The translations under genes and the position numbers were made by a program. Positions 1 through 64,000 of a DNA stretch of 64,000 bases are shown here, one piece after another; the first letter of the stretch is position 1; each line of letters opens with the position of its first letter. Source of the DNA: Blautia sp. Marseille-P3201T (GTDB lineage: Bacteria > Bacillota > Clostridia > Lachnospirales > Lachnospiraceae); contig NZ_LT635470.1 in assembly GCF_900120295.1 (NCBI RefSeq), positions 1 through 64,000 of the forward strand, written 5' to 3'. A model generated the notes under the pieces. That model searched no databases, was not told the origin of the DNA, and saw nothing but the letters and a program-made list of their open reading frames with translations.

Positions 1-122
1 TCAAGATGAGATATCCCATTCGAAAGAAGTAAGACCCCTTGAAGACGACGAGGTAGATAGGGCAGAGGTGGAAGTGCAGCAATGTATGGAGCTGACTGCT
101 ACTAATCGGTCGAGGGCTTGAC
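1..122 (+). rRNA. 23S ribosomal RNA, 3' end (partial)
   Basis: The first ~122 bases match the conserved 3' end of bacterial 23S rRNA, including the run GACTGCTACTAATCGGTCGA and the closing GGGCTTGACC. The gene is cut by the window start, so only the last ~120 nt are visible. The exact 3' terminus is inferred from the conserved end and could be a few bases off. An antisense reading frame over this stretch is not a gene. Confidence 0.95.
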
Positions 123-332
123 CTAATCGTTTAGGAAGCGGCGGGGGAAGACAGGAGCTTAAGGAATGTTTACATTCCATGAAGCGGAAGTCAGACCGAA
201 GCCATTTGCGAAGCAAAGGACACGAAATAAGCGAAGCTTATGAGTGACGGTTGCTAAGCGGACTAAGCAGAACGGCAGTTGGAAAGTTTCGTTTTATATA
301 TGTAGTTTTGAAGGTATATATCAATTTTATAT
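122..332 (+). other. rRNA operon trailer with short hairpins, no 5S gene
   Basis: The spacer between 23S and tRNA-Trp shows no recognisable 5S rRNA. It holds four short inverted repeats: CCTAA/TTAGG (122-135), GGAATG/CATTCC with TTTA loop (163-178), TTTGC-GAA-GCAAA (205-217) and ATAAGC-GAA-GCTTAT (227-241). The last two contain GCGAAGC, known in DNA chemistry as an unusually stable mini-hairpin. They may be processing or pausing structures of the rRNA precursor; that role is inference. Confidence 0.5.
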
Positions 333-403
333 AGGGGATTAGTTCAATGGTAGAGCACCGGTCTCCAAAACCGTCGATGGGGGTTCGAATCCCTCATCCC
401 CTG
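333..403 (+). tRNA. tRNA-Trp (anticodon CCA)
   Basis: A complete cloverleaf can be drawn. The acceptor stem is AGGGGAT (333-339) with ATCCCCT (396-402), discriminator G403. The anticodon loop is CTCCAAA (363-369), giving CCA at 365-367, and the T arm carries GGTTCGAAT. The 3' CCA is not encoded. The outermost anticodon-stem pair (358/374) is a C-U mismatch; the other four pairs are intact. It lies about 210 nt after the 23S rRNA and is followed by an intrinsic terminator, so it is probably the last gene of the rRNA operon. Confidence 0.97.
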
Positions 404-408
404 CTTTA

Positions 409-437
409 AAAACTCCAGTATTTGCTGGAGTTTTTTT
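409..437 (+). terminator. intrinsic terminator after tRNA-Trp
   Basis: Inverted repeat AACTCCAG / CTGGAGTT with loop TATTTG, followed by seven T residues. It closes the rRNA/tRNA transcription unit. Confidence 0.9.
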
Positions 438-498
438 GTATTCTCAATTTTAGGGTAATTAAAAAGTAATCACAATAATAGGTACTTTAAGTTTAAAG

Positions 499-546
499 CA
501 AAAAGCTGCCACGGGGAATATATTGAGATATATTTTCTGTGACAGC
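499..546 (-). terminator. intrinsic terminator of the MoxR-DUF58-transglutaminase operon
   Basis: Read on the minus strand, GCTGTCAC pairs with GTGGCAGC (one G-U pair), with an inner ATATA/TATAT extension, and is followed by TTTTT. It lies about 25 bp beyond the stop codon of the last operon gene. Confidence 0.7.
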
Positions 547-568
547 CATTTTTATAGAAATGAGATTG

Positions 569-2917
569 CTATAAAACCTTTATAAACTTATAATAGAAAT
601 ATTTTGTTTTGGGCAGTTTCTTAAGAAAAGCTTTTTGTGATTTACGATAAGCAAAACGCAGTGTGCGGATTTGCTGCTTTGTAGGCTTTTTATTTCCAAA
701 ATATATTTCTTCTGCTTCGTTGCATAGTTTTTCAAAGGAATTTTGTTTTTCCTCAGGAAGTTGTTTCGTGAATTTTTGCTTCCAGTCATAAGCAGCTAAA
801 TCTTTTTCAGAAATTTTAAATTCTGCTTGCCATAGTTTTAAAAGATTTTGATAAAGCAGAAAATAACTTTTTGTGCGGCTATGGACAAAGTAGCCTATTC
901 TTTTTTTGTACAAAATTTGATAGCGCAAAACGAATAGCAATAGGAGAATACAAAATCCCAGCAAAAATTTGAAAATAAACAGATAATTCTTTTTTTCAGG
1001 TTTATTTTGCTTTTGTGCTTTGGTTTCAGAAGGTTTTTCAGTTTCTGAATTCGTATTTTTCTCCTGAGAGTCAGGTTTGGTTGTCTCAGGATTTTCCGAA
1101 GACGGTGGAACTTCTGTATTCGGAATGCTGTTTTCTGGTGTATTTGTAGAAATATTTGTGTTTTCATTAACAGAGCTGGGAGGAGTGACCTCCACCGGAA
1201 CCCAGATACCGTTTCCAATATAAACTTCCGTCCATGCATGGGCGGAACTGTCTTTCACATTACAAGTAAAAGTTTTGCTATCTTTCTTAGTAAAGTCTTC
1301 AGGTTGTGCCACATAACCGGTGACATATCTGGCTGGAATTCCATACATCCGAAATAATAAAGTACCTGCGGTAGCAAAATGTACGCAAAATCCCCGGTGT
1401 TGTTCATATAAAAATTCATATAAAAAGTTGCTGTCTGAAGATACCGGTGCAAGAGAAAGGCTGTACGATGCCTTAGATTTTAGAAAATTTTGTATTTCTT
1501 CTGCGGCCTCTTGGATAGTATCGAAGTCAGGATTGTCACTTATATTAGTGTAAACAGGAAATCCCGAAAGGTCAATTTTTAATCTGGAAGAAATTTCTGA
1601 GTCGTCATCCATGTATTTCTGTCGTACATAATTTCCATAGTTTTTATTCAAAGATTGGTATTTCTTTGGCACACCACTTTCGGAAGTAAAAAGTAAGGAT
1701 GCTGATGTAAGAGAAAGTGGATAATAGGAAAGCTTATGAGGCATAGAAAATTTACTTTCTATTGCATAGGTATCATCAAAAATAGTATTTTTTGATAGTT
1801 TTACACCATAAGGAAAATAGGTAAATTTCTGTGCAAATTTAGGCACCACAGAAAGGGATGTAATTTTATCAGGTGCGTTTTCTTTTCCCATTGTGTAAGG
1901 CAGAGAAAAGAAATTTTGGAGTTCATCATCTGAAAGTCGGTTCTTTTCATAAAAGCTGTCCCACGAGTCTGAAGCTGGTGCGCTCCATACAGCATCATCA
2001 TAATCCTGTCCGACAAATCCTCGTAAATACAAGGGAGAAGAAGGTTTTTCCTTACATGTTATTTCAAACATGGTCTGCCTGCTATATACCGGCGCTCGGT
2101 TACTTAAAGTCAGCTGTTTATTAGAACTCTCCTGTTCAAAAGAAAAAAACGGTTTCGAAGAGGAACTTTTTGTATTTTGGGATTGTGGTAAAAAAGTTTT
2201 ACTAAAATTGTCAGTGAACTCGTTGACTGTCTTGTGAACCGCATGGTTGTATTTAAAAACTTCAGGAGCAAAATGCGGAACAAGAAATCGGATACACATA
2301 AAATAAAGTCCTAAGGCAAGAACAAGAGCTATGGGTTTTGTCGAGTACCAGAAAAGGCAGGCACCGATTATACATCCTATGGATAAATAGGATGGGGAAA
2401 CACCCAAGAAAAAGTTCAAAAAAACAGGAAGACTTAATAATACAAAAAACAGAAAAGATTTTTTATATTGCAGCAACAGCGAAAGCAGGAGTAAAAAAAG
2501 ATAAGTGACTGCAAGAAAAAGGAAATTCAAATCTATTTTTTTTACAGTTGTTGCAGAGGCATTTAAATATTCCTCCTGAAAAAGTATCTGAAGCCTGTGT
2601 AAAAAGGAATTTCCCTGTGTAAAAAAGCGTTTTCTGTATAAATAAAGAGTAAAGACATAAGGAAGTACAGAGGCAAGAAAACGTACAGGAAGTTTTTTGA
2701 TTTTTTGTAAAATCGTTAAAAAGAAGGAAAACAATCCAAGTATTAGTATAATTTTGTAATTCAAAGCAGCAGAAGAAATCATGAGTAAAAGACTGGAATA
2801 AATACCCAAAGCAAAAGTAAAAAGGGTAAAAAAGGAATAAAAAGAAGAAGGTACACCGACTGCGTGTTTTTCTTTTGGTATAATTATGGAAATAGAAGGC
2901 TTGTCTTTCTTTTTCAT
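569..2917 (-). CDS. membrane-anchored transglutaminase-like protein (TgpA type)
   Basis: A 782-residue protein with several N-terminal membrane segments (about residues 25-215), an extracytoplasmic region, a transglutaminase-like core, a Ser/Thr/Glu/Pro-rich linker (about 580-645), another membrane segment (about 650-670) and a cytoplasmic tail resembling DUF4129. Core motifs are GFCVHFA (Cys ~511), AHAW (His ~560) and WVPVEVTP (Glu ~576). The third position is Glu rather than the usual Asp of the Cys-His-Asp triad. The start at 2917 is chosen because AAAGGAGA precedes it; an upstream in-frame ATG at 2980 would overlap the preceding gene. It is the last gene of a MoxR-DUF58-transglutaminase operon, a common trio of uncertain role, probably in processing or assembly of secreted or membrane proteins. 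Confidence 0.88.
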   Translation of the reverse strand: MKKKDKPSISIIIPKEKHAVGVPSSFYSFFTLFTFALGIYSSLLLMISSAALNYKIILILGLFSFFLTILQKIKKLPVRFLASVLPYVFTLYLYRKRFFTQGNSFLHRLQILFQEEYLNASATTVKKIDLNFLFLAVTYLFLLLLSLLLQYKKSFLFFVLLSLPVFLNFFLGVSPSYLSIGCIIGACLFWYSTKPIALVLALGLYFMCIRFLVPHFAPEVFKYNHAVHKTVNEFTDNFSKTFLPQSQNTKSSSSKPFFSFEQESSNKQLTLSNRAPVYSRQTMFEITCKEKPSSPLYLRGFVGQDYDDAVWSAPASDSWDSFYEKNRLSDDELQNFFSLPYTMGKENAPDKITSLSVVPKFAQKFTYFPYGVKLSKNTIFDDTYAIESKFSMPHKLSYYPLSLTSASLLFTSESGVPKKYQSLNKNYGNYVRQKYMDDDSEISSRLKIDLSGFPVYTNISDNPDFDTIQEAAEEIQNFLKSKASYSLSLAPVSSDSNFLYEFLYEQHRGFCVHFATAGTLLFRMYGIPARYVTGYVAQPEDFTKKDSKTFTCNVKDSSAHAWTEVYIGNGIWVPVEVTPPSSVNENTNISTNTPENSIPNTEVPPSSENPETTKPDSQEKNTNSETEKPSETKAQKQNKPEKKNYLFIFKFLLGFCILLLLFVLRYQILYKKRIGYFVHSRTKSYFLLYQNLLKLWQAEFKISEKDLAAYDWKQKFTKQLPEEKQNSFEKLCNEAEEIYFGNKKPTKQQIRTLRFAYRKSQKAFLKKLPKTKYFYYKFIKVL

Positions 2918-2928
2918 GAGTATCTCCT

Positions 2929-4029
2929 TTATAAAATAAGTGTGTTGTTTTTCAAAGCTTCCGAAGTGTTGCCGGAACAATCTAAAAGAAGCTGTTGATT
3001 TTGATAAATCTGTAAATCTGTATTTAAGAGAAAGGTTGTAAAATAAGTATCACAAGGATAGGTGCAGGAATACAGAGAATACAGGTTTTCTTTTGAAGCT
3101 GTAAGGGTTTCATACAGTAATTGATGCAAAAAAGAAAGGTAATCTTCTTCATTTCGAATGGGGATACGAAGAAGGGCATGTTCTTTTTCGTTATACCATA
3201 CAATAAAATGGTTGCAGCCGTAATAGAGGAAAGAGTAAGAAAGAGAGGCTGCATATTGCAAAAAAGTACTGTATTGCGAAGGAGAGGCCTTTTTATCGGA
3301 CTTTCCTTTCTCTAAGAAAAGAAGTATAGGGAAGCCCTTTGGTCTGCCGGTTTCTTTTACTAATAACTGGTCTGTACGTGCACTGAGCTTCCAGTGAATT
3401 TGTCTTAGCTTGTCGCCGGGAAGAAATTCCCGTATATCGCTTGTGTGGTAAGAGCCTGCACCGGAAACAATTTCCTCAAATCCGTCACATTCTGCTGAAA
3501 AAAATCGTATTCCTTCACTTAGTTGTATAGGAATTACAAAAGGGGAAGGATAAAAAAGAATATCAGACTTTGCTTTACAAGCCACGGATAGACTCAGCAG
3601 GTGTGTAAAACTGTATATTCGGACCTTATTCGTCTGTAAATGAAATTTCCCATAGTAATCATTGGCAATATTGCCTGATAGAACACTGGTTTTTCTCGCA
3701 TTTAGGGAAAAGCAGTAATCAGGCAGGGAAATTTTATTTTGAAAAGCATCTGTAAAATGCCATTTCAGCCGAATATAAGGCATGGGAAAAACTCCGGTAT
3801 TTTGTGCCTGTAAATGAAATTCTAAAAGCTTGTTTGATTCGTTGTCGTTAATGATAATGTCAGGCAATTCAACTTTTAAATGTCTGCGGCTGTATAGTAA
3901 AATCATAAGCTCCAGTATCCAGTCTATAAAAAGAAAGAGAAACAGAGCACAGGCAGCTGTACTTTGATATAAAATTGCAAGATAAAGACATAGAAGAAGC
4001 AGTAAAAAAGTTATGAGATTAAAAACCAT
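2929..4029 (-). CDS. DUF58 domain-containing protein
   Basis: A 366-residue protein with two N-terminal hydrophobic segments (about 4-46) followed by a beta-rich region and the DUF58 signature DIREFLPGDKLRQIHW with SAR (about 198-218). DUF58 proteins have a von Willebrand A-like fold and are nearly always encoded beside MoxR ATPases, which are thought to act on them as chaperone-like partners. Here it sits 22 bp after the MoxR gene and 11 bp before the transglutaminase, clearly one operon. The biochemical function is unknown. Confidence 0.9.
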   Translation of the reverse strand: MVFNLITFLLLLLCLYLAILYQSTAACALFLFLFIDWILELMILLYSRRHLKVELPDIIINDNESNKLLEFHLQAQNTGVFPMPYIRLKWHFTDAFQNKISLPDYCFSLNARKTSVLSGNIANDYYGKFHLQTNKVRIYSFTHLLSLSVACKAKSDILFYPSPFVIPIQLSEGIRFFSAECDGFEEIVSGAGSYHTSDIREFLPGDKLRQIHWKLSARTDQLLVKETGRPKGFPILLFLEKGKSDKKASPSQYSTFLQYAASLSYSFLYYGCNHFIVWYNEKEHALLRIPIRNEEDYLSFLHQLLYETLTASKENLYSLYSCTYPCDTYFTTFLLNTDLQIYQNQQLLLDCSGNTSEALKNNTLIL

Positions 4030-4051
4030 AAAACATCCTTTCTTGTAGACT

Positions 4052-5002
4052 TTAATGTCTGCTTCGCACAGACGGAGAAGGTGTGGCAGCTAAAATTTCT
4101 TTTAAAATAGAGTAGGCAGACACTTTGCTTATGCGGGCTTTTGAGCTGATAAGAATACGATGTGTACAAACATCACAGAAAACGCTGTGCACATCCTCCG
4201 GACGTACATAATTAAATCCGTGTAAAAAGGCTCTTGCCTGAGCCATTCGTGTCAGAGCCAGAGTACCTCTTGGGCTTACACCCAGTTCAATTAAGTGATG
4301 ATTTCGTGTGGCGTGAATAAGAGCCACGATATATTCATAGATAACATCGTGAATAAAAATATTTTGACATTCTTTTTGTAACTGTATCAGTTGTCTGGCA
4401 TTTAAAACAGGTTGTACGGTCTCAATGGTATTTTCTGCCAATCTGCCTTTTAAAATAGAAATTTCTTCGTTTTGTTCCGGATAACCGATTTGCAGACAAA
4501 TGCTGAAGCGGTCCATCTGAGATTGGGGAAGAAGTTGAGTTCCGGCAGAGCCGGCAGGATTTTGTGTAGCCATTACAATAAATGGCTTTGGCACAGGATG
4601 TGTAGCTCCGTCAACGCTGACTTGCCCCTCTTCCATAACCTCTAAAAGGGCAGACTGTGTTTTGGGAGAGGTACGGTTGATTTCGTCTCCCAAAAATAAG
4701 TTGCACATCACTGCTCCGGGCTGATAATAAAATTCATTTGTTTCCTTTCGATACATGGTAAATCCTGTTAAATCAGCGGGAAGAACATCCGGTGTAAAGG
4801 TTAAACGGTTTTCTTTTAAATTTAGTGCTTTGGCAAAAGCAAGAGCCATGGTAGTTTTTCCTACACCAGGAACATCTTCAAGCAAAATATGCCCGTTGCT
4901 TAAAATAGCCATCATGATTTTTTCAATACATTTATCTTTTCCGATTACGGCTTTTTGCACTTCCTGAATGACTTTATATGCAAGAGTAGTATTGGTGTCC
5001 AT
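4052..5002 (-). CDS. MoxR family AAA+ ATPase
   Basis: A 316-residue single-domain AAA+ ATPase. Walker A is GVGKTT (about 46-51), Walker B/sensor region is LFLGDEINR (about 102-110), followed by the MoxR-typical SPKTQSALLEVMEE. The C-terminal lid contains SPRGTLALTRMAQARAFLHG. MoxR ATPases are chaperone-like enzymes helping assemble or activate partner protein complexes. It is the first gene of the operon, with AGGAGG seven bases before the ATG and a good promoter upstream. Confidence 0.93.
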   Translation of the reverse strand: MDTNTTLAYKVIQEVQKAVIGKDKCIEKIMMAILSNGHILLEDVPGVGKTTMALAFAKALNLKENRLTFTPDVLPADLTGFTMYRKETNEFYYQPGAVMCNLFLGDEINRTSPKTQSALLEVMEEGQVSVDGATHPVPKPFIVMATQNPAGSAGTQLLPQSQMDRFSICLQIGYPEQNEEISILKGRLAENTIETVQPVLNARQLIQLQKECQNIFIHDVIYEYIVALIHATRNHHLIELGVSPRGTLALTRMAQARAFLHGFNYVRPEDVHSVFCDVCTHRILISSKARISKVSAYSILKEILAATPSPSVRSRH

Positions 5003-5031
5003 AAAAAATCCTCCTGTATGAAATATATAAA

Positions 5032-5060
5032 ATTATACCATAATCTTGTGAAATAGTCAG
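5032..5060 (-). promoter_or_regulatory. sigma-A type promoter for the MoxR operon
   Basis: On the minus strand CTGACT (complement of 5055-5060) and TATAAT (complement of 5032-5037) are separated by 17 bp, about 30 bp before the MoxR start codon. The -10 matches consensus fully and the -35 matches 4 of 6. Confidence 0.65.
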
Positions 5061-5258
5061 TCTATTTATAAATAAAATGAGAGAAGCAGATGTATATCCG
5101 GGGGATGGGGTTACAGGATGGGGGAAAAATGGAAAAAATAAAGATGGAAAGAGTTCTGTAAAAAGCAGGAAAATACAACCCCTACTCCGGCTTGTGGACG
5201 GTAATGGATATCTATATAATTGAAAACAACATGAAAAGAAAGATGAGGAAAGAAAAAG

Positions 5259-5795
5259 ATGAAAGAAAATCAAGTAAAAAAATTAGTGATGGCAGCGATG
5301 TGCGTAGCTCTTGGAATTATTCTTCCAATGGCTTTTCATACTATTCAAAATGCAGGCAGTATTTTTCTGCCCATGCACATTCCGGTGTTAATTTGCGGGC
5401 TTTTGTGTGGATGGCAATATGGGTTGATTTGTGGATTTTTAACACCTGTTTTGTCAAGTCTTTTTACAGGAATGCCACCGGCAGCAATTTTACCGGCAAT
5501 GGTCTGTGAGCTGGCAGTTTACGGAGTGTTAACAGGTATTTGTATTAAATTTATTCACACAGGAAAGCAGATTATAAATGTATATATTTCTTTGATTATC
5601 GCAATGATAGCAGGAAGAATTGTCAGCGGAATTTTAAAAGCGCTTATTTTTAATGTGGGACAGTATAGCTTTAAAATTTTTATAACATCCAGTTTTGTTA
5701 CTTGCCTCCCGGGAATTATTGTTCAGTTGATTTTTGTTCCGGTTCTTGTCTTTGCATTGCAAAAGTCAGGGGTAGTAGGTAGAGAAAGGGCATAA
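5259..5795 (+). CDS. ECF transporter S component
   Basis: A 178-residue integral membrane protein with five to six hydrophobic segments. The pattern LPMHIPVLICGLLCGWQYGL followed by a Pro-rich turn (TGMPPAAILPAM) is typical of substrate-binding S components of energy-coupling factor vitamin/metabolite importers, which share a common ECF ATPase/T-component module encoded elsewhere. GAGGAAAG precedes the start. The substrate cannot be told from sequence. No known riboswitch could be recognised upstream. The next gene, a methyltransferase, follows after five bases and is probably co-transcribed, hinting at a linked substrate. Confidence 0.85.
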   Translation: MKENQVKKLVMAAMCVALGIILPMAFHTIQNAGSIFLPMHIPVLICGLLCGWQYGLICGFLTPVLSSLFTGMPPAAILPAMVCELAVYGVLTGICIKFIHTGKQIINVYISLIIAMIAGRIVSGILKALIFNVGQYSFKIFITSSFVTCLPGIIVQLIFVPVLVFALQKSGVVGRERA

Positions 5796-5800
5796 TATTT

Positions 5801-6379
5801 ATGGATATAAAAAGTTATTTTAATAAGATGGCAGATAATTGGGATGAAGATATTTTACCCATAGATGAAATCAGAAGGTGTATTGTATTTTTAAGCGGTA
5901 TAAAAGAACATACGCATATTTTGGATGTTGCTTGTGGTACAGGAGCTATGTTTGCGGCTTTACAGGAGAAAAATCCAGAGCATGTAACAGCAGTTGACAT
6001 ATCGGAAAAGATGGTGGAAATTGCTAACAATAAAGTGAAAGACAATCCTTTATTTGATGTAAGATGTGGTGATTTTTTTGAAATAGAAGATGAGAAATAT
6101 GATTGTATTATGATTTATAACGCATATCCTCATTTTATAGATAAAGAAAAGTTGGTCGCAAAAGTGTCACAATTATTAACGCCAGATGGGAGATTTGTTG
6201 TGGCGCACGGAGCAGGGAAAGAAATAATTAATTTACATCATTCAAATGTGCCAAAAGAGATTACTTCGCATCTATTATCAGCAGAGGAAGAAAGTAAATA
6301 CTGGAAAAAATATTTTAATATAGATATTTTAATTGATATACAGGAATTTTATATGTTTTCAGGTACTCTTGCACTTTAA
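5801..6379 (+). CDS. class I SAM-dependent methyltransferase
   Basis: A 192-residue protein with the Rossmann-type SAM-binding motif ILDVACGTGAM (about 43-53), an acidic motif II (VTAVDIS) and a CGDFFE region (about 86-91). It resembles small UbiE/Methyltransf_25-like enzymes. The methyl acceptor is unknown. It follows the ECF S component by five bases, so the two likely act on related cofactors or nutrients; this is inference. Confidence 0.85.
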   Translation: MDIKSYFNKMADNWDEDILPIDEIRRCIVFLSGIKEHTHILDVACGTGAMFAALQEKNPEHVTAVDISEKMVEIANNKVKDNPLFDVRCGDFFEIEDEKYDCIMIYNAYPHFIDKEKLVAKVSQLLTPDGRFVVAHGAGKEIINLHHSNVPKEITSHLLSAEEESKYWKKYFNIDILIDIQEFYMFSGTLAL

Positions 6380-6393
6380 AATACTAAAATTTA

Positions 6394-6422
6394 TTGACAA
6401 ATAAAAAAAACAGTTATATGAT
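6394..6422 (+). promoter_or_regulatory. promoter of the aroF leader transcript
   Basis: A perfect -35 TTGACA (6394-6399) and -10 TATGAT (6417-6422) with 17-bp spacing. It lies about 35 bp before the leader peptide start, giving a leader transcript of roughly 210 nt before the DAHP synthase start codon. Confidence 0.8.
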
Positions 6423-6455
6423 AAATATAATTTTTAGAAAGAAAAGGAAAATGTG

Positions 6456-6572
6456 ATGATGAAGCAGAAGAAAATTGATACAAATAAAAAGTATTATTTT
6501 TCTTACCTGGGCTATTTTTATAGTGCGGGTATTTTCTGCTGTAATAAACATTTAGAGTTGCAATCATTTTAG
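6456..6572 (+). CDS. Tyr/Phe-rich leader peptide of the DAHP synthase attenuator
   Basis: A 38-codon open frame starting with two ATGs (6456, 6459), preceded by AAAAGGAAAA and ending at TAG 6570-6572. Residues 13-22 read YYFSYLGYFY, i.e. five Tyr and two Phe among ten codons (6492-6521). This is the classic arrangement of an amino-acid-biosynthesis leader peptide: ribosomes stall at Tyr/Phe codons when charged tRNA is scarce. The frame lies between a strong promoter and an intrinsic terminator directly upstream of DAHP synthase. The frame is read directly; the function is inferred from position, composition and RNA pairing. Confidence 0.8.
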   Translation: MMKQKKIDTNKKYYFSYLGYFYSAGIFCCNKHLELQSF

Positions 6573-6623
6573 TAAGTGATGAAGCGCCGGTGTTTGCATA
6601 CAGCAGACATCGGCTTTTTATTT
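6535..6623 (+). promoter_or_regulatory. transcription attenuator upstream of aroF
   Basis: The terminator is a 12-bp stem, GCCGGTGTTTGC (6586-6597) with GCAGACATCGGC (6603-6614), loop ATACA, followed by TTTTTATTT. A competing antiterminator exists: TCTGCTGTA (6535-6543, within the leader peptide codons) is exactly complementary to TACAGCAGA (6599-6607), which spans the terminator loop and its 3' arm. A ribosome stalled at the Tyr/Phe codons (6492-6521) would leave 6535-6543 free to pair and break the terminator. A ribosome reaching the stop codon would cover it and allow termination. Confidence 0.78.
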
Positions 6624-6640
6624 CGGAGGAGGAAAAGACT

Positions 6641-7651
6641 ATGATTTTAGTATTAAAAAAAGGAGCAGATGAAAATAAGGTGGAAAGCTTGAAGCAGCAG
6701 CTGAAAGATATGGGATTAGGACTCCATTTATCAGATGGAGCCAATGCTTCCCTAATTGGATTGATTGGAGATACAACAGAAATTGACGCAGAATGGTTAG
6801 GAGCTTTAGAAGTTGTAGAGTCTGTTAAGAGAATTAAAGAACCATATAAGAAAGCAAATAAAGATATGCACCCTAATGATACAGTCATTGATGTGGCTGG
6901 AAGAAAAATTGGCGGGGGACATTTTCAGGTAATTGCAGGACCGTGTTCTATTGAAAGCAGAGAGCAGATGACAGAAGTTGCCAAGGATGTAAAAATGGCA
7001 GGTGCAGGATTGCTAAGAGGAGGAGCTTTTAAACCCAGAACTTCTCCCTACTCTTTTCAGGGACTTGAAAATGAAGGACTGCAAATGCTTTTAGAAGCTA
7101 AGAAAGCAACAGGGCTTCCGATTGTAACAGAGATTATGAGTGCTGAACATCTTCCATTATTTGAAGATGTAGATGTTATTCAGGTAGGAACAAGAAATAT
7201 GCAGAATTTTCAGCTGTTAAAAGAGCTGGGAAAAGTAGATAAACCAATTTTGTTAAAAAGAGGTATGGCAAATACATTAGAGGAGCTCTTGATGAGTGCA
7301 GAATATATTATGGCAGGGGGAAATGAAAAAGTTATTCTCTGCGAGAGAGGTATTCGTACATTTGAGACTTCTATGAGAAATACCTTAGATATTTCAGCCA
7401 TTCCTATGCTGAAATCAAAAACACATCTTCCCGTAATTGTAGATCCAAGTCATGCAGCAGGTATTCGTTTTATGGTAGAGCCTCTTACTATGGCTGCTAT
7501 TGCTGCAGGAGCAGATGGAGTAATGATTGAGGTGCATAATAATCCGGAAAAAGCACTTTGTGACGGAAAGCAGTCTTTGACACCAAAGAGCTTTGAAGAG
7601 TTGATGAAAAAAGTCAGAAGAACAACAGAATTTTTCCAAAAAGAGATGTAA
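6641..7651 (+). CDS. aroF: 3-deoxy-7-phosphoheptulonate (DAHP) synthase, type I-beta
   Basis: Condenses phosphoenolpyruvate and erythrose 4-phosphate, the first step of the shikimate pathway. The 336-residue protein has an N-terminal ferredoxin-like/ACT-type domain (about 1-68) and a TIM-barrel synthase domain with QVIAGPCSIESREQ, LRGGAFKPRTSPYSFQG and IVDPSHAAG. This architecture is that of the Thermotoga type I-beta enzyme, where the N-terminal domain binds aromatic amino acids. The start at 6641 follows GGAGGAGG by eight bases. Transcription is probably controlled by the Tyr/Phe leader attenuator just upstream. Confidence 0.95.
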   Translation: MILVLKKGADENKVESLKQQLKDMGLGLHLSDGANASLIGLIGDTTEIDAEWLGALEVVESVKRIKEPYKKANKDMHPNDTVIDVAGRKIGGGHFQVIAGPCSIESREQMTEVAKDVKMAGAGLLRGGAFKPRTSPYSFQGLENEGLQMLLEAKKATGLPIVTEIMSAEHLPLFEDVDVIQVGTRNMQNFQLLKELGKVDKPILLKRGMANTLEELLMSAEYIMAGGNEKVILCERGIRTFETSMRNTLDISAIPMLKSKTHLPVIVDPSHAAGIRFMVEPLTMAAIAAGADGVMIEVHNNPEKALCDGKQSLTPKSFEELMKKVRRTTEFFQKEM

Positions 7652-7667
7652 TGCAGGAGGACTGAGA

Positions 7668-9848
7668 ATGAAAGCACTGGTATTGGCAGAAAAGCCTTCT
7701 GTTGCCAGAGATATTGCAAGAGTTTTAAAATGTGGTAAAAAGCAGAATGGAGCACTGGAAGGAGAAAAGTATATAGTTACATGGGCTCTGGGGCATTTGG
7801 TAACTTTAGCAGATCCGGAAGAATACGATAAGAAATATAAAGAGTGGAATTTAGAATACCTTCCTATGCTGCCTAAGAAAATGGATTTAGTTGTTATTAA
7901 ACAGACTGCAAAACAATATCAGGCAGTGAAAACCCAGTTGTATCGAAAAGATGTAAATGAAATTATTATCGCAACAGATGCGGGGCGTGAAGGTGAACTG
8001 GTTGCCAGATGGATTTTGGAGAAAGCCGGATGTAGAAAACCTGTGAAGCGTCTTTGGATTTCGTCTGTCACAGATAAAGCTATTAAAGAAGGATTTGCAC
8101 ATTTAAGACCGGGAAAAGATTATGAAAATCTGTATGCGGCAGCTGTATCAAGGGCAGAAGCCGATTGGCTGGTAGGTATCAATGCTACAAGAGCGCTGAC
8201 CTGCAAGTATAATGCTCAGCTTTCCTGTGGACGTGTACAGACACCTACTTTGGCAATGATAGCCAAAAGAGAAGAGGAAATTCGAAAGTTTCAGCCGGAA
8301 GAATTTTATGGCATTACTTTAAAAGCTGGAAATATGCGCTGGAAATGGCAGGATAAAAAAAGTAACAGTACACGTTCTTTTCATAAGGAAAGAATGGAAA
8401 ATATAAAAAATGCAGTAAACAGTGACTTATTAAAAGTTGTTTCTGTGGAGAAAAAGAGTAAGAGAATACCTGCTCCGGGACTTTATGATTTAACAGAACT
8501 GCAAAGAGATGCTAATAAAAAATTTGGTTTTTCTGCAAAGGAAACCTTGAATATTATGCAGCGGCTTTATGAAAATCATAAGGTGCTTACATACCCCAGA
8601 ACAGACTCCAGATATATTGGAACAGATATTGTTCCTACGATTAAAGAGCGATTAAAGGCATGTGCAGTAGGACCGTATAAAAAAATAGCGGGAATGCTTT
8701 CGATGAAGCCCGTGAAAGGGAACGCTTCTTTTGTAGATAACAAGAAAGTCAGTGATCATCACGCAATTATTCCTACAGAGCAGTTTGTACAGTTAGAGCA
8801 TATGACCAGTGAGGAACGCAAAATTTACGACTTAGTTGTTCGAAGATTTTTCAGTGTATTATATCCTCCATTTGAGTATGAACAGACTACCATGAAAGCA
8901 GAAGTGTCAGGAGAAATATTTACAGCACAGGGAAAAATTGTAAAAAATATTGGCTGGAAAGAGGCTTATGAAGGAACATGGTCAGAAGAAGATGAAGAAG
9001 AATTTCAAAAGCTTTCGGAACTGAAAGTGGGAGAAACACTGAAAATAGAGCAAGCAGAGCTGACTGTAGGAAAAACGAAGCCACCGGCAGCATTTACAGA
9101 AGCAACGTTACTTTCTGCTATGGAAAATCCTGTAAAGTATATGGAAACACAGGATAAAAAAGCAGCCAAAACTCTGGGTGAAACAGGTGGTCTTGGAACT
9201 GTTGCCACAAGAGCCGATATTATTGAGAAGCTTTTTCATACATTTCTTATGGAAAAGAAAGGAAATGAAATCCATATTACATCTAAAGCAAAACAGCTTT
9301 TAGAATTGGTTCCTGAGGATTTAAAAAAGCCGGAACTTACAGCGGATTGGGAAATGAAACTGTCTAAAATTGCAGAAGGAAAGTTGAATAAGGATGTCTT
9401 TTTAAAAGAAATCTCTGCATATACAGAAGACATTACGGCAGAAATAAAAGGTGCAAACGGTACATTCCGCCATGACAATCTGACAAACACAAAATGTCCT
9501 GTATGTGGAAAACGTATGTTGGCCGTCAATGGGAAAAACAGTAAAATGTTGGTTTGTCAGGACAGAGAATGTGGACACAGGGAGACAATTTCCAGACTGA
9601 CAAATGCCAGATGTCCAAATTGTCACAGAAAAATGGAGATGTATGTAAAAGGAAAAGAAGATACTTTTATCTGTGCTACTTGTGGATATAAGGAAAAACT
9701 GTCCAGCTTTAAACAACGCAGGGAAAAGGAAGGAGCTGGAGTCAGTAAAAAAGATGTACAGAGATATTTGAATAAGCAGAAAAAAGAAGCGCAGGAGCCA
9801 ATAAATAATGCGTTTGCAGATGCATTTGCAAAACTAAATTTAAAATAA
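7668..9848 (+). CDS. topB: DNA topoisomerase III
   Basis: A 726-residue type IA topoisomerase. The Toprim domain has AEKPSVA (7-13) and DAGREGE (104-110). The catalytic tyrosine is in VLTYPRTDSRYIG (Tyr ~309). SCGRVQTPTLAM (about 186-197) is typical of TopB. The C-terminus has two zinc-ribbon-like Cys motifs (CPVCGKR...CGHRE and CPNCHRK...CATCGYKE). The enzyme decatenates and relaxes negatively supercoiled DNA through single-strand passage. It starts 17 bp after aroF with GGAGG, so it may be read from the same transcript, although the functions are unrelated. A terminator follows. Confidence 0.95.
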   Translation: MKALVLAEKPSVARDIARVLKCGKKQNGALEGEKYIVTWALGHLVTLADPEEYDKKYKEWNLEYLPMLPKKMDLVVIKQTAKQYQAVKTQLYRKDVNEIIIATDAGREGELVARWILEKAGCRKPVKRLWISSVTDKAIKEGFAHLRPGKDYENLYAAAVSRAEADWLVGINATRALTCKYNAQLSCGRVQTPTLAMIAKREEEIRKFQPEEFYGITLKAGNMRWKWQDKKSNSTRSFHKERMENIKNAVNSDLLKVVSVEKKSKRIPAPGLYDLTELQRDANKKFGFSAKETLNIMQRLYENHKVLTYPRTDSRYIGTDIVPTIKERLKACAVGPYKKIAGMLSMKPVKGNASFVDNKKVSDHHAIIPTEQFVQLEHMTSEERKIYDLVVRRFFSVLYPPFEYEQTTMKAEVSGEIFTAQGKIVKNIGWKEAYEGTWSEEDEEEFQKLSELKVGETLKIEQAELTVGKTKPPAAFTEATLLSAMENPVKYMETQDKKAAKTLGETGGLGTVATRADIIEKLFHTFLMEKKGNEIHITSKAKQLLELVPEDLKKPELTADWEMKLSKIAEGKLNKDVFLKEISAYTEDITAEIKGANGTFRHDNLTNTKCPVCGKRMLAVNGKNSKMLVCQDRECGHRETISRLTNARCPNCHRKMEMYVKGKEDTFICATCGYKEKLSSFKQRREKEGAGVSKKDVQRYLNKQKKEAQEPINNAFADAFAKLNLK

Positions 9849-9854
9849 ACAAGA

Positions 9855-9886
9855 AGAGATTGTCCAAAATGTGGCAATCTCTTTTT
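9855..9886 (+). terminator. intrinsic terminator after topB
   Basis: AGAGATTG (9855-9862) pairs with CAATCTCT (9875-9882), with an inner CC/GG extension, followed by TTTTT. The 3' arm contains AATGTGGCAATCT, a motif shared with other terminators in the window. Confidence 0.85.
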
Positions 9887-9918
9887 CTGTTATATACCCC
9901 AATTTATAAAAATTTTTC

Positions 9919-9947
9919 TTGTCATTGCAGATTTTGTGTGCTAATAT
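9919..9947 (+). promoter_or_regulatory. probable promoter of the citrate synthase gene
   Basis: TTGTCA (9919-9924) and TAATAT (9942-9947) spaced by 17 bp, about 38 bp upstream of the start codon. Confidence 0.5.
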
Positions 9948-9985
9948 GATACCACACTAAAGTAAGGCGGAAAGGGGAATGATAT

Positions 9986-11350
9986 ATGTCAGGATTTAAT
10001 ATGAAAGTTACACCGGAAATTGAGCAGCTTACCAAGCTTTGTAAAGAAAACAGTATCATAGATACAGATTTATATCAAAAATATGATGTCAAAAGAGGAC
10101 TAAGAGACTTAAATGGAAGAGGTGTGCTGGCCGGGTTGACTCAGATTTCTAATATTGTACAGAAAAAAATAGTAGATGGCAAAGAAATTCCCTGTGATGG
10201 TGAATTATATTATAGAGGAATTAACATTGTAGACTTGACAGACGGATTTTTAAAGGAACAGAGATTTGGCTTTGAGGAAGCTGCTTATTTATTGCTTTTT
10301 GGGAAATTACCAAATAAAGAGCAGTGGAAGGAATTTAGTGAAATTCTGGCAAATCAGAGAGAGCTTCCAACTAATTTTGTCAGAGATGTTATTATGAAAG
10401 CACCCAGTCAAGATATGATGAATACACTTTCCAGAAGTGTATTGACTTTATATTCTTATGATGAAAATCCGGAAGACATTTCTTTACCAAATGTATTACG
10501 TCAATGTATCAATTTAATCAGCGTTTTCCCAATGTTGTCTGTGTATGGATATCAGGCACATGAACACTATAACAGAGACGGAAGTCTCTATATACATAAT
10601 CCAAGAAAAGACTTATCAACAGCAGAAAATATTCTTTTAATGCTGCGTGCAGATAAGCAGTATACCCCATTGGAAGCACAGATTTTAGATTTGGCGCTGG
10701 TACTGCACATGGAGCATGGCGGTGGTAACAACTCTACCTTTACAACACATGTAGTGTCTTCTTCGGGAACAGATACCTATTCCACCATAGCGGCTGCGTT
10801 AGGATCTTTAAAAGGACCAAAGCATGGCGGCGCCAATATTAAGGTAGTCAGTATGTTTCAGGATATGAAAGAAAATTTAAAAGATTGGACAGATGAAGAA
10901 GAGATAGAAAATTATTTGACAAAACTTTTGCATAAAGAAGCTTTTGATAAGAGGGGGCTGATTTATGGAATGGGGCATGCGGTATATACTATTTCAGACC
11001 CAAGAGCACAGATTTTCAAAAGGTTTGTAGAAAAACTGGCAAAGGAAAAGGGAAGAAGTGCAGATTACGATCTCTATGCGAGGGTAGAACGTCTGGCACC
11101 ACAGGTGATTGCAAGAGAGAGAAGAATTTACAAAGGAGTCAGTGCAAATGTAGACTTTTACAGTGGGTTTGTGTACAGTATGCTGGGGCTTCCTATTGAA
11201 CTTTATACACCAATGTTTGCCATTGCACGTATAGTAGGATGGAGCGCTCACCGAATGGAGGAATTAATTAATACTGATAAAATTATTCGTCCTGCATACA
11301 AAAATATACTAGAAACACAAAAATATTCTCCTTTGCAGGATCGGATTTGA
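9986..11350 (+). CDS. gltA: citrate synthase
   Basis: Condenses acetyl-CoA and oxaloacetate to citrate. At 454 residues it belongs to the longer clostridial branch of the citrate synthase family. The catalytic residues of the family are visible: GPKHGGAN (His ~280), GMGHAVY (His ~331) and NVDFYSG (Asp ~390). AAAGGGG precedes the ATG. No aconitase or isocitrate dehydrogenase gene is adjacent. In fermentative Clostridia it usually serves glutamate synthesis rather than a full TCA cycle. 2-Methylcitrate synthase is the alternative within the family, but no propionate genes are nearby. Confidence 0.9.
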   Translation: MSGFNMKVTPEIEQLTKLCKENSIIDTDLYQKYDVKRGLRDLNGRGVLAGLTQISNIVQKKIVDGKEIPCDGELYYRGINIVDLTDGFLKEQRFGFEEAAYLLLFGKLPNKEQWKEFSEILANQRELPTNFVRDVIMKAPSQDMMNTLSRSVLTLYSYDENPEDISLPNVLRQCINLISVFPMLSVYGYQAHEHYNRDGSLYIHNPRKDLSTAENILLMLRADKQYTPLEAQILDLALVLHMEHGGGNNSTFTTHVVSSSGTDTYSTIAAALGSLKGPKHGGANIKVVSMFQDMKENLKDWTDEEEIENYLTKLLHKEAFDKRGLIYGMGHAVYTISDPRAQIFKRFVEKLAKEKGRSADYDLYARVERLAPQVIARERRIYKGVSANVDFYSGFVYSMLGLPIELYTPMFAIARIVGWSAHRMEELINTDKIIRPAYKNILETQKYSPLQDRI

Positions 11351-11406
11351 CAAACTATATGCTCACCTGTTACTATTGAAGAAACAGGGAAGAAAGGGCA
11401 AAAGAG

Positions 11407-11916
11407 ATGTTTAAAAAATTTTTTCCGGATGTATATATGGAGTCTACCTATAAAATTGATTTTCAAAAACTTTATGAAGAGGGATATCGAGGTGTTATCT
11501 TTGACATAGACAATACATTAGTGCCGCATGGTGAACCGGCAGATGAAAGAGCTGTTGCACTGTTTGAAAATTTAAAGAAAATTGGTTTTCAGTGTTGCCT
11601 TTTATCTAATAATCAGTATGAAAGAGTCAGTTCTTTTAATGACAAAGTACAGGTGCAGTTTATTGAGAATGCCCATAAGCCTTCCAGAAAAAATTATCAA
11701 AAGGCAATGGAAATTATGGGGACATCTGCAAAAGACACGGTTTTTGTAGGCGATCAGCTTTTTACAGATGTTTATGGTGCAAAGAGAACGGGAATTTATA
11801 ATATTTTAGTAAAGCCAATTCATCCGAAGGAAGAAATTCAGATTGTTTTCAAGCGAAAATTGGAGAAAATCGTACTTTATTTCTATGAGAAAGAGCAAAA
11901 GAAAAAAGAAAGATAA
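11407..11916 (+). CDS. yqeG: YqeG family HAD-IIIA phosphatase
   Basis: A 169-residue HAD-superfamily protein. Motif I is IFDIDNTLVPHG (about 35-46), motif II LLSNN, and motif III/IV KPSRKNYQKAM with VFVGDQLFTDVYGAKRTG. This pattern and length are those of YqeG, a conserved Firmicutes phosphatase; homologues include phosphatidylglycerophosphate phosphatases, but the substrate here is not certain. It lies about 55 bp after citrate synthase and before EF-P, which has its own promoter. Confidence 0.88.
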   Translation: MFKKFFPDVYMESTYKIDFQKLYEEGYRGVIFDIDNTLVPHGEPADERAVALFENLKKIGFQCCLLSNNQYERVSSFNDKVQVQFIENAHKPSRKNYQKAMEIMGTSAKDTVFVGDQLFTDVYGAKRTGIYNILVKPIHPKEEIQIVFKRKLEKIVLYFYEKEQKKKER

Positions 11917-11923
11917 AAAATAG

Positions 11924-11952
11924 TTGAAAATTGTGCGGATGTATTATAGAAT
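11924..11952 (+). promoter_or_regulatory. promoter of efp
   Basis: TTGAAA (11924-11929) and TAGAAT (11947-11952) with 17-bp spacing. The predicted leader carries a stable hairpin, GGAAAAACC / GGGTTTTCC with a GAA loop (11963-11983), before the ribosome site. Confidence 0.6.
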
Positions 11953-12012
11953 GAAGTATAGTGGAAAAACCGAAGGGTTTTCCCAATGGACGAAATAAGG
12001 AGGAATATCATT

Positions 12013-12570
12013 ATGATATCAGCAGGAGATTTTAAAAACGGTCTCACACTGGAAATTGATGGTAATGTAGTACAGATTATGGAATTCCAGCACGTTAAAC
12101 CAGGTAAGGGTGCTGCATTCGTTAGAACAAAATTAAAAAATGTTATCAGTGGTGGAATTATTGAAAAAACATTCAGACCAACTGAAAAATTCCCACAGGC
12201 ACGTATTGAACGTGTGGATATGCAGTATTTATACAATGATGGTGATTTGTATAACTTCATGAACAATGAAACTTATGATCAGATTGCTATTGCTCAGGAT
12301 ACAGTTGGAGACGCTTTAAAATTCGTTAAAGAAAACGAAACAGTAAAAGTATGTTCCTATAACGGAAGCGTATTTGCTATTGAGCCACCATTATTTGTAG
12401 AGTTGGAAATTACAGAAACAGAACCTGGATTTGCAGGAAACACAGCACAGGGTGCTACAAAACCTGCAGTTGTTGAAACAGGCGCTACTGTATACGTTCC
12501 TTTATTTGTAAACCAGGGTGACGTTATTAAAATTGATACAAGAACAGGTGAATATCTGTCCAGAGTATAA
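12013..12570 (+). CDS. efp: translation elongation factor P
   Basis: A 185-residue EF-P, the usual length. It has the N-terminal KOW-like domain, the conserved loop [10 protein letters not shown] whose Lys (about 32) contacts the peptidyl-transferase centre, two OB domains and the C-terminal signature [20 protein letters not shown] rescues ribosomes stalled on polyproline. The start at 12013 is set by AAGGAGG nine bases upstream; an in-frame upstream ATG at 11986 precedes that site and is unlikely. No modification enzyme gene is adjacent. Confidence 0.96.
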
Positions 12571-12578
12571 GACACATA

Positions 12579-12615
12579 AAGTATATCGAAGCAGTTTAGC
12601 TGTTTCGATATACTT
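12579..12615 (+). other. 16-bp hairpin downstream of efp
   Basis: AAGTATATCGAAGCAG (12579-12594) and CTGTTTCGATATACTT (12600-12615) form a 16-bp stem with one G-U pair and a TTTAG loop, nine bases after the efp stop codon. It is not followed by a T-run, so it is better seen as an mRNA 3'-end stabiliser or a terminator with a poor tail. Confidence 0.6.
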
Positions 12616-12792
12616 CGATAAAAAATTTAAATTCTAAAATTCTATTTCAAGATTAAAATTCATTTCACATTCGTGATTTTATTCCAAAACAAAGATATTT
12701 TAAAAAGATATTATGTGGTATGGAGAAATTCTGTCTTTTTACATTCTCTGTGCTGCTTAATATAAAAAATAATTAAGAAAAGGAGAATGTAT

Positions 12793-13668
12793 ATGGAGTA
12801 TGAAACATTCAAAGAGGCCGTAATGGACCTTTTAACAGAAAAGACTGGAGGAGAAAAATATATTTCGTTGCATCGCGTAGAAAAAAATAACGGAATTGAG
12901 TTGGATGCTCTGGTCATTCGAGACAAAAGAGATAAAATAGCACCTATGATTTATCTAAAGCCTTTTTACGTGGATTTCCAAGGGGGGCTTTCTTTGGAGG
13001 AAATAGCAGTGCAGATTTTACAGTTGTCAGTAACGGAGAAACAGGAGGAATTTTCATTGGCGGATTTTGAAGATTACAGGAAGGCAAGGACAAGGGTATA
13101 TTATAAGCTGGTAAATTATGATATGAATAAACGAAAGCTTCAATATATGCCACACATGAAATATTTGGATTTGGCAGTGGTGTTTTATTATCGGCTGGAA
13201 CGTGGAAAATTAAATGGAGCATCGATTGTTATTCATGACTGTAATCTTCATACATGGGGAATTGGAAAAGAACAGCTGGTAAAAGATGCCCTTTTAAATA
13301 CCAGCAGAAAATTACCTTATACTATTCAGGGAATGGAAGCTTTAATTGCCGAGTTAAGTGGAGAACAGCCAAAAATAGCAGGCGAGGAGCTCATGTATAT
13401 TCTGACAAACGAGGAAAAGTACTATGGAGCAGCAGTAATCTTATATCCTCATGTTTTAAATCATATCGCAAAAGTTCTGAAGAAAAATTTCTATATACTC
13501 CCAAGTAGTGTTCATGAATGTATCTTAGTTCCGGATCAGGGACAATATTCTCGTATTGAATTAAAAAATATGGTCAAAGAAGTAAATGACAGTCAGGTAG
13601 AAGATGAAGAAATTTTGTCTTATGAAATCTACTATTACGATTGTAAAAAAGAAGCCCTTATGATGTAG
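12793..13668 (+). CDS. DUF5688 family protein
   Basis: A 291-residue, probably cytoplasmic protein without signal peptide or membrane segment. It resembles DUF5688 proteins, which occur in several copies in Lachnospiraceae; the C-terminal part with FYILPSSVHECILVPD is the recognisable portion. The start at 12793 is preferred because AGGAG lies seven bases upstream; the ATG at 12787 is too close to it. Function is unknown. The pilus operon starts only 25 bp downstream with no intervening terminator, so the two may be co-transcribed. Confidence 0.7.
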   Translation: MEYETFKEAVMDLLTEKTGGEKYISLHRVEKNNGIELDALVIRDKRDKIAPMIYLKPFYVDFQGGLSLEEIAVQILQLSVTEKQEEFSLADFEDYRKARTRVYYKLVNYDMNKRKLQYMPHMKYLDLAVVFYYRLERGKLNGASIVIHDCNLHTWGIGKEQLVKDALLNTSRKLPYTIQGMEALIAELSGEQPKIAGEELMYILTNEEKYYGAAVILYPHVLNHIAKVLKKNFYILPSSVHECILVPDQGQYSRIELKNMVKEVNDSQVEDEEILSYEIYYYDCKKEALMM

Positions 13669-13693
13669 CAAAGAAAAAGAAAGGAGATGCTAC

Positions 13694-16600
13694 ATGAAAG
13701 ATAAGAAAAAATGGAGAAGGAAAGTGCTGGTTTTTGTATTGGCATTGCTGACTTTTACCGGTGTTTTTTTGAAAAACAACATTATGACGCGGGCAGGAAC
13801 TGTTCGGGAAAAAAATTATATAAAAGTATATTATTTGCTTTATGACGGACAGGAAGAAGATGTGTTTTCAAATTTTATTGTGAAGTCACCATGTGAAATA
13901 TTGGAGGACGGAACAATCCGCTCTGTGATTAACCCTAATCCGGAAGTATATGATTACAATGCAAATGGAATTTCTTTAGATGTAGATATTAATCGAGGGA
14001 TGCATTGTTATGGACAAGTGCCGATTACAGAAGAATGTACTTACGATGAAAAAGAGGGATATATAGATATTCCCGGTAAGTATTCAGGGAAAGATTTGAC
14101 AGTTACAGTATGGCAGCCCAGAGACTCTGCTTTTTATACAAATCTTGTACCGGATGAGGTAAAACCTCAGAAAGACAGAAGAAGAAATATTAGTTTTTAT
14201 ACATTTCAGGAAAATTTTCCCAGTGGTACAATACCAGTTTTATTTGCACCAAAGGGCTGCAATCTTGTTACACTTCATGGAGATATTAATAAGGTAAATG
14301 TAGGGGATATCTGGAATTGTAATGCAGATACTTGGTATGTTGCGAACAAATATAATGCTGATTCTTATATATGGGAAGATGTAGAAGGATGCAAGGAATA
14401 TGATAAAAGCTTTTCACAGGGACAGATTGTCAGTATTAAAGACTGTGAAAATCCGATGTTTAACAATATAGGGGGAGCAGGACCGGAAGGAAAGAACTGG
14501 CTGTTTATGGGATGCTTATCCAGTGTGAACAATACATTTCAGGGAGTACCGGTTATTACGAAAATGTATATAGAATGTATTGCAAAGGAAGGGAATTCCG
14601 CTACATTTTTTGTACATGCTGCCTGTAAAGGTCCAAAGGGGCAAAGAGCACAGACAATTGGCGGATTTTTTAAAGCGAGCTTTACACCTCCGTGGATAGA
14701 AGTTTATAAAAAGCCTACGACGAATAAGACAACATGGATAGATGGTAACAAATTTCAGAATGGTTGTGAATGGGCAGAGTGGGCAGTACGCAATAACTCA
14801 TCATATGACTTGGCCGGAGCAAAATATACATTATGGAGCTATGAAACAGGGGAATATTTTCATGAATGTATTGTAACGGATGCTAGTGGTTATGGCTGGT
14901 GTTATGTTCCTTATACGGGAAAATTCATGATAAAGGAAGTATATAACCCGAAAGGGTATATTTTGGATGACCAATGGCATGATATTACAATCACGGAGAA
15001 TAATGCCACTTTTTATCATGATGAGAACATTAAATATGCACAGCTTCGGATACATAAGTCTGCACAAACTGCCACAGATAAGTCTTTAGCCGGAGCAAAG
15101 TATGGGGTATATTGGTATGCAAGCGATATTGAAAATGGTTCTCCAGAATATATTATTACAACAGATGAGAATGGTTACGGAGAGTTAAATGATATTCCCC
15201 TTTGGGATTATTACATACATGAAATAGAGGCACCGGAAGGATTTGGACTGGATACTACAATTTATGAGGCAGACTGTAGAAATGCAGGTACTTATCCCAA
15301 TGTCGGTGTGGATTTATATTCAAAAGAGCCATTAGAAGTAGGAAAAATCACGTTGGAGAAGCAATCTGCAAATCCAGAGTGTACAGATAACAATAATGCT
15401 TATTCTTTAAAAGGAGCAGAATATTCCATATATAGTGATCCGGAATGCACAGATTATATAGATAAGATGATTACAGATGAAAAGGGATATGCAGAAAAAG
15501 AAGGATTGAAGATGGGAACATACTATGTGAAGGAAAGTAAAGCATCCGAAGGATATTACTTGGATAAAACTGTTTACAAGGTAACTCTTCCTGCAAGTTC
15601 GGGGAAATTGGAATATCAGATTACATCAAAAGAAGCTCCACGATTGGAGGCAATAAAAATATTGCTGAAAAAAGTTGATAAAGATACAGGAAATTCCATT
15701 CCTGCAGGACAAGGAAGTTTGAAAGGTGCGGAGTTTATTTTTAAATTTTATAAAGGGGAATATCCAGAGGACACAGATCCGGAAACATTAGGAAAGACGG
15801 TAGATAAGACGTGGGTATTTGCTACGGATAAAAAGGGAGTGATACAGTTTGATAAGAATTTTTTAATCAGCGGAGACAGTTTTTATATGAATGATAAAGG
15901 AATGCCGGCACTTCCTGTTGGAACGTTAGTCATAACAGAAAAGAAGGCGCCAAATGGGTATCACATTAATCCGGTAACGCTTATTAGAAACATAAAACCA
16001 GAAGGAGCAGAAGAAAGTGAAGTTTACGTAACACCGGAAGTTGAGGAAGACAGTGTAAGTATAAAAATTGTTAAGGTGCAGGATGGAACAAAGATACGTA
16101 TTCCGGGTACGGTCTTTCGTCATACCATGCCGGATGGGATAACAAAAGACTATACAACAGATGATAAAGGAGAAATTCAGTTACAAGGGCTGGTTGTAGG
16201 AAAACATCGAGTAGTGGAAATGTCTCCGGCTGAGGGATATTTACCAAATACCAGCGTGTTTGAATTTGAAGTTACCGCAGATAATTATGTACGTGCTCTT
16301 ACAAAAACCACAGAGGATATGGGAGTTTCTTTTGCAAAAGAAGAGAATGGAGATGGTATTTTAACTGTGAAAAATAAATTAGCTCCATTCAAACTGAATA
16401 TCCGTAAAGTAAATAATAAAAATAAGGTATTGGAAGGTGCAGAATTTACCTTATATGAAGATAAAGAGTGCAGAGTGGTAGTTGATAGACAGGTATCAGA
16501 TAAAGATGGAAATCTGTCGTTTAAAAATGTACAGACAGGCAAGGAGTACTATTTAAAAGAGACAAAAGCACCGACAGGGTACAAGCTTCCTATAAATTCA

Positions 16601-16867
16601 GATGGGAGTCCGGTCATTTATAAAATAAAAGTGGAAAGTGATCCAATAAAAAATAGCTTTCTTGTTTACGTGAATGAGAAAGCTTATGATGCCAATTCTA
16701 ATGGTTCTATTATCATTGGCGGTACCAAAAAGGATAGGGAAGTCAATCTTACTGTCGTGAATACAGTAAATGGGAAACTGCCAAATACAGGTTCACACAG
16801 TATGATTTGGATTTTGGCAATGGGAAGTATTTTAATGATTGCTTCTTTAGGAAAGAAGAGAAAATAA
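13694..16867 (+). CDS. LPXTG-anchored SpaA-type surface protein, probable pilus tip adhesin
   Basis: A 1057-residue secreted protein. The signal peptide is basic then hydrophobic (about 1-35). The N-terminal ~330 residues contain many Cys and no domain I recognise. Then come about six SpaA/Cna-B-like domains, each ending in a KExxAPxGY-type E-box: KEVYNPKGY (~414), HEIEAPEGF (~509), VKESKASEGYY (~612), ITEKKAPNGYH (~747), VVEMSPAEGYL (~840) and LKETKAPTGYK (~954). These domains usually form Lys-Asn isopeptide bonds. The C-terminus has LPNTG (1029-1033), a hydrophobic span and KKRK, a sortase signal. Being first and largest in the operon, it is most likely the tip adhesin; its ligand is unknown. 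Confidence 0.9.
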   Translation: MKDKKKWRRKVLVFVLALLTFTGVFLKNNIMTRAGTVREKNYIKVYYLLYDGQEEDVFSNFIVKSPCEILEDGTIRSVINPNPEVYDYNANGISLDVDINRGMHCYGQVPITEECTYDEKEGYIDIPGKYSGKDLTVTVWQPRDSAFYTNLVPDEVKPQKDRRRNISFYTFQENFPSGTIPVLFAPKGCNLVTLHGDINKVNVGDIWNCNADTWYVANKYNADSYIWEDVEGCKEYDKSFSQGQIVSIKDCENPMFNNIGGAGPEGKNWLFMGCLSSVNNTFQGVPVITKMYIECIAKEGNSATFFVHAACKGPKGQRAQTIGGFFKASFTPPWIEVYKKPTTNKTTWIDGNKFQNGCEWAEWAVRNNSSYDLAGAKYTLWSYETGEYFHECIVTDASGYGWCYVPYTGKFMIKEVYNPKGYILDDQWHDITITENNATFYHDENIKYAQLRIHKSAQTATDKSLAGAKYGVYWYASDIENGSPEYIITTDENGYGELNDIPLWDYYIHEIEAPEGFGLDTTIYEADCRNAGTYPNVGVDLYSKEPLEVGKITLEKQSANPECTDNNNAYSLKGAEYSIYSDPECTDYIDKMITDEKGYAEKEGLKMGTYYVKESKASEGYYLDKTVYKVTLPASSGKLEYQITSKEAPRLEAIKILLKKVDKDTGNSIPAGQGSLKGAEFIFKFYKGEYPEDTDPETLGKTVDKTWVFATDKKGVIQFDKNFLISGDSFYMNDKGMPALPVGTLVITEKKAPNGYHINPVTLIRNIKPEGAEESEVYVTPEVEEDSVSIKIVKVQDGTKIRIPGTVFRHTMPDGITKDYTTDDKGEIQLQGLVVGKHRVVEMSPAEGYLPNTSVFEFEVTADNYVRALTKTTEDMGVSFAKEENGDGILTVKNKLAPFKLNIRKVNNKNKVLEGAEFTLYEDKECRVVVDRQVSDKDGNLSFKNVQTGKEYYLKETKAPTGYKLPINSDGSPVIYKIKVESDPIKNSFLVYVNEKAYDANSNGSIIIGGTKKDREVNLTVVNTVNGKLPNTGSHSMIWILAMGSILMIASLGKKRK

Positions 16868-16892
16868 TGAGATAATGAAAAGAGGAAAAATA

Positions 16893-18794
16893 ATGAAAAA
16901 TAAAATTTTTAAAGTAATGTTAATGATGGGACTGGCAGCAGTAATAATAACAACAAACACAGTAGGAAGTGGATTAACACCGGTTTATGCGAAAGAAATG
17001 AAAGTAACACAAGGAAACCAGGTTGTAAATGGTATCATTGATTTTGGCAAGGGCTCTGCCAGTATTACCATTAATGGAAATCAGGGACAATCTTTAGCAG
17101 GAAAGAAATTTGAAGTCTTTCAGCTATTTTATGCAGAAAATTCAAAAGACGGAGAGTCTATTAATTATACTTTTAATCCAGAATATGCCAATGCAATTAA
17201 GACAATAGTTGCTGCCGCTTTGAATAAAAAGAATGGAACACAGTTAAGACCGGCAGATGTAACAGAATACATGGCGATTGATTATATCCAAACGCTGAAT
17301 TCTAATCCGGTAGAAGGTGCGGATGCTTTTCAGAAGTTGGAAGGCAGGTACAGCGCATTTCGTTATTTTGTGGAAAATGTAAGAAGCCAGATTAAGAAAG
17401 AAAACAAATCAGGAGAAATTTTTACGGTGCAGTCCACAAAAGCTGATAACTCCATATCAATTACAGGTCTTGCATTTGGATACTATGTAGTAGATGAGTT
17501 ATCTAAAACAGATGAAAATGGAGAGCAGTGGTTTGCGTCTTCTCTTTGTATGGTAAATACAGCAAATCCGGATGCTCAGGTGAATATTAAATCTGATTAT
17601 CCGGTGATAACAAAGAAAATACAGGAAGATGATAATAAAGATAGTATTAAAAATGATGGTTGGAATGATATTGGGGATTATGAAATTGGACAGACAGTAC
17701 CTTATAAATTTGTGTCCACTGTTCCTGACATGAATGGATATAGTTCTTATTATTACGGATGGCATGACAAAATGGATAAAGCGCTGACTTTTCGTGCAGA
17801 TAAATCTAAAATAGAGATTTCTATAAAAAGCAAAGAGGGTAAAAGTTATAAACTGAAGGACAGTGAATATGTTTTGACAGAAAATCCACAGGATAACTCC
17901 GGTGATACTTTTAAAGTAGAAATTATGGATATAAAGAAGATTGTGGATCGTGAATTTAATAAAATAAATAATAATCAGGAAAACGATTATAATGGGTTAA
18001 TGGTTACTTTAAAATATGAAGCAATTTTAAATGATTTGGCTGCATTAGATACCGGAAGACCGGGGTTTGAAAATGATGTTCGCTTAGAATTTTCCAATGA
18101 TGCAGACGCAAACGGAAGAGGGGAAACAGGTTTTACACCATGGGATACAGTTGTATGTTTTACCTTTGAAATAGATGGATTAAAGACCAACAATCATGAT
18201 AAAGTGCTGCAGAATGCGAAATTCCGTCTTTACAGCGACAAGGAATGTAAGAATGAAGTTTATGTAAAGAAAAATACGAACCAAGGACAAGATGGATATA
18301 TTGTGATTAATCGTGACTCCGCAGGAGGCAGTGATCATACAGGTGGTATAACACCACAGGAAGCGGTAGAAATGGTATCAGATGTAAAGGGTATTTTTAA
18401 GATTTACGGTCTGGATCAGGGTACATATTATTTAAAAGAAACAGATGCACCGGATGGATATCGCCCTCTTCTTGATCCGATTGTTATTCATGTAAAACCA
18501 ACTTATAGTACAGACAGAAATAATTATGTGAAGGGGGAAGGAGCTACAGAAAAAACATTAAAGAGATTGGAAGGTACTGCTCATGTAAAGTCTTTCTACA
18601 ATGGTGCCTTTAAGGAGGAAGATATAAAACTCCATACAGATGTAAAGAAAGGCAATCTGTATATAAAAGTAATTAATGAAGTAGGAAAAAAACTGCCGAT
18701 TACAGGTTCTTCGGCTATGCTGGTAATCGTATGTACAGGAGCTGCTTTAATAAGTGGTTCTATGTTATCTAACAGGAAACAGAGGAAGAAATGA
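16893..18794 (+). CDS. major (backbone) pilin, SpaH/EbpB-like, LPXTG-anchored
   Basis: A 633-residue secreted protein with a signal peptide (about 1-33), an N-terminal pilin domain, a segment YPVITKKI (about 237-244) matching the position of the lysine used in pilin polymerisation, an isopeptide D1/D2 region, a C-terminal SpaA domain with E-box YYLKETDAPDGY (about 512-523), and the sorting signal LPITG (601-605) before a hydrophobic span and a basic tail. The start at 16893 follows AGAGGAAAAA; the ATG at 16875 has no ribosome site. Its stop codon overlaps the class C sortase start, which supports its role as the polymerised shaft subunit. Confidence 0.9.
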   Translation: MKNKIFKVMLMMGLAAVIITTNTVGSGLTPVYAKEMKVTQGNQVVNGIIDFGKGSASITINGNQGQSLAGKKFEVFQLFYAENSKDGESINYTFNPEYANAIKTIVAAALNKKNGTQLRPADVTEYMAIDYIQTLNSNPVEGADAFQKLEGRYSAFRYFVENVRSQIKKENKSGEIFTVQSTKADNSISITGLAFGYYVVDELSKTDENGEQWFASSLCMVNTANPDAQVNIKSDYPVITKKIQEDDNKDSIKNDGWNDIGDYEIGQTVPYKFVSTVPDMNGYSSYYYGWHDKMDKALTFRADKSKIEISIKSKEGKSYKLKDSEYVLTENPQDNSGDTFKVEIMDIKKIVDREFNKINNNQENDYNGLMVTLKYEAILNDLAALDTGRPGFENDVRLEFSNDADANGRGETGFTPWDTVVCFTFEIDGLKTNNHDKVLQNAKFRLYSDKECKNEVYVKKNTNQGQDGYIVINRDSAGGSDHTGGITPQEAVEMVSDVKGIFKIYGLDQGTYYLKETDAPDGYRPLLDPIVIHVKPTYSTDRNNYVKGEGATEKTLKRLEGTAHVKSFYNGAFKEEDIKLHTDVKKGNLYIKVINEVGKKLPITGSSAMLVIVCTGAALISGSMLSNRKQRKK

Positions 18795-19624
18795 AGAAAC
18801 GAAAAAGAATATGGAATAAAATCATTTTTATAGCAGGATTACTTCTTCTTTCTTATCCGTTAATTAGCAGTATGGCAGCGCGACAGCATCAGAAAGATGC
18901 TGTCGCTACTTACCAAGGTAGTATGGAAATGGAAGATGAAAGTAAAATACAGGATATTTTAGAAAAAGCATCGGAATATAACAATATGTTGTTTCAAACT
19001 CAAGGAGTAAGTATAGCAGGTCTGCAGGAAGGAATTTTAAGTAATGAAAATTATAAGAGTCTGTTAAATATTTCTGGAACAGGTATTATGGGAAGTATTG
19101 AAATTCCTAAGATTAACATAGATCTTCCGATTTACCATGGGACATCAGAGGAAGTATTATCTGTAGGAATAGGACATTTTCAGGACAGCAGTCTTCCCAT
19201 TGGTGGAAATAATACGAGATGTATTCTTACCGGACACAGAGGACTGCCGAATTCTAAATTGTTTACAAGACTGGACGAACTGGACACAGAGGATCTTTTT
19301 TTTATAAGTACATGTGGGGAAGTCTTGGCATACTGCATTACGGAAATTGAAGTAATGGAGCCGGAAGAAGCGGAGAGGCTGGAGATTTTACCGGAAAAAG
19401 ATTTATGTACGCTGGTAACCTGTACTCCTTATGGAATTAATACACAGAGGCTGATTGTAACAGGGGAAAGAGTACCTTATGAAAAAGTGGAATATGATAG
19501 TATTAAAAGAAAATTACCTTCTTTTCGGGAAATTTTTTTTATAGTATTGCCATTTATTTTTATTATAGTAGAAGTGAGTTCTTTTTTGGGGAGGAAAGCA
19601 TATGAAAAAAAGCATGAAAAGTAA
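18791..19624 (+). CDS. class C (pilin-polymerising) sortase
   Basis: A 277-residue sortase with an N-terminal membrane anchor (about 10-28), a catalytic domain with TGHRG (His), TLVTCTPYG (Cys) and NTQRLIVTG (Arg), and a C-terminal membrane segment (about 245-268). The second membrane segment and the TCTPYG motif are typical of class C sortases, which join pilin subunits by isopeptide bonds. It overlaps the backbone pilin by four bases (ATGA) and the next pilin gene by about 20 bases, so translation is probably coupled. Confidence 0.93.
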   Translation: MKKRKRIWNKIIFIAGLLLLSYPLISSMAARQHQKDAVATYQGSMEMEDESKIQDILEKASEYNNMLFQTQGVSIAGLQEGILSNENYKSLLNISGTGIMGSIEIPKINIDLPIYHGTSEEVLSVGIGHFQDSSLPIGGNNTRCILTGHRGLPNSKLFTRLDELDTEDLFFISTCGEVLAYCITEIEVMEPEEAERLEILPEKDLCTLVTCTPYGINTQRLIVTGERVPYEKVEYDSIKRKLPSFREIFFIVLPFIFIIVEVSSFLGRKAYEKKHEK

Positions 19625-20324
19625 TTTTTTATTTTCTATGACTATATTTTTATTATTTGTAATTAGCATACAAGTATTTGCAGATGACAGAGAACTTTTT
19701 GTAGATTATGAGGGGACAAAAGGAGAAAATTCTTTTGTAGATGTAAAAAAATTGGAAAATGTAGATATGCATCAAAGAGGGAGTATTTGTGTTGAGCTGA
19801 CAGAGGGAGGGAAGGGAACGTCAAGAGAAAATGTAGAGTTTTCTTGTACAAAGGTAGGCGAAGTTAGGAAAGGTGAATACATATTAAAGGAGGAATTTGC
19901 TTCTTCAAATGTGGATTTAAATACAATTGAGTCAGCGAAGGAGATGGAAGAGGCTGCAGAAAAGTTGGCTGAATTGGATATTTCTGCAGAAAAAGTTTTG
20001 GTAACAGACAAAAATGGAAGGCTTTGCTTTTCTGATTTATCAGTAGGTGTGTATTTTTTAGAAGCTACAGATACTGCTAAATATGAGAAAGTAACGCCGT
20101 TCTTAATCACTATTCCTACCTTTGATGAAAAAGAGGGAGAGATGAATTATGATATTACAGTTATCCCAAAACATGAACCAGAACCAGATGAAATTACAAC
20201 AGACTCTCCGGGAAAACCAAAAGCGCCTCAGACCGGATTAGACAGTCCAGTCTTAAAATATTTTATCGGTGCAGCTTTGATTGCAATGTTTTTGGTAACT
20301 TTTAACAGGATATTTAAAAAATGA
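19602..20324 (+). CDS. minor/basal pilin with non-canonical APQTG sorting signal
   Basis: A 240-residue secreted protein with a signal peptide (about 1-27), a SpaA-like beta domain (about 60-190), a Pro/Glu linker and a C-terminal cell-wall sorting region: APQTG (208-212), a hydrophobic span (about 218-234) and RIFKK. The first position is Ala rather than Leu, and PQT resembles the NPQT(N/G) signals used by class B sortases. GGGGAGG precedes the ATG, which lies inside the end of the class C sortase gene. Between two sortase genes, it is best read as the basal pilin that anchors the pilus. Confidence 0.82.
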   Translation: MKKSMKSNFLFSMTIFLLFVISIQVFADDRELFVDYEGTKGENSFVDVKKLENVDMHQRGSICVELTEGGKGTSRENVEFSCTKVGEVRKGEYILKEEFASSNVDLNTIESAKEMEEAAEKLAELDISAEKVLVTDKNGRLCFSDLSVGVYFLEATDTAKYEKVTPFLITIPTFDEKEGEMNYDITVIPKHEPEPDEITTDSPGKPKAPQTGLDSPVLKYFIGAALIAMFLVTFNRIFKK

Positions 20325-20334
20325 AGAAAAAAGA

Positions 20335-21090
20335 ATGAAAAAGTTGATAAATATAGTATTCGGAATACTTTTTTTTCTGCTGTTGACATTGGGGATGAAA
20401 GAACTATTTTTGTTTTTTTATGCAGAAGAACATTATGAAGTATTGAGGGAACAAATAATAAAGATACCATCTGTTAATCAGAAAGAATTGGAGATAGATG
20501 ATCCGTTTAATCGTTATATTGATTTTCATGTATTGGAAGAGATAAATGAAGAAATTGCCGGATGGATTTATATACCCGGTACAAAAGTAGACTATCCTAT
20601 AATGATAGGAGATACAGAGCAGGAATATTTAAAAAAGGATTTTGAAGGAAAATCCAGTACTTTAGGTTCAATATTTGCTTTTCCGGATGTGAAATTAAAT
20701 CAGGATTTTCATGTTTGTTTATATGGTCATAACATGATTTCGGGGCAGATGTTTGGTGGACTGAAGAAATATAAAGATACAGAATATGCGAAATCTTATA
20801 GGCGAGCTTATTTGTATACAAAAGAAAGGACAAAAGAATTGGAGTTAATATCTGCTTTTCCGTGTGAAAATACAGACAGTATCTTGGAACTGGGAGAAAA
20901 GACCTGGGAGCACAGTAATGCGGAGAAAATTGTAAATAATTTAGTGAAAAGAAGTTCAATTACTTTAGAAATACCGAAAAATGAAACAGCGCAAATTTTT
21001 ACTCTTGTGACTTGTGATGGCAGTGCTGGTGGGAAATATCGACTGGTTTTAAATTTTACTTTAATAAAGGAAAAATTTGTATTGGAATAA
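20335..21090 (+). CDS. class B sortase, probable pilus-anchoring enzyme
   Basis: A 251-residue sortase with one N-terminal membrane segment (about 5-28). Class B features are GWIYIPGTKVDYPIM, LYGHNM (catalytic His), TLVTCDGS (catalytic Cys) and GKYRLVLNF (catalytic Arg), plus an inserted helix region between His and Cys. There is no C-terminal membrane anchor, unlike class C. It begins ten bases after the APQTG pilin stop codon, with only a weak A-rich ribosome site, suggesting coupled translation. The likely job is to attach the APQTG protein, and so the finished pilus, to peptidoglycan. Confidence 0.9.
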   Translation: MKKLINIVFGILFFLLLTLGMKELFLFFYAEEHYEVLREQIIKIPSVNQKELEIDDPFNRYIDFHVLEEINEEIAGWIYIPGTKVDYPIMIGDTEQEYLKKDFEGKSSTLGSIFAFPDVKLNQDFHVCLYGHNMISGQMFGGLKKYKDTEYAKSYRRAYLYTKERTKELELISAFPCENTDSILELGEKTWEHSNAEKIVNNLVKRSSITLEIPKNETAQIFTLVTCDGSAGGKYRLVLNFTLIKEKFVLE

Positions 21091-21201
21091 AAATATAAAA
21101 ACATGGAAATGCCTCTTTTTTTAAAACATTTTAAAATAGAAAAGGGGCATATCCATAATTTATTCCTTTATATGCTTCCACTGGTGGAAGATGGCAAAGG
21201 C

Positions 21202-21230
21202 TTTACAAGTGAAAAAAAATATGCTATGAT
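21202..21230 (+). promoter_or_regulatory. promoter of tRNA-Arg
   Basis: TTTACA (21202-21207) and TATGAT (21225-21230) with 17-bp spacing, ending 22 bp before the tRNA. A perfect inverted repeat CTTCCAC-TG-GTGGAAG (21175-21190) lies just upstream of the -35. Confidence 0.65.
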
Positions 21231-21252
21231 AACCGAGATATTACAATTATGT

Positions 21253-21325
21253 GCACTCGTAGCTCAGGGGATAGAGCAGTGGTTTCCGGTGCCACGTGTC
21301 GGGGGTTCGATTCCCTCCGGGTGTG
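21253..21325 (+). tRNA. tRNA-Arg (anticodon CCG)
   Basis: The cloverleaf is complete. The acceptor stem GCACTCG (21253-21259) pairs with CGGGTGT (21318-21324), including a G-U closing pair and one further U-G pair, discriminator G21325. The anticodon loop TTCCGGT gives CCG, and the T arm has GGTTCGATT. CCA is not encoded. It reads CGG, a rare codon in this AT-rich genome, and has its own promoter. Confidence 0.95.
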
Positions 21326-21375
21326 TTTGTGCTTTGGGGAGAGCATGGAAATAAGGGAATGTAAGGAGGACAAAC

Positions 21376-22281
21376 ATGTTAGACAATTTCAGAGAATGGC
21401 TCTCGGATAATCTGAGGTATATTCTTCTGGGTCTGGCAATTCTGGCTGTTCTGTTATTGCTATTTTTTGGAATAAAAGCGATTATGGGAAATTCTTCTGA
21501 TAAAAAAGAAAATGAACCGGCAAAGAAAACAGAACAGAAGAAAGAGTCCACAGATTCCGAAAAAACAGATGGAAATAAGTCTGAAGAGGAAGATGAGAAT
21601 GCTCTTGAGAAGAATGCATATCCTGAAGTAAATGCCTTAATTCAATCCTTTTACTCTGCTTGGGGTGACAAAGATGTTACCAAGATGAAAGAGCTGACGG
21701 ATAATTTTAATGCAACTGATGAAACAAAGGTAACAAATGCTACTTATATTGAGTCTTATGAAAATGTAACAGTTTATACAAAAAAAGGACTTGATGAAAA
21801 TAGTTATGTAGTATTTGCAGCTTATGATTTAAAATTTAAAGATATTAATACTCCGGCTCCTGGACTGTCAGAGTTATATGTTTATAAAAACGAAGATGGA
21901 AAATACATTATCCAGAATGATGATACAAATACTGAAATTCAGGAGTGTATAGAGAAAACAAGACAGGAAAGTGATGTGGCAGAGCTGATTGCAGAAGTAG
22001 AAGAGAAATTAAATACAGCAATGGCTTCTGATGATACTTTGAAAAAGTTTGAAGAAGAGCTGGGCGAAAAAGTCAATACAGCACAGATGGCAGATAACGG
22101 TGATATGCTGACAGCGAAAGAAGCTTGTAATATACGTTCTGATGCCAATGTAAATGCTGAAATTTTAGGAAAATTACAGGCAGGGGAGCAGGTAAAGAAA
22201 CTGGAAAATGCATCAGATAATTGGATAAAGGTAGAATATAATGGCAGAGAAGCTTATGTATTCGGCGATTTAGTTCAGTAA
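21376..22281 (+). CDS. membrane-anchored SH3-domain protein
   Basis: A 301-residue protein with one N-terminal membrane segment (about 14-37), a Lys/Glu/Ser-rich charged linker (about 40-80), a central NTF2-like-looking alpha/beta region (about 85-195), a coiled Glu/Lys-rich stretch (about 195-235) and a C-terminal bacterial SH3 domain (CNIRSDANVNAEILGKLQAGEQ...WIKVEYNGREAYV, about 243-301). Bacterial SH3 domains usually bind peptidoglycan peptides. The combination suggests a surface protein facing the wall. Specific function unknown. AAGGAGG precedes the ATG. Confidence 0.75.
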   Translation: MLDNFREWLSDNLRYILLGLAILAVLLLLFFGIKAIMGNSSDKKENEPAKKTEQKKESTDSEKTDGNKSEEEDENALEKNAYPEVNALIQSFYSAWGDKDVTKMKELTDNFNATDETKVTNATYIESYENVTVYTKKGLDENSYVVFAAYDLKFKDINTPAPGLSELYVYKNEDGKYIIQNDDTNTEIQECIEKTRQESDVAELIAEVEEKLNTAMASDDTLKKFEEELGEKVNTAQMADNGDMLTAKEACNIRSDANVNAEILGKLQAGEQVKKLENASDNWIKVEYNGREAYVFGDLVQ

Positions 22282-22350
22282 AATATACCCTGGCAGCAGA
22301 CACAAAAGGTGTTAGTTGTCAGGGTGTTTGCACAATAAAGAGGAAAAAGT

Positions 22351-23478
22351 ATGAAAATTACTAAAAAAGGAATTCTTATTACAATTCCGGTTGTTTTGGC
22401 AGGTTCTTTTTTTGTTATAGCACCACAGTATGGGGCTTTGATAATTAAGCATTCTATGGTGAGCTATAAAAATGAAAAGGAAGCAACGAAAGAGGATCAT
22501 TGGATTTATAATGAAAATGGACGTCGTTTTGTATATCATGATGGTTCTGTTATTCAAAACAGCAGTCGGGTGTTGAATGGAATTACTTATTATTTTGATG
22601 AAAAGGGCTATGTAAAAACCGGCTGGGTACAGGACAAAGGGCAAATTTTTTATAGGAATTCGGATGGTTCTCCGGTAGTAGGATGGTTTACAGATGAAAG
22701 TGGCACTTATTATTTAGATGAAAATGGTTCGCCTGCTATAGGTTGGACAGATATAGATGGAAAGCATTATTACTTTAAGGAGAATGGGGCAGCCGCTACA
22801 GGAATGACAGAAGTCGATGGTGTCCAGTATCTTTTCAATGAAGATGGAACAGTATCCGCAGGATGGATATTAAAAGATGATAAATATTATTATCGGGATG
22901 AATATGGAGCAATTTCATATGGTTGGGAATATATTGATGGGCAATATTATTTTTTTCGTGAAGATGGGACAATGGCTACAGGCTGGATTACAGATGGAGA
23001 CCAGCGTTATTATATGAATACAGACGGTTCTATGGTACGGAATGCCTGGATCAATGAAGATGGACAAAAACATTTTGTGGGATCAGACGGAAAGGAGCAG
23101 AAAGGCTGGGTTTCTATAAGTGGAAAGTCTTATTATCTTACAGAGGACGGAATTATAGGAAAGTCCGGATGGTTAAAACAGGATGGAAAGTGGTACTTTA
23201 TTAATGAGGACGGAAGTGCCAGAACTGGTTTGTTCAAAGAGAATGGAAAATGGTATTATCTTACAGATGAGGGAGAATTACAGGATGGCTGGATTGTGTC
23301 AAATGGGAAGTATTATTATCTTGCAAATTCGGAACTTATGACTGGATGGAGAAAGATAGACGGTAAGCAGTATTATTTCCATGAAGATGGGGTTATGGCT
23401 ACAGGCTGGATTACCATTGAAGGAAAATCCTATTATCTGAACGAGGATGGAAGCTTGAATATACATGTGCAGGAGTGA
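22351..23478 (+). CDS. cell-wall/glucan-binding repeat protein
   Basis: A 375-residue protein with an N-terminal signal/anchor segment (about 7-30) followed by about 15 tandem ~20-residue repeats of the form GW...DGKxYYFxEDGxMATGW, from about residue 50 to the end. These are choline-binding/glucan-binding type repeats (PF01473-like), which form a beta-solenoid binding wall polymers or glucans. No catalytic domain is present, so it is either a structural surface protein or a binding module. The repeats are also seen as diverged ~60-bp DNA repeats. It follows the SH3 protein by about 70 bp, across a hairpin. Confidence 0.85.
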   Translation: MKITKKGILITIPVVLAGSFFVIAPQYGALIIKHSMVSYKNEKEATKEDHWIYNENGRRFVYHDGSVIQNSSRVLNGITYYFDEKGYVKTGWVQDKGQIFYRNSDGSPVVGWFTDESGTYYLDENGSPAIGWTDIDGKHYYFKENGAAATGMTEVDGVQYLFNEDGTVSAGWILKDDKYYYRDEYGAISYGWEYIDGQYYFFREDGTMATGWITDGDQRYYMNTDGSMVRNAWINEDGQKHFVGSDGKEQKGWVSISGKSYYLTEDGIIGKSGWLKQDGKWYFINEDGSARTGLFKENGKWYYLTDEGELQDGWIVSNGKYYYLANSELMTGWRKIDGKQYYFHEDGVMATGWITIEGKSYYLNEDGSLNIHVQE

Positions 23479-23567
23479 TGGTACAAAAGAGATACCCTGA
23501 TAGCGATTTATAGAAAAATCTGTAAGCCGTTATTGGGGTATTCCTGTCAGAATATGAAGGAGGAGTT

Positions 23568-24359
23568 ATGCGTTTAAATAAATATTTAAGTGATGCAGGT
23601 ATATGCTCCAGACGGGAGGCAGACCGTTTAATAGAAGCGGGACATGTTTCCGTAGATGGAAAACTTGCCGTGCAGGGAATGCAGGTGGAAGATTTTCATG
23701 AAATTAAAGTAGATGGAAAAGTGATAAAGCGTGAAGAGAAAAAAGTGGTTTTAGTATTTCACAAGCCGAAAGGAATTGAATGTACTGCAAATCCAAAGGT
23801 TAAAAAGAATGTAATTTCTTATATTAATTATCCAATTAGGGTATATTATGCAGGAAGACTGGATAAAGACTCTGAAGGTCTTTTACTTCTTACCAATGAG
23901 GGCGAACTGGTAAATCAGATTATGAAGGCCGGCAGTTACCATGAAAAGGAGTATCTTGTAACTGTTGATAAACCGGTAACGGAGGAATTTTTACAGAAAA
24001 TGAGAGAAGGTGTTCCAATTTTAGGGACAATCACCAGAAAATGTAAGGCAGAGCGTGAAGGGGAGAGAATTTTCCGAATTACTCTCACACAAGGATTAAA
24101 TCGACAAATACGGCGTATGTGTAATTATCTGGGATATGAAGTGGTAAAATTAAAGAGAATTCGGATCATGAATATTGAATTGGGAAATCTTCCAACAGGA
24201 AGTTATCGTGAAGCAACAGAAGAGGAGCTGAATGAGCTGAAAAGTCAGCTTGGAAAAGAGGAAGATAGGCCACAGAAAGCTGCTTTGGAAAATGGACGAA
24301 AACCTATAAAAAATGCGGGAAAATATAGAAATCCATCTAAAGTAAGAAAAAGACAGTAA
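23568..24359 (+). CDS. rluF: 23S rRNA pseudouridine synthase, RluF/RsuA family
   Basis: A 263-residue enzyme with an N-terminal S4 RNA-binding domain (MRLNKYLSDAGICSRREADRLI, about 1-60), the catalytic motif AGRLDKDSEGLLLLTN (Asp ~102), and GLNRQIRRMCNYLGYEVVKLKRIRI, followed by the RluF-like ending LGNLPTGSYREATEEE. A basic tail (about 225-263) follows. RluF makes pseudouridine at position 2604 of 23S rRNA in E. coli. The family is certain; exact target assignment is by similarity. AAGGAGGAG precedes the start. Confidence 0.88.
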   Translation: MRLNKYLSDAGICSRREADRLIEAGHVSVDGKLAVQGMQVEDFHEIKVDGKVIKREEKKVVLVFHKPKGIECTANPKVKKNVISYINYPIRVYYAGRLDKDSEGLLLLTNEGELVNQIMKAGSYHEKEYLVTVDKPVTEEFLQKMREGVPILGTITRKCKAEREGERIFRITLTQGLNRQIRRMCNYLGYEVVKLKRIRIMNIELGNLPTGSYREATEEELNELKSQLGKEEDRPQKAALENGRKPIKNAGKYRNPSKVRKRQ

Positions 24360-24378
24360 AGAATGGAGGCTTCAGAGA

Positions 24379-26331
24379 ATGGATAAAATGAAAAGAATGA
24401 AGGAATTGCTGAAAATTTTAACAGAGGCATCAAAGGCATACTATCAGGAAGATAGAGAAATTATGAGCAATTTTGAATATGATAAATTATATGATGAGTT
24501 AGTGCAGCTGGAAAAAGAAACGGGAGTTACTCTGGCAGGCAGCCCTACAGTTTCTGTGGGATATGAGGCTTTGGACGAACTGCCAAAGGAAGCTCATGAA
24601 AGTCCAATGCTGTCTCTGGATAAAACAAAAGATGTAGAAGCATTAAGAGCTTTTATTGGAGAGCAAAAATCATTACTTTCTTGGAAACTGGATGGACTTA
24701 CTATTGTATTGACCTATAGTAACGGAAAGCTGTTGAAAGCAGTAACCAGAGGAAATGGAACTGTAGGGGAAGTCATTACGGGAAATGCAAAAGTTTTTAA
24801 AAATATTCCGTTGCAGATTGCCTATCAGGGGAATTTAGTTTTACGTGGAGAAGCTATTATCACTTACTCTGACTTTGAAAAAATTAATGCACAGATAGAG
24901 GATGTAGACGCTAAATATAAAAATCCGAGAAACTTGTGCAGTGGTTCTGTAAGGCAGTTAAATAATGAAATTACAGCGAAAAGAAATGTGAACTTTTATG
25001 CATTTTCTCTGGTAAAAGCAGATGGCGTTGAATTTCATAATTCGCGGGAGCAGCAATTTTGCTGGTTAAAAGAACAGGGATTTGATGTGGTGGAATATCG
25101 TGTTGTCACAGGAGAAACACTGGATGAGGCCATGGAGTATTTTTCAAATCAGGTTTCAAAAAACGATTTTCCATCCGATGGACTTGTAGTTTTATATGAT
25201 GATATTGCCTATGGAGAGTCTTTAGGAAGTACAGCCAAGTTTCCGAGAAATGCGTATGCGTTTAAATGGAAGGATGAAATCCGAGAAACTACCTTAAAAG
25301 AAATTGAATGGAGCGCTTCAAGAACAGGATTGATTAATCCGGTAGCTATTTTTGAACCGGTGGAACTGGAAGGAACCACAGTAAGCCGCGCCAGCGTGCA
25401 TAATATTAGTATCATGAAGGAATTGCAGCTTGGAATTGGGGATAAAATTCAGGTATATAAGGCAAATATGATTATTCCTCAGATTGCAGAAAATTTGACT
25501 AGAAGCGGAAATTTGGAAATTCCTAAAATATGTCCGGTATGTGGAAAAGAGGCCAGAGTAATAAAAACAAACGATGTAGAAGCATTATACTGTATGAATG
25601 AGCAGTGTCAGGCGAAGAAAATTAAATCGTTTACCTTATTTGTCAGCAGAGATGCTATGAATATCGATGGATTGTCAGAAGCAACGCTGGAAAAGTTTAT
25701 TTTAAAAGGATTTATCAGAGATTTTGGGGATATATTTGAAATTGAAAAATATAAAGATGAGATTTTAGAAATGGAAGGATTTGGACAGAAATCTTTCGAT
25801 AATCTGATTGCCAGCTTGGAGAGGGCAAAACATACTACTCTGCCAAGAGTGCTTTACAGTCTTGGGATTGCAAATATTGGCTTGGCAAATGCAAAACTTA
25901 TATGCAAAGAACTTCACTATGATGTTGAAAAAATGATTGCAGCCAATGAGGAAGAAATCAGCGGTATAGAAGGAATTGGCCCTGTAATTGCTAAGACATA
26001 CACAGAGTATTTTGCAGAAGAAGAAAATTTGAAAAAGTTTCGTCATCTGTTGTCACATTTAGAATTAGAGGAAGTAAAAAGAGAGGAAAATTTATCTTTA
26101 GAAGGTAAGCAATTTGTAATTACAGGAAGTGTAATACATTTTACAAACAGAGCAGAGCTGAAAGAAGAAATTGAAAAGAGGGGTGGAAAAGTAACAGGAA
26201 GTGTGACTTCAAAAACACATTATTTGATTAACAATGATACTACGTCTAATTCTTCTAAAAATAAAAAAGCAAAAGAGCTTGGTATTCCAATTTTATCAGA
26301 AGATGATTTTATGAAAATGGCAGGTATGTAA
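24379..26331 (+). CDS. ligA: NAD-dependent DNA ligase
   Basis: A 650-residue ligase with domains in the usual order: Ia (about 1-65), adenylation domain with SWKLDGL (AMP-accepting Lys ~103), OB fold, a Cys4 zinc finger (CPVCG...CMNEQC), helix-hairpin-helix repeats (about 480-560) and a C-terminal BRCT domain (about 575-650). It seals nicks in replication and repair. The motif following the active Lys reads TRGNGTVGEVITGN where most LigA proteins have TRGDGxxGEDxTxN, so this is a diverged copy. GGAGG lies before the chosen ATG. It starts 19 bp after rluF. Confidence 0.93.
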   Translation: MDKMKRMKELLKILTEASKAYYQEDREIMSNFEYDKLYDELVQLEKETGVTLAGSPTVSVGYEALDELPKEAHESPMLSLDKTKDVEALRAFIGEQKSLLSWKLDGLTIVLTYSNGKLLKAVTRGNGTVGEVITGNAKVFKNIPLQIAYQGNLVLRGEAIITYSDFEKINAQIEDVDAKYKNPRNLCSGSVRQLNNEITAKRNVNFYAFSLVKADGVEFHNSREQQFCWLKEQGFDVVEYRVVTGETLDEAMEYFSNQVSKNDFPSDGLVVLYDDIAYGESLGSTAKFPRNAYAFKWKDEIRETTLKEIEWSASRTGLINPVAIFEPVELEGTTVSRASVHNISIMKELQLGIGDKIQVYKANMIIPQIAENLTRSGNLEIPKICPVCGKEARVIKTNDVEALYCMNEQCQAKKIKSFTLFVSRDAMNIDGLSEATLEKFILKGFIRDFGDIFEIEKYKDEILEMEGFGQKSFDNLIASLERAKHTTLPRVLYSLGIANIGLANAKLICKELHYDVEKMIAANEEEISGIEGIGPVIAKTYTEYFAEEENLKKFRHLLSHLELEEVKREENLSLEGKQFVITGSVIHFTNRAELKEEIEKRGGKVTGSVTSKTHYLINNDTTSNSSKNKKAKELGIPILSEDDFMKMAGM

Positions 26332-26336
26332 AACTT

Positions 26337-27896
26337 ATGAAGAAAGAAGAAATAAAAGAAAAGGGAATTCAGGGAGTAAAAAAGATTATATTTGGAAGAA
26401 CGCTGTTTGTAATATTTGCATTCTTAGTCCAATTTGCACTGCTGGCAGTAACATATATCTGGTTAAGAGATTATAGCTATGTGTTTTATTTGCTTTTTGT
26501 AGTGTTAAGTGTCAGTGTAGTTCTACATTTATTTAATAGTAATGAAAGCCCTGATTTTAAGCTGGTATGGATGCTTCCGTTGGTTATTTTTCCTGTATTC
26601 GGTGCATTTTTTTATTTGTATGTGGCGATGCAGCTGGGAACAAAAATGATTTTTAGACGTTTGAAATATCTTTCTCAGTTTACCAAACAGTATGTGCCTC
26701 AAAACATGGAAGTGAAAAACAGATTGAAAGAAGAAAATTCCCAGATGGGGCATTTTGTTCAGTATATGGAAGAATATGATAATTGTCCGGTATATGACCA
26801 CACACAAATAACGTATTATCCACTTGGAGATGATCAGTTTAAAGATATGATTACAGAGCTGGAAAAAGCAGAAAAATTTATCTTTTTAGAGTTTTTCATT
26901 GTAGAAGAAGGAAAGATGTGGAACACTATATTAGATATTTTAAAGAAAAAAGCAAAAGAAGGCGTAGAAGTGCGTGTTATGTATGATGGTATGTGTGTGT
27001 TGGCGCTTTTGCCTTATTTTTATCCAAAACTTTTAGAGGCAGAAGGAATTAAATGTAAAATGTTTGCGCCAATTAAGCCTGTATTTTCTACTCATTATAA
27101 CAATAGAGATCATAGAAAAATTATGGTTATTGATGGAAAAGTGGCATTTACAGGAGGAACAAACCTTGCCGATGAATATATTAATCAGAAAGTACGTTTC
27201 GGACATTGGAAAGATACTGCTGTACGATTGACAGGAAAGGCAGCAGAGCGTTTTACATATATGTTTTTAGAGATGTGGAATGTTTCTGAAACAAAAGAAG
27301 AAGCTTATGATAAATATAAAACACCTGCAGAATTTACTATGCCCAGTGACGGATATGTAATCCCTTATGAGGTTTGTCCATTTGGAAAAGAAAGAGTAGG
27401 AAAAAAGGTATATCTTGACATTTTAAATACAGCCAAGGACTATGTACATATTATGACTCCCTACCTGATTTTAGATTATGAGATGCTTATGGCACTTACC
27501 TATGCAGCAAAAAGAGGTGTTCAAGTATCCATTATTATGCCTCATATTCCGGATAAAAAGGCTGCATTTGCTGTGGCAAAGACATATTATAATGAGCTTT
27601 TGGAAGCTGGAGTACAGATTTGTGAATATGAGCCTGGATTTGTACATGCGAAAGTTTTTGTTGCAGATGATGAAAAAGCAGTTGTAGGAACTGTTAATTT
27701 GGATTACAGGAGCTTATTCCACCATTTTGAATGTGGTGTCTTAATGTATGAAAACTCACAGATTTTAGAAATTGAAAAGGATTTTCAGGCAACTTTGAAA
27801 AAAAGTATTAAGATACAACCATCTGATTATAAACGTCAGAAATTAGCAATGAGAATTACAGGAAAAGTTTTACGTATGTTTGCGCCTCTTATGTAG
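26337..27896 (+). CDS. cls: cardiolipin synthase
   Basis: A 519-residue membrane-bound phospholipase D superfamily enzyme. Two N-terminal membrane segments (about 20-100) are followed by two HKD motifs: HYNNRDHRKIMVIDGKVAF...GGTN and VHAKVFVADDEKAVVGTVN. Both catalytic motifs (HxK...D) are intact. It condenses two phosphatidylglycerol molecules to cardiolipin. It begins five bases after the ligA stop codon. Confidence 0.94.
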   Translation: MKKEEIKEKGIQGVKKIIFGRTLFVIFAFLVQFALLAVTYIWLRDYSYVFYLLFVVLSVSVVLHLFNSNESPDFKLVWMLPLVIFPVFGAFFYLYVAMQLGTKMIFRRLKYLSQFTKQYVPQNMEVKNRLKEENSQMGHFVQYMEEYDNCPVYDHTQITYYPLGDDQFKDMITELEKAEKFIFLEFFIVEEGKMWNTILDILKKKAKEGVEVRVMYDGMCVLALLPYFYPKLLEAEGIKCKMFAPIKPVFSTHYNNRDHRKIMVIDGKVAFTGGTNLADEYINQKVRFGHWKDTAVRLTGKAAERFTYMFLEMWNVSETKEEAYDKYKTPAEFTMPSDGYVIPYEVCPFGKERVGKKVYLDILNTAKDYVHIMTPYLILDYEMLMALTYAAKRGVQVSIIMPHIPDKKAAFAVAKTYYNELLEAGVQICEYEPGFVHAKVFVADDEKAVVGTVNLDYRSLFHHFECGVLMYENSQILEIEKDFQATLKKSIKIQPSDYKRQKLAMRITGKVLRMFAPLM

Positions 27897-27925
27897 ACAA
27901 AATAAAATAAAGCGGAGGAAAGAAA

Positions 27926-28846
27926 ATGCCTATTAAAATTCAGAGTGATTTACCTGTTAAGGAAATATTAGAAAAGGAAAATATATTTGTAATGGATGAA
28001 AAAAGAGCTGTTCATCAAGATATTCGTCCGGTACAGATTTTGATTTTAAATCTCATGCCTTTAAAAGAAGATACAGAGTTACAGCTTTTGCGCTCTTTGT
28101 CCAATACACCGTTACAGGTAGATGTTTCTTTTATGATGGTAAGCAGTCATGTTTCCAAAAACACAGCGACCAGCCATTTGAATAAGTTTTATCAGACTTT
28201 TGATGAAGTAAAAGAGCATAAATTTGATGGTATGATTATTACCGGAGCGCCGGTAGAGCAGATGGAATTTGAAGAGGTAGATTATTGGCAGGAAATCACA
28301 GAAATCATGGAATGGTCTAAAGAGAATGTAACTTCTACTATTTATCTTTGCTGGGCGGCGCAGGCGGGATTGTATTATCATTATGGACTGCAGAAAAGAA
28401 AGATGGAGAAGAAAGTGTTTGGAATTTTTCCACATAAGGTGAAAAACAGGAAAATTCCGTTAGTAAGAGGGTTTGATGATGTGTTTTTTGCGCCTCATTC
28501 AAGACATACTGAAGTACCGGCAGAGGATATTCATAATTGTAAAGAACTTACAGTTCTGGCAGAGTCTGAGGAAGCCGGTGTATTTCTGGCTATGGCAAAA
28601 GATGGCAGACAGATTTTTGTCATGGGACACCCTGAATATGACAGAGTAACTCTTGATGGAGAATACAAAAGAGATTTAAGTAAAGGTCTTCCGATTGAAA
28701 TGCCAAAAGGCTATTATCCGGAGGATAATGCAGAGAATAAGCCGTTGCTTTTGTGGCGTTCTCATGCCAATAATCTCTATACAAACTGGCTGAATTATTA
28801 TGTTTATCAGGTGACACCGTATAATCTGGACGGAACACCGTTTTAA
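27926..28846 (+). CDS. metA: homoserine O-acetyltransferase (MetA/MetAS family)
   Basis: A 306-residue enzyme of the HTS family, acylating homoserine at the start of methionine synthesis. The catalytic Cys is in YLCWAAQAG (Cys142) and His/Glu in MGHPEYD. Residue 111 is Glu ([11 protein letters not shown]). Published work on this family links Glu111 to acetyl-CoA use and Gly111 to succinyl-CoA use, so O-acetyltransferase activity is predicted even though the family is often annotated as succinyltransferase. No SAM riboswitch is present in the 29-bp gap upstream. A terminator follows. Confidence 0.92.
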
Positions 28847-28853
28847 TGTTATG

Positions 28854-28891
28854 GGGCATATTGTGTAAGTGCAATATGCCCTTGAATTTTT
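28854..28891 (+). terminator. intrinsic terminator after metA
   Basis: GGGCATATTG (28854-28863) pairs perfectly with CAATATGCCC (28872-28881), loop TGTAAGTG, followed by TTGAATTTTT. Confidence 0.88.
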
Positions 28892-29043
28892 GGAAAAATA
28901 GATGGGGTGCAATTTCATCTCATAATGGAGTATGAGGGAAAACAGATGAGGATATACATTAGTACAGATGGTTCTTCCTATTTGAAACGATTTTTGCCTC
29001 GTTATTTTTTTATGAATATATTTTGACAGACAGCAGAAAAGTA

Positions 29044-29072
29044 ATGACGCGTTTTTTGATGAATGGTATAAT
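29044..29072 (+). promoter_or_regulatory. promoter of the membrane-protein gene at 29102
   Basis: ATGACG (29044-29049) and TATAAT (29067-29072), 17-bp spacing, with an extended -10 TGG immediately before TATAAT. Confidence 0.6.
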
Positions 29073-29101
29073 ATAAGGAATTTAGTAAAGGTGGAAATTT
29101 A

Positions 29102-29863
29102 ATGAACTTACTTTTGAATATTTATGATGCTTTTGGAAGTTATCTTTTCATCATAGGAATACCTGTGTTATTTGAACTTATTTCATTTTTTTATCAATAT
29201 ATAAAATCCAAGCAGAAAATTACCATTTTTTTAGAAAAGTGCAAACTGTTAATTAAGTTTGTTTATGTATGTGTTTTTGTATTGGGATATTTACTGTTCA
29301 TTCTTCTTATGGCAGATACTCAATCGAGAGTTATATTTGGTTCTATTATTTCGATAGCCTCAGTAATAGGAATTTTAGGATACATTGCCTATAAAAAGAA
29401 TTCTAACAAAAAAACAGAAAAAAATTTAGTATCAAGGTATTATCTTATACAGTCAGAGAAATATTTATGTTGGCTTTTTTCTCTTTTTAGTGTATGTTGC
29501 ATTGGGTTATTTATATATGCAATTTATGTACATGAAGATTTATGGGTTATTATTTTTCTTTTAATATTTTCAATAGCAATGCTGTCAGCAGCTTTAAATA
29601 TAGGACTATGGAAAATTGAAGTAAACGATATGGAAATTATCTATCGCTCTACTTTTGGTCGTGTAAGAAAATACAATTTCAAGGATATAACAAAGGGCAT
29701 ATATAAAAAGAATGGTGCATTTCGTGTTTATATAGGAGAGAAAAGAATATTTACATTTGATGATAATATGGAATTTTCATTGTTTATAGCACAGATGAAC
29801 CGATTGCATATCCCGGTGTGGAGCTATGATTTTTCAGTTAAAATGAAAAGCAAATTTCGATAA
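29102..29863 (+). CDS. multi-pass membrane protein with C-terminal PH-like domain, function unknown
   Basis: A 253-residue protein with about five hydrophobic segments (about 13-31, 50-72, 74-97, 120-140, 145-167), followed by a C-terminal soluble part (about 170-253) containing IEVNDMEIIYRSTFGRVRKYNFKDI. That pattern resembles the PH-like domains of small bacterial membrane proteins. I do not recognise a specific family. AGGTGGAAATTT precedes the ATG and a strong extended -10 promoter serves it alone. It marks the start of a small accessory zone. Confidence 0.7.
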   Translation: MNLLLNIYDAFGSYLFIIGIPVLFELISFFYQYIKSKQKITIFLEKCKLLIKFVYVCVFVLGYLLFILLMADTQSRVIFGSIISIASVIGILGYIAYKKNSNKKTEKNLVSRYYLIQSEKYLCWLFSLFSVCCIGLFIYAIYVHEDLWVIIFLLIFSIAMLSAALNIGLWKIEVNDMEIIYRSTFGRVRKYNFKDITKGIYKKNGAFRVYIGEKRIFTFDDNMEFSLFIAQMNRLHIPVWSYDFSVKMKSKFR

Positions 29864-30002
29864 ATTGACAATCGTTTCAGGCACGATGGAGAGCTTTAGC
29901 CATAGAGTTATCACGGCTTTACCGGCAATTGGTATTTTTGTAATTATAAGAAATTGTAAGAAAAAATAAGAATTAAATTTATTGAACAAGGTAGGAAAGA
30001 AA

Positions 30003-30338
30003 ATGAATGTGAATGAATATCAAACATTAGCAATGACTACACTCAACCCGGAACTTGATAAAAGGGAGGTTTTAATTAATAGTGTAATGGGACTATGCGG
30101 AGAAGCAGGAGAAGCCATTGACATTGTGAAAAAGTGGATGGCGCAAGGACATGAATTAGATAAAGAACATTTGAAAAAAGAACTTGGAGATATTGCATGG
30201 TATTTGGCAGAAGCAGCTACAGCCTTAGATGTTTCTCTTGAGGAGGTTTTTCAGGCGAATATTGATAAACTGAAAAAGAGATATCCTGATGGTTTTGACA
30301 TTCAGAAATCATTGGTTAGATTAAAAGGAGATATATAA
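30003..30338 (+). CDS. MazG-like nucleotide pyrophosphohydrolase
   Basis: A 111-residue all-alpha protein with the MazG-type metal-binding pattern: GEAGEAID (about 29-36, E-x-x-E) and ELGDIAWYLAEAATAL (about 59-74, E-x-x-D). Such small MazG-like proteins hydrolyse nucleoside triphosphates or dNTPs and are common in phage and accessory regions. The ATG at 30003 is chosen because TAGGAAAG lies five bases upstream. It is followed at once by a broken acetyltransferase gene. Confidence 0.85.
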   Translation: MNVNEYQTLAMTTLNPELDKREVLINSVMGLCGEAGEAIDIVKKWMAQGHELDKEHLKKELGDIAWYLAEAATALDVSLEEVFQANIDKLKKRYPDGFDIQKSLVRLKGDI

Positions 30339-30360
30339 ATTCGATTTAGGGAGGAAATAG

Positions 30361-30825
30361 TTTGGCTATTTTGTATGTAGAACTGAGGATGGAGTTTTAT
30401 GGGTTGAGCATCTTTTTGTAAGTTCCAAGCATAGAAGAAAAGGTATTGCTTCCTTGTTGTTTCAGAAAGCAGAGGAAATTGCCGAGTCAATGGGACAGGA
30501 GACCGTTTTTAATTATATGCATCTAAATAATGACAGGATGATAGCTTTTTTACGCTCAAAAGGCTATACAGTATTGAACTTGATTGAAATTCGCAAGCTT
30601 TATAAAGACGAGAAAATCAGCACTACGATTAAGGTGGAAAATATTGTTAAAACGGCAATTACTTATGCAGAAGAAAATCCTAAAAGAGCATATCAAGTAA
30701 AAAGGCATCGAAAATGGATAGTTTTATATATTTTATCTTTTTTAGCAGGCGGAATGGGGATGTTTTTTAATAATATAACAAAACAACTATGCTTAGAAAT
30801 ATTAGGAATGACATTGGTTTTATGA
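30361..30825 (+). pseudogene. GNAT acetyltransferase remnant, 5'-truncated
   Basis: In one frame the sequence codes for the C-terminal half of a GNAT N-acetyltransferase: GYFVCRTEDGV, VEHLFVSSKHRRKGIASLLF (the acetyl-CoA-binding R/Q-x-x-G-x-A loop), MHLNNDRMIAFLRSKGY. The frame opens directly after a TAG at 30358-30360 and has no good start codon before TTG 30454. The preceding codons in another frame read REEIV, which would join naturally to GYFV after one extra base, so both a frameshift and loss of the N-terminal half are suggested. After the GNAT core is an unrelated-looking tail with a hydrophobic segment. Confidence 0.65.
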
Positions 30826-30894
30826 TGAGAATAGTGTTAACTTTGTGTATGATAGTGCGTTTCGTATGAATATGGATGTGATAGTGAGAACCCG

Positions 30895-30933
30895 GAAATC
30901 ATTTTGTATAAAAGAAGATGATTTCAGATTTTT
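30895..30933 (+). terminator. terminator-like hairpin in the decayed zone
   Basis: GAAATCATTTT (30895-30905) pairs with AAGATGATTTC (30915-30925), one G-U pair, followed by AGATTTTT. Confidence 0.55.
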
Positions 30934-30980
30934 CATTGCTTGAAAGATTAGAATAGTGGTAAATGTTAGAAGGTGAACAG

Positions 30981-31379
30981 ATGCGAAAAGTCAGATTATT
31001 TATTGCCATGAGCCTTGATGGATATATTGCAGATAAAGAAGGCAGTGTTCATTGGCTGGAAGGACAAGGGGACAGTCACGAGGATATTGATGTTTATTCT
31101 GAATTTGTAAAAGACATTGATACAATACTTATGGGGTGGAATACTTATCATCAGGTAGTTACGGAGTTTTCTCCAAATGAGTGGATATACAGTGATTTTT
31201 TGACTTATGTATTTACACACAGGAAGTGCAGTTCTACTGAAAAAATTAGATTTATAAATGAAAATCCGATTGATTTCATAAAAAAGTTAAGACTGGAAAA
31301 AGTAAGAAACGGAGTTGCAAATCAAATCGAAACAGACGGAGAAAAAAGAATTTCAAAAGATGATGTTTCTGTAAAATAA
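30981..31379 (+). CDS. truncated dihydrofolate reductase/RibD-C family protein
   Basis: The first ~105 residues match the RibD C-terminal/DHFR-like family: VRLFIAMSLDGYIADKEGSVHWL, DTILMGWNTYHQV, YVFTHRK, and ENPIDFIKKLRLEK. Family members continue with a Gly-rich cofactor loop (for example WICGG) and run to ~175 residues. Here, after RLEK (about residue 107), the sequence changes to NGVANQIETDGEKRISKDDV and stops at 132 residues. The conserved second half is therefore missing, which looks like a deletion joining an unrelated sequence. Catalytic function is doubtful. The start at 30981 follows GAAGGTGA. Confidence 0.65.
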   Translation: MRKVRLFIAMSLDGYIADKEGSVHWLEGQGDSHEDIDVYSEFVKDIDTILMGWNTYHQVVTEFSPNEWIYSDFLTYVFTHRKCSSTEKIRFINENPIDFIKKLRLEKVRNGVANQIETDGEKRISKDDVSVK

Positions 31380-31391
31380 ATAGGTATTATG

Positions 31392-31424
31392 AAAGGTGGG
31401 GGCATAGAGTTCCCACCTTTTTGT
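31392..31424 (+). terminator. intrinsic terminator
   Basis: AAAGGTGGG (31392-31400) and CCCACCTTT (31412-31420) with an 11-base loop, followed by TT GTT. It separates the accessory zone from the carbohydrate locus. Confidence 0.8.
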
Positions 31425-31458
31425 TGTCAGGGCAAACAAAAAGGTGAGTTAGTAAAAC

Positions 31459-32313
31459 CTAATGAATAAATTCGTGTTCTTTTTTATATTTTTTTCGATA
31501 CTCTGTAGGTGTCATGTGAAAACGTTTTTGGAAGCATTGGGTAAAATAGTTATAGGAACTGAAACCCAGCGATTCTGAAATTTGCCGAATGGTATTTTCT
31601 GTAGTTTCCAGCAGAAAAAGAGCTTCTTTAAACTGTCTGTCTAAACGATAGTTAATGGGCGTTGTTCCATAAAATTTCCGGAAGTTATGAATAATGGTGT
31701 ATTTGTTTAAATAAAATTTTTCTGCCAGCACATCTAAATTTACGTCTTTTGTAAAATTATTATCCAGATATTGTTTTATCCAGGCAGAACTTTGATTAGC
31801 CGGAACAGAAGAGGAGTTTGTTTTCTTTTGTGAAATTTCAAGATTTGAAATTCGTTTCAGGTAAAGCAAAAGAAGATTTAAAAGATTGGAAGCAACTTCT
31901 TGGTATTGTTCCGGCTGATTATTTACTTCTGTTATAAGGGCGGTGAGCAAAGATGGAATAAAAGATGCATATTCTTTGAAAGTTCCTACATGAAAGCCCG
32001 TTGTTTCATTTTCCAAAAGAAAGGAAAGATTAGATAATCCTAAAACTACATATTCCAAAGGAGAGACAGAGGTACTGGATTCCGCATGTTTCATGCCGGG
32101 AGCAATAATAATAAAGTCATAAGGTGTTACGGAGAGCGTGTCACCACCGATATGAAAAGAACCTTTTCCATTAAGACAGAAAAAGATTTCTGTGCATTCA
32201 TGAGAGTGCTGCATACCATTCCAGTCTCTTTCGAATTTAAGCGAAGAAATATAGAGTAATTGGCTGGAATTACCAAAATGAATGGCTTCTTTTAAATTAA
32301 ATAGTTCATACAT
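31459..32313 (-). CDS. AraC family transcriptional regulator with N-terminal cupin domain
   Basis: A ~284-residue regulator. The N-terminal cupin-like sensor contains HSHECTEIFFCLNGKGSFHIGGD and APGMKH; the C-terminal ~100 residues hold two helix-turn-helix motifs (LDVLAEKFYLNKYTIIHNFRKFYGTTPINY and IRQISESLGFSSYNYFTQCFQKRFHMTPTEYR). It is divergent from the beta-helix/ABC transporter genes and most likely activates them in response to a sugar. The start is uncertain: ATG at 32313 has GAGGA about 12 bases upstream, and ATG at 32331 has only an A-rich site. Confidence 0.9.
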   Translation of the reverse strand: MYELFNLKEAIHFGNSSQLLYISSLKFERDWNGMQHSHECTEIFFCLNGKGSFHIGGDTLSVTPYDFIIIAPGMKHAESSTSVSPLEYVVLGLSNLSFLLENETTGFHVGTFKEYASFIPSLLTALITEVNNQPEQYQEVASNLLNLLLLYLKRISNLEISQKKTNSSSVPANQSSAWIKQYLDNNFTKDVNLDVLAEKFYLNKYTIIHNFRKFYGTTPINYRLDRQFKEALFLLETTENTIRQISESLGFSSYNYFTQCFQKRFHMTPTEYRKKYKKEHEFIH

Positions 32314-32476
32314 GACAAATAAAATCCTCATTTCTTTTAATGTATAGTCAAAGTAACAACAATTTATATAACGTCTACACCAATATAACATATTTTTATT
32401 TATATCTCAAGATGTTAAGCTGTAGATACAGAAACGAAAGAAATTCAAGAAACCATTTATCAGAAAGGATAGTACA

Positions 32477-34069
32477 GTGGAGAAAAAGACAATCTATTAT
32501 GTCAGCGATAAAGACGGAAATGACAATAATACAGGAACATCAAAGGAATATCCTCTTCGGACGCTGGCAGCGGCAGAGAAGAAGAAGCTGTATCCGGGAG
32601 ATGAAATACGTTTGGAATGTGGCTCTGTATTTTCAAGACAGGCTCTGCACTTAAACGTGCAGGGAAGCAGACAGGCGCCTATTGTCATTGGAAATTATGG
32701 AGATGGTTCTAAACCTGTAATTCAGTGTGAAGGAACAGGGATTTGGTATCAAAATTACGGACAGCCGCTTGATGCACATACCCATGTGTGGAGAGGATAT
32801 GTATCTTCAGCAATTTTTTTATATGACTGTGAATATGTTCGTGTGGAAGGGCTGGAAATTACCAATGATGGACTTTATGCAGGAGAACAATACAGTCAGG
32901 GAGACAGACTGAATAGAACAGGTGTATCTGTAATTGCACAAAATCGAGGAACACTTCATGAAATTGAGCTTTCTGATTTGTACATTCATGATGTAAAGGG
33001 AAATGTCTATGATAAGCACTTAAATAATGGAGGTATTTATTGCAGTGCGTTGAAGCCGGAAAACGAAAAAAGTGGGATTGCCCGTTTTGACGGACTTTTT
33101 ATTCATGATTGTAAGGTTGAAAATTGCAGCAGATGGGGAATTGCAGCAGGTTATACTTATACGCACAGCTTTTTTACAACCTTGGAATTGCCGGATGAAA
33201 TAGTGAAAACTTACGGACATGAGAGAGTACATATTTATCAGAACTTTGTAAAAAGTATTGGAGGTGATGGCATTACACCAATGTATGCTTTTTGCCCATT
33301 AGTGGAATACAATGTGGCAGAAGATACGGCTAATGAAATTAACGATGAAATTTATACAGAAGCAGGTGAAAGAGGCGGAAAAACAGCAGCAGCAATCTGG
33401 CCATGGAAATGTAAAAATGCTTTGTTTCAGTATAATGAAGCATATCATACCTGTGACAATCAGGATGGACAGGCTTGGGATGCGGATTCCGGTGATGGAA
33501 CAGTATATCGGTATAACTACAGCTATAACAATGCCGGAGGATGCGTAATGTTCTGTGAAGGTGAAAGTGTGAATAACGAATTTTGTTATAACATCAGTAT
33601 GCTGGATGGCGGTGGAGTTATAAATCCGGCTCATAATCCAGATGCGCATATTCACCATAATACCTTTATTCTTGGAAATGATGTTCCTTTTATTCGGGAT
33701 AATATGTCAGGGGGTCAGATGGTGGTGGAACAGAATATTATCTGTAATGTAGATCCGCAGGCACGTCAGGAGGATTGGTATCATCAGATACCTCATGCAG
33801 TTTACCGCAATAATCTGTATTGTAACTTTAAAAATCTTCCAGATGGAGATATAAAAGGAAGCTTGTGTGAAGAAGTACTTTTAAAAAATCCTCTTTGTGG
33901 ACCAAGAACTACAAATGGGAAAGTACACAAGAAAGAATGGTTTGAGGGATTTGTTCCTGTAAAGCCATGTACTCTGAATTCAGCAGAAGATGGTGAAACA
34001 AAAGAAGATTTTTTGGGACGACAGGCAAAATGGAATATTCCGGGAGCCTGTACATGGGAAGAGAATTGA
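32477..34069 (+). CDS. right-handed parallel beta-helix protein, probable polysaccharide-active enzyme
   Basis: A 530-residue protein starting YYVSDKDGNDNNTGTSKEYPLRTLAAA, a start typical of secreted or intracellular beta-helix glycan enzymes (pectate-lyase-fold lyases, epimerases and hydrolases). Repeated short strands with Asn/Asp ladders follow (for example IHDCKVENCSRWGIAAG and YNEAYHTCDNQDGQAWD). There is no signal peptide, suggesting action on imported oligosaccharides. GTG is the start codon, preceded by AAAGGAT. It heads the operon with the ABC transporter and is divergent from an AraC regulator. The substrate is unknown; a uronate-containing glycan fits with uxuAB nearby, but this is inference. 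Confidence 0.75.
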   Translation: MEKKTIYYVSDKDGNDNNTGTSKEYPLRTLAAAEKKKLYPGDEIRLECGSVFSRQALHLNVQGSRQAPIVIGNYGDGSKPVIQCEGTGIWYQNYGQPLDAHTHVWRGYVSSAIFLYDCEYVRVEGLEITNDGLYAGEQYSQGDRLNRTGVSVIAQNRGTLHEIELSDLYIHDVKGNVYDKHLNNGGIYCSALKPENEKSGIARFDGLFIHDCKVENCSRWGIAAGYTYTHSFFTTLELPDEIVKTYGHERVHIYQNFVKSIGGDGITPMYAFCPLVEYNVAEDTANEINDEIYTEAGERGGKTAAAIWPWKCKNALFQYNEAYHTCDNQDGQAWDADSGDGTVYRYNYSYNNAGGCVMFCEGESVNNEFCYNISMLDGGGVINPAHNPDAHIHHNTFILGNDVPFIRDNMSGGQMVVEQNIICNVDPQARQEDWYHQIPHAVYRNNLYCNFKNLPDGDIKGSLCEEVLLKNPLCGPRTTNGKVHKKEWFEGFVPVKPCTLNSAEDGETKEDFLGRQAKWNIPGACTWEEN

Positions 34070-34132
34070 ATGTGCTTTCTGAAAAGGAAAGTATGTCAAT
34101 AATAAATTAAATTAAAGAAAGGAAATACTACC

Positions 34133-35431
34133 ATGAAAAGAAAACTTTTAGCAATGACACTTGTGGGAATTACAGCAACTACAATGATTATGAGTGGTTG
34201 TGGTGGGAATTCGGACACAAAAGAAGAAGGCGGAAATGAAGGAAGTAAAAAAGAAGAAGCTGCCGGAGAAAAAGATAGTGGAAAGGAAATGACTTACTGG
34301 TCTATGTGGAACTCCACAGAAGGACAGGCAAAAGTTATTCAGGAAGCAGCAGAGGCTTATGAAAAAGAGACAGGTATTCATATTAACATTGAATGGAAAG
34401 GCCGTGATATTAAAACGTTAATCGGACCTGCTCTTGATGCCGGTGAAGATGTAGACTTTTTTGATACAGACTATATGATGCTGACACAGCAGAATGGAAA
34501 ATACCTTGCGGATTTAACAGATATGGCAGCAGCAGCAGATTATGAAAAACACATTATGCCAATTCTTTTAGATAATGTAAAGGAATGGAGTGATGGTGCG
34601 TTAAAAGCAATGCCATATCAGCCATATACAACAGGTGTTTGGTATGATAAAGCAATGTTTGAAAAAGCAGGAGTGAAAGAAACACCGGAAACTTTTGATG
34701 AATTATTAGAAGTGTGTGAACAGTTGAAAAAATCTAGTGTAAATCCGATGACATGTAACTCTGACGGCGTAACTTTACTGTATGGTTACCAGTTAGCACG
34801 TTACGTAGGTCAGGATAAGGTACTGGAAACTTTGGACAATGCAGATTGGGCAAACGTACCGGAAGCAAAGAAAGCAGCAGATGACATTCGCACATTGTTT
34901 GATAAAGGATATATGTCTGAATATGCTCCTGCAAACTACCCGGAAGGACAGAACGAAATTGGATTTGGTGAAAGCTGTATGATTTTGAACGCTTCTTGGA
35001 TACCAAATGAAATTAACCAGAATACGGGTGCAACAGTTGATTGGGGATTTTTCCCATGGCCAAGTGTAGAAGGCGGTGTAGATGGACCTGAAGCATCTAT
35101 GGTAGGAAGCCAGGGATTTGGTATTGTAGAAAAAAGTGAGTACAAACAGGAAGCATTTGATTTCCTTCTTACTGTAGTAACAGGTGATTATGACAGTAAA
35201 ATGGCTGAGGCCGTAGCTTCTATTCCGTCTGATGTAGAAAATACAAAATGGCCGGAAAGTGTAAGTGGTGCAGAACCATACTTCAAAGAAATGACAAAAA
35301 CATACCAATGGGCAGTAGGTCTGGAAAATAATCCTACATATAAAGAAATCCTTTATGATAACTTAATTAAGCTGACAAAACTGGAACTGGATGGACAGAG
35401 CTTTGTAGATACTATGACAGCAGCAAAATAA
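34133..35431 (+). CDS. carbohydrate ABC transporter substrate-binding lipoprotein
   Basis: A 432-residue family 1 extracellular solute-binding protein. The N-terminus is a lipoprotein signal peptide with lipobox MSGC (Cys ~23), followed by a Gly/Glu/Lys-rich linker and the binding domain starting MTYWSMWNSTEGQAKVIQEAA. It captures a sugar or oligosaccharide outside the membrane and delivers it to the two permeases downstream. AAAGGAAA precedes the ATG. No ATPase gene is present locally; such systems usually share an MsmK-type ATPase. Confidence 0.92.
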   Translation: MKRKLLAMTLVGITATTMIMSGCGGNSDTKEEGGNEGSKKEEAAGEKDSGKEMTYWSMWNSTEGQAKVIQEAAEAYEKETGIHINIEWKGRDIKTLIGPALDAGEDVDFFDTDYMMLTQQNGKYLADLTDMAAAADYEKHIMPILLDNVKEWSDGALKAMPYQPYTTGVWYDKAMFEKAGVKETPETFDELLEVCEQLKKSSVNPMTCNSDGVTLLYGYQLARYVGQDKVLETLDNADWANVPEAKKAADDIRTLFDKGYMSEYAPANYPEGQNEIGFGESCMILNASWIPNEINQNTGATVDWGFFPWPSVEGGVDGPEASMVGSQGFGIVEKSEYKQEAFDFLLTVVTGDYDSKMAEAVASIPSDVENTKWPESVSGAEPYFKEMTKTYQWAVGLENNPTYKEILYDNLIKLTKLELDGQSFVDTMTAAK

Positions 35432-35481
35432 GAAATATGCGGATTTTGAGCCGGATTTTTCTATGAAAGGAGAAGAAGATT

Positions 35482-36387
35482 TTGAAACAGAATAAAAAAA
35501 TGATAGTATGCTTTTTGACTCCTGCACTGATATTTTTTGTCGCTGCATTCTTATATCCCATTTGCAGAACTGTGGTTATGAGCCTTTTTAAAGTTGAATC
35601 AATCAGTGACCCTGTGGGACTCTGGGAGTTTGTGGGATTGTCCAATTTTGCAGATTTGGCTGAAACGACAATCTTTCAGGTGGCGATGATAAATATGCTG
35701 AAAATCTGGCTCATTGGAGGTATATTGGTTCTATCTGTTGCACTTTTGTTTGCAGGTATTTTGACAAGTGGAATTGTAGGAAAGAATGTTTATCGTGCTA
35801 TAATTTACGTTCCTAATATTATCAATGCAGTAGCGATGTCCACTATGTGGATTAACTATGTATATAATAAGCGTTTTGGACTTTTGCACAATTTCTTTAC
35901 ATGGATTGGGGCAGATGGTTTGGCAAAGCTGGATTATATGAACGGTTCGTTAAAGTTCGTTTCTTTGCTGATTGCTTTTTGCTTTGGTTCTGTTGGCTAT
36001 TTTATGCTGATTTTTATGAGCGGCATTGAGCAGATACCGGGAGATGTTTTTGAAGCGGCTACTATTGATGGGGCAGGAAAAATTAAACAGTTTTTCACAA
36101 TTACCTGTCCTCTTTTAAAAGGAACTTTTAAAACCTGTCTGACATTTTGGACCGTAAGTGTTGTAGGGTTTTTCGTATGGAGTCAGATGTGGAGTGCTCC
36201 CTTGGCCAGTGAAATGTCTACGATCACGCCGTTTATCTATATGTATAACGTTACCTTTGGAACTATGGGAAATGTAGAACGAAACGGTGGTCTTGGTGCA
36301 GCTGTTGGAGTTGTAATGGCATTGGTTGTATTAGTTGTATTCTTTGTGGTAGGTCGTCTGGTGAAAGATGATGACCTGGAACTGTAA
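35482..36387 (+). CDS. sugar ABC transporter permease (MalF type)
   Basis: A 301-residue permease with six membrane segments and the EAA loop EAATIDGAGKIKQFFTITCPLLKG (about 193-216), which docks the ATPase. The start is TTG at 35482, set by AAGGAG nine bases upstream. It lies between the binding protein and the second permease in one operon. Confidence 0.92.
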   Translation: MKQNKKMIVCFLTPALIFFVAAFLYPICRTVVMSLFKVESISDPVGLWEFVGLSNFADLAETTIFQVAMINMLKIWLIGGILVLSVALLFAGILTSGIVGKNVYRAIIYVPNIINAVAMSTMWINYVYNKRFGLLHNFFTWIGADGLAKLDYMNGSLKFVSLLIAFCFGSVGYFMLIFMSGIEQIPGDVFEAATIDGAGKIKQFFTITCPLLKGTFKTCLTFWTVSVVGFFVWSQMWSAPLASEMSTITPFIYMYNVTFGTMGNVERNGGLGAAVGVVMALVVLVVFFVVGRLVKDDDLEL

Positions 36388-36400
36388 GAGAGGTGTAGAA

Positions 36401-37269
36401 ATGAAAAAACATAGAGGAAGAGTTTCCAAAACGGGAATTAAAAAACAGCTGAGATTGCTTCCGGGGCATCTCATCGTGGGAATATGGTGCCTCTTTACCC
36501 TCGTAATGCTGTTCTGGATTGTAGCAGCCAGTCTGTCAACTTCACCGGAGATTATGCAGGGAAAGGCTCTGAAATTTGAAACAGGGCTGCATTTTGAAAA
36601 CTATGTAAGGGCCTGGTCAGCAAATAGTATTTCAGTGTTCTTTTTAAACTCATTAATGTACGCTATTTGTGCAATGGTTGGTTCTATTTTAATCAGTGCA
36701 CCGGCGGCATATGTATTGGCGAGATTTGTATTTAAGGGAAACCTTGTTATAAAGAGCAGTTTTATTACAGCTATGAGTATTCCACAGATTATGGTGGTGC
36801 TGCCATTGTTCTCCATGGCAACCAGAGCACATTTGTCAGGCTCTAAGATTTTACTGATTTTGCTGTATATAGGTATGCAGATCCCTTATACAACTACATT
36901 CCTTTTAGCATCGTTTTCTAACTTATCAAGAGTTTACGAGGAGGCGGCAGCGATTGACGGCTGTAGTCCCATGAAGACTTTCTGGAAAATCATGCTCCCT
37001 CTGGCCCAGCCGGGAATTGTAACAGTAGGTATCTTTAACTTTATGAATGTATGGAATGAATATTTCCTGTCCTTGATTTTGCTTCTTCCGAGAAGAATAT
37101 GTCAGTAGGACCAGGTTTGAAAAGTGTATTGACTTCCATGCAGTATACAGGTGACTGGGGTGGCTTATTTGCCGCTGTAGTTATCGTATTCCTCCCAACA
37201 CTGTTATTGTTTATACTGCTGTCTAAGATGATTATCGGCGGAATTACCAATGGAGGCGTAAAAGGATAG
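36401..37269 (+). pseudogene. sugar ABC transporter permease (MalG type), frameshifted
   Basis: The first frame runs 36401-37108 and encodes the N-terminal five membrane segments and the EAA loop (EEAAAIDGCSPMKTFWKIMLPLAQ). At 37079-37087 the frame is lost: it reads LILLLPRRICQ and stops. Removing one base of shift, the other frame continues SSEKNMSVGPGLKSVLTSMQ to a stop at 37267-37269, giving the normal C-terminal segment and a restored length of about 289 residues. One T appears to be missing in TTGCTTCTTCC. The product as written lacks the last ~64 residues. This is either a real inactivating mutation or a sequencing error. The start follows AGAGAGGTG. Confidence 0.8.
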
Positions 37270-37289
37270 AAGAGGTGTATTGGATATAA

Positions 37290-37350
37290 AAAACTGTCAT
37301 GTCAGAAAATAGAGAGGAAGCTTTCTATGGACTGATGTGGCAGTTTTTTT
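37290..37350 (+). terminator. intrinsic terminator after the ABC transporter operon
   Basis: AAAACTGTCATGTCAG (37290-37305) pairs with CTGATGTGGCAGTTTT (about 37332-37347) with three G-U pairs; the loop holds a second small hairpin. TTTTTTT follows. The 3' arm contains GATGTGGCAG. Confidence 0.8.
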
Positions 37351-37423
37351 GCTTATGAATATGTGATATAATGATATAATAGTACATAACAAAAGAGAGA
37401 AAAGTATAAGGAGATGAGAAATA

Positions 37424-37837
37424 ATGTGGTTTGTTTTTGCTCTGTTATCTGCGATTTTTGCAGCTCTTACTTCAATTCTTGCAAAAATAGGAATTGATGG
37501 AGTAAACTCTAATCTGGCAACGGCAATCAGAACAGTTGTTGTGGTTATCATGGCATGGGGAATGGTGTATTTAACGAATACACAGAACGGAATAGGTGAA
37601 ATAAGCAGGAAGAGTTGGATTTTTCTTATTCTTTCAGGACTTTCTACAGGAGCGTCCTGGTTGTGCTATTATAGAGCGCTGCAAATGGGAGAGGCATCGA
37701 AGGTTGTGCCTGTTGACAAGTTAAGTGTAGTAATTACAATTGTTTTGGCAGTTGTGTTTTTACATGAAAAGCTTACAATAAAGTCCGTCATAGGCTGCGG
37801 TATGATTACCATAGGAACATTATTCATGGTGATGTAA
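37424..37837 (+). CDS. small EamA/DMT family transporter
   Basis: A 137-residue protein with four to five membrane segments, equal to one EamA half. It starts WFVFALLSAIFAALTSILAKIGIDG and has the DMT-like WLCYYRALQMGEASKVVPVDKLSVVIT. Full DMT exporters have two such halves in tandem, so this one presumably works as a dimer. The substrate is unknown. It stands alone after a terminator, with TATAAT-like sequences at 37365-37380 and AAGGAGATGAG before the ATG. Confidence 0.88.
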   Translation: MWFVFALLSAIFAALTSILAKIGIDGVNSNLATAIRTVVVVIMAWGMVYLTNTQNGIGEISRKSWIFLILSGLSTGASWLCYYRALQMGEASKVVPVDKLSVVITIVLAVVFLHEKLTIKSVIGCGMITIGTLFMVM

Positions 37838-37923
37838 AGAAGATTAAAAAAACAGATGAACAGAACTTCAAAATGTGGTAGAATACCCCATTGTGGAAGT
37901 GTGAAAAACAGAAGGGTGAATAG

Positions 37924-38547
37924 ATGCTAATAGAATACGGATTTTATATTGCATTAGGCTATTTGTCAGGAAGCCTGATGTTTGGATATGCAGTACCGAA
38001 AATGATAAAAGGAATTGATGTGAGAAAAGAAAGCAGTGACGGAAATCCGGGAACAGCTAACGCATTTCTCTGTGGTGGAGCTTTGTGTGGAATTCTAGTT
38101 TTGCTTGGGGATATTTTAAAAGGAATATTACCTGTATATATGGCAGGAAAACATCTTGGCACAGAGTTTTTCGGATTTGCTCTTGTTATGGCTGCTCCTG
38201 TGTTTGGACATGCTTTTCCGGTAATCGGAGGAAAGAAAAACGGAGGAAAGGGAATTGCAGTTTCCTTTGGAGTGCTGATTGGTCTTTACCCGTTTTTAAC
38301 AAATTTGTGGCTTTTGATTTTTTGGTATCTGCTGTTTTCTGTGGTTATTCGGATTAATCCACACAGTTATCGAACATTGATTACCTATGTTTGCTGGACA
38401 ATCAGTGCCCTGATTTGTAAGGTAGATCCTGCTTTGTGTATGGGAAATATGCTGATTTCGCTGGTGGTTGTAGATAAGCACGGAGCAGATCTAAAGAACA
38501 AAAAAGAACGACAAATATGTTTTGGAATTAGGAGAGCAAATAGATGA
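37924..38547 (+). CDS. PlsY-like glycerol-3-phosphate acyltransferase
   Basis: A 207-residue membrane protein. The PlsY signatures appear in diverged form: SSDGNPGTANAF (about 37-48, for GSGNxGxTN), GDILKG (about 62-67) and GHAFPVIGGKKNGGKG (about 98-113). PlsY transfers an acyl group from acyl-phosphate to glycerol 3-phosphate, the first step of phospholipid synthesis. The sequence is unlike typical housekeeping PlsY, so this may be a second, specialised copy. It overlaps the glycolipid glycosyltransferase gene by four bases, suggesting a coupled lipid pathway. Confidence 0.8.
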   Translation: MLIEYGFYIALGYLSGSLMFGYAVPKMIKGIDVRKESSDGNPGTANAFLCGGALCGILVLLGDILKGILPVYMAGKHLGTEFFGFALVMAAPVFGHAFPVIGGKKNGGKGIAVSFGVLIGLYPFLTNLWLLIFWYLLFSVVIRINPHSYRTLITYVCWTISALICKVDPALCMGNMLISLVVVDKHGADLKNKKERQICFGIRRANR

Positions 38548-39656
38548 AGGTTTTAATTTTATCCTGTAAAACAGGAGGCGGACATGATGCGGCAGGACTT
38601 GCAATGAAAGAAGCGCTGGAAGCCCAAGGACATGAGGCAATTTTGTTCGATTATCTTACCTTGGCAGGACAAAAAGTGTCTCAGACAGTGGGAGATGTGT
38701 ATGTAAATACGGTAAAAACAGCGCCTCATATTTTTGGCGCAGTCTATAAACTGGGAATGGTAATAAGCAGGATAACAAGGAAATCTCCGGTTTATTATGT
38801 AAATGCAAAAATGGGAAAATATTTGCAAAAATATCTGGATGAAGAGAAATTTGATGCTCTTTTAATGCCGCATTTATATCCTTCAGAAACCCTTACCTAT
38901 ATGAAAAGACAGGGCATAGAATTGCCTTTTATGGTGGCCATTATGACAGATTACACCTGTATTCCTTTTTGGGAAGAAACAAGATGTGACTATTATATTG
39001 TGCCTCATAAGGACGTGGCAAGTGTCTGTGAAAAGCGGGGAATACCAGGAGAAAAATTACTTTCTATAGGCATTCCGGTCAGTGAAAAATTTACAAAAAC
39101 AGCGGAAAAAGCTAAAGTAAGAGAGCATTTAAAGCTGCCAAAAGAGAAGAGACTCTTTCTTGTTATGGGTGGAAGTATGGGTGCCGGTGATTTGGAAAAA
39201 CTGACAATGCAGTTGGAAAAAAGAATGGAAGCTTCTGATGGGATTATTGTTATTTGCGGGAATAATAAAAAGATTTTTCAGAAGATGAAGAAGGATTACC
39301 AACACCATGAAAATATTCATATCGTGGGGCAGACAAAGCAAATGTCATTGTATATGAAAGCTTGTGATATTCTGTATACAAAGCCGGGAGGATTGACTTC
39401 TACCGAAGCAGCGGTTTCCGGTATTCCTATTGTACATACATCACCGATACCGGGATGTGAGACAGAAAATAAGAAATTTTTTGTAAAATATGGAATGTCT
39501 ATTGCTCCAAGAACTGTGGAAAAACAGGTAGAAAAAGGAATAGAACTTTTGGATAATCCAGAGAAAATCCAGAAGATGAAAGCCGCGCAAAAGGCTTATA
39601 TAGATAAAAATGCAGCACAGAAAATTGTAGAATTATTGCAGGAACATATTAATTAG
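38544..39656 (+). CDS. diacylglycerol glycosyltransferase (MGDG synthase/UgtP-like)
   Basis: A 370-residue GT28-type enzyme. The N-terminal domain has the MGDG-synthase motif SCKTGGGHDAAGLAMKEAL; the C-terminal domain has VMGGSMGAGDLEKL and ILYTKPGGLTSTEAAVSGIP, which binds the UDP-sugar. Family members transfer glucose or galactose from UDP-sugar to diacylglycerol to make membrane glycolipids and lipoteichoic acid anchors. The start overlaps the PlsY-like gene (ATGA), so the products likely act in the same lipid route. Confidence 0.88.
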   Translation: MKVLILSCKTGGGHDAAGLAMKEALEAQGHEAILFDYLTLAGQKVSQTVGDVYVNTVKTAPHIFGAVYKLGMVISRITRKSPVYYVNAKMGKYLQKYLDEEKFDALLMPHLYPSETLTYMKRQGIELPFMVAIMTDYTCIPFWEETRCDYYIVPHKDVASVCEKRGIPGEKLLSIGIPVSEKFTKTAEKAKVREHLKLPKEKRLFLVMGGSMGAGDLEKLTMQLEKRMEASDGIIVICGNNKKIFQKMKKDYQHHENIHIVGQTKQMSLYMKACDILYTKPGGLTSTEAAVSGIPIVHTSPIPGCETENKKFFVKYGMSIAPRTVEKQVEKGIELLDNPEKIQKMKAAQKAYIDKNAAQKIVELLQEHIN

Positions 39657-39672
39657 GAAAAGGCGTTTGAGT

Positions 39673-41043
39673 ATGGAAAATAAAAATACAAATCCTCTGG
39701 GAACAGAGAAAATCGGGAGTTTGCTGATGAAATTTGCAATTCCCAGTATTATTGCAATGCTGGTGAGTTCTCTTTACAATATTGTAGACCAGTTTTTTAT
39801 TGGACGAAGTGTAGGTATGCTTGGAAATGCAGCTACAAATGTAGCCTTTCCTCTTACCATTACGTGTACCGCATTGGCGCTTCTGTGTGGAATTGGCGGT
39901 GCAGCCAATTTTAACCTTGCAATGGGAAGGAAAGAGAAAGAAAAAGCAGTTTCCTTTGCAGGAGGTGCTATTGGCATGATGCTTCTGGCAGGTGTGGCGC
40001 TGACGGTTATTGTAACACTGTTTTTAAAGCCTATGATGCTTGCTTTTGGAGCGACAGATAACGTGTTAGACTATGCGTTGACTTATACGGGAATTACTTC
40101 TCTGGGATTTCCTTTTCTTATTGTGACCACAGGAGGAAGTAATCTTATCAGAGCAGATGGAAGTCCGAAATATTCCATGATTTGTACATTGACCGGGGCA
40201 ATTATCAACACGGTTTTAGATCCATTATTTATCTTCACTTTTAATATGGGAATGGCAGGTGCAGCGTGGGCAACAATTATCGGACAGGTAGTCTCAGGTA
40301 TTATGGTTTTAGGCTATCTTGCAAAATTTAAAACAGTACATATTTCTTTGAAAGCTTTATTGCCTTCCAAGGCTTCCTGGCTTCCCATTTTAACCCTTGG
40401 AATTGCTCCGTTTTTTAACCAGATGGCAATGATGATTGTACAGATTGTCATGAATAACACCTTAACTTATTATGGGGGACAGTCCTCTTATGGAAGTGAA
40501 ATTCCTATGGCATGTGCGGGAATTATATCAAAAGTAAGTATGATTTTCTTCGCCATTGTCATTGGAATTTCTCAGGGAATACAGCCGATTATCAGTTTCA
40601 ATTATGGTGCGGGAAACGGAAAACGAGTGAAAGAAACTTATAAAAAGGCTCTCATAGCGGCAATACTTATTTCTACTGTGGCGTTCCTTTTATTTCAATT
40701 TTTTCCAAGACAGATTATTGCTATTTTCGGTTCAGGAAGCGAAGAATATTTTACTTTTGCAGAAAAATTTTTCCGTATTTATCTGTTTTTTACCTTTATT
40801 AACGGGATACAGCCTATTACTGCAAACACTTTTACATCTATTGGAAAATCAGGAAAAGGCGTGTTCCTGTCACTTACAAGACAGATTATATTCCTGCTTC
40901 CGTTGTTGATTATCCTTCCGGTTTTTATGGGAATTGATGGCGTTATGTATTCTGCACCGGTGGCAGATGGAATTGCAGCAGTATTTTCTGCATGGTTTAT
41001 GTGGAAAGAATTTAAGCTTATAGATAAACAAATGACAAATTAA
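39673..41043 (+). CDS. MATE family efflux transporter
   Basis: A 456-residue, twelve-segment membrane protein with two similar halves. It starts with LGTEKIGSLLMKFAIPSIIAMLVSSLYNIVDQFFIGRSVG, a hallmark of MATE cation-coupled drug/metabolite exporters, and has QGIQPIISFNYGAGN in the second half. Substrate unknown. ATG 39673 is preferred over an in-frame TTG at 39667 because AAGG lies nine bases upstream. It follows the glycosyltransferase by 16 bp and may share its transcript. Confidence 0.92.
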   Translation: MENKNTNPLGTEKIGSLLMKFAIPSIIAMLVSSLYNIVDQFFIGRSVGMLGNAATNVAFPLTITCTALALLCGIGGAANFNLAMGRKEKEKAVSFAGGAIGMMLLAGVALTVIVTLFLKPMMLAFGATDNVLDYALTYTGITSLGFPFLIVTTGGSNLIRADGSPKYSMICTLTGAIINTVLDPLFIFTFNMGMAGAAWATIIGQVVSGIMVLGYLAKFKTVHISLKALLPSKASWLPILTLGIAPFFNQMAMMIVQIVMNNTLTYYGGQSSYGSEIPMACAGIISKVSMIFFAIVIGISQGIQPIISFNYGAGNGKRVKETYKKALIAAILISTVAFLLFQFFPRQIIAIFGSGSEEYFTFAEKFFRIYLFFTFINGIQPITANTFTSIGKSGKGVFLSLTRQIIFLLPLLIILPVFMGIDGVMYSAPVADGIAAVFSAWFMWKEFKLIDKQMTN

Positions 41044-41059
41044 ATGAGTAGGATTGAAT

Positions 41060-41111
41060 GGGACCGCCGCATTAGGAGAATATCGAAATGTGGCAGTCCC
41101 ATTTGTATTTT
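41060..41111 (+). terminator. terminator between the MATE gene and uxuB
   Basis: GGGACCGCCGCATT and AATGTGGCAGTCCC (ending 41100) form a 14-bp stem with one mismatch and one G-U pair, followed by ATTTGTATTTT. It belongs to the group sharing AATGTGGC in the 3' arm. Confidence 0.7.
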
Positions 41112-42681
41112 AACAGTAGCTTTTTTCTGTGTTTAAATATTTTTTTAAAGTGTTTCTGACTCCGCCAAACTGAGTGATTTCTTCTAAAAACATGTCTTCG
41201 ATTTTTTCACCAATTCCTGCTTCATATAAATTTATTCCGAAGATAGAGTCATCAGAAAGAATGGATTTTAATTGACCTGAATAGGACTTTGGATTTCCTA
41301 TTTCAATACCTTTAAGCGTTTGGACAAGTTTGGGGAACATGGGGTCAGGAGAAAGCTCGAAAGGAGTTCCCTTATCATCCACACCTATAAGATAACGACA
41401 CCACCCTGCAATTGCCAGAGGAATTGCTGTGAGTTTTTTGGCATTTCCATATTTTTCAACGTAAGCTTTGATTGTTTCTCCATAACGAATTCCTACTTTT
41501 TGTGAAGTATCTGTTGCAATACGTTGTGGAGTATCGGGTATAAAAGGATTTGGAAATCGAACACGGATAACTTCGTCTACAAAAGCAGCAGGAGATAGAA
41601 TACCGGGATTTATAACTACAGGCATACCTTCTACAGGGCCGATTTCGTAAACCAATCTGCTTAATTCACAGTCTTTCATTTCATCTGCAATGAAAGTGTA
41701 GCCTAAAAGGCAGCCATATACAGCCAAGGCTGTATGGAGTGGGTTCAGGCAGGTGGTAACCTTCATTCGTTCTACATTATTTACGGTGTCTCTGTCTGTG
41801 AGATAAACACCGGCTTTTTCCAGTGGAGGGCATCCGTTTGGAAAACTATCTTCAATCACCAGATATTGCGGGGCTTCTGCATTTACGAATGGAGCAATGT
41901 AGGTTTTTTTAGAAGTAATGACAGGTTTCATATTTTCCACACCACTGCGTTCTAAAGCCTCATACACAGAGTCTGCAGGTCTGGGAGTAATTTTATCAAT
42001 CATGGTCCAGGGGAAGGATACTTGATTTTCATCGGAAAGATAGGACAGAAATCCTTCATTTACAGAACCTTTTTTCAACCATTCCTTTGCTGTATCCAAA
42101 ACAGCTGTCTGCAGTTTTTCACCATTGTGGGAACAGTTATCCATAGACACAAGAGCAATAGGAGCCTGATGGGACTTATAACGTTCATAAAGCAAAGCAC
42201 ATACAAGAGATATGGCGGAGTTTGGTCCTTTTAACGTATATCCCTTTTCTGTAATGGTAAAGGAAACCATCTGCAAAGAAGGATTGATAAAAATTTCTTT
42301 TAAATCATGCCAATCTTCTGGAAAATCAGAGCTTGCTTTGTAAGCTTCCATAAGAGAACCCAATACCTTTTTATCCGTAGAACCATCTGCTTTCAATGTG
42401 ACAGCCAGTACCAGATTGTCAAAAGGTTTGTAAATTTTATCAATGACGTCAAAGTCAAAGGTTTCCACACAGATAATTCCTGTCTGCATTTTGCCCATAG
42501 ACAGCAGTGTGTCAGCCAGACCGCCCATAAAGATACGGAAGATATTACCTGCTCCGAAATGTACCCATACAGGTTTTTCTTTTGTATTTTGTCTGATTTT
42601 TTCTATATGGTAGGAGGGAAGTGCAATGTTTGCAGTGTTCCAGCCTTCTCTTTCCTGAATACCTTCTAACGTTAACTTCAT
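41110..42681 (-). CDS. uxuB: fructuronate reductase (D-mannonate oxidoreductase), mannitol dehydrogenase family
   Basis: A 523-residue polyol dehydrogenase family enzyme. The N-terminal NAD-binding motif is VWVHFGAGNIFRIFMGG and the C-terminal domain has the family Lys/Asn-rich catalytic region MKVTTCLNPLHTALAVYGCLLGY. It reduces fructuronate to mannonate in glucuronate breakdown. Mannitol or altronate dehydrogenases share the family, but the gene follows mannonate dehydratase by three bases, which favours UxuB. A good ribosome site, AAAAAAGGAGAAC, lies in the end of uxuA. Confidence 0.9.
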   Translation of the reverse strand: MKLTLEGIQEREGWNTANIALPSYHIEKIRQNTKEKPVWVHFGAGNIFRIFMGGLADTLLSMGKMQTGIICVETFDFDVIDKIYKPFDNLVLAVTLKADGSTDKKVLGSLMEAYKASSDFPEDWHDLKEIFINPSLQMVSFTITEKGYTLKGPNSAISLVCALLYERYKSHQAPIALVSMDNCSHNGEKLQTAVLDTAKEWLKKGSVNEGFLSYLSDENQVSFPWTMIDKITPRPADSVYEALERSGVENMKPVITSKKTYIAPFVNAEAPQYLVIEDSFPNGCPPLEKAGVYLTDRDTVNNVERMKVTTCLNPLHTALAVYGCLLGYTFIADEMKDCELSRLVYEIGPVEGMPVVINPGILSPAAFVDEVIRVRFPNPFIPDTPQRIATDTSQKVGIRYGETIKAYVEKYGNAKKLTAIPLAIAGWCRYLIGVDDKGTPFELSPDPMFPKLVQTLKGIEIGNPKSYSGQLKSILSDDSIFGINLYEAGIGEKIEDMFLEEITQFGGVRNTLKKYLNTEKSYC

Positions 42682-42684
42682 GTT

Positions 42685-43755
42685 TTAGTTCTCCTTTTTT
42701 TCAATGGCTTCCCATAAACCGCATAAATAGGCAGAGCCCAGCGCTCTGTCATACAATCCATATCCGGGCATGGCTTTTTCTCCCCACATCATTCTGCCAT
42801 GGTCCGGGCGTATTGGACCTTCAAAGCCTGTGTCATGGAGGGCTTTTAGAATTGAATACATATCAAAAGCTCCGTCAGAGCTTAAATGGGCACTTTCCTC
42901 GAAATCACGCATGCCGTCATTAAAACGGAGATTTCTTACATGGGCAAAATGAATTCTGCCTTTCAGCATGTGAATGGTGTCAATTAAATCATTATTCAGG
43001 TTTGTTCCGTAAGAGCCGGTACAGAAGGTAATGCCGTTGTGTTTATTAGGCACCATATCTATCATGCGTTTCAGATTTTTTTGTGTAGAAATAATGCGGG
43101 GAAGTCCAAAGACGCTCCAGGAGGGGTCATCGGGATGAATTGCCATGTTGATGTCGTATTTATCACATACAGGCATAATGGCATCAAGGAAGTATTTTAA
43201 ATTAGCAAAAAGTTGTTCTTCGTCACTGCTTTTGTATAGTGTAAACAGCTCTTTTACTTTTTCCATACGCTCCGGTTCCCAACCAGGCATGACAGAACCA
43301 TTCATATCATTTTTGAGGGTTTCGAACATTTTCTCCGGCTCTAATTCGTCAATTTGTTTTTGACTGTAGGCCAGAACTGTAGTGCCGTCTGTCCGTTTTC
43401 TGTCAAGCTCTGTTCTTGTCCAGTCGAATACAGGCATGAAATTATAGCAGACCGTGTGTATGTCGGCTTTTCCCAGATTTTCCAGTGTTTCCACGTAAGC
43501 TTCAATATCTTTGTCTCTGTCTGGTGAGCCTGTTTTAATTGCGTCACTGACATTGACGCTTTCAATTCCGGCAAGATGCAGACCGGCATCTTCTATTTCT
43601 TTTTTCATGGACATAATTTCGTCAAAGGTCCAGATGTCACCGGGCAGTTTCTCATAAAGCGTTGTAATGACACCTTTTACATAACAAATTTGGCGAATTT
43701 GCTCCAAAGTAACTGTGTCATATTGCTTGCCATACCATCGCATTGTCATTTCCAT
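42685..43755 (-). CDS. uxuA: mannonate dehydratase
   Basis: A 356-residue TIM-barrel enzyme converting D-mannonate to 2-keto-3-deoxygluconate. Motifs typical of UxuA are MTMRWYGKQYDTVTLEQIRQI, NFMPVFDWTRTEL, MAIHPDDPSWSVFGLPRI, FCTGSYGTN and RPDHGRMMWGEK, containing the Fe/Mn-binding His and Cys. The start at 43755 follows GAGAGGAAC; upstream in-frame ATGs lie in the intergenic region. With uxuB it forms the mannonate segment of hexuronate catabolism. KDG kinase and aldolase are not in the window. Confidence 0.94.
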   Translation of the reverse strand: MEMTMRWYGKQYDTVTLEQIRQICYVKGVITTLYEKLPGDIWTFDEIMSMKKEIEDAGLHLAGIESVNVSDAIKTGSPDRDKDIEAYVETLENLGKADIHTVCYNFMPVFDWTRTELDRKRTDGTTVLAYSQKQIDELEPEKMFETLKNDMNGSVMPGWEPERMEKVKELFTLYKSSDEEQLFANLKYFLDAIMPVCDKYDINMAIHPDDPSWSVFGLPRIISTQKNLKRMIDMVPNKHNGITFCTGSYGTNLNNDLIDTIHMLKGRIHFAHVRNLRFNDGMRDFEESAHLSSDGAFDMYSILKALHDTGFEGPIRPDHGRMMWGEKAMPGYGLYDRALGSAYLCGLWEAIEKKEN

Positions 43756-43843
43756 AATCTGAGTTCCTCTCTTTTTGTGTACTTTATATTTAGTATTATA
43801 AAAATATAAAAAAACATACAAGTTCATAAGATTGTTGTGCATG

Positions 43844-43872
43844 TTGTAAAAGTTGATATTCTGTATTACAAT
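43844..43872 (+). promoter_or_regulatory. promoter of the AraC gene divergent from uxuAB
   Basis: TTGTAA (43844-43849) and TACAAT (43867-43872) with 17-bp spacing, ending 30 bp before the start codon. A TATAAT on the opposite strand near 43794-43799 may serve uxuAB. Confidence 0.5.
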
Positions 43873-43902
43873 AGTTTCAATATAAAAAACAAGGTAGGAG
43901 AA

Positions 43903-44742
43903 ATGAAAGATTACGAAATTTGTTATTATAATGATAAAAATATGAGCAACGATGAAAAGCATGTACATTCTTATTATGAGGTGTACTTTCTTTCAGAAGA
44001 TAATGCTTCTGTTTTTATTCAGAATAAGCTTTATAAACTCTGGCAAGGGGATGTAGTGATTTTACCGCCCGGAACTTTACATAGGGTGATACACCGGGAA
44101 GAAAGCGAAACGTATAGCTATTTTGCTTTTTGTATAAGCTGTGAATATTATGAGAAACTTTTACAAATATCAAAAGATTATGAATACATGATAAAGTCTG
44201 TATTGGAGGAAGAAGAATATATTTATCATAATACACAGGTAGAATTTTCTGATATTCAATCGGCGATTTTTCACTTATTGGAAGAAATTCATGGAAATCA
44301 GTATGGTAAAGAAACAAAAATTTTTATTGGAATTTGCGATTTGCTTTTACTGCTGAATAGAATGGTATATAAAAAAAATCATCCTCAAAAAGCAAAAGAA
44401 GAAGAGAATTTGTATGGGAATATTTTGAAATATATTGATGATAATCTGGAAAAAGAGCTGTCTTTAGAATATCTTGCAGGGGAATTTCTGGTGAGCAAAT
44501 ATCATATTGCTCATATTTTTAAAGAAAATACAGGAATTTCCATTCATCAATATATTATGAAAAAAAGACTTACAGCATGCAAGGAAGCAATTTTAAGTAA
44601 CCGTAGTATCAGTAAAGTATATTTGATGTTTGGGTTTAAGGATTATTCCAGTTTTTACAGAGCATTTAAAAAAGAGTTTGGTATTTCGCCAAAAGAATAT
44701 AAGGACTTACATATACAGTTGGAAAATCATAAAGAGGTGTAA
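43903..44742 (+). CDS. AraC family transcriptional regulator, probable uxu regulator
   Basis: A 279-residue regulator with an N-terminal cupin (KHVHSYYEVYFLSEDNASVFIQNKLYKLWQGDVVILPPGTLHRVIHREES) and two C-terminal helix-turn-helix motifs (LEYLAGEFLVSKYHIAHIFKENTGISIHQY and ISKVYLMFGFKDYSSFYRAFKKEFGISPKEYK). The start at 43903 follows GGTAGGAGAA. It is divergent from uxuAB with a 147-bp shared intergenic region, so it probably controls hexuronate use. Confidence 0.9.
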   Translation: MKDYEICYYNDKNMSNDEKHVHSYYEVYFLSEDNASVFIQNKLYKLWQGDVVILPPGTLHRVIHREESETYSYFAFCISCEYYEKLLQISKDYEYMIKSVLEEEEYIYHNTQVEFSDIQSAIFHLLEEIHGNQYGKETKIFIGICDLLLLLNRMVYKKNHPQKAKEEENLYGNILKYIDDNLEKELSLEYLAGEFLVSKYHIAHIFKENTGISIHQYIMKKRLTACKEAILSNRSISKVYLMFGFKDYSSFYRAFKKEFGISPKEYKDLHIQLENHKEV

Positions 44743-44745
44743 ACG

Positions 44746-45852
44746 ATGTATCATGGATTTGGAAAATTTATCAGAGGAAAGGGTTTTTCCATGCTCTTTT
44801 ATTTGGCATCAGTATTGTTGATGTTTTATCTGACAATAAAAATAGGAAATATTGTGGAGTACCTGTTTTCCATAAATATTTATGCAGCTGTATTTGTTAC
44901 ATTAGCAGTTTTGATGTTTTATATGCTTTGCTATTTTGGCAGCAAAAAAGCGGAGAAAAGAGCAAAAAAGCTGTATGAAGCCTGTGGTATTGTTTTATGT
45001 GTGCTTTTAAACCTTACTATGTGTTTTTTCGTATTTGATTTTTTAGACATTTTTATGTCTGTTAAAGAGGGAAGCTGGTGCCTGATACCGGCAGCAGTAG
45101 GAACGCTGCTGTCTGTATATGGATTTCTTCATGCCAGACATTTGATTGTGAAGAAATATCAAATTCAGCTGGGAGAAAAGAAAAGGGATAAAAGGCTGGT
45201 TTTGTTGAGTGATATTCACACAGGGTCTTTTGTCAATGAAAAGCAGCTGGAGAAAATTGTAAAAAGAGTTAATGAGTTAGATGCAGATATGATTTTCATT
45301 GCCGGGGATACTTTTGATGTGAAAGCATTTGAAACCTGCAATCTTTCAAAACTGGAACAAATATTTAGAAAGCTATGCTCGAAAGAAGGAGTATATGCAA
45401 GTCTTGGAAATCACGATCCACTTTCGTCGGAAAAGAATGTGAGAGAGTTTTTTGAAAAGTCCGGTATTTGTCTTTTGACAGATGAAAATGTGGAAACAGA
45501 GGATTTTTATATTATAGGCCGTGAGGATGTGACTTCCTGTCCTGACAGAAAAAGTCTGCCAGAAATACTTCCAAGGGAAAGAGGTAAGAAGCCGGAAATT
45601 TTGTTAGACCATAATCCAGGTGGTATAGAGGAAGCCATAGAAAATAGAGTCGCTCTTGTGTTATGTGGACATACGCATAAAGGCCAGTTTTTTCCGGCAA
45701 CTTTTTTTACAAGACTTGCCTATGGAAAGAAAGACTTTTACGGATATGCGAAAAGAGAGGAAACCCAGAGTATTGTATCTGCGGGAACAGGGTATTTTCA
45801 AATGCCCATGAGAATTGGAAGCAACAGTGAAATCGTACTGATAGAAATATAA
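44746..45852 (+). CDS. membrane-anchored calcineurin-like metallophosphoesterase
   Basis: A 368-residue protein with about four N-terminal membrane segments (about 15-128) and a metallophosphoesterase domain holding all metal-binding motifs: LSDIHTGS, IAGDTFD, LGNHDP and LCGHTHKGQ. Relatives include UDP-2,3-diacylglucosamine-hydrolase-like and YkuE-type enzymes. The substrate is unknown; a phospholipid or nucleotide sugar is possible. AGAGGTG at the end of the AraC gene serves as ribosome site, so the two genes are probably co-transcribed. Confidence 0.88.
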   Translation: MYHGFGKFIRGKGFSMLFYLASVLLMFYLTIKIGNIVEYLFSINIYAAVFVTLAVLMFYMLCYFGSKKAEKRAKKLYEACGIVLCVLLNLTMCFFVFDFLDIFMSVKEGSWCLIPAAVGTLLSVYGFLHARHLIVKKYQIQLGEKKRDKRLVLLSDIHTGSFVNEKQLEKIVKRVNELDADMIFIAGDTFDVKAFETCNLSKLEQIFRKLCSKEGVYASLGNHDPLSSEKNVREFFEKSGICLLTDENVETEDFYIIGREDVTSCPDRKSLPEILPRERGKKPEILLDHNPGGIEEAIENRVALVLCGHTHKGQFFPATFFTRLAYGKKDFYGYAKREETQSIVSAGTGYFQMPMRIGSNSEIVLIEI

Positions 45853-45857
45853 AAGAA

Positions 45858-45912
45858 ACCGCCTCATTAGGGAGTTGTTGTAATCGCTTCTTAATGTGGC
45901 GGTCTTTCTATT
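45858..45912 (+). terminator. intrinsic terminator after the metallophosphoesterase gene
   Basis: ACCGCC / GGCGGT outer stem, one T-T mismatch, CATTA / TAATG inner stem, then CTTTCTATTC and TTTTTT. The 3' arm is AATGTGGCGGTCTTT. Confidence 0.75.
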
Positions 45913-45926
45913 CTTTTTTAATTAGA

Positions 45927-47558
45927 TTAGTTATCTTCTTCTGTCATAGTGTATACCTGACGTTTTCTTGCCATTTCATCGCTTGCCAGATATTCGTCAT
46001 AAGTGGTAATCTTGTCAATTAACACACCGTTTGGAAGGATTTCCATAATACGGTTTGCAGTTGTCTGAACAATCTGGTGGTCATGAGAAGCAAAGAGCAG
46101 AACGCCTGGGAACTTAATCATACCGTTGTTCAATGCTGTAATAGACTCCATATCTAAGTGGTTGGTAGGTTCATCTAAAATTAAGATATTCGCACCAGAA
46201 ATCATCATTTTGGAAAGAAGACATCTTACTTTTTCACCACCGGAGAGTACGCGGACTTTTTTCACTCCATCTTCACCAGGGAAGAGCATACGTCCAAGGA
46301 AACCACGTACATAAGTTGCATCTTTAATTTCGGAATAACCGGTGAGCCAGTCCGCAATAGTTAAATCGTTATCAAATTCTTTTGTACTGTCTTTTGGAAA
46401 ATATGCCTGAGAAGTAGTAACTCCCCATTTGTAAGTACCTTCATCCGGTTCCATTTCACCCATTAAAATCTGGAAAAGAACGGTTTTGGCACGTTCATTT
46501 CCGCCTACGAAAGCTACTTTGTCATCATGACCTAAAGTGAAAGTGATATTATCTAAAACTTTTACGCCGTCAATTGTTTTTGAAAGACCTTCTACCATTA
46601 AGACTTCATTTCCGATTTCGCGATTTGGACGGAAGTCAATGTAAGGATATTTACGGCTGGATGGACGCATATCATCTAACTGAATTTTTTCCAGAGCACG
46701 TTTTCTGGAAGTAGCCTGTTTTGACTTGGAAGCATTAGCAGAAAATCGGGAAATAAATTCCTGAAGTTCTTTAATTTTTTCTTCTTTTTTACGATTGGCT
46801 TCCTTCATCTGTTTGATTAAAAGCTGACTGGACTCATACCAGAAATCATAGTTTCCGGCATAGAGCTGGATTTTACCATAATCAATATCAGCAGTATGTG
46901 TACATACTTTATTCAAGAAGTAACGGTCATGAGATACTACAATAACTGTATTTTCAAAGTTAATAAGGAATTCTTCAAGCCATTCAATAGCATCTAAATC
47001 CAAGTGGTTAGTAGGCTCGTCAAGAAGCAGGATGTCGGGATTTCCGAAAAGTGCCTGTGCAAGCAGAACTTTGACTTTTTCACTTCCCTTTAAGTCAGAC
47101 ATCAGGGCATAGTGTAAATCCGTATCAATTCCCAGACCATTTAAAAGCATAGCTGCATCAGACTCAGCTTCCCAGCCGTTCATTTCAGCAAATTCTCCTT
47201 CTAATTCACTGGCACGGATACCATCTTCATCTGTGAAATCTTCTTTGGAATAAATGGCTTCTTTTTCTTTCATAATGTCATAAAGACGCTGATTTCCCAT
47301 AATAACAGTATCCAGAACAGGATAGGAGTCATATTTAAAGTGATCCTGCTGTAAAAAGGACAGACGCTGTCCCGGAGTGATAGTAATATTACCATTTGTG
47401 GTTTCCAACTGTCCTGACAGGATTTTTAAAAAAGTAGATTTACCTGCACCGTTGGCGCCTATTAATCCATAACAGTTGCCTTCTGTAAATTTAATATTAA
47501 CATCTTCAAACAGTGCTTTCTTTCCAATTCGTAAAGTAACATTATTTGCTGCAATCAT
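45927..47558 (-). CDS. ABC-F family ATPase (YbiT-like)
   Basis: A 543-residue soluble protein with two ABC ATPase domains and an intervening linker rich in Lys/Glu (about 245-300), the ABC-F design. Domain 1 has Walker A GANGAGKST (about 36-44) and LLLDEPTNHLD. Domain 2 has signature LSGGEKVR and LILDEPTNHLD, but its Walker A reads GGNERAKT, lacking the GK[ST] glycine. The first signature is also altered (LKGSEKVK). As far as I recall, a degenerate second Walker A is common in YbiT-like members. ABC-F proteins act on ribosomes, not in membranes. GAGGG precedes the start. Confidence 0.92.
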   Translation of the reverse strand: MIAANNVTLRIGKKALFEDVNIKFTEGNCYGLIGANGAGKSTFLKILSGQLETTNGNITITPGQRLSFLQQDHFKYDSYPVLDTVIMGNQRLYDIMKEKEAIYSKEDFTDEDGIRASELEGEFAEMNGWEAESDAAMLLNGLGIDTDLHYALMSDLKGSEKVKVLLAQALFGNPDILLLDEPTNHLDLDAIEWLEEFLINFENTVIVVSHDRYFLNKVCTHTADIDYGKIQLYAGNYDFWYESSQLLIKQMKEANRKKEEKIKELQEFISRFSANASKSKQATSRKRALEKIQLDDMRPSSRKYPYIDFRPNREIGNEVLMVEGLSKTIDGVKVLDNITFTLGHDDKVAFVGGNERAKTVLFQILMGEMEPDEGTYKWGVTTSQAYFPKDSTKEFDNDLTIADWLTGYSEIKDATYVRGFLGRMLFPGEDGVKKVRVLSGGEKVRCLLSKMMISGANILILDEPTNHLDMESITALNNGMIKFPGVLLFASHDHQIVQTTANRIMEILPNGVLIDKITTYDEYLASDEMARKRQVYTMTEEDN

Positions 47559-47667
47559 GTTCTAATTTTCCCTCGCTTATTAATAAAACAATTTTTACGA
47601 TTTCTGCGTAATCTCTTTTATTGTACCTGAAAACAGGGATTTTGCAAGTGTTTCTTACGAAAAATAC

Positions 47668-47696
47668 TTGATTAAAGGAGTACAGATTGATATAAT
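47668..47696 (+). promoter_or_regulatory. promoter of the Rrf2 regulator gene
   Basis: TTGATT (47668-47673) and TATAAT (47691-47696) with 17-bp spacing. A 6-4-6 palindrome ATAATT-GCTT-AATTAT lies just downstream (47713-47728), where a repressor could act. Confidence 0.65.
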
Positions 47697-47765
47697 AATG
47701 GTCTGAATAAGAATAATTGCTTAATTATAATGAAGAAATACAAAGATAAAGAGGGGAAATATTCC

Positions 47766-48176
47766 ATGTTGATTACAAGAGAGTGTGACTATGGTGTGCG
47801 TATTATCCGCGCATTGGCATCGGGTAATAAGATGTGTGTACATCAAATTTGTGAGCAGGAGGATTTAACACCTGCATTTGTATATAAGATTTTAAAAAAA
47901 TTGGAAAAAAAGGAAATTGTAAAATCCTTCAGAGGAAGTAATGGGGGATATGCGCTGAAAAGTTCTGTAAAAGAATTGACTTTGCTGGATATTTATCTGG
48001 CAGTGGATCCGGAGTTTTATATGATTGAGTGTATGAACCCCAAAAAACCTTGTACGCATAATCAGTCTGACTGTGGTTGTGCCGTACATAAAGAATTGGT
48101 GAGAGTACAGCAGATTTTATTAAAGGAATTAAAAGCACATTCCATTGCAGAGATTATGGGAATGGAACAGGAATGA
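47766..48176 (+). CDS. Rrf2 family transcriptional regulator
   Basis: A 136-residue regulator. The N-terminus MLITRECDYGVRIIRALASG with winged-helix motif LTPAFVYKILKKLEKKEIVKSFRGSNGGYAL is typical of Rrf2. The C-terminal region has four Cys (MIECMNPKKPCTH...CGCAVH, about residues 86-106), a pattern that in relatives such as IscR and NsrR binds an iron-sulfur cluster. The start at 47766 follows AGAGGGG. Directly upstream of PFOR, it is likely a redox- or Fe-S-responsive regulator of that gene; this is inference from position. Confidence 0.88.
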   Translation: MLITRECDYGVRIIRALASGNKMCVHQICEQEDLTPAFVYKILKKLEKKEIVKSFRGSNGGYALKSSVKELTLLDIYLAVDPEFYMIECMNPKKPCTHNQSDCGCAVHKELVRVQQILLKELKAHSIAEIMGMEQE

Positions 48177-48230
48177 TGAAATAGGGTTTGTTTTTTTGGA
48201 AAAACATTTTGTTTTCTTTGGTTTTAGAAA

Positions 48231-48284
48231 TAGACACGTCCTTGAAATCGTGCTATAATTTAATATAGACTTCGTGCGCGAAGT
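48231..48284 (+). promoter_or_regulatory. PFOR promoter with overlapping palindromic operator candidate
   Basis: TAGACA (48231-48236) and TATAAT (48254-48259) with 17-bp spacing. About ten bases after the -10 is a GC-rich palindrome, ACTTCG-TGCG-CGAAGT (48269-48284), covering the expected transcription start. Its 6-4-6 layout equals that of the AT-rich palindrome ahead of the Rrf2 gene. Confidence 0.6.
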
Positions 48285-48323
48285 GAAATATTGTTTAAAA
48301 CAATTTTCAAGGAGGAAAATCAA

Positions 48324-51300
48324 ATGGCTAGAAAGATGAAAACCATGGATGGTAACCATGCAGCAGCTCATGCTTCTTATGCGTATTCTGATGTAGCGGC
48401 TATCTATCCTATTACCCCGTCATCTGTAATGGCAGAAGCAACAGACGAATGGGCAACACAGGGAAGAAAGAACATTTTCGGACAGGAAGTACAGGTTACT
48501 GAAATGCAGTCTGAAGCAGGTGCAGCAGGTGCAGTTCACGGTGCCCTGGCAGCAGGTGCCCTGACTACAACATATACAGCATCTCAGGGACTTCTGTTAA
48601 TGATCCCAAACCTTTACAAAATTGCCGGTGAGCAGTTACCAGGTGTTATCAACGTTTCTGCTCGTGCTTTAGCAAGCCATGCATTGTCAATCTTCGGTGA
48701 TCACTCTGACGTATATGCATGTCGTCAGACAGGTTGTGCTATGTTATGTGAATCTTCTGTACAGGAAGTTATGGACTTAACACCAGTTGCACACTGTGCA
48801 GCAATCAAAGGTAAAGTTCCATTCATCAACTTCTTTGATGGTTTCCGTACATCTCATGAAATTCAGAAAATTGAAACATGGGATTACGAAGATTTAAAAG
48901 ATATGGTAGATATGGATGCTGTTGACGAATTCCGTAAACATGCATTAAATCCAAATCACCCATGTCAGAGAGGTTCTGCTCAGAACCCTGATATCTTCTT
49001 CCAGGCAAGAGAAGCATGTAACCCATACTACGATGCATTACCAGCATTAGTACAGGAATACATGGATAAAGTAAATGAAAAAATCGGCACAAACTACAAA
49101 TTATTCAACTACTACGGTGCTGAAGATGCTGAACACGTTATCATTGCTATGGGTTCTGCATGTGAAACAATCGAAGAAACAATCGATTACTTAATGGCAG
49201 CCGGCAAAAAAGTTGGTCTTGTTACAGTTCGTCTTTACAGACCATTCTGTGCTGAAGCATTAGTAAACGCTATTCCGGAAACTGTAAAACAGATTTCTGT
49301 ATTAGACAGAACAAAAGAACCAGGTGCTCTTGGCGAACCATTATACTTAGACGTTGTTGCTGCATTAAAAGGTACAAAATTCAACGATACACCAATCTTC
49401 AGCGGACGTTACGGATTAGGTTCCAAAGATACAACACCAGCTCAGATCGTTTCTGTATACGAAAATACAACAAAAGAAAAATTCACAATCGGTATTGTTG
49501 ATGATGTTACTAACTTATCTCTGGAAGTTGGAGCTCCTCTTGTTACAACACCAGAAGGAACAATCAACTGTAAATTCTGGGGATTAGGTGCTGACGGTAC
49601 TGTTGGTGCTAACAAAAACTCCATCAAGATTATCGGTGACAATACAGATATGTATGCTCAGGCATACTTTGATTATGACTCTAAAAAATCCGGTGGTGTT
49701 ACAATGTCTCACCTTCGTTTTGGTAAGAGCCCAATCAAATCCACATACCTGATTAAACAGGCTAACTTTGTTGCTTGTCACAATCCTTCCTATGTTAACA
49801 AATATAACATGGTTCAGGAATTAGTTGACGGCGGTACATTCTTATTAAACTGCCCATGGGATATGGAAGGTCTTGAAAAACACTTACCAGGACAGGTAAA
49901 AGCTTTCATCGCTAACCACAACATCAAATTCTATGTAATTGATGGTATTAAAATTGGTAAAGAAATCGGACTTGGCGGACGTATCAATACAGTTCTTCAG
50001 TCTGCATTCTTCAAACTTGCTAACATCATTCCGGAAGAACAGGCTATCGAATTAATGAAAGCTGCTGCAAAAGCTACTTACGGAAGAAAAGGTGACGCTA
50101 TCGTTCAGATGAACTATGACGCTATCGATGCAGGTGCAAAACAGGTTGTTGAAATTCAGGTTCCAGAAAGCTGGAAAGATTGTGCTGATGAAGGTTTATT
50201 CATGGCTCATGCTGAAGGCGGACGTCAGGATGTTGTTGACTTTGTAAACAATGTTCAGGCTAAAGTAAATGCTCAGGAAGGTAATACATTACCTGTATCT
50301 GCATTTAAAGATTATGTTGATGGTACAACACCATCTGGTTCTTCTGCATACGAAAAACGTGGTATTGCAGTAGATATTCCTGTATGGCAGCCAGAAAACT
50401 GTATCCAGTGTAACCGTTGTGCATACGTTTGTCCTCATGCTGTAATTCGTCCGGTTGCTATGACTGATGCTGAAGTAGCAGCAGCTCCAGAAGGAATGAG
50501 AACATTACCTATGACAGGTATGGCTGATTACAAGTTTGTTATGACTGTATCTGCTTATGACTGTACAGGATGTGGTTCTTGTGCAAATGTCTGCCCAGGT
50601 AAGAAGGGTGCAAAAGCTCTTGTTATGGCAAACATGGAAGAAAATGCAGGAGAACAGAAATTCTTCGATTACGGTGTAACATTACCAGTGAAAGAAGATG
50701 TTATTGCTAAATTTAAAGAAAATACAGTTAAAGGTTCTCAGTTCAAACAGCCATTACTTGAGTTCTCAGGAGCTTGTGCAGGTTGTGGAGAGACACCTTA
50801 CGCTAAATTAATCACACAGTTATTTGGTGACAGAATGTACATTGCAAACGCAACAGGATGTTCTTCTATCTGGGGTAACTCCTCACCATCTACACCATAT
50901 ACTGTAAATGCAAAAGGACAGGGACCAGCTTGGTCTAACTCTCTGTTCGAAGACAACGCTGAATTCGGATATGGTATGTTATTAGCTCAGAAAGCTATCC
51001 GTGGCGGATTAAAAGAAAAAGTTGAGTCTGTAATGGCTAACGAAAACGCATCTGAAGAAGTAAAAGCAGCTTGCCAGGAATGGTTAGATACATTCAACAG
51101 CGGAATTACAAATGGTGCAGCTACAGATAAATTAGTAGCAGCATTAGAAGGATGCGATTGTGAAGTATGCAAAGACATCGTTAAGAACAAAGACTTCTTA
51201 GCTAAGAAATCTCAGTGGATCTTCGGTGGTGACGGTTGGGCATACGACATCGGTTTCGGTGGTGTTGACCACGTATTAGCTTCCGGACAGGATATCAATG

Positions 51301-51860
51301 TAATGGTATTCGATACAGAAGTTTACTCCAACACAGGTGGACAGTCTTCTAAATCTACACCAACAGGTGCTATTGCACAGTTTGCAGCTGGTGGTAAAGA
51401 AGTTAAGAAGAAAGATATGGCTTCTATCGCAATGAGCTATGGTTATGTATATGTTGCTCAGATTGCTATGGGTGCAGACTTTAACCAGACTGTAAAAGCA
51501 ATTGCAGAAGCTGAAGCATATCCAGGACCATCTCTGATTATTGCTTATGCTCCATGTATCAACCATGGTATTAAGAAAGGTATGAGCAAAGCTCAGACAG
51601 AAGAAGAATTAGCAGTTAAGTGTGGATACTGGCATAACTTCCGCTTTAACCCAGCAGCAGAAAGTAAATTCACTCTGGATTCTAAAGCTCCAACAGAAGA
51701 TTACCAGGCATTCCTTGATGGAGAAGTTCGTTACAACTCTCTGAAACGTTCTAATCCAGAAAAAGCTGCTAGATTGTTCGCTAAGAATGAGTCTGAAGCT
51801 AAGGCTAGATACGATTACCTGAACAAACTGGTTACTCTTTACGGAAAAACAGAAGAGTAA
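48324..51860 (+). CDS. nifJ: pyruvate:ferredoxin (flavodoxin) oxidoreductase
   Basis: A 1178-residue single-chain PFOR converting pyruvate and CoA to acetyl-CoA, CO2 and reduced ferredoxin. Domains follow the usual order: pyruvate-binding domain I (YPITPSSVMAE), gamma domain, CoA domain, two 4Fe-4S ferredoxin motifs (CIQCNRCAYVCP ~693 and CTGCGSCANVCP ~747), a further Cys site (CAGCGE) and the TPP-binding domain (GDGWAYDIGFGG ~969, EVYSNTGGQSSKSTP). The start at 48324 follows AAGGAGG. Codon use is strongly biased to AAC, TTC and GGT compared with neighbours, a sign of very high expression. Many antisense open frames over it are by-products of this bias. Confidence 0.97.
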   Translation: MARKMKTMDGNHAAAHASYAYSDVAAIYPITPSSVMAEATDEWATQGRKNIFGQEVQVTEMQSEAGAAGAVHGALAAGALTTTYTASQGLLLMIPNLYKIAGEQLPGVINVSARALASHALSIFGDHSDVYACRQTGCAMLCESSVQEVMDLTPVAHCAAIKGKVPFINFFDGFRTSHEIQKIETWDYEDLKDMVDMDAVDEFRKHALNPNHPCQRGSAQNPDIFFQAREACNPYYDALPALVQEYMDKVNEKIGTNYKLFNYYGAEDAEHVIIAMGSACETIEETIDYLMAAGKKVGLVTVRLYRPFCAEALVNAIPETVKQISVLDRTKEPGALGEPLYLDVVAALKGTKFNDTPIFSGRYGLGSKDTTPAQIVSVYENTTKEKFTIGIVDDVTNLSLEVGAPLVTTPEGTINCKFWGLGADGTVGANKNSIKIIGDNTDMYAQAYFDYDSKKSGGVTMSHLRFGKSPIKSTYLIKQANFVACHNPSYVNKYNMVQELVDGGTFLLNCPWDMEGLEKHLPGQVKAFIANHNIKFYVIDGIKIGKEIGLGGRINTVLQSAFFKLANIIPEEQAIELMKAAAKATYGRKGDAIVQMNYDAIDAGAKQVVEIQVPESWKDCADEGLFMAHAEGGRQDVVDFVNNVQAKVNAQEGNTLPVSAFKDYVDGTTPSGSSAYEKRGIAVDIPVWQPENCIQCNRCAYVCPHAVIRPVAMTDAEVAAAPEGMRTLPMTGMADYKFVMTVSAYDCTGCGSCANVCPGKKGAKALVMANMEENAGEQKFFDYGVTLPVKEDVIAKFKENTVKGSQFKQPLLEFSGACAGCGETPYAKLITQLFGDRMYIANATGCSSIWGNSSPSTPYTVNAKGQGPAWSNSLFEDNAEFGYGMLLAQKAIRGGLKEKVESVMANENASEEVKAACQEWLDTFNSGITNGAATDKLVAALEGCDCEVCKDIVKNKDFLAKKSQWIFGGDGWAYDIGFGGVDHVLASGQDINVMVFDTEVYSNTGGQSSKSTPTGAIAQFAAGGKEVKKKDMASIAMSYGYVYVAQIAMGADFNQTVKAIAEAEAYPGPSLIIAYAPCINHGIKKGMSKAQTEEELAVKCGYWHNFRFNPAAESKFTLDSKAPTEDYQAFLDGEVRYNSLKRSNPEKAARLFAKNESEAKARYDYLNKLVTLYGKTEE

Positions 51861-51902
51861 TTCCATTAACAAAATAATGTTATAAATGTGTCCGGACGAG
51901 AA

Positions 51903-51946
51903 AAAAAGCCCTGTTCTGCAGAAGTTCTGTAGAACAGGGCTTTTTG
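51903..51946 (+). terminator. strong intrinsic terminator after PFOR
   Basis: AAAAAGCCCTGTTCTGCAG pairs with CTGTAGAACAGGGCTTTTT (19 bp, one mismatched G-U) around a short AAGTT loop, with T-tract on the plus strand. A-rich 5' flank means it could also work on the minus strand. Confidence 0.92.
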
Positions 51947-51969
51947 TGTTTTCAGAGAAAATTGCGTCC

Positions 51970-52140
51970 TTAGAACCTTCGCCAGCTGGCAGGTCCTGTT
52001 TTGTTTTTTATATAATCAAAGTATCCTTGTTTTCCAACCATAACACCCATAACAACATCCTGGCTTATAAAAAAGCCTATAGCTTTTTCAGGATATATGT
52101 AAAATTCTCCGTCTGTAAATCCTTCAAAAAATTTTTTTGA
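51970..52140 (-). pseudogene. possible gene remnant, C-terminal fragment
   Basis: The 403-bp stretch between PFOR and the L,D-transpeptidase gene holds the PFOR terminator, then on the minus strand a protein-like ending of about 50 residues (FEGFTDGEFYIYPEKAIGF, FISQDVVMGVMVGKQG, and a final SWRRF). It has no ribosome site and no ATG in a sensible place; upstream the frame becomes AT-rich and low-complexity. I do not recognise the family. It may be the tail of a lost gene. The rest, 52141-52263, shows AT-rich promoter-like sequence and the AGAGGGAG ribosome site of the next gene. Confidence 0.3.
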
Positions 52141-52263
52141 AAATTTAAAAAATAAGTATGTCTTTTGTAAATAAATACATGATAAATATAGAGAAATTGT
52201 AATATAAGTATGATACAATAATCAAATAATCATACAAATGAAGCAGAGGGAGCTTATAAAAAT

Positions 52264-53700
52264 ATGGCAAAAAAGAAAAAGGGCATAAGTTGGCATAAGA
52301 AAGTGTTTATATGTGGCACAGTTGTAGTTGGTGTGTTGGGATTATTATATGCAGGCGGAGCTTTTTATTATAAAGATAAGTTTTTTAAAGGAACAAAGAT
52401 AAATGGAATTTCCTGTGATAATTTAACAGCCCAAGAGGCAGAGAAAAAACTGAAAGATAAAATTGAAGATTATTCTGTGGAGATTGCTTTTAAAGATGGA
52501 AAGAAAGAAGTGATTAGGGGCAAGGAGATTAATTACCAGTATGTTTCTGATGGGAAAGTTCAGGAACATATGGAAAATCAAAATCCTTTTTTATGGACTT
52601 CAGGTTTTTTTAAACAATCCGATTATCAAGTGGGTGAAGCCATTGATTTCGATGAAACAAAGCTTCAGGAAAAACTGAATACCTTTGCGTGTATGCAGGA
52701 CGGAAACATGATTCCCCCCAAGGATGCTTATATTGCTTTTGAAAACAATTGCTTTGTCATAAAACCGGAGGAAGCAGGAACTACGCTTGATAAGGCAATG
52801 CTGACGGAAAAGATACTTGCAGCAGTAAAAGAAAGCCAGGATACCTTTTCTGCTGAAGAAGCAGGTGTTTATGCGCTTCCTGCAGTTACAAGTGAAGATG
52901 AGACGCTGAAACATCAGCAGGATGTGTGGAATGAATGTGCCGCAGTGACTGTGACCTATACGTTTGGCGATAAAAAGGAAGTTCTGGATGGAATGACAGT
53001 AAAAGACTGGATGACTTATGATGAGAGCGGAAATTATGTGGAGAATTTAGGCGTTTTGCAGAAACATATCAGAGATTACGTGCAGATGTTGGGAGAAAAA
53101 TATAATACCATAGGCACAGAAAGAACACTTACCAGCACGTATACAGGTGAACCGGTTACTGTATCAGGGGGCAGTTATGGCTATCTCATTGATATAAAAG
53201 GAGAAAGAGCCCAACTCTTAAAAGATATTCAGTCTCATGGGAATATTGAAAGAGAACCGGTATATGCGAAAAAAGGAAAAGCTTATGGTGAAAATGATAT
53301 TGGAAATACTTATGTAGAACTGGATTTAAGCGCACAGCATTTATGGTATTACAAGGAAGGGACACTTTTAATGGAGTCCGACTTTGTATCGGGAACTTAC
53401 AATGATAAAAGCAGAAGAACACCGTCAGGTGTATATTCATTGGCATATAAGCAGAGAAACCAGGTCTTACGCCCGGCTCCAAATCCAGACGGAAGCTATG
53501 ACTACGAGTCACCGGTATCTTATTGGATGCCGTTTAATGGCGGTATTGGTTTACATGATGCCAACTGGAGGGGGAGATTTGGAGGAAATATTTACAGAAA
53601 CAGTGGTTCTCATGGCTGCATTAATCTTCCCGTTTCTTTTGCCGGGAAGTTTTACGAAAGTATTGAGGCAGGCTGTCCGATTGTATGTTTTTACAGATAA
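52264..53700 (+). CDS. L,D-transpeptidase with PG-binding-4 domains
   Basis: A 478-residue protein with one N-terminal membrane segment (about 13-34), two copies of a PG_binding_4-like region (about 40-330; LTAQEAEKKLKDKIEDYSVEIAF and similar) and a C-terminal YkuD domain with HLWYYKEGTLLMESDFVSGT, GIGLHDANWRGRFGG and the catalytic SHGCINLP (Cys ~452). Such enzymes make 3-3 peptidoglycan cross-links, which resist most beta-lactams. GAGGGAG precedes the ATG. Monocistronic: a new promoter begins six bases after its stop codon. Confidence 0.92.
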   Translation: MAKKKKGISWHKKVFICGTVVVGVLGLLYAGGAFYYKDKFFKGTKINGISCDNLTAQEAEKKLKDKIEDYSVEIAFKDGKKEVIRGKEINYQYVSDGKVQEHMENQNPFLWTSGFFKQSDYQVGEAIDFDETKLQEKLNTFACMQDGNMIPPKDAYIAFENNCFVIKPEEAGTTLDKAMLTEKILAAVKESQDTFSAEEAGVYALPAVTSEDETLKHQQDVWNECAAVTVTYTFGDKKEVLDGMTVKDWMTYDESGNYVENLGVLQKHIRDYVQMLGEKYNTIGTERTLTSTYTGEPVTVSGGSYGYLIDIKGERAQLLKDIQSHGNIEREPVYAKKGKAYGENDIGNTYVELDLSAQHLWYYKEGTLLMESDFVSGTYNDKSRRTPSGVYSLAYKQRNQVLRPAPNPDGSYDYESPVSYWMPFNGGIGLHDANWRGRFGGNIYRNSGSHGCINLPVSFAGKFYESIEAGCPIVCFYR

Positions 53701-53705
53701 TTAAC

Positions 53706-53734
53706 TTGCAACCATAAAATTTTTGTAGTACAAT
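53706..53734 (+). promoter_or_regulatory. promoter of the glpP leader
   Basis: TTGCAA (53706-53711) and TACAAT (53729-53734) with 17-bp spacing. Transcription would start near 53741, just ahead of a terminator hairpin. Confidence 0.6.
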
Positions 53735-53747
53735 AAATATGAGCAGG

Positions 53748-53794
53748 AGACAAGAACAGAAGCTGTGGGACAGCTTTATGGTCTTGTCTTTTTA
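53748..53794 (+). terminator. two-tier leader terminator before glpP
   Basis: Lower stem AGACAAGA (53748-53755) / TCTTGTCT (53782-53789), internal loop ACAG opposite TATGG, upper stem AAGCTGT (53760-53766) / ACAGCTT (53770-53776) with GGG loop, then TTTTT. Lying between a promoter and glpP, it is probably a conditional terminator controlled by GlpP itself. It could instead simply end the preceding gene. Confidence 0.7.
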
Positions 53795-53826
53795 TCACGG
53801 ATTATGAAATAACAGAAGGTGAAAAT

Positions 53827-54393
53827 ATGAAGTGGCAGATTATGGAAGAATTTGAAGACTGCCCGGTAGTTGCCGCTATAAAGAATGAGGAAGGACTGAA
53901 AAAATGTATTCATTCAGATATTCCAATTGTGTTTGTGTTATATGGTGACATTTGTAATATCAGTCAGATTGTCAGTCGTTTAAAAAAGGCAGGAAAAACA
54001 GTTATTATACATATTGATTTAATTGCCGGATTAAGCAGCAAAGAAATTGCAGTTACTTATATAAAATCTGTAACACATGCAGATGGAATTATTTCTACAA
54101 GACCATCTGTAATCCGTCAGGCAAAAGAAGAAGGGCTATTTGCCATTATGCGCTTTTTTGTCATTGACTCTATGGCTTTTGAGAGTATTAAGCGCCAGAC
54201 AGAGAGTGTACATCCGGATATGATAGAAATTCTTCCGGGAGTGATGCCGAAGATTATACAGAAAATTTGTAAACAGAATAGAACTCCTGTAATTGCAGGA
54301 GGATTAATAGCAGATAAAGAGGATATTATGGCAGCCCTTGATGCAGGAGCTGTTTCAATATCCACCACCAATCAGAATGTGTGGTTTATGTAA
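53827..54393 (+). CDS. glpP: glycerol-3-phosphate responsive antiterminator GlpP
   Basis: A 188-residue TIM-barrel-like protein of the GlpP family: CPVVAAIKNEEGLKKC, FVLYGDICNISQIVSRLKKAGKTVIIHIDLIAGLSSKEIAV, GIISTRPSVIRQAKEEGL, MIEILPGVMPKII and PVIAGGLIADKEDIMAALDAGA. In Bacillus subtilis GlpP binds glycerol 3-phosphate and prevents termination in leaders of glp operons. Here it is followed by a glycerol-3-phosphate oxidation operon and flanked by two hairpin terminators of matching layout, which fits that role well. Confidence 0.93.
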   Translation: MKWQIMEEFEDCPVVAAIKNEEGLKKCIHSDIPIVFVLYGDICNISQIVSRLKKAGKTVIIHIDLIAGLSSKEIAVTYIKSVTHADGIISTRPSVIRQAKEEGLFAIMRFFVIDSMAFESIKRQTESVHPDMIEILPGVMPKIIQKICKQNRTPVIAGGLIADKEDIMAALDAGAVSISTTNQNVWFM

Positions 54394-54420
54394 AAATAAA
54401 ATAAATACGCCGGAGATGAG

Positions 54421-54475
54421 AGATAGAGCGAATGTAGCATAAGAGAACTTATGCCTTTTCGTTCTATCTTTTTTT
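54421..54475 (+). terminator. two-tier leader terminator before the G3P oxidation operon
   Basis: Lower stem AGATAGAGCGAA (54421-54432) / TTCGTTCTATCT (54458-54469), internal loop TGTA opposite CTT, upper stem GCATAAG (54437-54443) / CTTATGC (54448-54454) with AGAA loop, then TTTTTT. Its build matches the hairpin upstream of glpP. It is probably the GlpP-controlled terminator for the dehydrogenase genes. Confidence 0.75.
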
Positions 54476-54523
54476 GTTTCATAAAAAATTTAGCAGACCT
54501 TATGTCTGGGAAGGAGATAAAAA

Positions 54524-55963
54524 ATGTACGATGTAGTAATTATTGGAGCAGGAGTTATAGGATGTGCGGTGGCGAGAGAATTGTCAAAATATCGATTAAA
54601 GACAATTGTATTAGAAAAGGGAGAGGATGTATGTTCTGGGACCTCTAAGGCAAACAGCGCGATTGTTCATGCGGGATTTGATGCAGAACCGGGGACATGG
54701 AAGGCAAAGATGAATGTGATAGGCAGCAGAAAGATGGAAGCCTTGTCAAAGGAGCTGGATTTTCCATATAAAAGAAATGGTTCATTGGTTCTTTGTTTTG
54801 AGGAAAAAGATTTATACAAGTTAGAAAATTTGAAGAAAAAAGGAATAGAAAATGGTGTGGAAGGACTGGAAATTATTACAGGAGAAAAAATTTGGGAAAT
54901 GGAACCAAACCTTTCAAAAAATGTAAAAGCCATGCTTTATGCGCCTACAGGTGCGATTATCTGTCCTTTTAAACTGACTATTGCTCTGGCAGAAAATGCC
55001 AATATCAATGGAGTAGAATTTGCCTTTGATACAGAAGTAAAAAATATTCAGAAGACAACAGCCGGATATACAATCGAAACTACAAAGGAATATTATGAAA
55101 CAAAATGCATTGTAAATGCAGCCGGTGTGTATGCGGATATTTTCCACAATATGGTCAGTGAAGAAAAACTGACTATTATTCCAAGAAAGGGAGAATATTG
55201 TCTGATGGATAAGAAGGCTGGAAATTTTGTATCACATACAATTTTTCAGCTTCCGACAGAAATGGGAAAGGGTGTTTTGATTACCCCTACTGTTCACGGA
55301 AATCTTTTAGCAGGACCTACAGCGGAGGATATAGAAGACAGAGAAGGAATTAATACTACAGGAGAGGGAATAGCAAAATTGTCAAAAATGGCAAAATTAA
55401 GTGCAGAAAATATTCCTCTTAATATGGTTATTACTTCTTTTGCAGGACTGCGTGCAACAGAAAAAGGCGGAGATTTTGTGTTAGGAGAAGTCGCTGATGC
55501 ACCGGGATTTTTTGACGCAGCAGGTATTCAGTCTCCGGGACTTTCCAGTGCGCCTGCGATTGGGGAATATTTGGCAGATGGAATTGCAGGGAGATTAAAT
55601 GCACAAAAAAAAGAAAATTTCAAACCTGAAAGAAAAGATATTCCTTGTGTGGCTGAAATGCCAAAAGAAAAATTAAAAGCATTGATAAAAGAAAATCCTT
55701 TATACGGAAATGTGATCTGCAGATGTGAGACCGTTACGGAAGGAGAGATTGTAAATGCAATTCACAGACCATTAGGTGCAAAGTCTCTGGATGGAGTAAA
55801 AAGAAGAACAAGAGCAGGAATGGGAAGATGTCAGTCTGGATTTTGTGCTCCCAGAGTAATGGAAATTTTGGAACGAGAACTTCAGAAATCACCTTTGGAA
55901 ATCACAAAAGCAGGAGGAACATCTGCTTTATTGACAGGAAAAATTAAGGAAGATTTAGAATAA
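54524..55963 (+). CDS. FAD-dependent glycerol-3-phosphate dehydrogenase-like oxidoreductase with BFD-type 2Fe-2S domain
   Basis: A 479-residue protein. The N-terminal FAD motif is VVIIGAGVIGCAVARELS; a DAO-type oxidase domain continues to about 370 (SAIVHAGFD, RKGEYCL, SFAGLRATEKGGDFVLGE). The C-terminus is a BFD-like 2Fe-2S domain with CRCETVTEGEI and GMGRCQSGFC. This is the GlpA-type layout of anaerobic glycerol-3-phosphate dehydrogenase, also related to L-2-hydroxyglutarate oxidases. AAGGAG precedes the start. Its place behind glpP and a leader terminator supports glycerol 3-phosphate as substrate. Confidence 0.88.
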   Translation: MYDVVIIGAGVIGCAVARELSKYRLKTIVLEKGEDVCSGTSKANSAIVHAGFDAEPGTWKAKMNVIGSRKMEALSKELDFPYKRNGSLVLCFEEKDLYKLENLKKKGIENGVEGLEIITGEKIWEMEPNLSKNVKAMLYAPTGAIICPFKLTIALAENANINGVEFAFDTEVKNIQKTTAGYTIETTKEYYETKCIVNAAGVYADIFHNMVSEEKLTIIPRKGEYCLMDKKAGNFVSHTIFQLPTEMGKGVLITPTVHGNLLAGPTAEDIEDREGINTTGEGIAKLSKMAKLSAENIPLNMVITSFAGLRATEKGGDFVLGEVADAPGFFDAAGIQSPGLSSAPAIGEYLADGIAGRLNAQKKENFKPERKDIPCVAEMPKEKLKALIKENPLYGNVICRCETVTEGEIVNAIHRPLGAKSLDGVKRRTRAGMGRCQSGFCAPRVMEILERELQKSPLEITKAGGTSALLTGKIKEDLE

Positions 55964-55980
55964 GAAAGGATAGAAAAAAA

Positions 55981-57255
55981 ATGCAGGAATATGAATTAAT
56001 TATTGTAGGAGGCGGTCCGGCAGGACTTGCAGCAGCGATTTCAGCACGAGAGAATGGTATTGAACGACTTTTGATTTTAGAAAGAGATTATGAACTGGGG
56101 GGTATTTTAAACCAGTGTATTCATAACGGTTTTGGCTTACATACTTTTAAAGAAGAGCTGACAGGTCCGGAATATGCACAACGTTTTATTGATCAGGTAT
56201 TTGAAAAAAATATTCCATATAAATTAAACACGATGGTGTTGGAGATTGAAGCGTGTGGCGATGAGAAAATGGTAACTGCCATAAATAAAGAAGATGGATT
56301 GATGCGTCTAAAGACAAAATCTGTGATTTTAGCTATGGGATGCAGAGAACGGCCAAGAGGTGCATTGAATATACCTGGATATCGTCCGGCAGGAATTTAT
56401 ACAGCAGGAACAGCTCAAAGATTAGTGAATATGGAAGGTTTAATGCCAGGGAGAGAAGTCGTGATTTTAGGCTCAGGAGATATTGGACTTATTATGGCAA
56501 GACGTATGACACTGGAAGGGGCAAAAGTCAAAGTAGTAGCAGAATTATTACCATATTCCGGTGGATTACAGAGAAATATTGTCCAGTGTCTGGAAGATTT
56601 TGATATTCCTTTAAAACTCAGTCATACAGTGGTAGAAGTTCATGGAAAAGAGAGGGTGACGGGAGTAACTCTGGCAGAGGTAGATGAAAATCGCAGACCA
56701 ATTCCAGGTACAGAAGAGTTTTATTCTTGTGATACCTTACTTCTATCCTGTGGTTTAATTCCGGAAAACGAATTGTCCGTAAAGGCAGGAATTGAACTGT
56801 CAAATATTACTTCGGGACCTGTAGTAAATGAAAGTCTGGAAACAAATATAAAAGGAATTTTTGCCTGTGGCAATGTGCTTCATGTACATGATTTAGTAGA
56901 TTATGTTTCAGAAGAAGCAAAGAAAGCAGGACAGCAGGCAGCAGCATTTTTACAGGAAAAAGAGTCAGATAAAAAAGAGAAAACGATTATAATCCAGCCG
57001 GAAGGAGGCATTCGGTATACAGTACCTCAAAAAATTCGAACAGAAAGTATGGAAGAAAATCTGACAGTGAGATTTCGTGTAGGAAAAGTGTACGAAAATG
57101 TGTATGTGAATGTTTATTTAGGAGATAAACAAATCATACATAAGAAAAGAAAGAAGATGGCCCCAGGGGAAATGGAACAGATTATTTTGAAAAAATCAGA
57201 TTTGACACAAGAGTTGAAATTCGATAAAATCATTATGAAATTGGAGGAAGCATAG
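55981..57255 (+). CDS. FAD/NAD(P)-binding oxidoreductase (partner of the G3P dehydrogenase)
   Basis: A 424-residue pyridine-nucleotide-disulfide-type oxidoreductase with FAD motif IIVGGGPAGLAAAISA, an NAD-binding motif VILGSGDIGLIMARRM in the middle and the closing FAD motif GIFACGNVLHVHDLVD. It carries a short C-terminal beta domain (about 330-424). It is found with the GlpA-like and DUF1667 proteins as a conserved trio in Firmicutes, probably passing electrons from glycerol 3-phosphate oxidation to NAD or another carrier. It starts 17 bp after the first subunit. Confidence 0.88.
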   Translation: MQEYELIIVGGGPAGLAAAISARENGIERLLILERDYELGGILNQCIHNGFGLHTFKEELTGPEYAQRFIDQVFEKNIPYKLNTMVLEIEACGDEKMVTAINKEDGLMRLKTKSVILAMGCRERPRGALNIPGYRPAGIYTAGTAQRLVNMEGLMPGREVVILGSGDIGLIMARRMTLEGAKVKVVAELLPYSGGLQRNIVQCLEDFDIPLKLSHTVVEVHGKERVTGVTLAEVDENRRPIPGTEEFYSCDTLLLSCGLIPENELSVKAGIELSNITSGPVVNESLETNIKGIFACGNVLHVHDLVDYVSEEAKKAGQQAAAFLQEKESDKKEKTIIIQPEGGIRYTVPQKIRTESMEENLTVRFRVGKVYENVYVNVYLGDKQIIHKKRKKMAPGEMEQIILKKSDLTQELKFDKIIMKLEEA

Positions 57256-57257
57256 GG

Positions 57258-57623
57258 ATGAAAATCAAGGAATTAACTTGCATTAACTGTCCTTTAGGAT
57301 GCGCTCTTACTGTAACACTAGATGGCGAAAAAGTGATAAAAGTAGAAGGAAACACATGTCCCAAAGGAAAAACTTATGGAGAAAAGGAAGTTACAAATCC
57401 TACCAGAATTCTTACATCCAGTGTGGAGGTTATAGGTGGAAAACTTCCTGTTGTTTCGGTAAAAACTGCCTCCGATATTCCAAAAAATAAAATCAAAGAA
57501 TGTGCAGCTGGATTAAAAAATATTACCGTACAGGCACCGGTAAAAATCGGAGATATTGTTTTAGAAAATATAGGGGGTACGGGTATTGCATTGATTGCTA
57601 CAAAAAATGTAGAAAGAAGGTAA
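57258..57623 (+). CDS. DUF1667 domain-containing protein
   Basis: A 121-residue protein with Cys motifs CINCPLGC (about 8-15) and TCPKG (about 33-37), suggesting a metal or Fe-S site. DUF1667 proteins nearly always accompany the GlpA-like/FAD-oxidoreductase pair and probably form an electron-transfer subunit. It starts two bases after the preceding stop codon, with GGAGGAAG just before. Confidence 0.9.
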   Translation: MKIKELTCINCPLGCALTVTLDGEKVIKVEGNTCPKGKTYGEKEVTNPTRILTSSVEVIGGKLPVVSVKTASDIPKNKIKECAAGLKNITVQAPVKIGDIVLENIGGTGIALIATKNVERR

Positions 57624-57645
57624 TCTGCTGCAAGAGGAGAAATAA

Positions 57646-58476
57646 ATGCTGGATTATACCGAGAAAAGTGCAGATAAATTAAAAGAAAAAAAATTATATC
57701 TTCTGGATATGGATGGAACAATTTATAATGAAAATCAAATTTTTGATGGAACTTTAGAATTTCTTGCTGAAATTGAAAGAAGAGGTGGAAAATATATATT
57801 TATTACGAATAATTCCTCAAAGTCTGTGGAAGATTATGTACAAAAAGTTCAGAAAATGGGAATTAAAGCAGACTACGAAAATTTTTACACATCCAGTCAG
57901 GCAACGGCTATGTATTTAAAAGAAAATTATCCAAATCAGGTGGTTTACTGCATGGGAACAGAGTCTTTGGTAAAAGAGCTTAGGGGAGCAGGAATAGAAG
58001 TTGTTACAGAAGCAGATGAGAGAGCAAGTGTTGTACTTCTAGGCTTTGATACAGAGAATACATCTGAAAAAATTCGTAATACTTGTATTATGCTGGGAAG
58101 AGATGTGGCATATTTGGCAACAAATCCGGATCTTGTTTGTCCGGTGAGTTTTGGTTATATTCCCGATTGTGGTTCTATGAGTATTATGTTGAAAAATGCC
58201 ACAGGAAAAGAACCATTTTTTATTGGCAAACCAGAGCCGATTATGGTGAACTGTGTATTAAAAAAATTAAATTACACAACACAAGAAGCAGTAATCATTG
58301 GCGACAGATTGTATACGGATATTAAAACAGGAGAAAATGCCGGTGTAGATACAATCTGTGTGTTATCAGGAGAAGCCACCATGGAGGATATCTTACAGGG
58401 AGAGGTAAAGCCAAATTATATTTTCAAAAGTGTAAAGGAAATATATGAAGGACTGGCAGAGGAAACAGGACTATGA
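57646..58476 (+). CDS. HAD-IIA family phosphatase (NagD-like)
   Basis: A 276-residue HAD phosphatase with LYLLDMDGTIYN (nucleophile Asp and acid Asp, about 18-26), FITNNSS (motif II), the large class IIA cap, and IIGDRLYTDIKTGENAGVDTI (motif IV). Relatives act on nucleotides, p-nitrophenyl phosphate or glycerol phosphate. Its place in the glp transcript makes a glycerol-phosphate-like substrate plausible. GAGGAGAAA precedes the ATG. Confidence 0.88.
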   Translation: MLDYTEKSADKLKEKKLYLLDMDGTIYNENQIFDGTLEFLAEIERRGGKYIFITNNSSKSVEDYVQKVQKMGIKADYENFYTSSQATAMYLKENYPNQVVYCMGTESLVKELRGAGIEVVTEADERASVVLLGFDTENTSEKIRNTCIMLGRDVAYLATNPDLVCPVSFGYIPDCGSMSIMLKNATGKEPFFIGKPEPIMVNCVLKKLNYTTQEAVIIGDRLYTDIKTGENAGVDTICVLSGEATMEDILQGEVKPNYIFKSVKEIYEGLAEETGL

Positions 58477-59156
58477 AGTATAAAAATATAAAACAGGGAA
58501 TTTTTAAAAACCGTCCAAATCGGTTTATTGCCTATGTGGAAATAGATGGGAAAGAAGAGATTTGTCATGTAAAAAATACAGGGCGTTGTCGGGAATTATT
58601 AGTTCCCGGCGCCCTTGTTTTTTTGGAGGAAAGTGATAATCCTAAGCGGAAAACGAAGTATGATTTAATAGCAGTGGAAAAAGGAAATCGCCTTATTAAT
58701 ATGGACTCACAAATGCCGAATAAAGTTGTGGAGGAATGGCTGAAGGAGGGAAATCTCTTTGGATTGGAAGCAAAGGTACGCCATGAAGTTGTCTACGGAA
58801 ATTCACGATTTGATTTATATATAGAAAGTGGAGAGAGAAAAATTTTCATGGAAGTAAAGGGTGTTACTTTGGAAGAAAATAATGTTGTAAGATTTCCTGA
58901 CGCACCTACACAAAGAGGGGTGAAACATATCCATGAACTGGTAAAATGTATGGAAGATGGATATGAGGCATATCTTATGTTTGTTATCCAAATGGAAGAT
59001 GTATCTTATTTCGAACCGAATTGCAAAACACATCCAGAATTTGCTCAGGCATTGGAAAATGCAGAAAAAGCAGGTGTTCACATCCTTGCATACGATTGTA
59101 TTGTAAGAAAAGACTTGATAAATCTTGCAAAACCTGTTAGGGTTTATTTAGAGTAA
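58473..59156 (+). CDS. sfsA: SfsA family DNA/RNA nuclease
   Basis: A 227-residue protein of the usual SfsA length. Signatures: FKNRPNRFIAYVEIDGKEEICHVKNTGRCRELLVPGA, SRFDLYIESGERKIFMEVKGVTLEENNVVRFPDAPTQRGVKHIHEL. The C-terminal part has a restriction-endonuclease-like D...E-x-K core (DLY...EVK). Originally called sugar fermentation stimulation protein; its cellular role is unclear. It overlaps the HAD phosphatase gene by four bases. Confidence 0.93.
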   Translation: MKYKNIKQGIFKNRPNRFIAYVEIDGKEEICHVKNTGRCRELLVPGALVFLEESDNPKRKTKYDLIAVEKGNRLINMDSQMPNKVVEEWLKEGNLFGLEAKVRHEVVYGNSRFDLYIESGERKIFMEVKGVTLEENNVVRFPDAPTQRGVKHIHELVKCMEDGYEAYLMFVIQMEDVSYFEPNCKTHPEFAQALENAEKAGVHILAYDCIVRKDLINLAKPVRVYLE

Positions 59157-59191
59157 AAATATACTGAAAACAGAAAATAACAGGAGCAAAT

Positions 59192-60244
59192 ATGTTAGAA
59201 CAGATTGTAGAACCTTTGCTAATCTGGTATGAGAAAAATAAGAGAAGCTTACCTTGGAGGGAGGATCCCACCCCTTATCATGTATGGATTTCAGAGATTA
59301 TGCTTCAGCAGACTAGGGTAGAAGCAGTGAAGGGTTATTATGCAAGATTTATAGATGCATTACCTGAAATTGAAGATTTAGCAGTGTGTCCGGAAGAGAA
59401 ATTATTAAAGCTTTGGGAAGGACTTGGGTATTATAATCGGGTAAAAAATATGCAGAAGGCAGCCAGAGAAGTGATGGAATTGTATGGTGGAAAACTGCCT
59501 GCAGATTATGATAAATTATTAGGGCTTTCCGGAATTGGAAGTTATACGGCAGGAGCAGTTGCATCGATTGCTTTTGGAATTTCAAAGCCTGCGGTGGATG
59601 GTAATGTACTTCGTGTAATTACCAGAATTACAGAGAATTCTTCTGATATTTTGAAGCAGTCTACAAAGAGAGAAATGGAAAAATGTTTAGAAAAAATTAT
59701 GCCTGTGCATGCTCCTGGCGCTTTTAATCAGAGCTTAATGGAGCTGGGAGCAACAGTATGTGTGCCGAATGGTATGGCGAAATGCGAGTGCTGTCCCGTA
59801 GCAGAATTTTGCATGGCAAGAGCCCATGATACAGTTTTGGAATATCCGAAAAAGACAGCGAAAAAACCCAGAAAGATAGAAGAAAAAACCATATTGATTA
59901 TTCAAAACGGACAGGAATTTGCTATACAAAAACGTCCTGAAAATGGACTTTTAGCAGGGCTTTATGAGCTTCCAAACAGATCTGGATATCTGACACAGGA
60001 AGAGGCTGTCCGCTGTGTGGAAGACATGAAATTGATGCCTGTTTATATTAAGGAAGCAGGAAGCTCAAAGCATATTTTTTCTCATGTAGAATGGCACATG
60101 AAAGGATATCTTGTAAAAGTGGCATCTACGGAAGAAAAGCAGGTGGGAAAACTGATATTTGTCGATAAAAAAAATTCGAAAAAGAAATATCCCATTCCAT
60201 CTGCGTTTTCAGCATATAGAAAGTACATTGAGGAGGACTTTTAA
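59192..60244 (+). CDS. mutY: A/G-specific adenine glycosylase
   Basis: A 350-residue repair enzyme removing adenine opposite 8-oxoguanine. Signs: LPWREDPTPYHVWISEIMLQQTRVEAVKGYY, helix-hairpin-helix LPADYDKLLGLSGIGSYTAGAVASIAF followed by the catalytic Asp (PAVDGNVLRV), a 4Fe-4S cluster motif (CVPNGMAKCECCPVAEFC) and a C-terminal NUDIX-like domain for 8-oxoG recognition (about 220-350). CAGGAGC precedes the ATG. Confidence 0.95.
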   Translation: MLEQIVEPLLIWYEKNKRSLPWREDPTPYHVWISEIMLQQTRVEAVKGYYARFIDALPEIEDLAVCPEEKLLKLWEGLGYYNRVKNMQKAAREVMELYGGKLPADYDKLLGLSGIGSYTAGAVASIAFGISKPAVDGNVLRVITRITENSSDILKQSTKREMEKCLEKIMPVHAPGAFNQSLMELGATVCVPNGMAKCECCPVAEFCMARAHDTVLEYPKKTAKKPRKIEEKTILIIQNGQEFAIQKRPENGLLAGLYELPNRSGYLTQEEAVRCVEDMKLMPVYIKEAGSSKHIFSHVEWHMKGYLVKVASTEEKQVGKLIFVDKKNSKKKYPIPSAFSAYRKYIEEDF

Positions 60245-61261
60245 ATGAAGTTATTATCCATTACTGTGCCTTGTTACAATTCACAGGATTATATGAGAAA
60301 TTGTGTAGACTCTCTTTTAGAGGGTGGAGATTTAGTGGAAATTTTAATTGTTGATGATGGTTCTAAGGATGACACAGCGAAAATTGCAGATGAGTATGCT
60401 GCCCGTTATCCGAATATTGTAAAGGCAATTCATCAGGAGAATGGAGGACATGGAGAGGCTGTAAATGCCGGACTTCGAAATGCTACAGGTTTTTACTTTA
60501 AAGTTGTAGACAGTGATGACTGGGTAAATAAAGAAGCTTACCATGAAATTCTTGACAAGCTTCGGGAAATGCTTGCAGGACCGGAAACCTTGGATATGAT
60601 GATTAGTAACTTTGTGTATGAAAAGCAGGGTGCTAAACATAAAAAGGTGATGAAATATAAAAACTATATGCCGGAAGGTAAAATTTTTACATGGAAAGAA
60701 ATGGGCAGGATGCCTATTGGAAAGTATATTTTAATGCATTCTGTTATTTATAGAACAGAGCTTTTAAGGGAATGTAAATTAGAACTGCCAAAGCATACTT
60801 TTTATGTAGATAATATTTTTGTATATAAACCATTGCCGTATGTAAAAAACATGTGCTATATGGACGTGAATTTTTATCGCTATTTTATTGGAAGAAACGA
60901 TCAGTCTGTCAATGAAGAAGTTATGATTCGCCGTATCGATCAGCAGCTTTTGGTAAACCGACTGATGATTGATATTATTTCAGAAGAGAAAATTACAGAT
61001 AAAAATACACGTAGATATATGCTGAAATATCTGGATATTATTATGGCTGTATCTTCTATTATGTTAATTCGTTCCGGTACAGAAGAAAATCTGGAAAAGA
61101 AGAAAGAACTTTGGAGATATTTAAAAAATGCAGATATTCATATTTACAGAAAGTTGTATATGAGTATTTTAGGAAGAGGCGTAAATCTTCCGGGAGGAAG
61201 TGGCAGACGACTTTCTGTTGCTCTATATAAAGTAGCACAAAAATTTTATGGATTTAATTAG
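60245..61261 (+). CDS. family 2 glycosyltransferase
   Basis: A 338-residue GT-A enzyme: LLSITVPCYNSQDYMRNCVDSLL, ILIVDDGSKDDT, HQENGGHGEAVNAGL and KVVDSDDWV (metal-binding DxD). The C-terminal half (about 140-338) has no membrane segment. It transfers a sugar to an unknown acceptor, probably a wall or capsule polymer. The ATG follows the mutY stop codon directly, with AGGAGG inside the end of mutY. The transcript ends in a palindromic terminator. Confidence 0.88.
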   Translation: MKLLSITVPCYNSQDYMRNCVDSLLEGGDLVEILIVDDGSKDDTAKIADEYAARYPNIVKAIHQENGGHGEAVNAGLRNATGFYFKVVDSDDWVNKEAYHEILDKLREMLAGPETLDMMISNFVYEKQGAKHKKVMKYKNYMPEGKIFTWKEMGRMPIGKYILMHSVIYRTELLRECKLELPKHTFYVDNIFVYKPLPYVKNMCYMDVNFYRYFIGRNDQSVNEEVMIRRIDQQLLVNRLMIDIISEEKITDKNTRRYMLKYLDIIMAVSSIMLIRSGTEENLEKKKELWRYLKNADIHIYRKLYMSILGRGVNLPGGSGRRLSVALYKVAQKFYGFN

Positions 61262-61275
61262 TTTCCTAAGGTAAC

Positions 61276-61430
61276 AAAAAAGGCTATCCCTTTAAACATT
61301 ATTCTAAAATATTTATACATCTTTAGCGAATTTGTCGGGACGCTTTGAGATTATAAGCTCAAAGTGAGCGCAGACGGAACATAAAATGTATAAATATTTG
61401 GAATAAGTATTAAAGTGACAGCCTCTTTTT
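61276..61430. repeat. 155-bp imperfect palindrome, bidirectional terminator or MITE-like element
   Basis: The left arm (61276-61320) and right arm (61386-61430) are inverted repeats about 45 bp long with ~85% match, for example ATTTATACAT / ATGTATAAAT and AGGCTATC / GACAGCCT. The middle (61321-61385) has its own hairpin CTTTGAG / CTCAAAG. Both outer ends carry A/T tracts so that each strand ends in a stem followed by T residues: a shared terminator for the converging genes. The right arm overlaps the stop codon of the PAP2 gene. Confidence 0.75.
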
Positions 61431-62088
61431 ATACTCTTACAGGCTTTTTTTCCTGTACAACTCTGGGCTTATAAAAAAGCTGAAAACAAACGATATTAAG
61501 AGCTATAGCAGCAATAACGTCCACCAGTGTATGTTGTTTTAAGAATACAGTTGCCATAACAATCAGTACGGTTAAAAGTGCAGTACCTGTTAGGAACACT
61601 TTGTGCTTCTGAAAAGCTTTATGATGAAAAATAGCAATACAGCATGCAATCGAGTTAAATACATGAATGCTGGGCAAAATATTGGTTGGAGTATCAATTG
61701 CATAGAGATACTGTACCAATTGAATAAAAATACTGTTCCCGGTTAATTCAGGTCTCAAATCCTGTCCATTGGGATAAACAAGAGAAACAAGAATAAACAA
61801 TGTCATTCCGACTCCCAATGTTAAGATAAATTGCCAGTATTCTTGCTTATTTTTATTGATAAAAGCAAAATAAAATACCGTTACGGCAACATATCCAAAC
61901 CAGAGAAGATAGGGAACAATAAAGTATTCACAGAAAGGGATATAATCATCAATTTTCATGTGAATGATATTAATAGGAACCTTACGCTGCTCTACGTATT
62001 GGAATGCAAGCAGATATAAGATGCCATAAATGGGGATGATTAAAGTATGTTTATATTTTTTTAGAAATTCCAAAATTTCACCTCGCAT
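61429..62088 (-). CDS. PAP2 family phosphatase
   Basis: A 219-residue membrane protein with about six hydrophobic segments. The PAP2 catalytic motifs appear as NILPSIHV (PSxH, about 137-144) and KQHTLVDV (SRxxxxxH...D-like third motif, about 184-191). Such enzymes dephosphorylate phosphatidic acid, undecaprenyl pyrophosphate or similar lipids, and inositol-phosphoceramide-synthase-like forms exist. The first motif KxxxxxxRP is replaced by a region around NGQDLRPE. GAGGTGAAATT precedes the ATG. Confidence 0.82.
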   Translation of the reverse strand: MRGEILEFLKKYKHTLIIPIYGILYLLAFQYVEQRKVPINIIHMKIDDYIPFCEYFIVPYLLWFGYVAVTVFYFAFINKNKQEYWQFILTLGVGMTLFILVSLVYPNGQDLRPELTGNSIFIQLVQYLYAIDTPTNILPSIHVFNSIACCIAIFHHKAFQKHKVFLTGTALLTVLIVMATVFLKQHTLVDVIAAIALNIVCFQLFYKPRVVQEKKPVRV

Positions 62089-62222
62089 TCGTTCAGAATA
62101 GTCATATCAATCTTTGTGCTATTATAGCACAGCAGAAAGGGGATAACAACGTAGTTTACACTTGTTTAATAAATTAAAGAATATGTTTATTTTATTAGAA
62201 AAAAATTAAAAAATTCTGTATT

Positions 62223-63047
62223 TTAACCTTCTTTTATTGGGATAAAACTGTCAAAAATGATGGAGTCAAAATAGTATTTTTGTTTTTTAAATACAGCAGA
62301 GGAGCGTACAGTCCATGCGAAAACAGGGGTTTTATAAATGTATTTTTGCAAAAGAAAACTGATATTATGCTGATCTTTATAACAATAAGAAATAAAGTCT
62401 GGTTTTCCTAAAAAATTCAGTAGGAGATATTTTACAAGGAAACTTAAAAAATATCCTCCTTCTGCAACCGGCCGTGTCAGATTAGCAGAAAGTTGTCCTC
62501 TGATGATTTCCTTTCTGTTTTTCTTATACCAGCGAAGTGCAAGCGGATTGAAAGACTCAATACAATATTTACCGGAATAGGTCTGAAGTAATTCATCTGC
62601 TAAACGGCAGGTCAGTGTTTTTACTGTTGGAAGTTTAATCTCAACCAGTAGAGGAACCTGCCCTTTTACAAGATCTAAAACATCCTGAAAAAGGGGGATT
62701 TTTTCAGCGGAATTCATAAGTGTGAATTTTTGTAGTTCTTCATAGGTAAGTTCACAGACAGGTAAATCAATTCCGCACATACGTGTCAAAGTGTGGTCGT
62801 GAAAAACAACAATTTTATTATCTTTTGTTCTTTGAATATCAAGCTCAATACCATAACCATGACGAACTGCTTCCTGAAAAGCTTTCATAGAATTTTCAGG
62901 AATACGTTGGTCGGGGGTAAATAATCCTCTGTGTGCATACAGACAGTGACAAAATGCTTTAGTTTCTTTTTTTCTGGTAAAGCGCGGCAGAGTCCCTAAA
63001 ATATAGATGCACAACATAAGAATAATGATCATAAGTATTTTTTCCAT
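62223..63047 (-). CDS. glycerophosphodiester phosphodiesterase
   Basis: A ~274-residue enzyme with an N-terminal membrane anchor (about 4-20) and a GDPD TIM barrel: YAHRGLFTPDQRIPENSMKAFQEAVRHGYGIELDIQRTKDNKIVVFHDHTLTRMCG contains the catalytic His pair and the Glu/Asp metal ligands. It splits glycerophosphodiesters into an alcohol and glycerol 3-phosphate. ATG 63047 is preferred, with CAGGTG upstream; a GTG at 63056 is the alternative. It follows the lipid kinase gene closely on the same strand. The 134-bp gap before the PAP2 gene shows nothing else. Confidence 0.92.
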   Translation of the reverse strand: MEKILMIIILMLCIYILGTLPRFTRKKETKAFCHCLYAHRGLFTPDQRIPENSMKAFQEAVRHGYGIELDIQRTKDNKIVVFHDHTLTRMCGIDLPVCELTYEELQKFTLMNSAEKIPLFQDVLDLVKGQVPLLVEIKLPTVKTLTCRLADELLQTYSGKYCIESFNPLALRWYKKNRKEIIRGQLSANLTRPVAEGGYFLSFLVKYLLLNFLGKPDFISYCYKDQHNISFLLQKYIYKTPVFAWTVRSSAVFKKQKYYFDSIIFDSFIPIKEG

Positions 63048-63063
63048 ATTTTTCACCTGTTTC

Positions 63064-63987
63064 TTATTTAAGAATAACGTTAATCTGTTTCTGCGAAGAC
63101 TGCAAGGTTAACTGGTCTGCTACTCCCATAGACTCTCCATCGCAGTGGATGGGAAGAGGAGCTTTGCTGGAAATATCTATTCTCTGGCATTTTGTAAGAG
63201 TAACACCGCCAAAATGTCCATGTTTTCCCAGAAAGGCAGTAGGGAAAAGCGCTAATATTTTAAGCTTCGATAGCTTTCCAATGATACAGATGTCCAGCAA
63301 ATTGTCTTGAAAGTTTGCCTCAGGACAAAATTTCACACCGCCTCCTTCATAGGGCATATTCATTCCTGTAATGAAAAAGAATTTTGTCAGGGAATTAATT
63401 TCTTTTTTATCCATGCGAATAGACACAGAACATCCTTTATATTGGATTAGCAGCTTTAATGCAATTAATACATAGGTCAGTTTCCCCAGATGTATTTTAT
63501 TCATTGCCTTTTTTAAGGGGGAAACCATTACATTACGGCAGATATCTGCATCATAGCCAATACCGCTGCTTACAAGAAAATAACGGGAATTTTCCTGTGT
63601 TCGGGCAAGACCTATATCCACGGCAGTACATTGGGAAGGTGATAAAATAGCATTTATACATTGTTCCACATCGCAAGAGATATTTAAAGCTCTTGCAAAA
63701 TCGTTTCCGGAACCGGTGGGGATATATCCCAGTGTAACATGAGAAAACTCTGTTTGTGCCAGTCCGTTTATTACTTCGTTTAAAGTGCCGTCACCGCCTA
63801 ATACGCTAAGTGTACAAGGGCGGGACAGATGTGCAATCTGCCCGGCAAGTTTTTGTGCATGTCCGGTGTATTCTGTGAAACGGGCTTCGTAAGAAACTTC
63901 CCGTTCCTTCAAAATGGCCTCAGCTTTCTTCCAGATTGACATGCCATATCCAGATTTTGAATGAGGATTTATTATAAAGTAATACAT
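63064..63987 (-). CDS. diacylglycerol kinase catalytic-domain lipid kinase (DagK/YegS-like)
   Basis: A 307-residue kinase with INPHSKSGYG near the N-terminus, the nucleotide-binding VLGGDGTLNEVINGL (about 62-76), PTGSGNDFARALNI (about 91-104) and a C-terminal beta domain ending in PIHCDGESMGV. Members phosphorylate diacylglycerol or related lipids; DgkB and YegS are possible equivalents. It heads the operon with the phosphodiesterase, so together they may recycle lipid headgroups and diacylglycerol from lipoteichoic-acid synthesis; that link is inference. Confidence 0.9.
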   Translation of the reverse strand: MYYFIINPHSKSGYGMSIWKKAEAILKEREVSYEARFTEYTGHAQKLAGQIAHLSRPCTLSVLGGDGTLNEVINGLAQTEFSHVTLGYIPTGSGNDFARALNISCDVEQCINAILSPSQCTAVDIGLARTQENSRYFLVSSGIGYDADICRNVMVSPLKKAMNKIHLGKLTYVLIALKLLIQYKGCSVSIRMDKKEINSLTKFFFITGMNMPYEGGGVKFCPEANFQDNLLDICIIGKLSKLKILALFPTAFLGKHGHFGGVTLTKCQRIDISSKAPLPIHCDGESMGVADQLTLQSSQKQINVILK

Positions 63988-64000
63988 GTATTTTTACCTG

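Follow-up and report, generated by a model that had tools for sequence, protein, structure and literature searches.

The window analysed here, i.e., the whole stretch of DNA under study, comprises 64,000 nucleotides of contig NZ_LT635470.1 of Blautia sp. Marseille-P3201T. It contains aroF (positions 6641-7651), a gene for a type I-beta DAHP synthase with a ferredoxin-like regulatory domain (NF006421, TIGR01361, PF18152), which lies on the plus strand, as do all features of its upstream region that are described below. DAHP synthases with a ferredoxin-like domain, such as the one from Thermotoga, are inhibited by Tyr and Phe. The best protein match is a record of Candidatus Blautia stercoravium with 88% identity, and the genome is Blautia-like.

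Upstream of aroF, a sigma-70-type promoter (6394-6422; 11 of 12 consensus matches) is formed by the boxes TTGACA (6394-6399) and TATGAT (6417-6422), spaced by 17 nt. Inspection by eye revealed TTGACA-type sites in the matching position in most relatives of the genus. The promoter is followed by a leader ORF of 38 codons (6456-6572), which starts with an ATG at 6456, ends with the stop codon at 6570-6572 and encodes MMKQKKIDTNKKYYFSYLGYFYSAGIFCCNKHLELQSF; the in-frame GTG at 6453 and ATG at 6459 are alternative starts. Within this ORF, the run YYFSYLGYFY (6492-6521) supplies five Tyr and two Phe residues and constitutes the putative control codons. An intrinsic terminator comes next, with a 12-bp stem built from a 5′ arm (6586-6597) and a 3′ arm (6603-6614), a loop (6598-6602) and a T-run at 6615-6624 (TTTTTATTTC). 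The locus thereby combines a leader ORF carrying a run of end-product codons with an intrinsic terminator ahead of the first gene. Promoter, leader and terminator had all been proposed in a first-pass annotation of this DNA, and each was found at the position given there.

Two mutually exclusive pairings connect these elements. Segment 1 (6463-6471), the protector arm, is complementary to 6532-6540, a pairing seen both in the sequence and in computed folding. Segment 2 (6532-6543) includes, besides these nucleotides, the left arm of the antiterminator (6535-6543), which consists of the codons for F-C-C. The latter stretch is the exact reverse complement of 6599-6607, so that the 9-bp competing pairing of the earlier annotation is correct, and by its coordinates the Cys28-Cys29 pair (6537-6542) indeed falls inside the antiterminator arm. 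When the tail (6522-6585) was mononucleotide-shuffled 5000 times, only 11 of the shuffles reached a 9-nt match to the hairpin. In addition, the RNA from 6428 to 6640 folds better than 200 out of 200 shuffles (z -6.63).

Further upstream, an AT-rich element at 6374-6389 (CTTTAAAnnnnTAAAA, CTTTAAA-N4-TAAAA) precedes the promoter and is, by eye, kept in Blautia relatives, including G001, a genome of the same genus. A role as an operator is not supported, with 8 copies in the genome vs 11 for the backward control. Three consecutive genes that adjoin one another are located at 569-5002 of the minus strand; one has weak chelatase/AAA-ATPase matches below the cut-offs, and for the other two an NCBIfam search gave no match.

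Recurrence of the leader before aroF and pheA

Regions upstream of aroF were collected from 80 named contigs, 20 genomes obtained by a genus search, a family sample and a phylum sample. Of 259 loci, five for which less than 150 nt upstream was found (L033, L053, L194, L213, L217) were dropped. The 254 usable loci were chosen by similarity and not at random, and some genomes occur twice (e.g., L002/L085, L003/L103 and L004/L105); L101, which is another gene, and L100 and L102, which are parts of one split gene, were retained. The leader score of a locus is the number of Phe or Tyr residues in the best ten residues of a short ORF.

The first-pass annotation had regarded a ribosome-mediated attenuator at a clostridial aroF as unusual. 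The occurrence of such an element in Clostridia is supported, but it is not isolated, as illustrated by similar leaders with a score of at least 6 at 109 of the 254 aroF loci (at least 7 at 84), counts that are not prevalence figures. Apart from the window itself, these loci are distributed over the genus (17/21), contig (50/78), family (13/67) and phylum (28/87) groups. The other 145 loci score under 6, although this cut-off misses evident leaders such as those of L002, L085 and L106, which score 5. Among 5080 dinucleotide shuffles, 1.7% score at least 6 and 0.3% at least 7. Of 458 further genes at these loci, eight score at least 6 and one at least 7; for 157 antisense regions these numbers are four and two. 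The single control gene with a score of at least 7 has a real leader before pheA, and the remaining seven of the eight look like chance. A terminator of -8 kcal/mol or better is present downstream of the leader at 130 of the 138 loci scoring at least 5, and a site resembling a ribosome-binding site precedes 81 of 91 leaders.

In the genus, the leader was recognized by eye in 19 of 20 genomes, including the one studied here, and its frame is kept in all 18 leader-bearing congeners. The exception is G001 (L100/L102), in which the ribosome-binding site of aroF directly follows the promoter, without leader or terminator; the aroF gene of this genome is broken in two where the frame changes, around residue 228, which may reflect decay or an assembly error. 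When presence of the leader (91 rows) is mapped onto a FastTree tree of 150 DAHP synthases, it requires 22 changes, vs 46.7 for shuffled labels. Judged from these sequences, leaders form clusters on the gene tree, with numerous gains or losses, and near-copies add to the clustering. Some of the aroF genes for which no leader was scored may lie further inside operons that are attenuated. A contig labelled Coriobacteriales (L013) carries this aroF together with a Tyr/Phe leader, which could point to transfer or to a mislabelled MAG. Near the leader-bearing aroF of L148, a PyrR binding-site match is located at 46-145 of the minus strand (56.4 bits, cut-off 54).

A profile search built from 27 leader peptides finds one place in the own genome and gives matches in 4 of 196 order-level genomes and in 22 of 293 class-level genomes (the own genome being counted in both); as the profile misses known leaders (e.g., in G560), these numbers do not give prevalence. 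Outside the own genome there are 24 matches, 17 of which lie by aroF and one by pheA, while six lie at neither and are attributed to chance. The plasmid collection yielded no match.

Similar leaders also precede pheA in two other genomes. In L281 (1389-1750), a promoter with 12 of 12 matches is followed by a leader with FFFSWGHFYFSAGSFCC, a terminator (1632-1665) that seems to pair elsewhere, and the prephenate dehydratase gene. In L116 (reverse strand, 249-1433 and onward), a leader with FYAYYFYFQGF...SFCC and a Blautia-type terminator is succeeded by pheA, aroF, tyrA and aroB. For the pheA gene of the genome studied here, no leader was seen by eye and a genome search gave no T-box.

Pairing between leader tail and terminator

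Pairing was studied in a set of 109 non-redundant loci, distinct from the 109 loci scoring at least 6 and defined by a score of at least 5 and by a terminator that reaches -12 and lies no more than 65 nt from the stop codon. On average, the leader tail pairs with its own terminator at -20.3 kcal/mol and with those of others at -14.8 kcal/mol (z -17 after removal of row and column means). Controls gave z values of -3.7 for reversed tails, -1.4 for shuffled tails, -3.6 for leader starts and -0.3 for upstream segments. In the 86 loci outside the Blautia-like group, the 5′ arm plus loop accounts for the fit (z -13.5) more than the loop plus 3′ arm does (z -3.5); the corresponding values for the 23 hand-picked Blautia-like loci are -5.2 and -4.1. 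Locus by locus the fit is modest, with a z below -2 for the 5′ arm plus loop in 37 of 107 loci. The computed gain from pairing between tail and hairpin while the RNA grows is 11.5 kcal/mol over the 109 loci, vs 5.5 kcal/mol for shuffled tails. All 15 shuffled tails are exceeded at 65 of the 109 loci (6.8 expected); the 44 failing loci include L148, L156, L203 and L207 from the phylum sample, which may pair elsewhere.

The first-pass annotation had placed the antiterminator as in trp. In the window, its partner is instead formed by the terminator loop (6599-6602) and the adjoining five nucleotides of the 3′ arm (6603-6607), and not by the 5′ arm. The tail fits the loop plus 3′ arm with z -2.8; pairing with the 5′ arm plus loop, the topology of the trp/his type, is unsupported (z 0.3). 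Only 10 of 107 loci have a z below -2 for the loop plus 3′ arm, i.e., the window and others that include the congeners L082, L083, L088, L090, L097, L098 and L099. In congeners with a repeated GCAGC in the hairpin (e.g., L084, L087, L091 and L095), the 5′ arm plus loop fits better. On this sequence evidence, the predicted loop plus 3′-arm layout is secure for the window and the seven congeners, not for the whole genus.

An alignment of 20 sequences from the genus reveals co-variation. The terminator has standard pairs in 236 of 236 cells. For the antiterminator, taken as 12 pairs with the loop plus 3′ arm and extending over the Gly codon GGY, the share is 95.2% (228 cells). Fourteen antiterminator cells are changed on both sides, a count that none of 500 shuffles attains. 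Against this, pair types are no more numerous than in the shuffles (all 500 have as many), and 80 of the 500 attain the observed number of pairs changed on both sides; in these pair tests, shared ancestry is only partly removed. The co-varying columns are 62/136 (GC 15, AU 4) and 63/135 (CG 14, UA 5). Their changes go together with a change of Cys-Cys to Cys-Tyr in the peptide and of CAGCA to TAGCA in the loop. As their right sides lie in the terminator loop, stem stability cannot explain the co-variation. The first-pass annotation had named conservation in related species as the check on its reading, and leader frame, terminator and alternative pairing were found to recur and to co-vary.

The protector pairing is likewise recovered beyond the window. 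Over the 109 loci, the stretch of 60 nt that precedes the aromatic run pairs with its own tail at -21.3 and with the tails of others at -16.3 (z -14.9, vs -3.0 for the reversed control). The leaders of other families have the residues AAE on the N-terminal side of the run and FAA on its C-terminal side, which may reflect the protector arms at the coding level.

Proposed attenuation mechanism and its alternatives

The arrangement upstream of aroF is best read as a transcription attenuator in which a translating ribosome would report the charging of both tRNA-Tyr and tRNA-Phe, and this reading is highly probable. The first-pass annotation had arrived at the same reading, which gains support from recurrence and co-variation. 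We infer that the leader is translated, that ribosomes stall in it and that readthrough responds to Tyr and Phe. If both amino acids are ample, the ribosome would run towards the stop codon at 6570-6572 and cover segment 2, allowing the terminator (6586-6614) to form. If Tyr or Phe is short, the ribosome would stall within 6492-6521 and segment 2 would stay free. Free segment 2 could then pair with the emerging terminator loop and zip into the 3′ arm, upon which the polymerase would pass the T-run. Without translation, segment 1 (6463-6471) would hold segment 2 and the terminator would again form.

Computed folding agrees with an alternative structure that is incompatible with the terminator and that a ribosome could mask. 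A ribosome with Tyr22 in its A site would cover the RNA to about 6531. In stepwise folding of RNA left unoccupied from 6532 onward, the antiterminator is the most stable structure at RNA ends between 6602 and 6613, e.g., -25.4 vs -11.4 kcal/mol at 6607. The terminator overtakes it at RNA end 6614 (-28.2 vs -25.9 kcal/mol) and is the more stable structure at full length (-28.2 to -29.3 vs -25.9 kcal/mol); to work, the switch would therefore need to depend on kinetics. If the RNA is free only from 6585, as with a ribosome on the stop codon, the terminator forms (-20.9 kcal/mol). Segment 1 ends approximately 20 nt before the first control codon, and therefore a ribosome stalled at these codons would not cover it.

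The composition of the run indicates what may be sensed. Across 91 leaders, the mean content of the ten-residue run is 3.7 Phe, 3.4 Tyr and 0.07 Trp, and 78 of these leaders have at least two Phe and at least two Tyr in the run. This composition suggests sensing of Phe and Tyr but not of Trp.

Other explanations for the leader can be envisaged. The nascent peptide itself, through a tail such as SAGxFCC, might arrest the ribosome in response to free Tyr or Phe or another ligand, the aromatic run being part of the arrest sequence. A G-x-F-C-C tail is recognizable in distant leaders, also before pheA in L281; however, within the genus the tail residues change as RNA pairing predicts (FCC, FCY, FRC), Tyr and Phe interchange within the run, and run length varies, which makes arrest improbable. 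The leader could also be a functional small protein rich in aromatic residues with its own terminator, aroF being expressed by leaky, unregulated readthrough. Its promoter, ribosome-binding-like site and terminator do resemble those of a small gene. Such a protein would not account for a tail that fits its own terminator well beyond the controls and co-varies with loop positions; moreover, the peptide is strongly variable in sequence and length, and it stays before aroF or pheA, as found in the profile search. An unregulated small gene is accordingly considered even less probable than peptide arrest.

Least probable of all is that a T-box or another ligand-binding RNA has been misread as a leader peptide. 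T-boxes control other genes of this genome and are found upstream of 6 of the 254 sampled aroF loci, yet the recurring part at the leader-bearing loci is a coding frame with an aromatic run, and RF00230 was not found at the window locus. No Rfam family reaches its gathering score between 6380 and 6640, the best match below cut-off being L20_leader with 24.5 bits (cut-off 58.7, E 0.007), and in ten leader-bearing relatives Rfam gave no attenuator family. Considering the sequence data as a whole, the recurring Tyr/Phe attenuator is very likely real and functional.

Relation to known attenuators and to T-boxes

Attenuators of enterobacteria combine a leader rich in the amino acid of the pathway with mutually exclusive protector, antiterminator and terminator structures. 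The element described here is similar to the trp, his and pheA systems in having a pathway-rich leader peptide and mutually exclusive pairings. It differs in that codons of two amino acids are present and in that, in the window, the antiterminator uses the loop and 3′ arm instead of the 5′ arm, and segment 1 precedes the control codons.

Several related leaders have been described besides the trp, his and pheA attenuators of enterobacteria (PMC1183508). The aroF gene of Corynebacterium glutamicum has a putative leader with Phe-Tyr-Phe (PMC4046766), which, compared by description, belongs to another phylum and has a short run. Upstream of aroF in Acholeplasma, uORFC-13-1 is a uORF with one or more Phe codons located beside a terminator, with 24 representatives from Acholeplasma and environmental sequences that contain at least one Phe; the same source also cites an idea for E. 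coli aroF (PMC8632094). As described there, uORFC-13-1 has no Tyr run, unlike the leader in the window. His leader peptides are present in Bacillus and Clostridia (PMC2965389, PMC9413887). By description, they too are attenuators that use a leader peptide, in a phylum (Firmicutes) with many T-boxes, but they control histidine genes.

A literature search, with most subscription papers outside its scope, found no paper on a leader peptide of clostridial aroF or pheA. Lopatovskaya et al. (2010; cited in PMC4833913) reportedly provide, judging by the title, a comparative analysis of bacterial amino-acid attenuators and may report part of this family. To the extent searched, the family appears to be new, and the window's own kind would represent a variant of the switch, within a class of mechanism that is already known.

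Amino-acid control in Gram-positive bacteria is usually told in terms of T-boxes and TRAP. A search for a TRAP gene (PF02081), which recovered that of Bacillus subtilis as a positive control, gave none in the genome studied here. T-boxes (RF00230) likewise sense tRNA charging and switch a terminator but, unlike a leader peptide, need no leader translation. In the own genome there are 11 T-box matches elsewhere, 9 of them over the cut-off. They precede cysE, leuS, pheS, brnQ, proS, tyrS, thrS, ileS and metG, as well as a trpX-like gene (under its cut-off); the remaining one precedes valS, as judged by eye. At six of the 254 aroF loci (L019, L215, L220, L223, L233 and L246), a T-box, confirmed by Rfam, occurs instead of the leader, from which it follows that the two can replace each other at aroF. 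One hypothesis for the use of a leader is that its two codon types would answer a shortage of either amino acid, whereas a T-box reads one tRNA. More tentatively, and with somewhat less than even confidence, we suggest an old, uncatalogued family in Clostridia that responds to a lack of Tyr or Phe, precedes aroF or pheA operons and would exist beside T-boxes for the same tRNAs within one cell because one leader reads both; in the layout of the window and its close relatives, antiterminator pairing would start at the loop, extend into the 3′ arm and prevail through timing rather than stability.

In gut Clostridia, the enzyme that opens aromatic synthesis appears to be controlled by ribosome stalling, in a genome whose tyrS and pheS genes have T-boxes. 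A single cell would allow a comparison of two charging sensors for the same tRNAs, and the large number of natural pairs of tail and terminator, together with a layout in which the competition would have to be settled while transcription proceeds, would make the question of timing testable.
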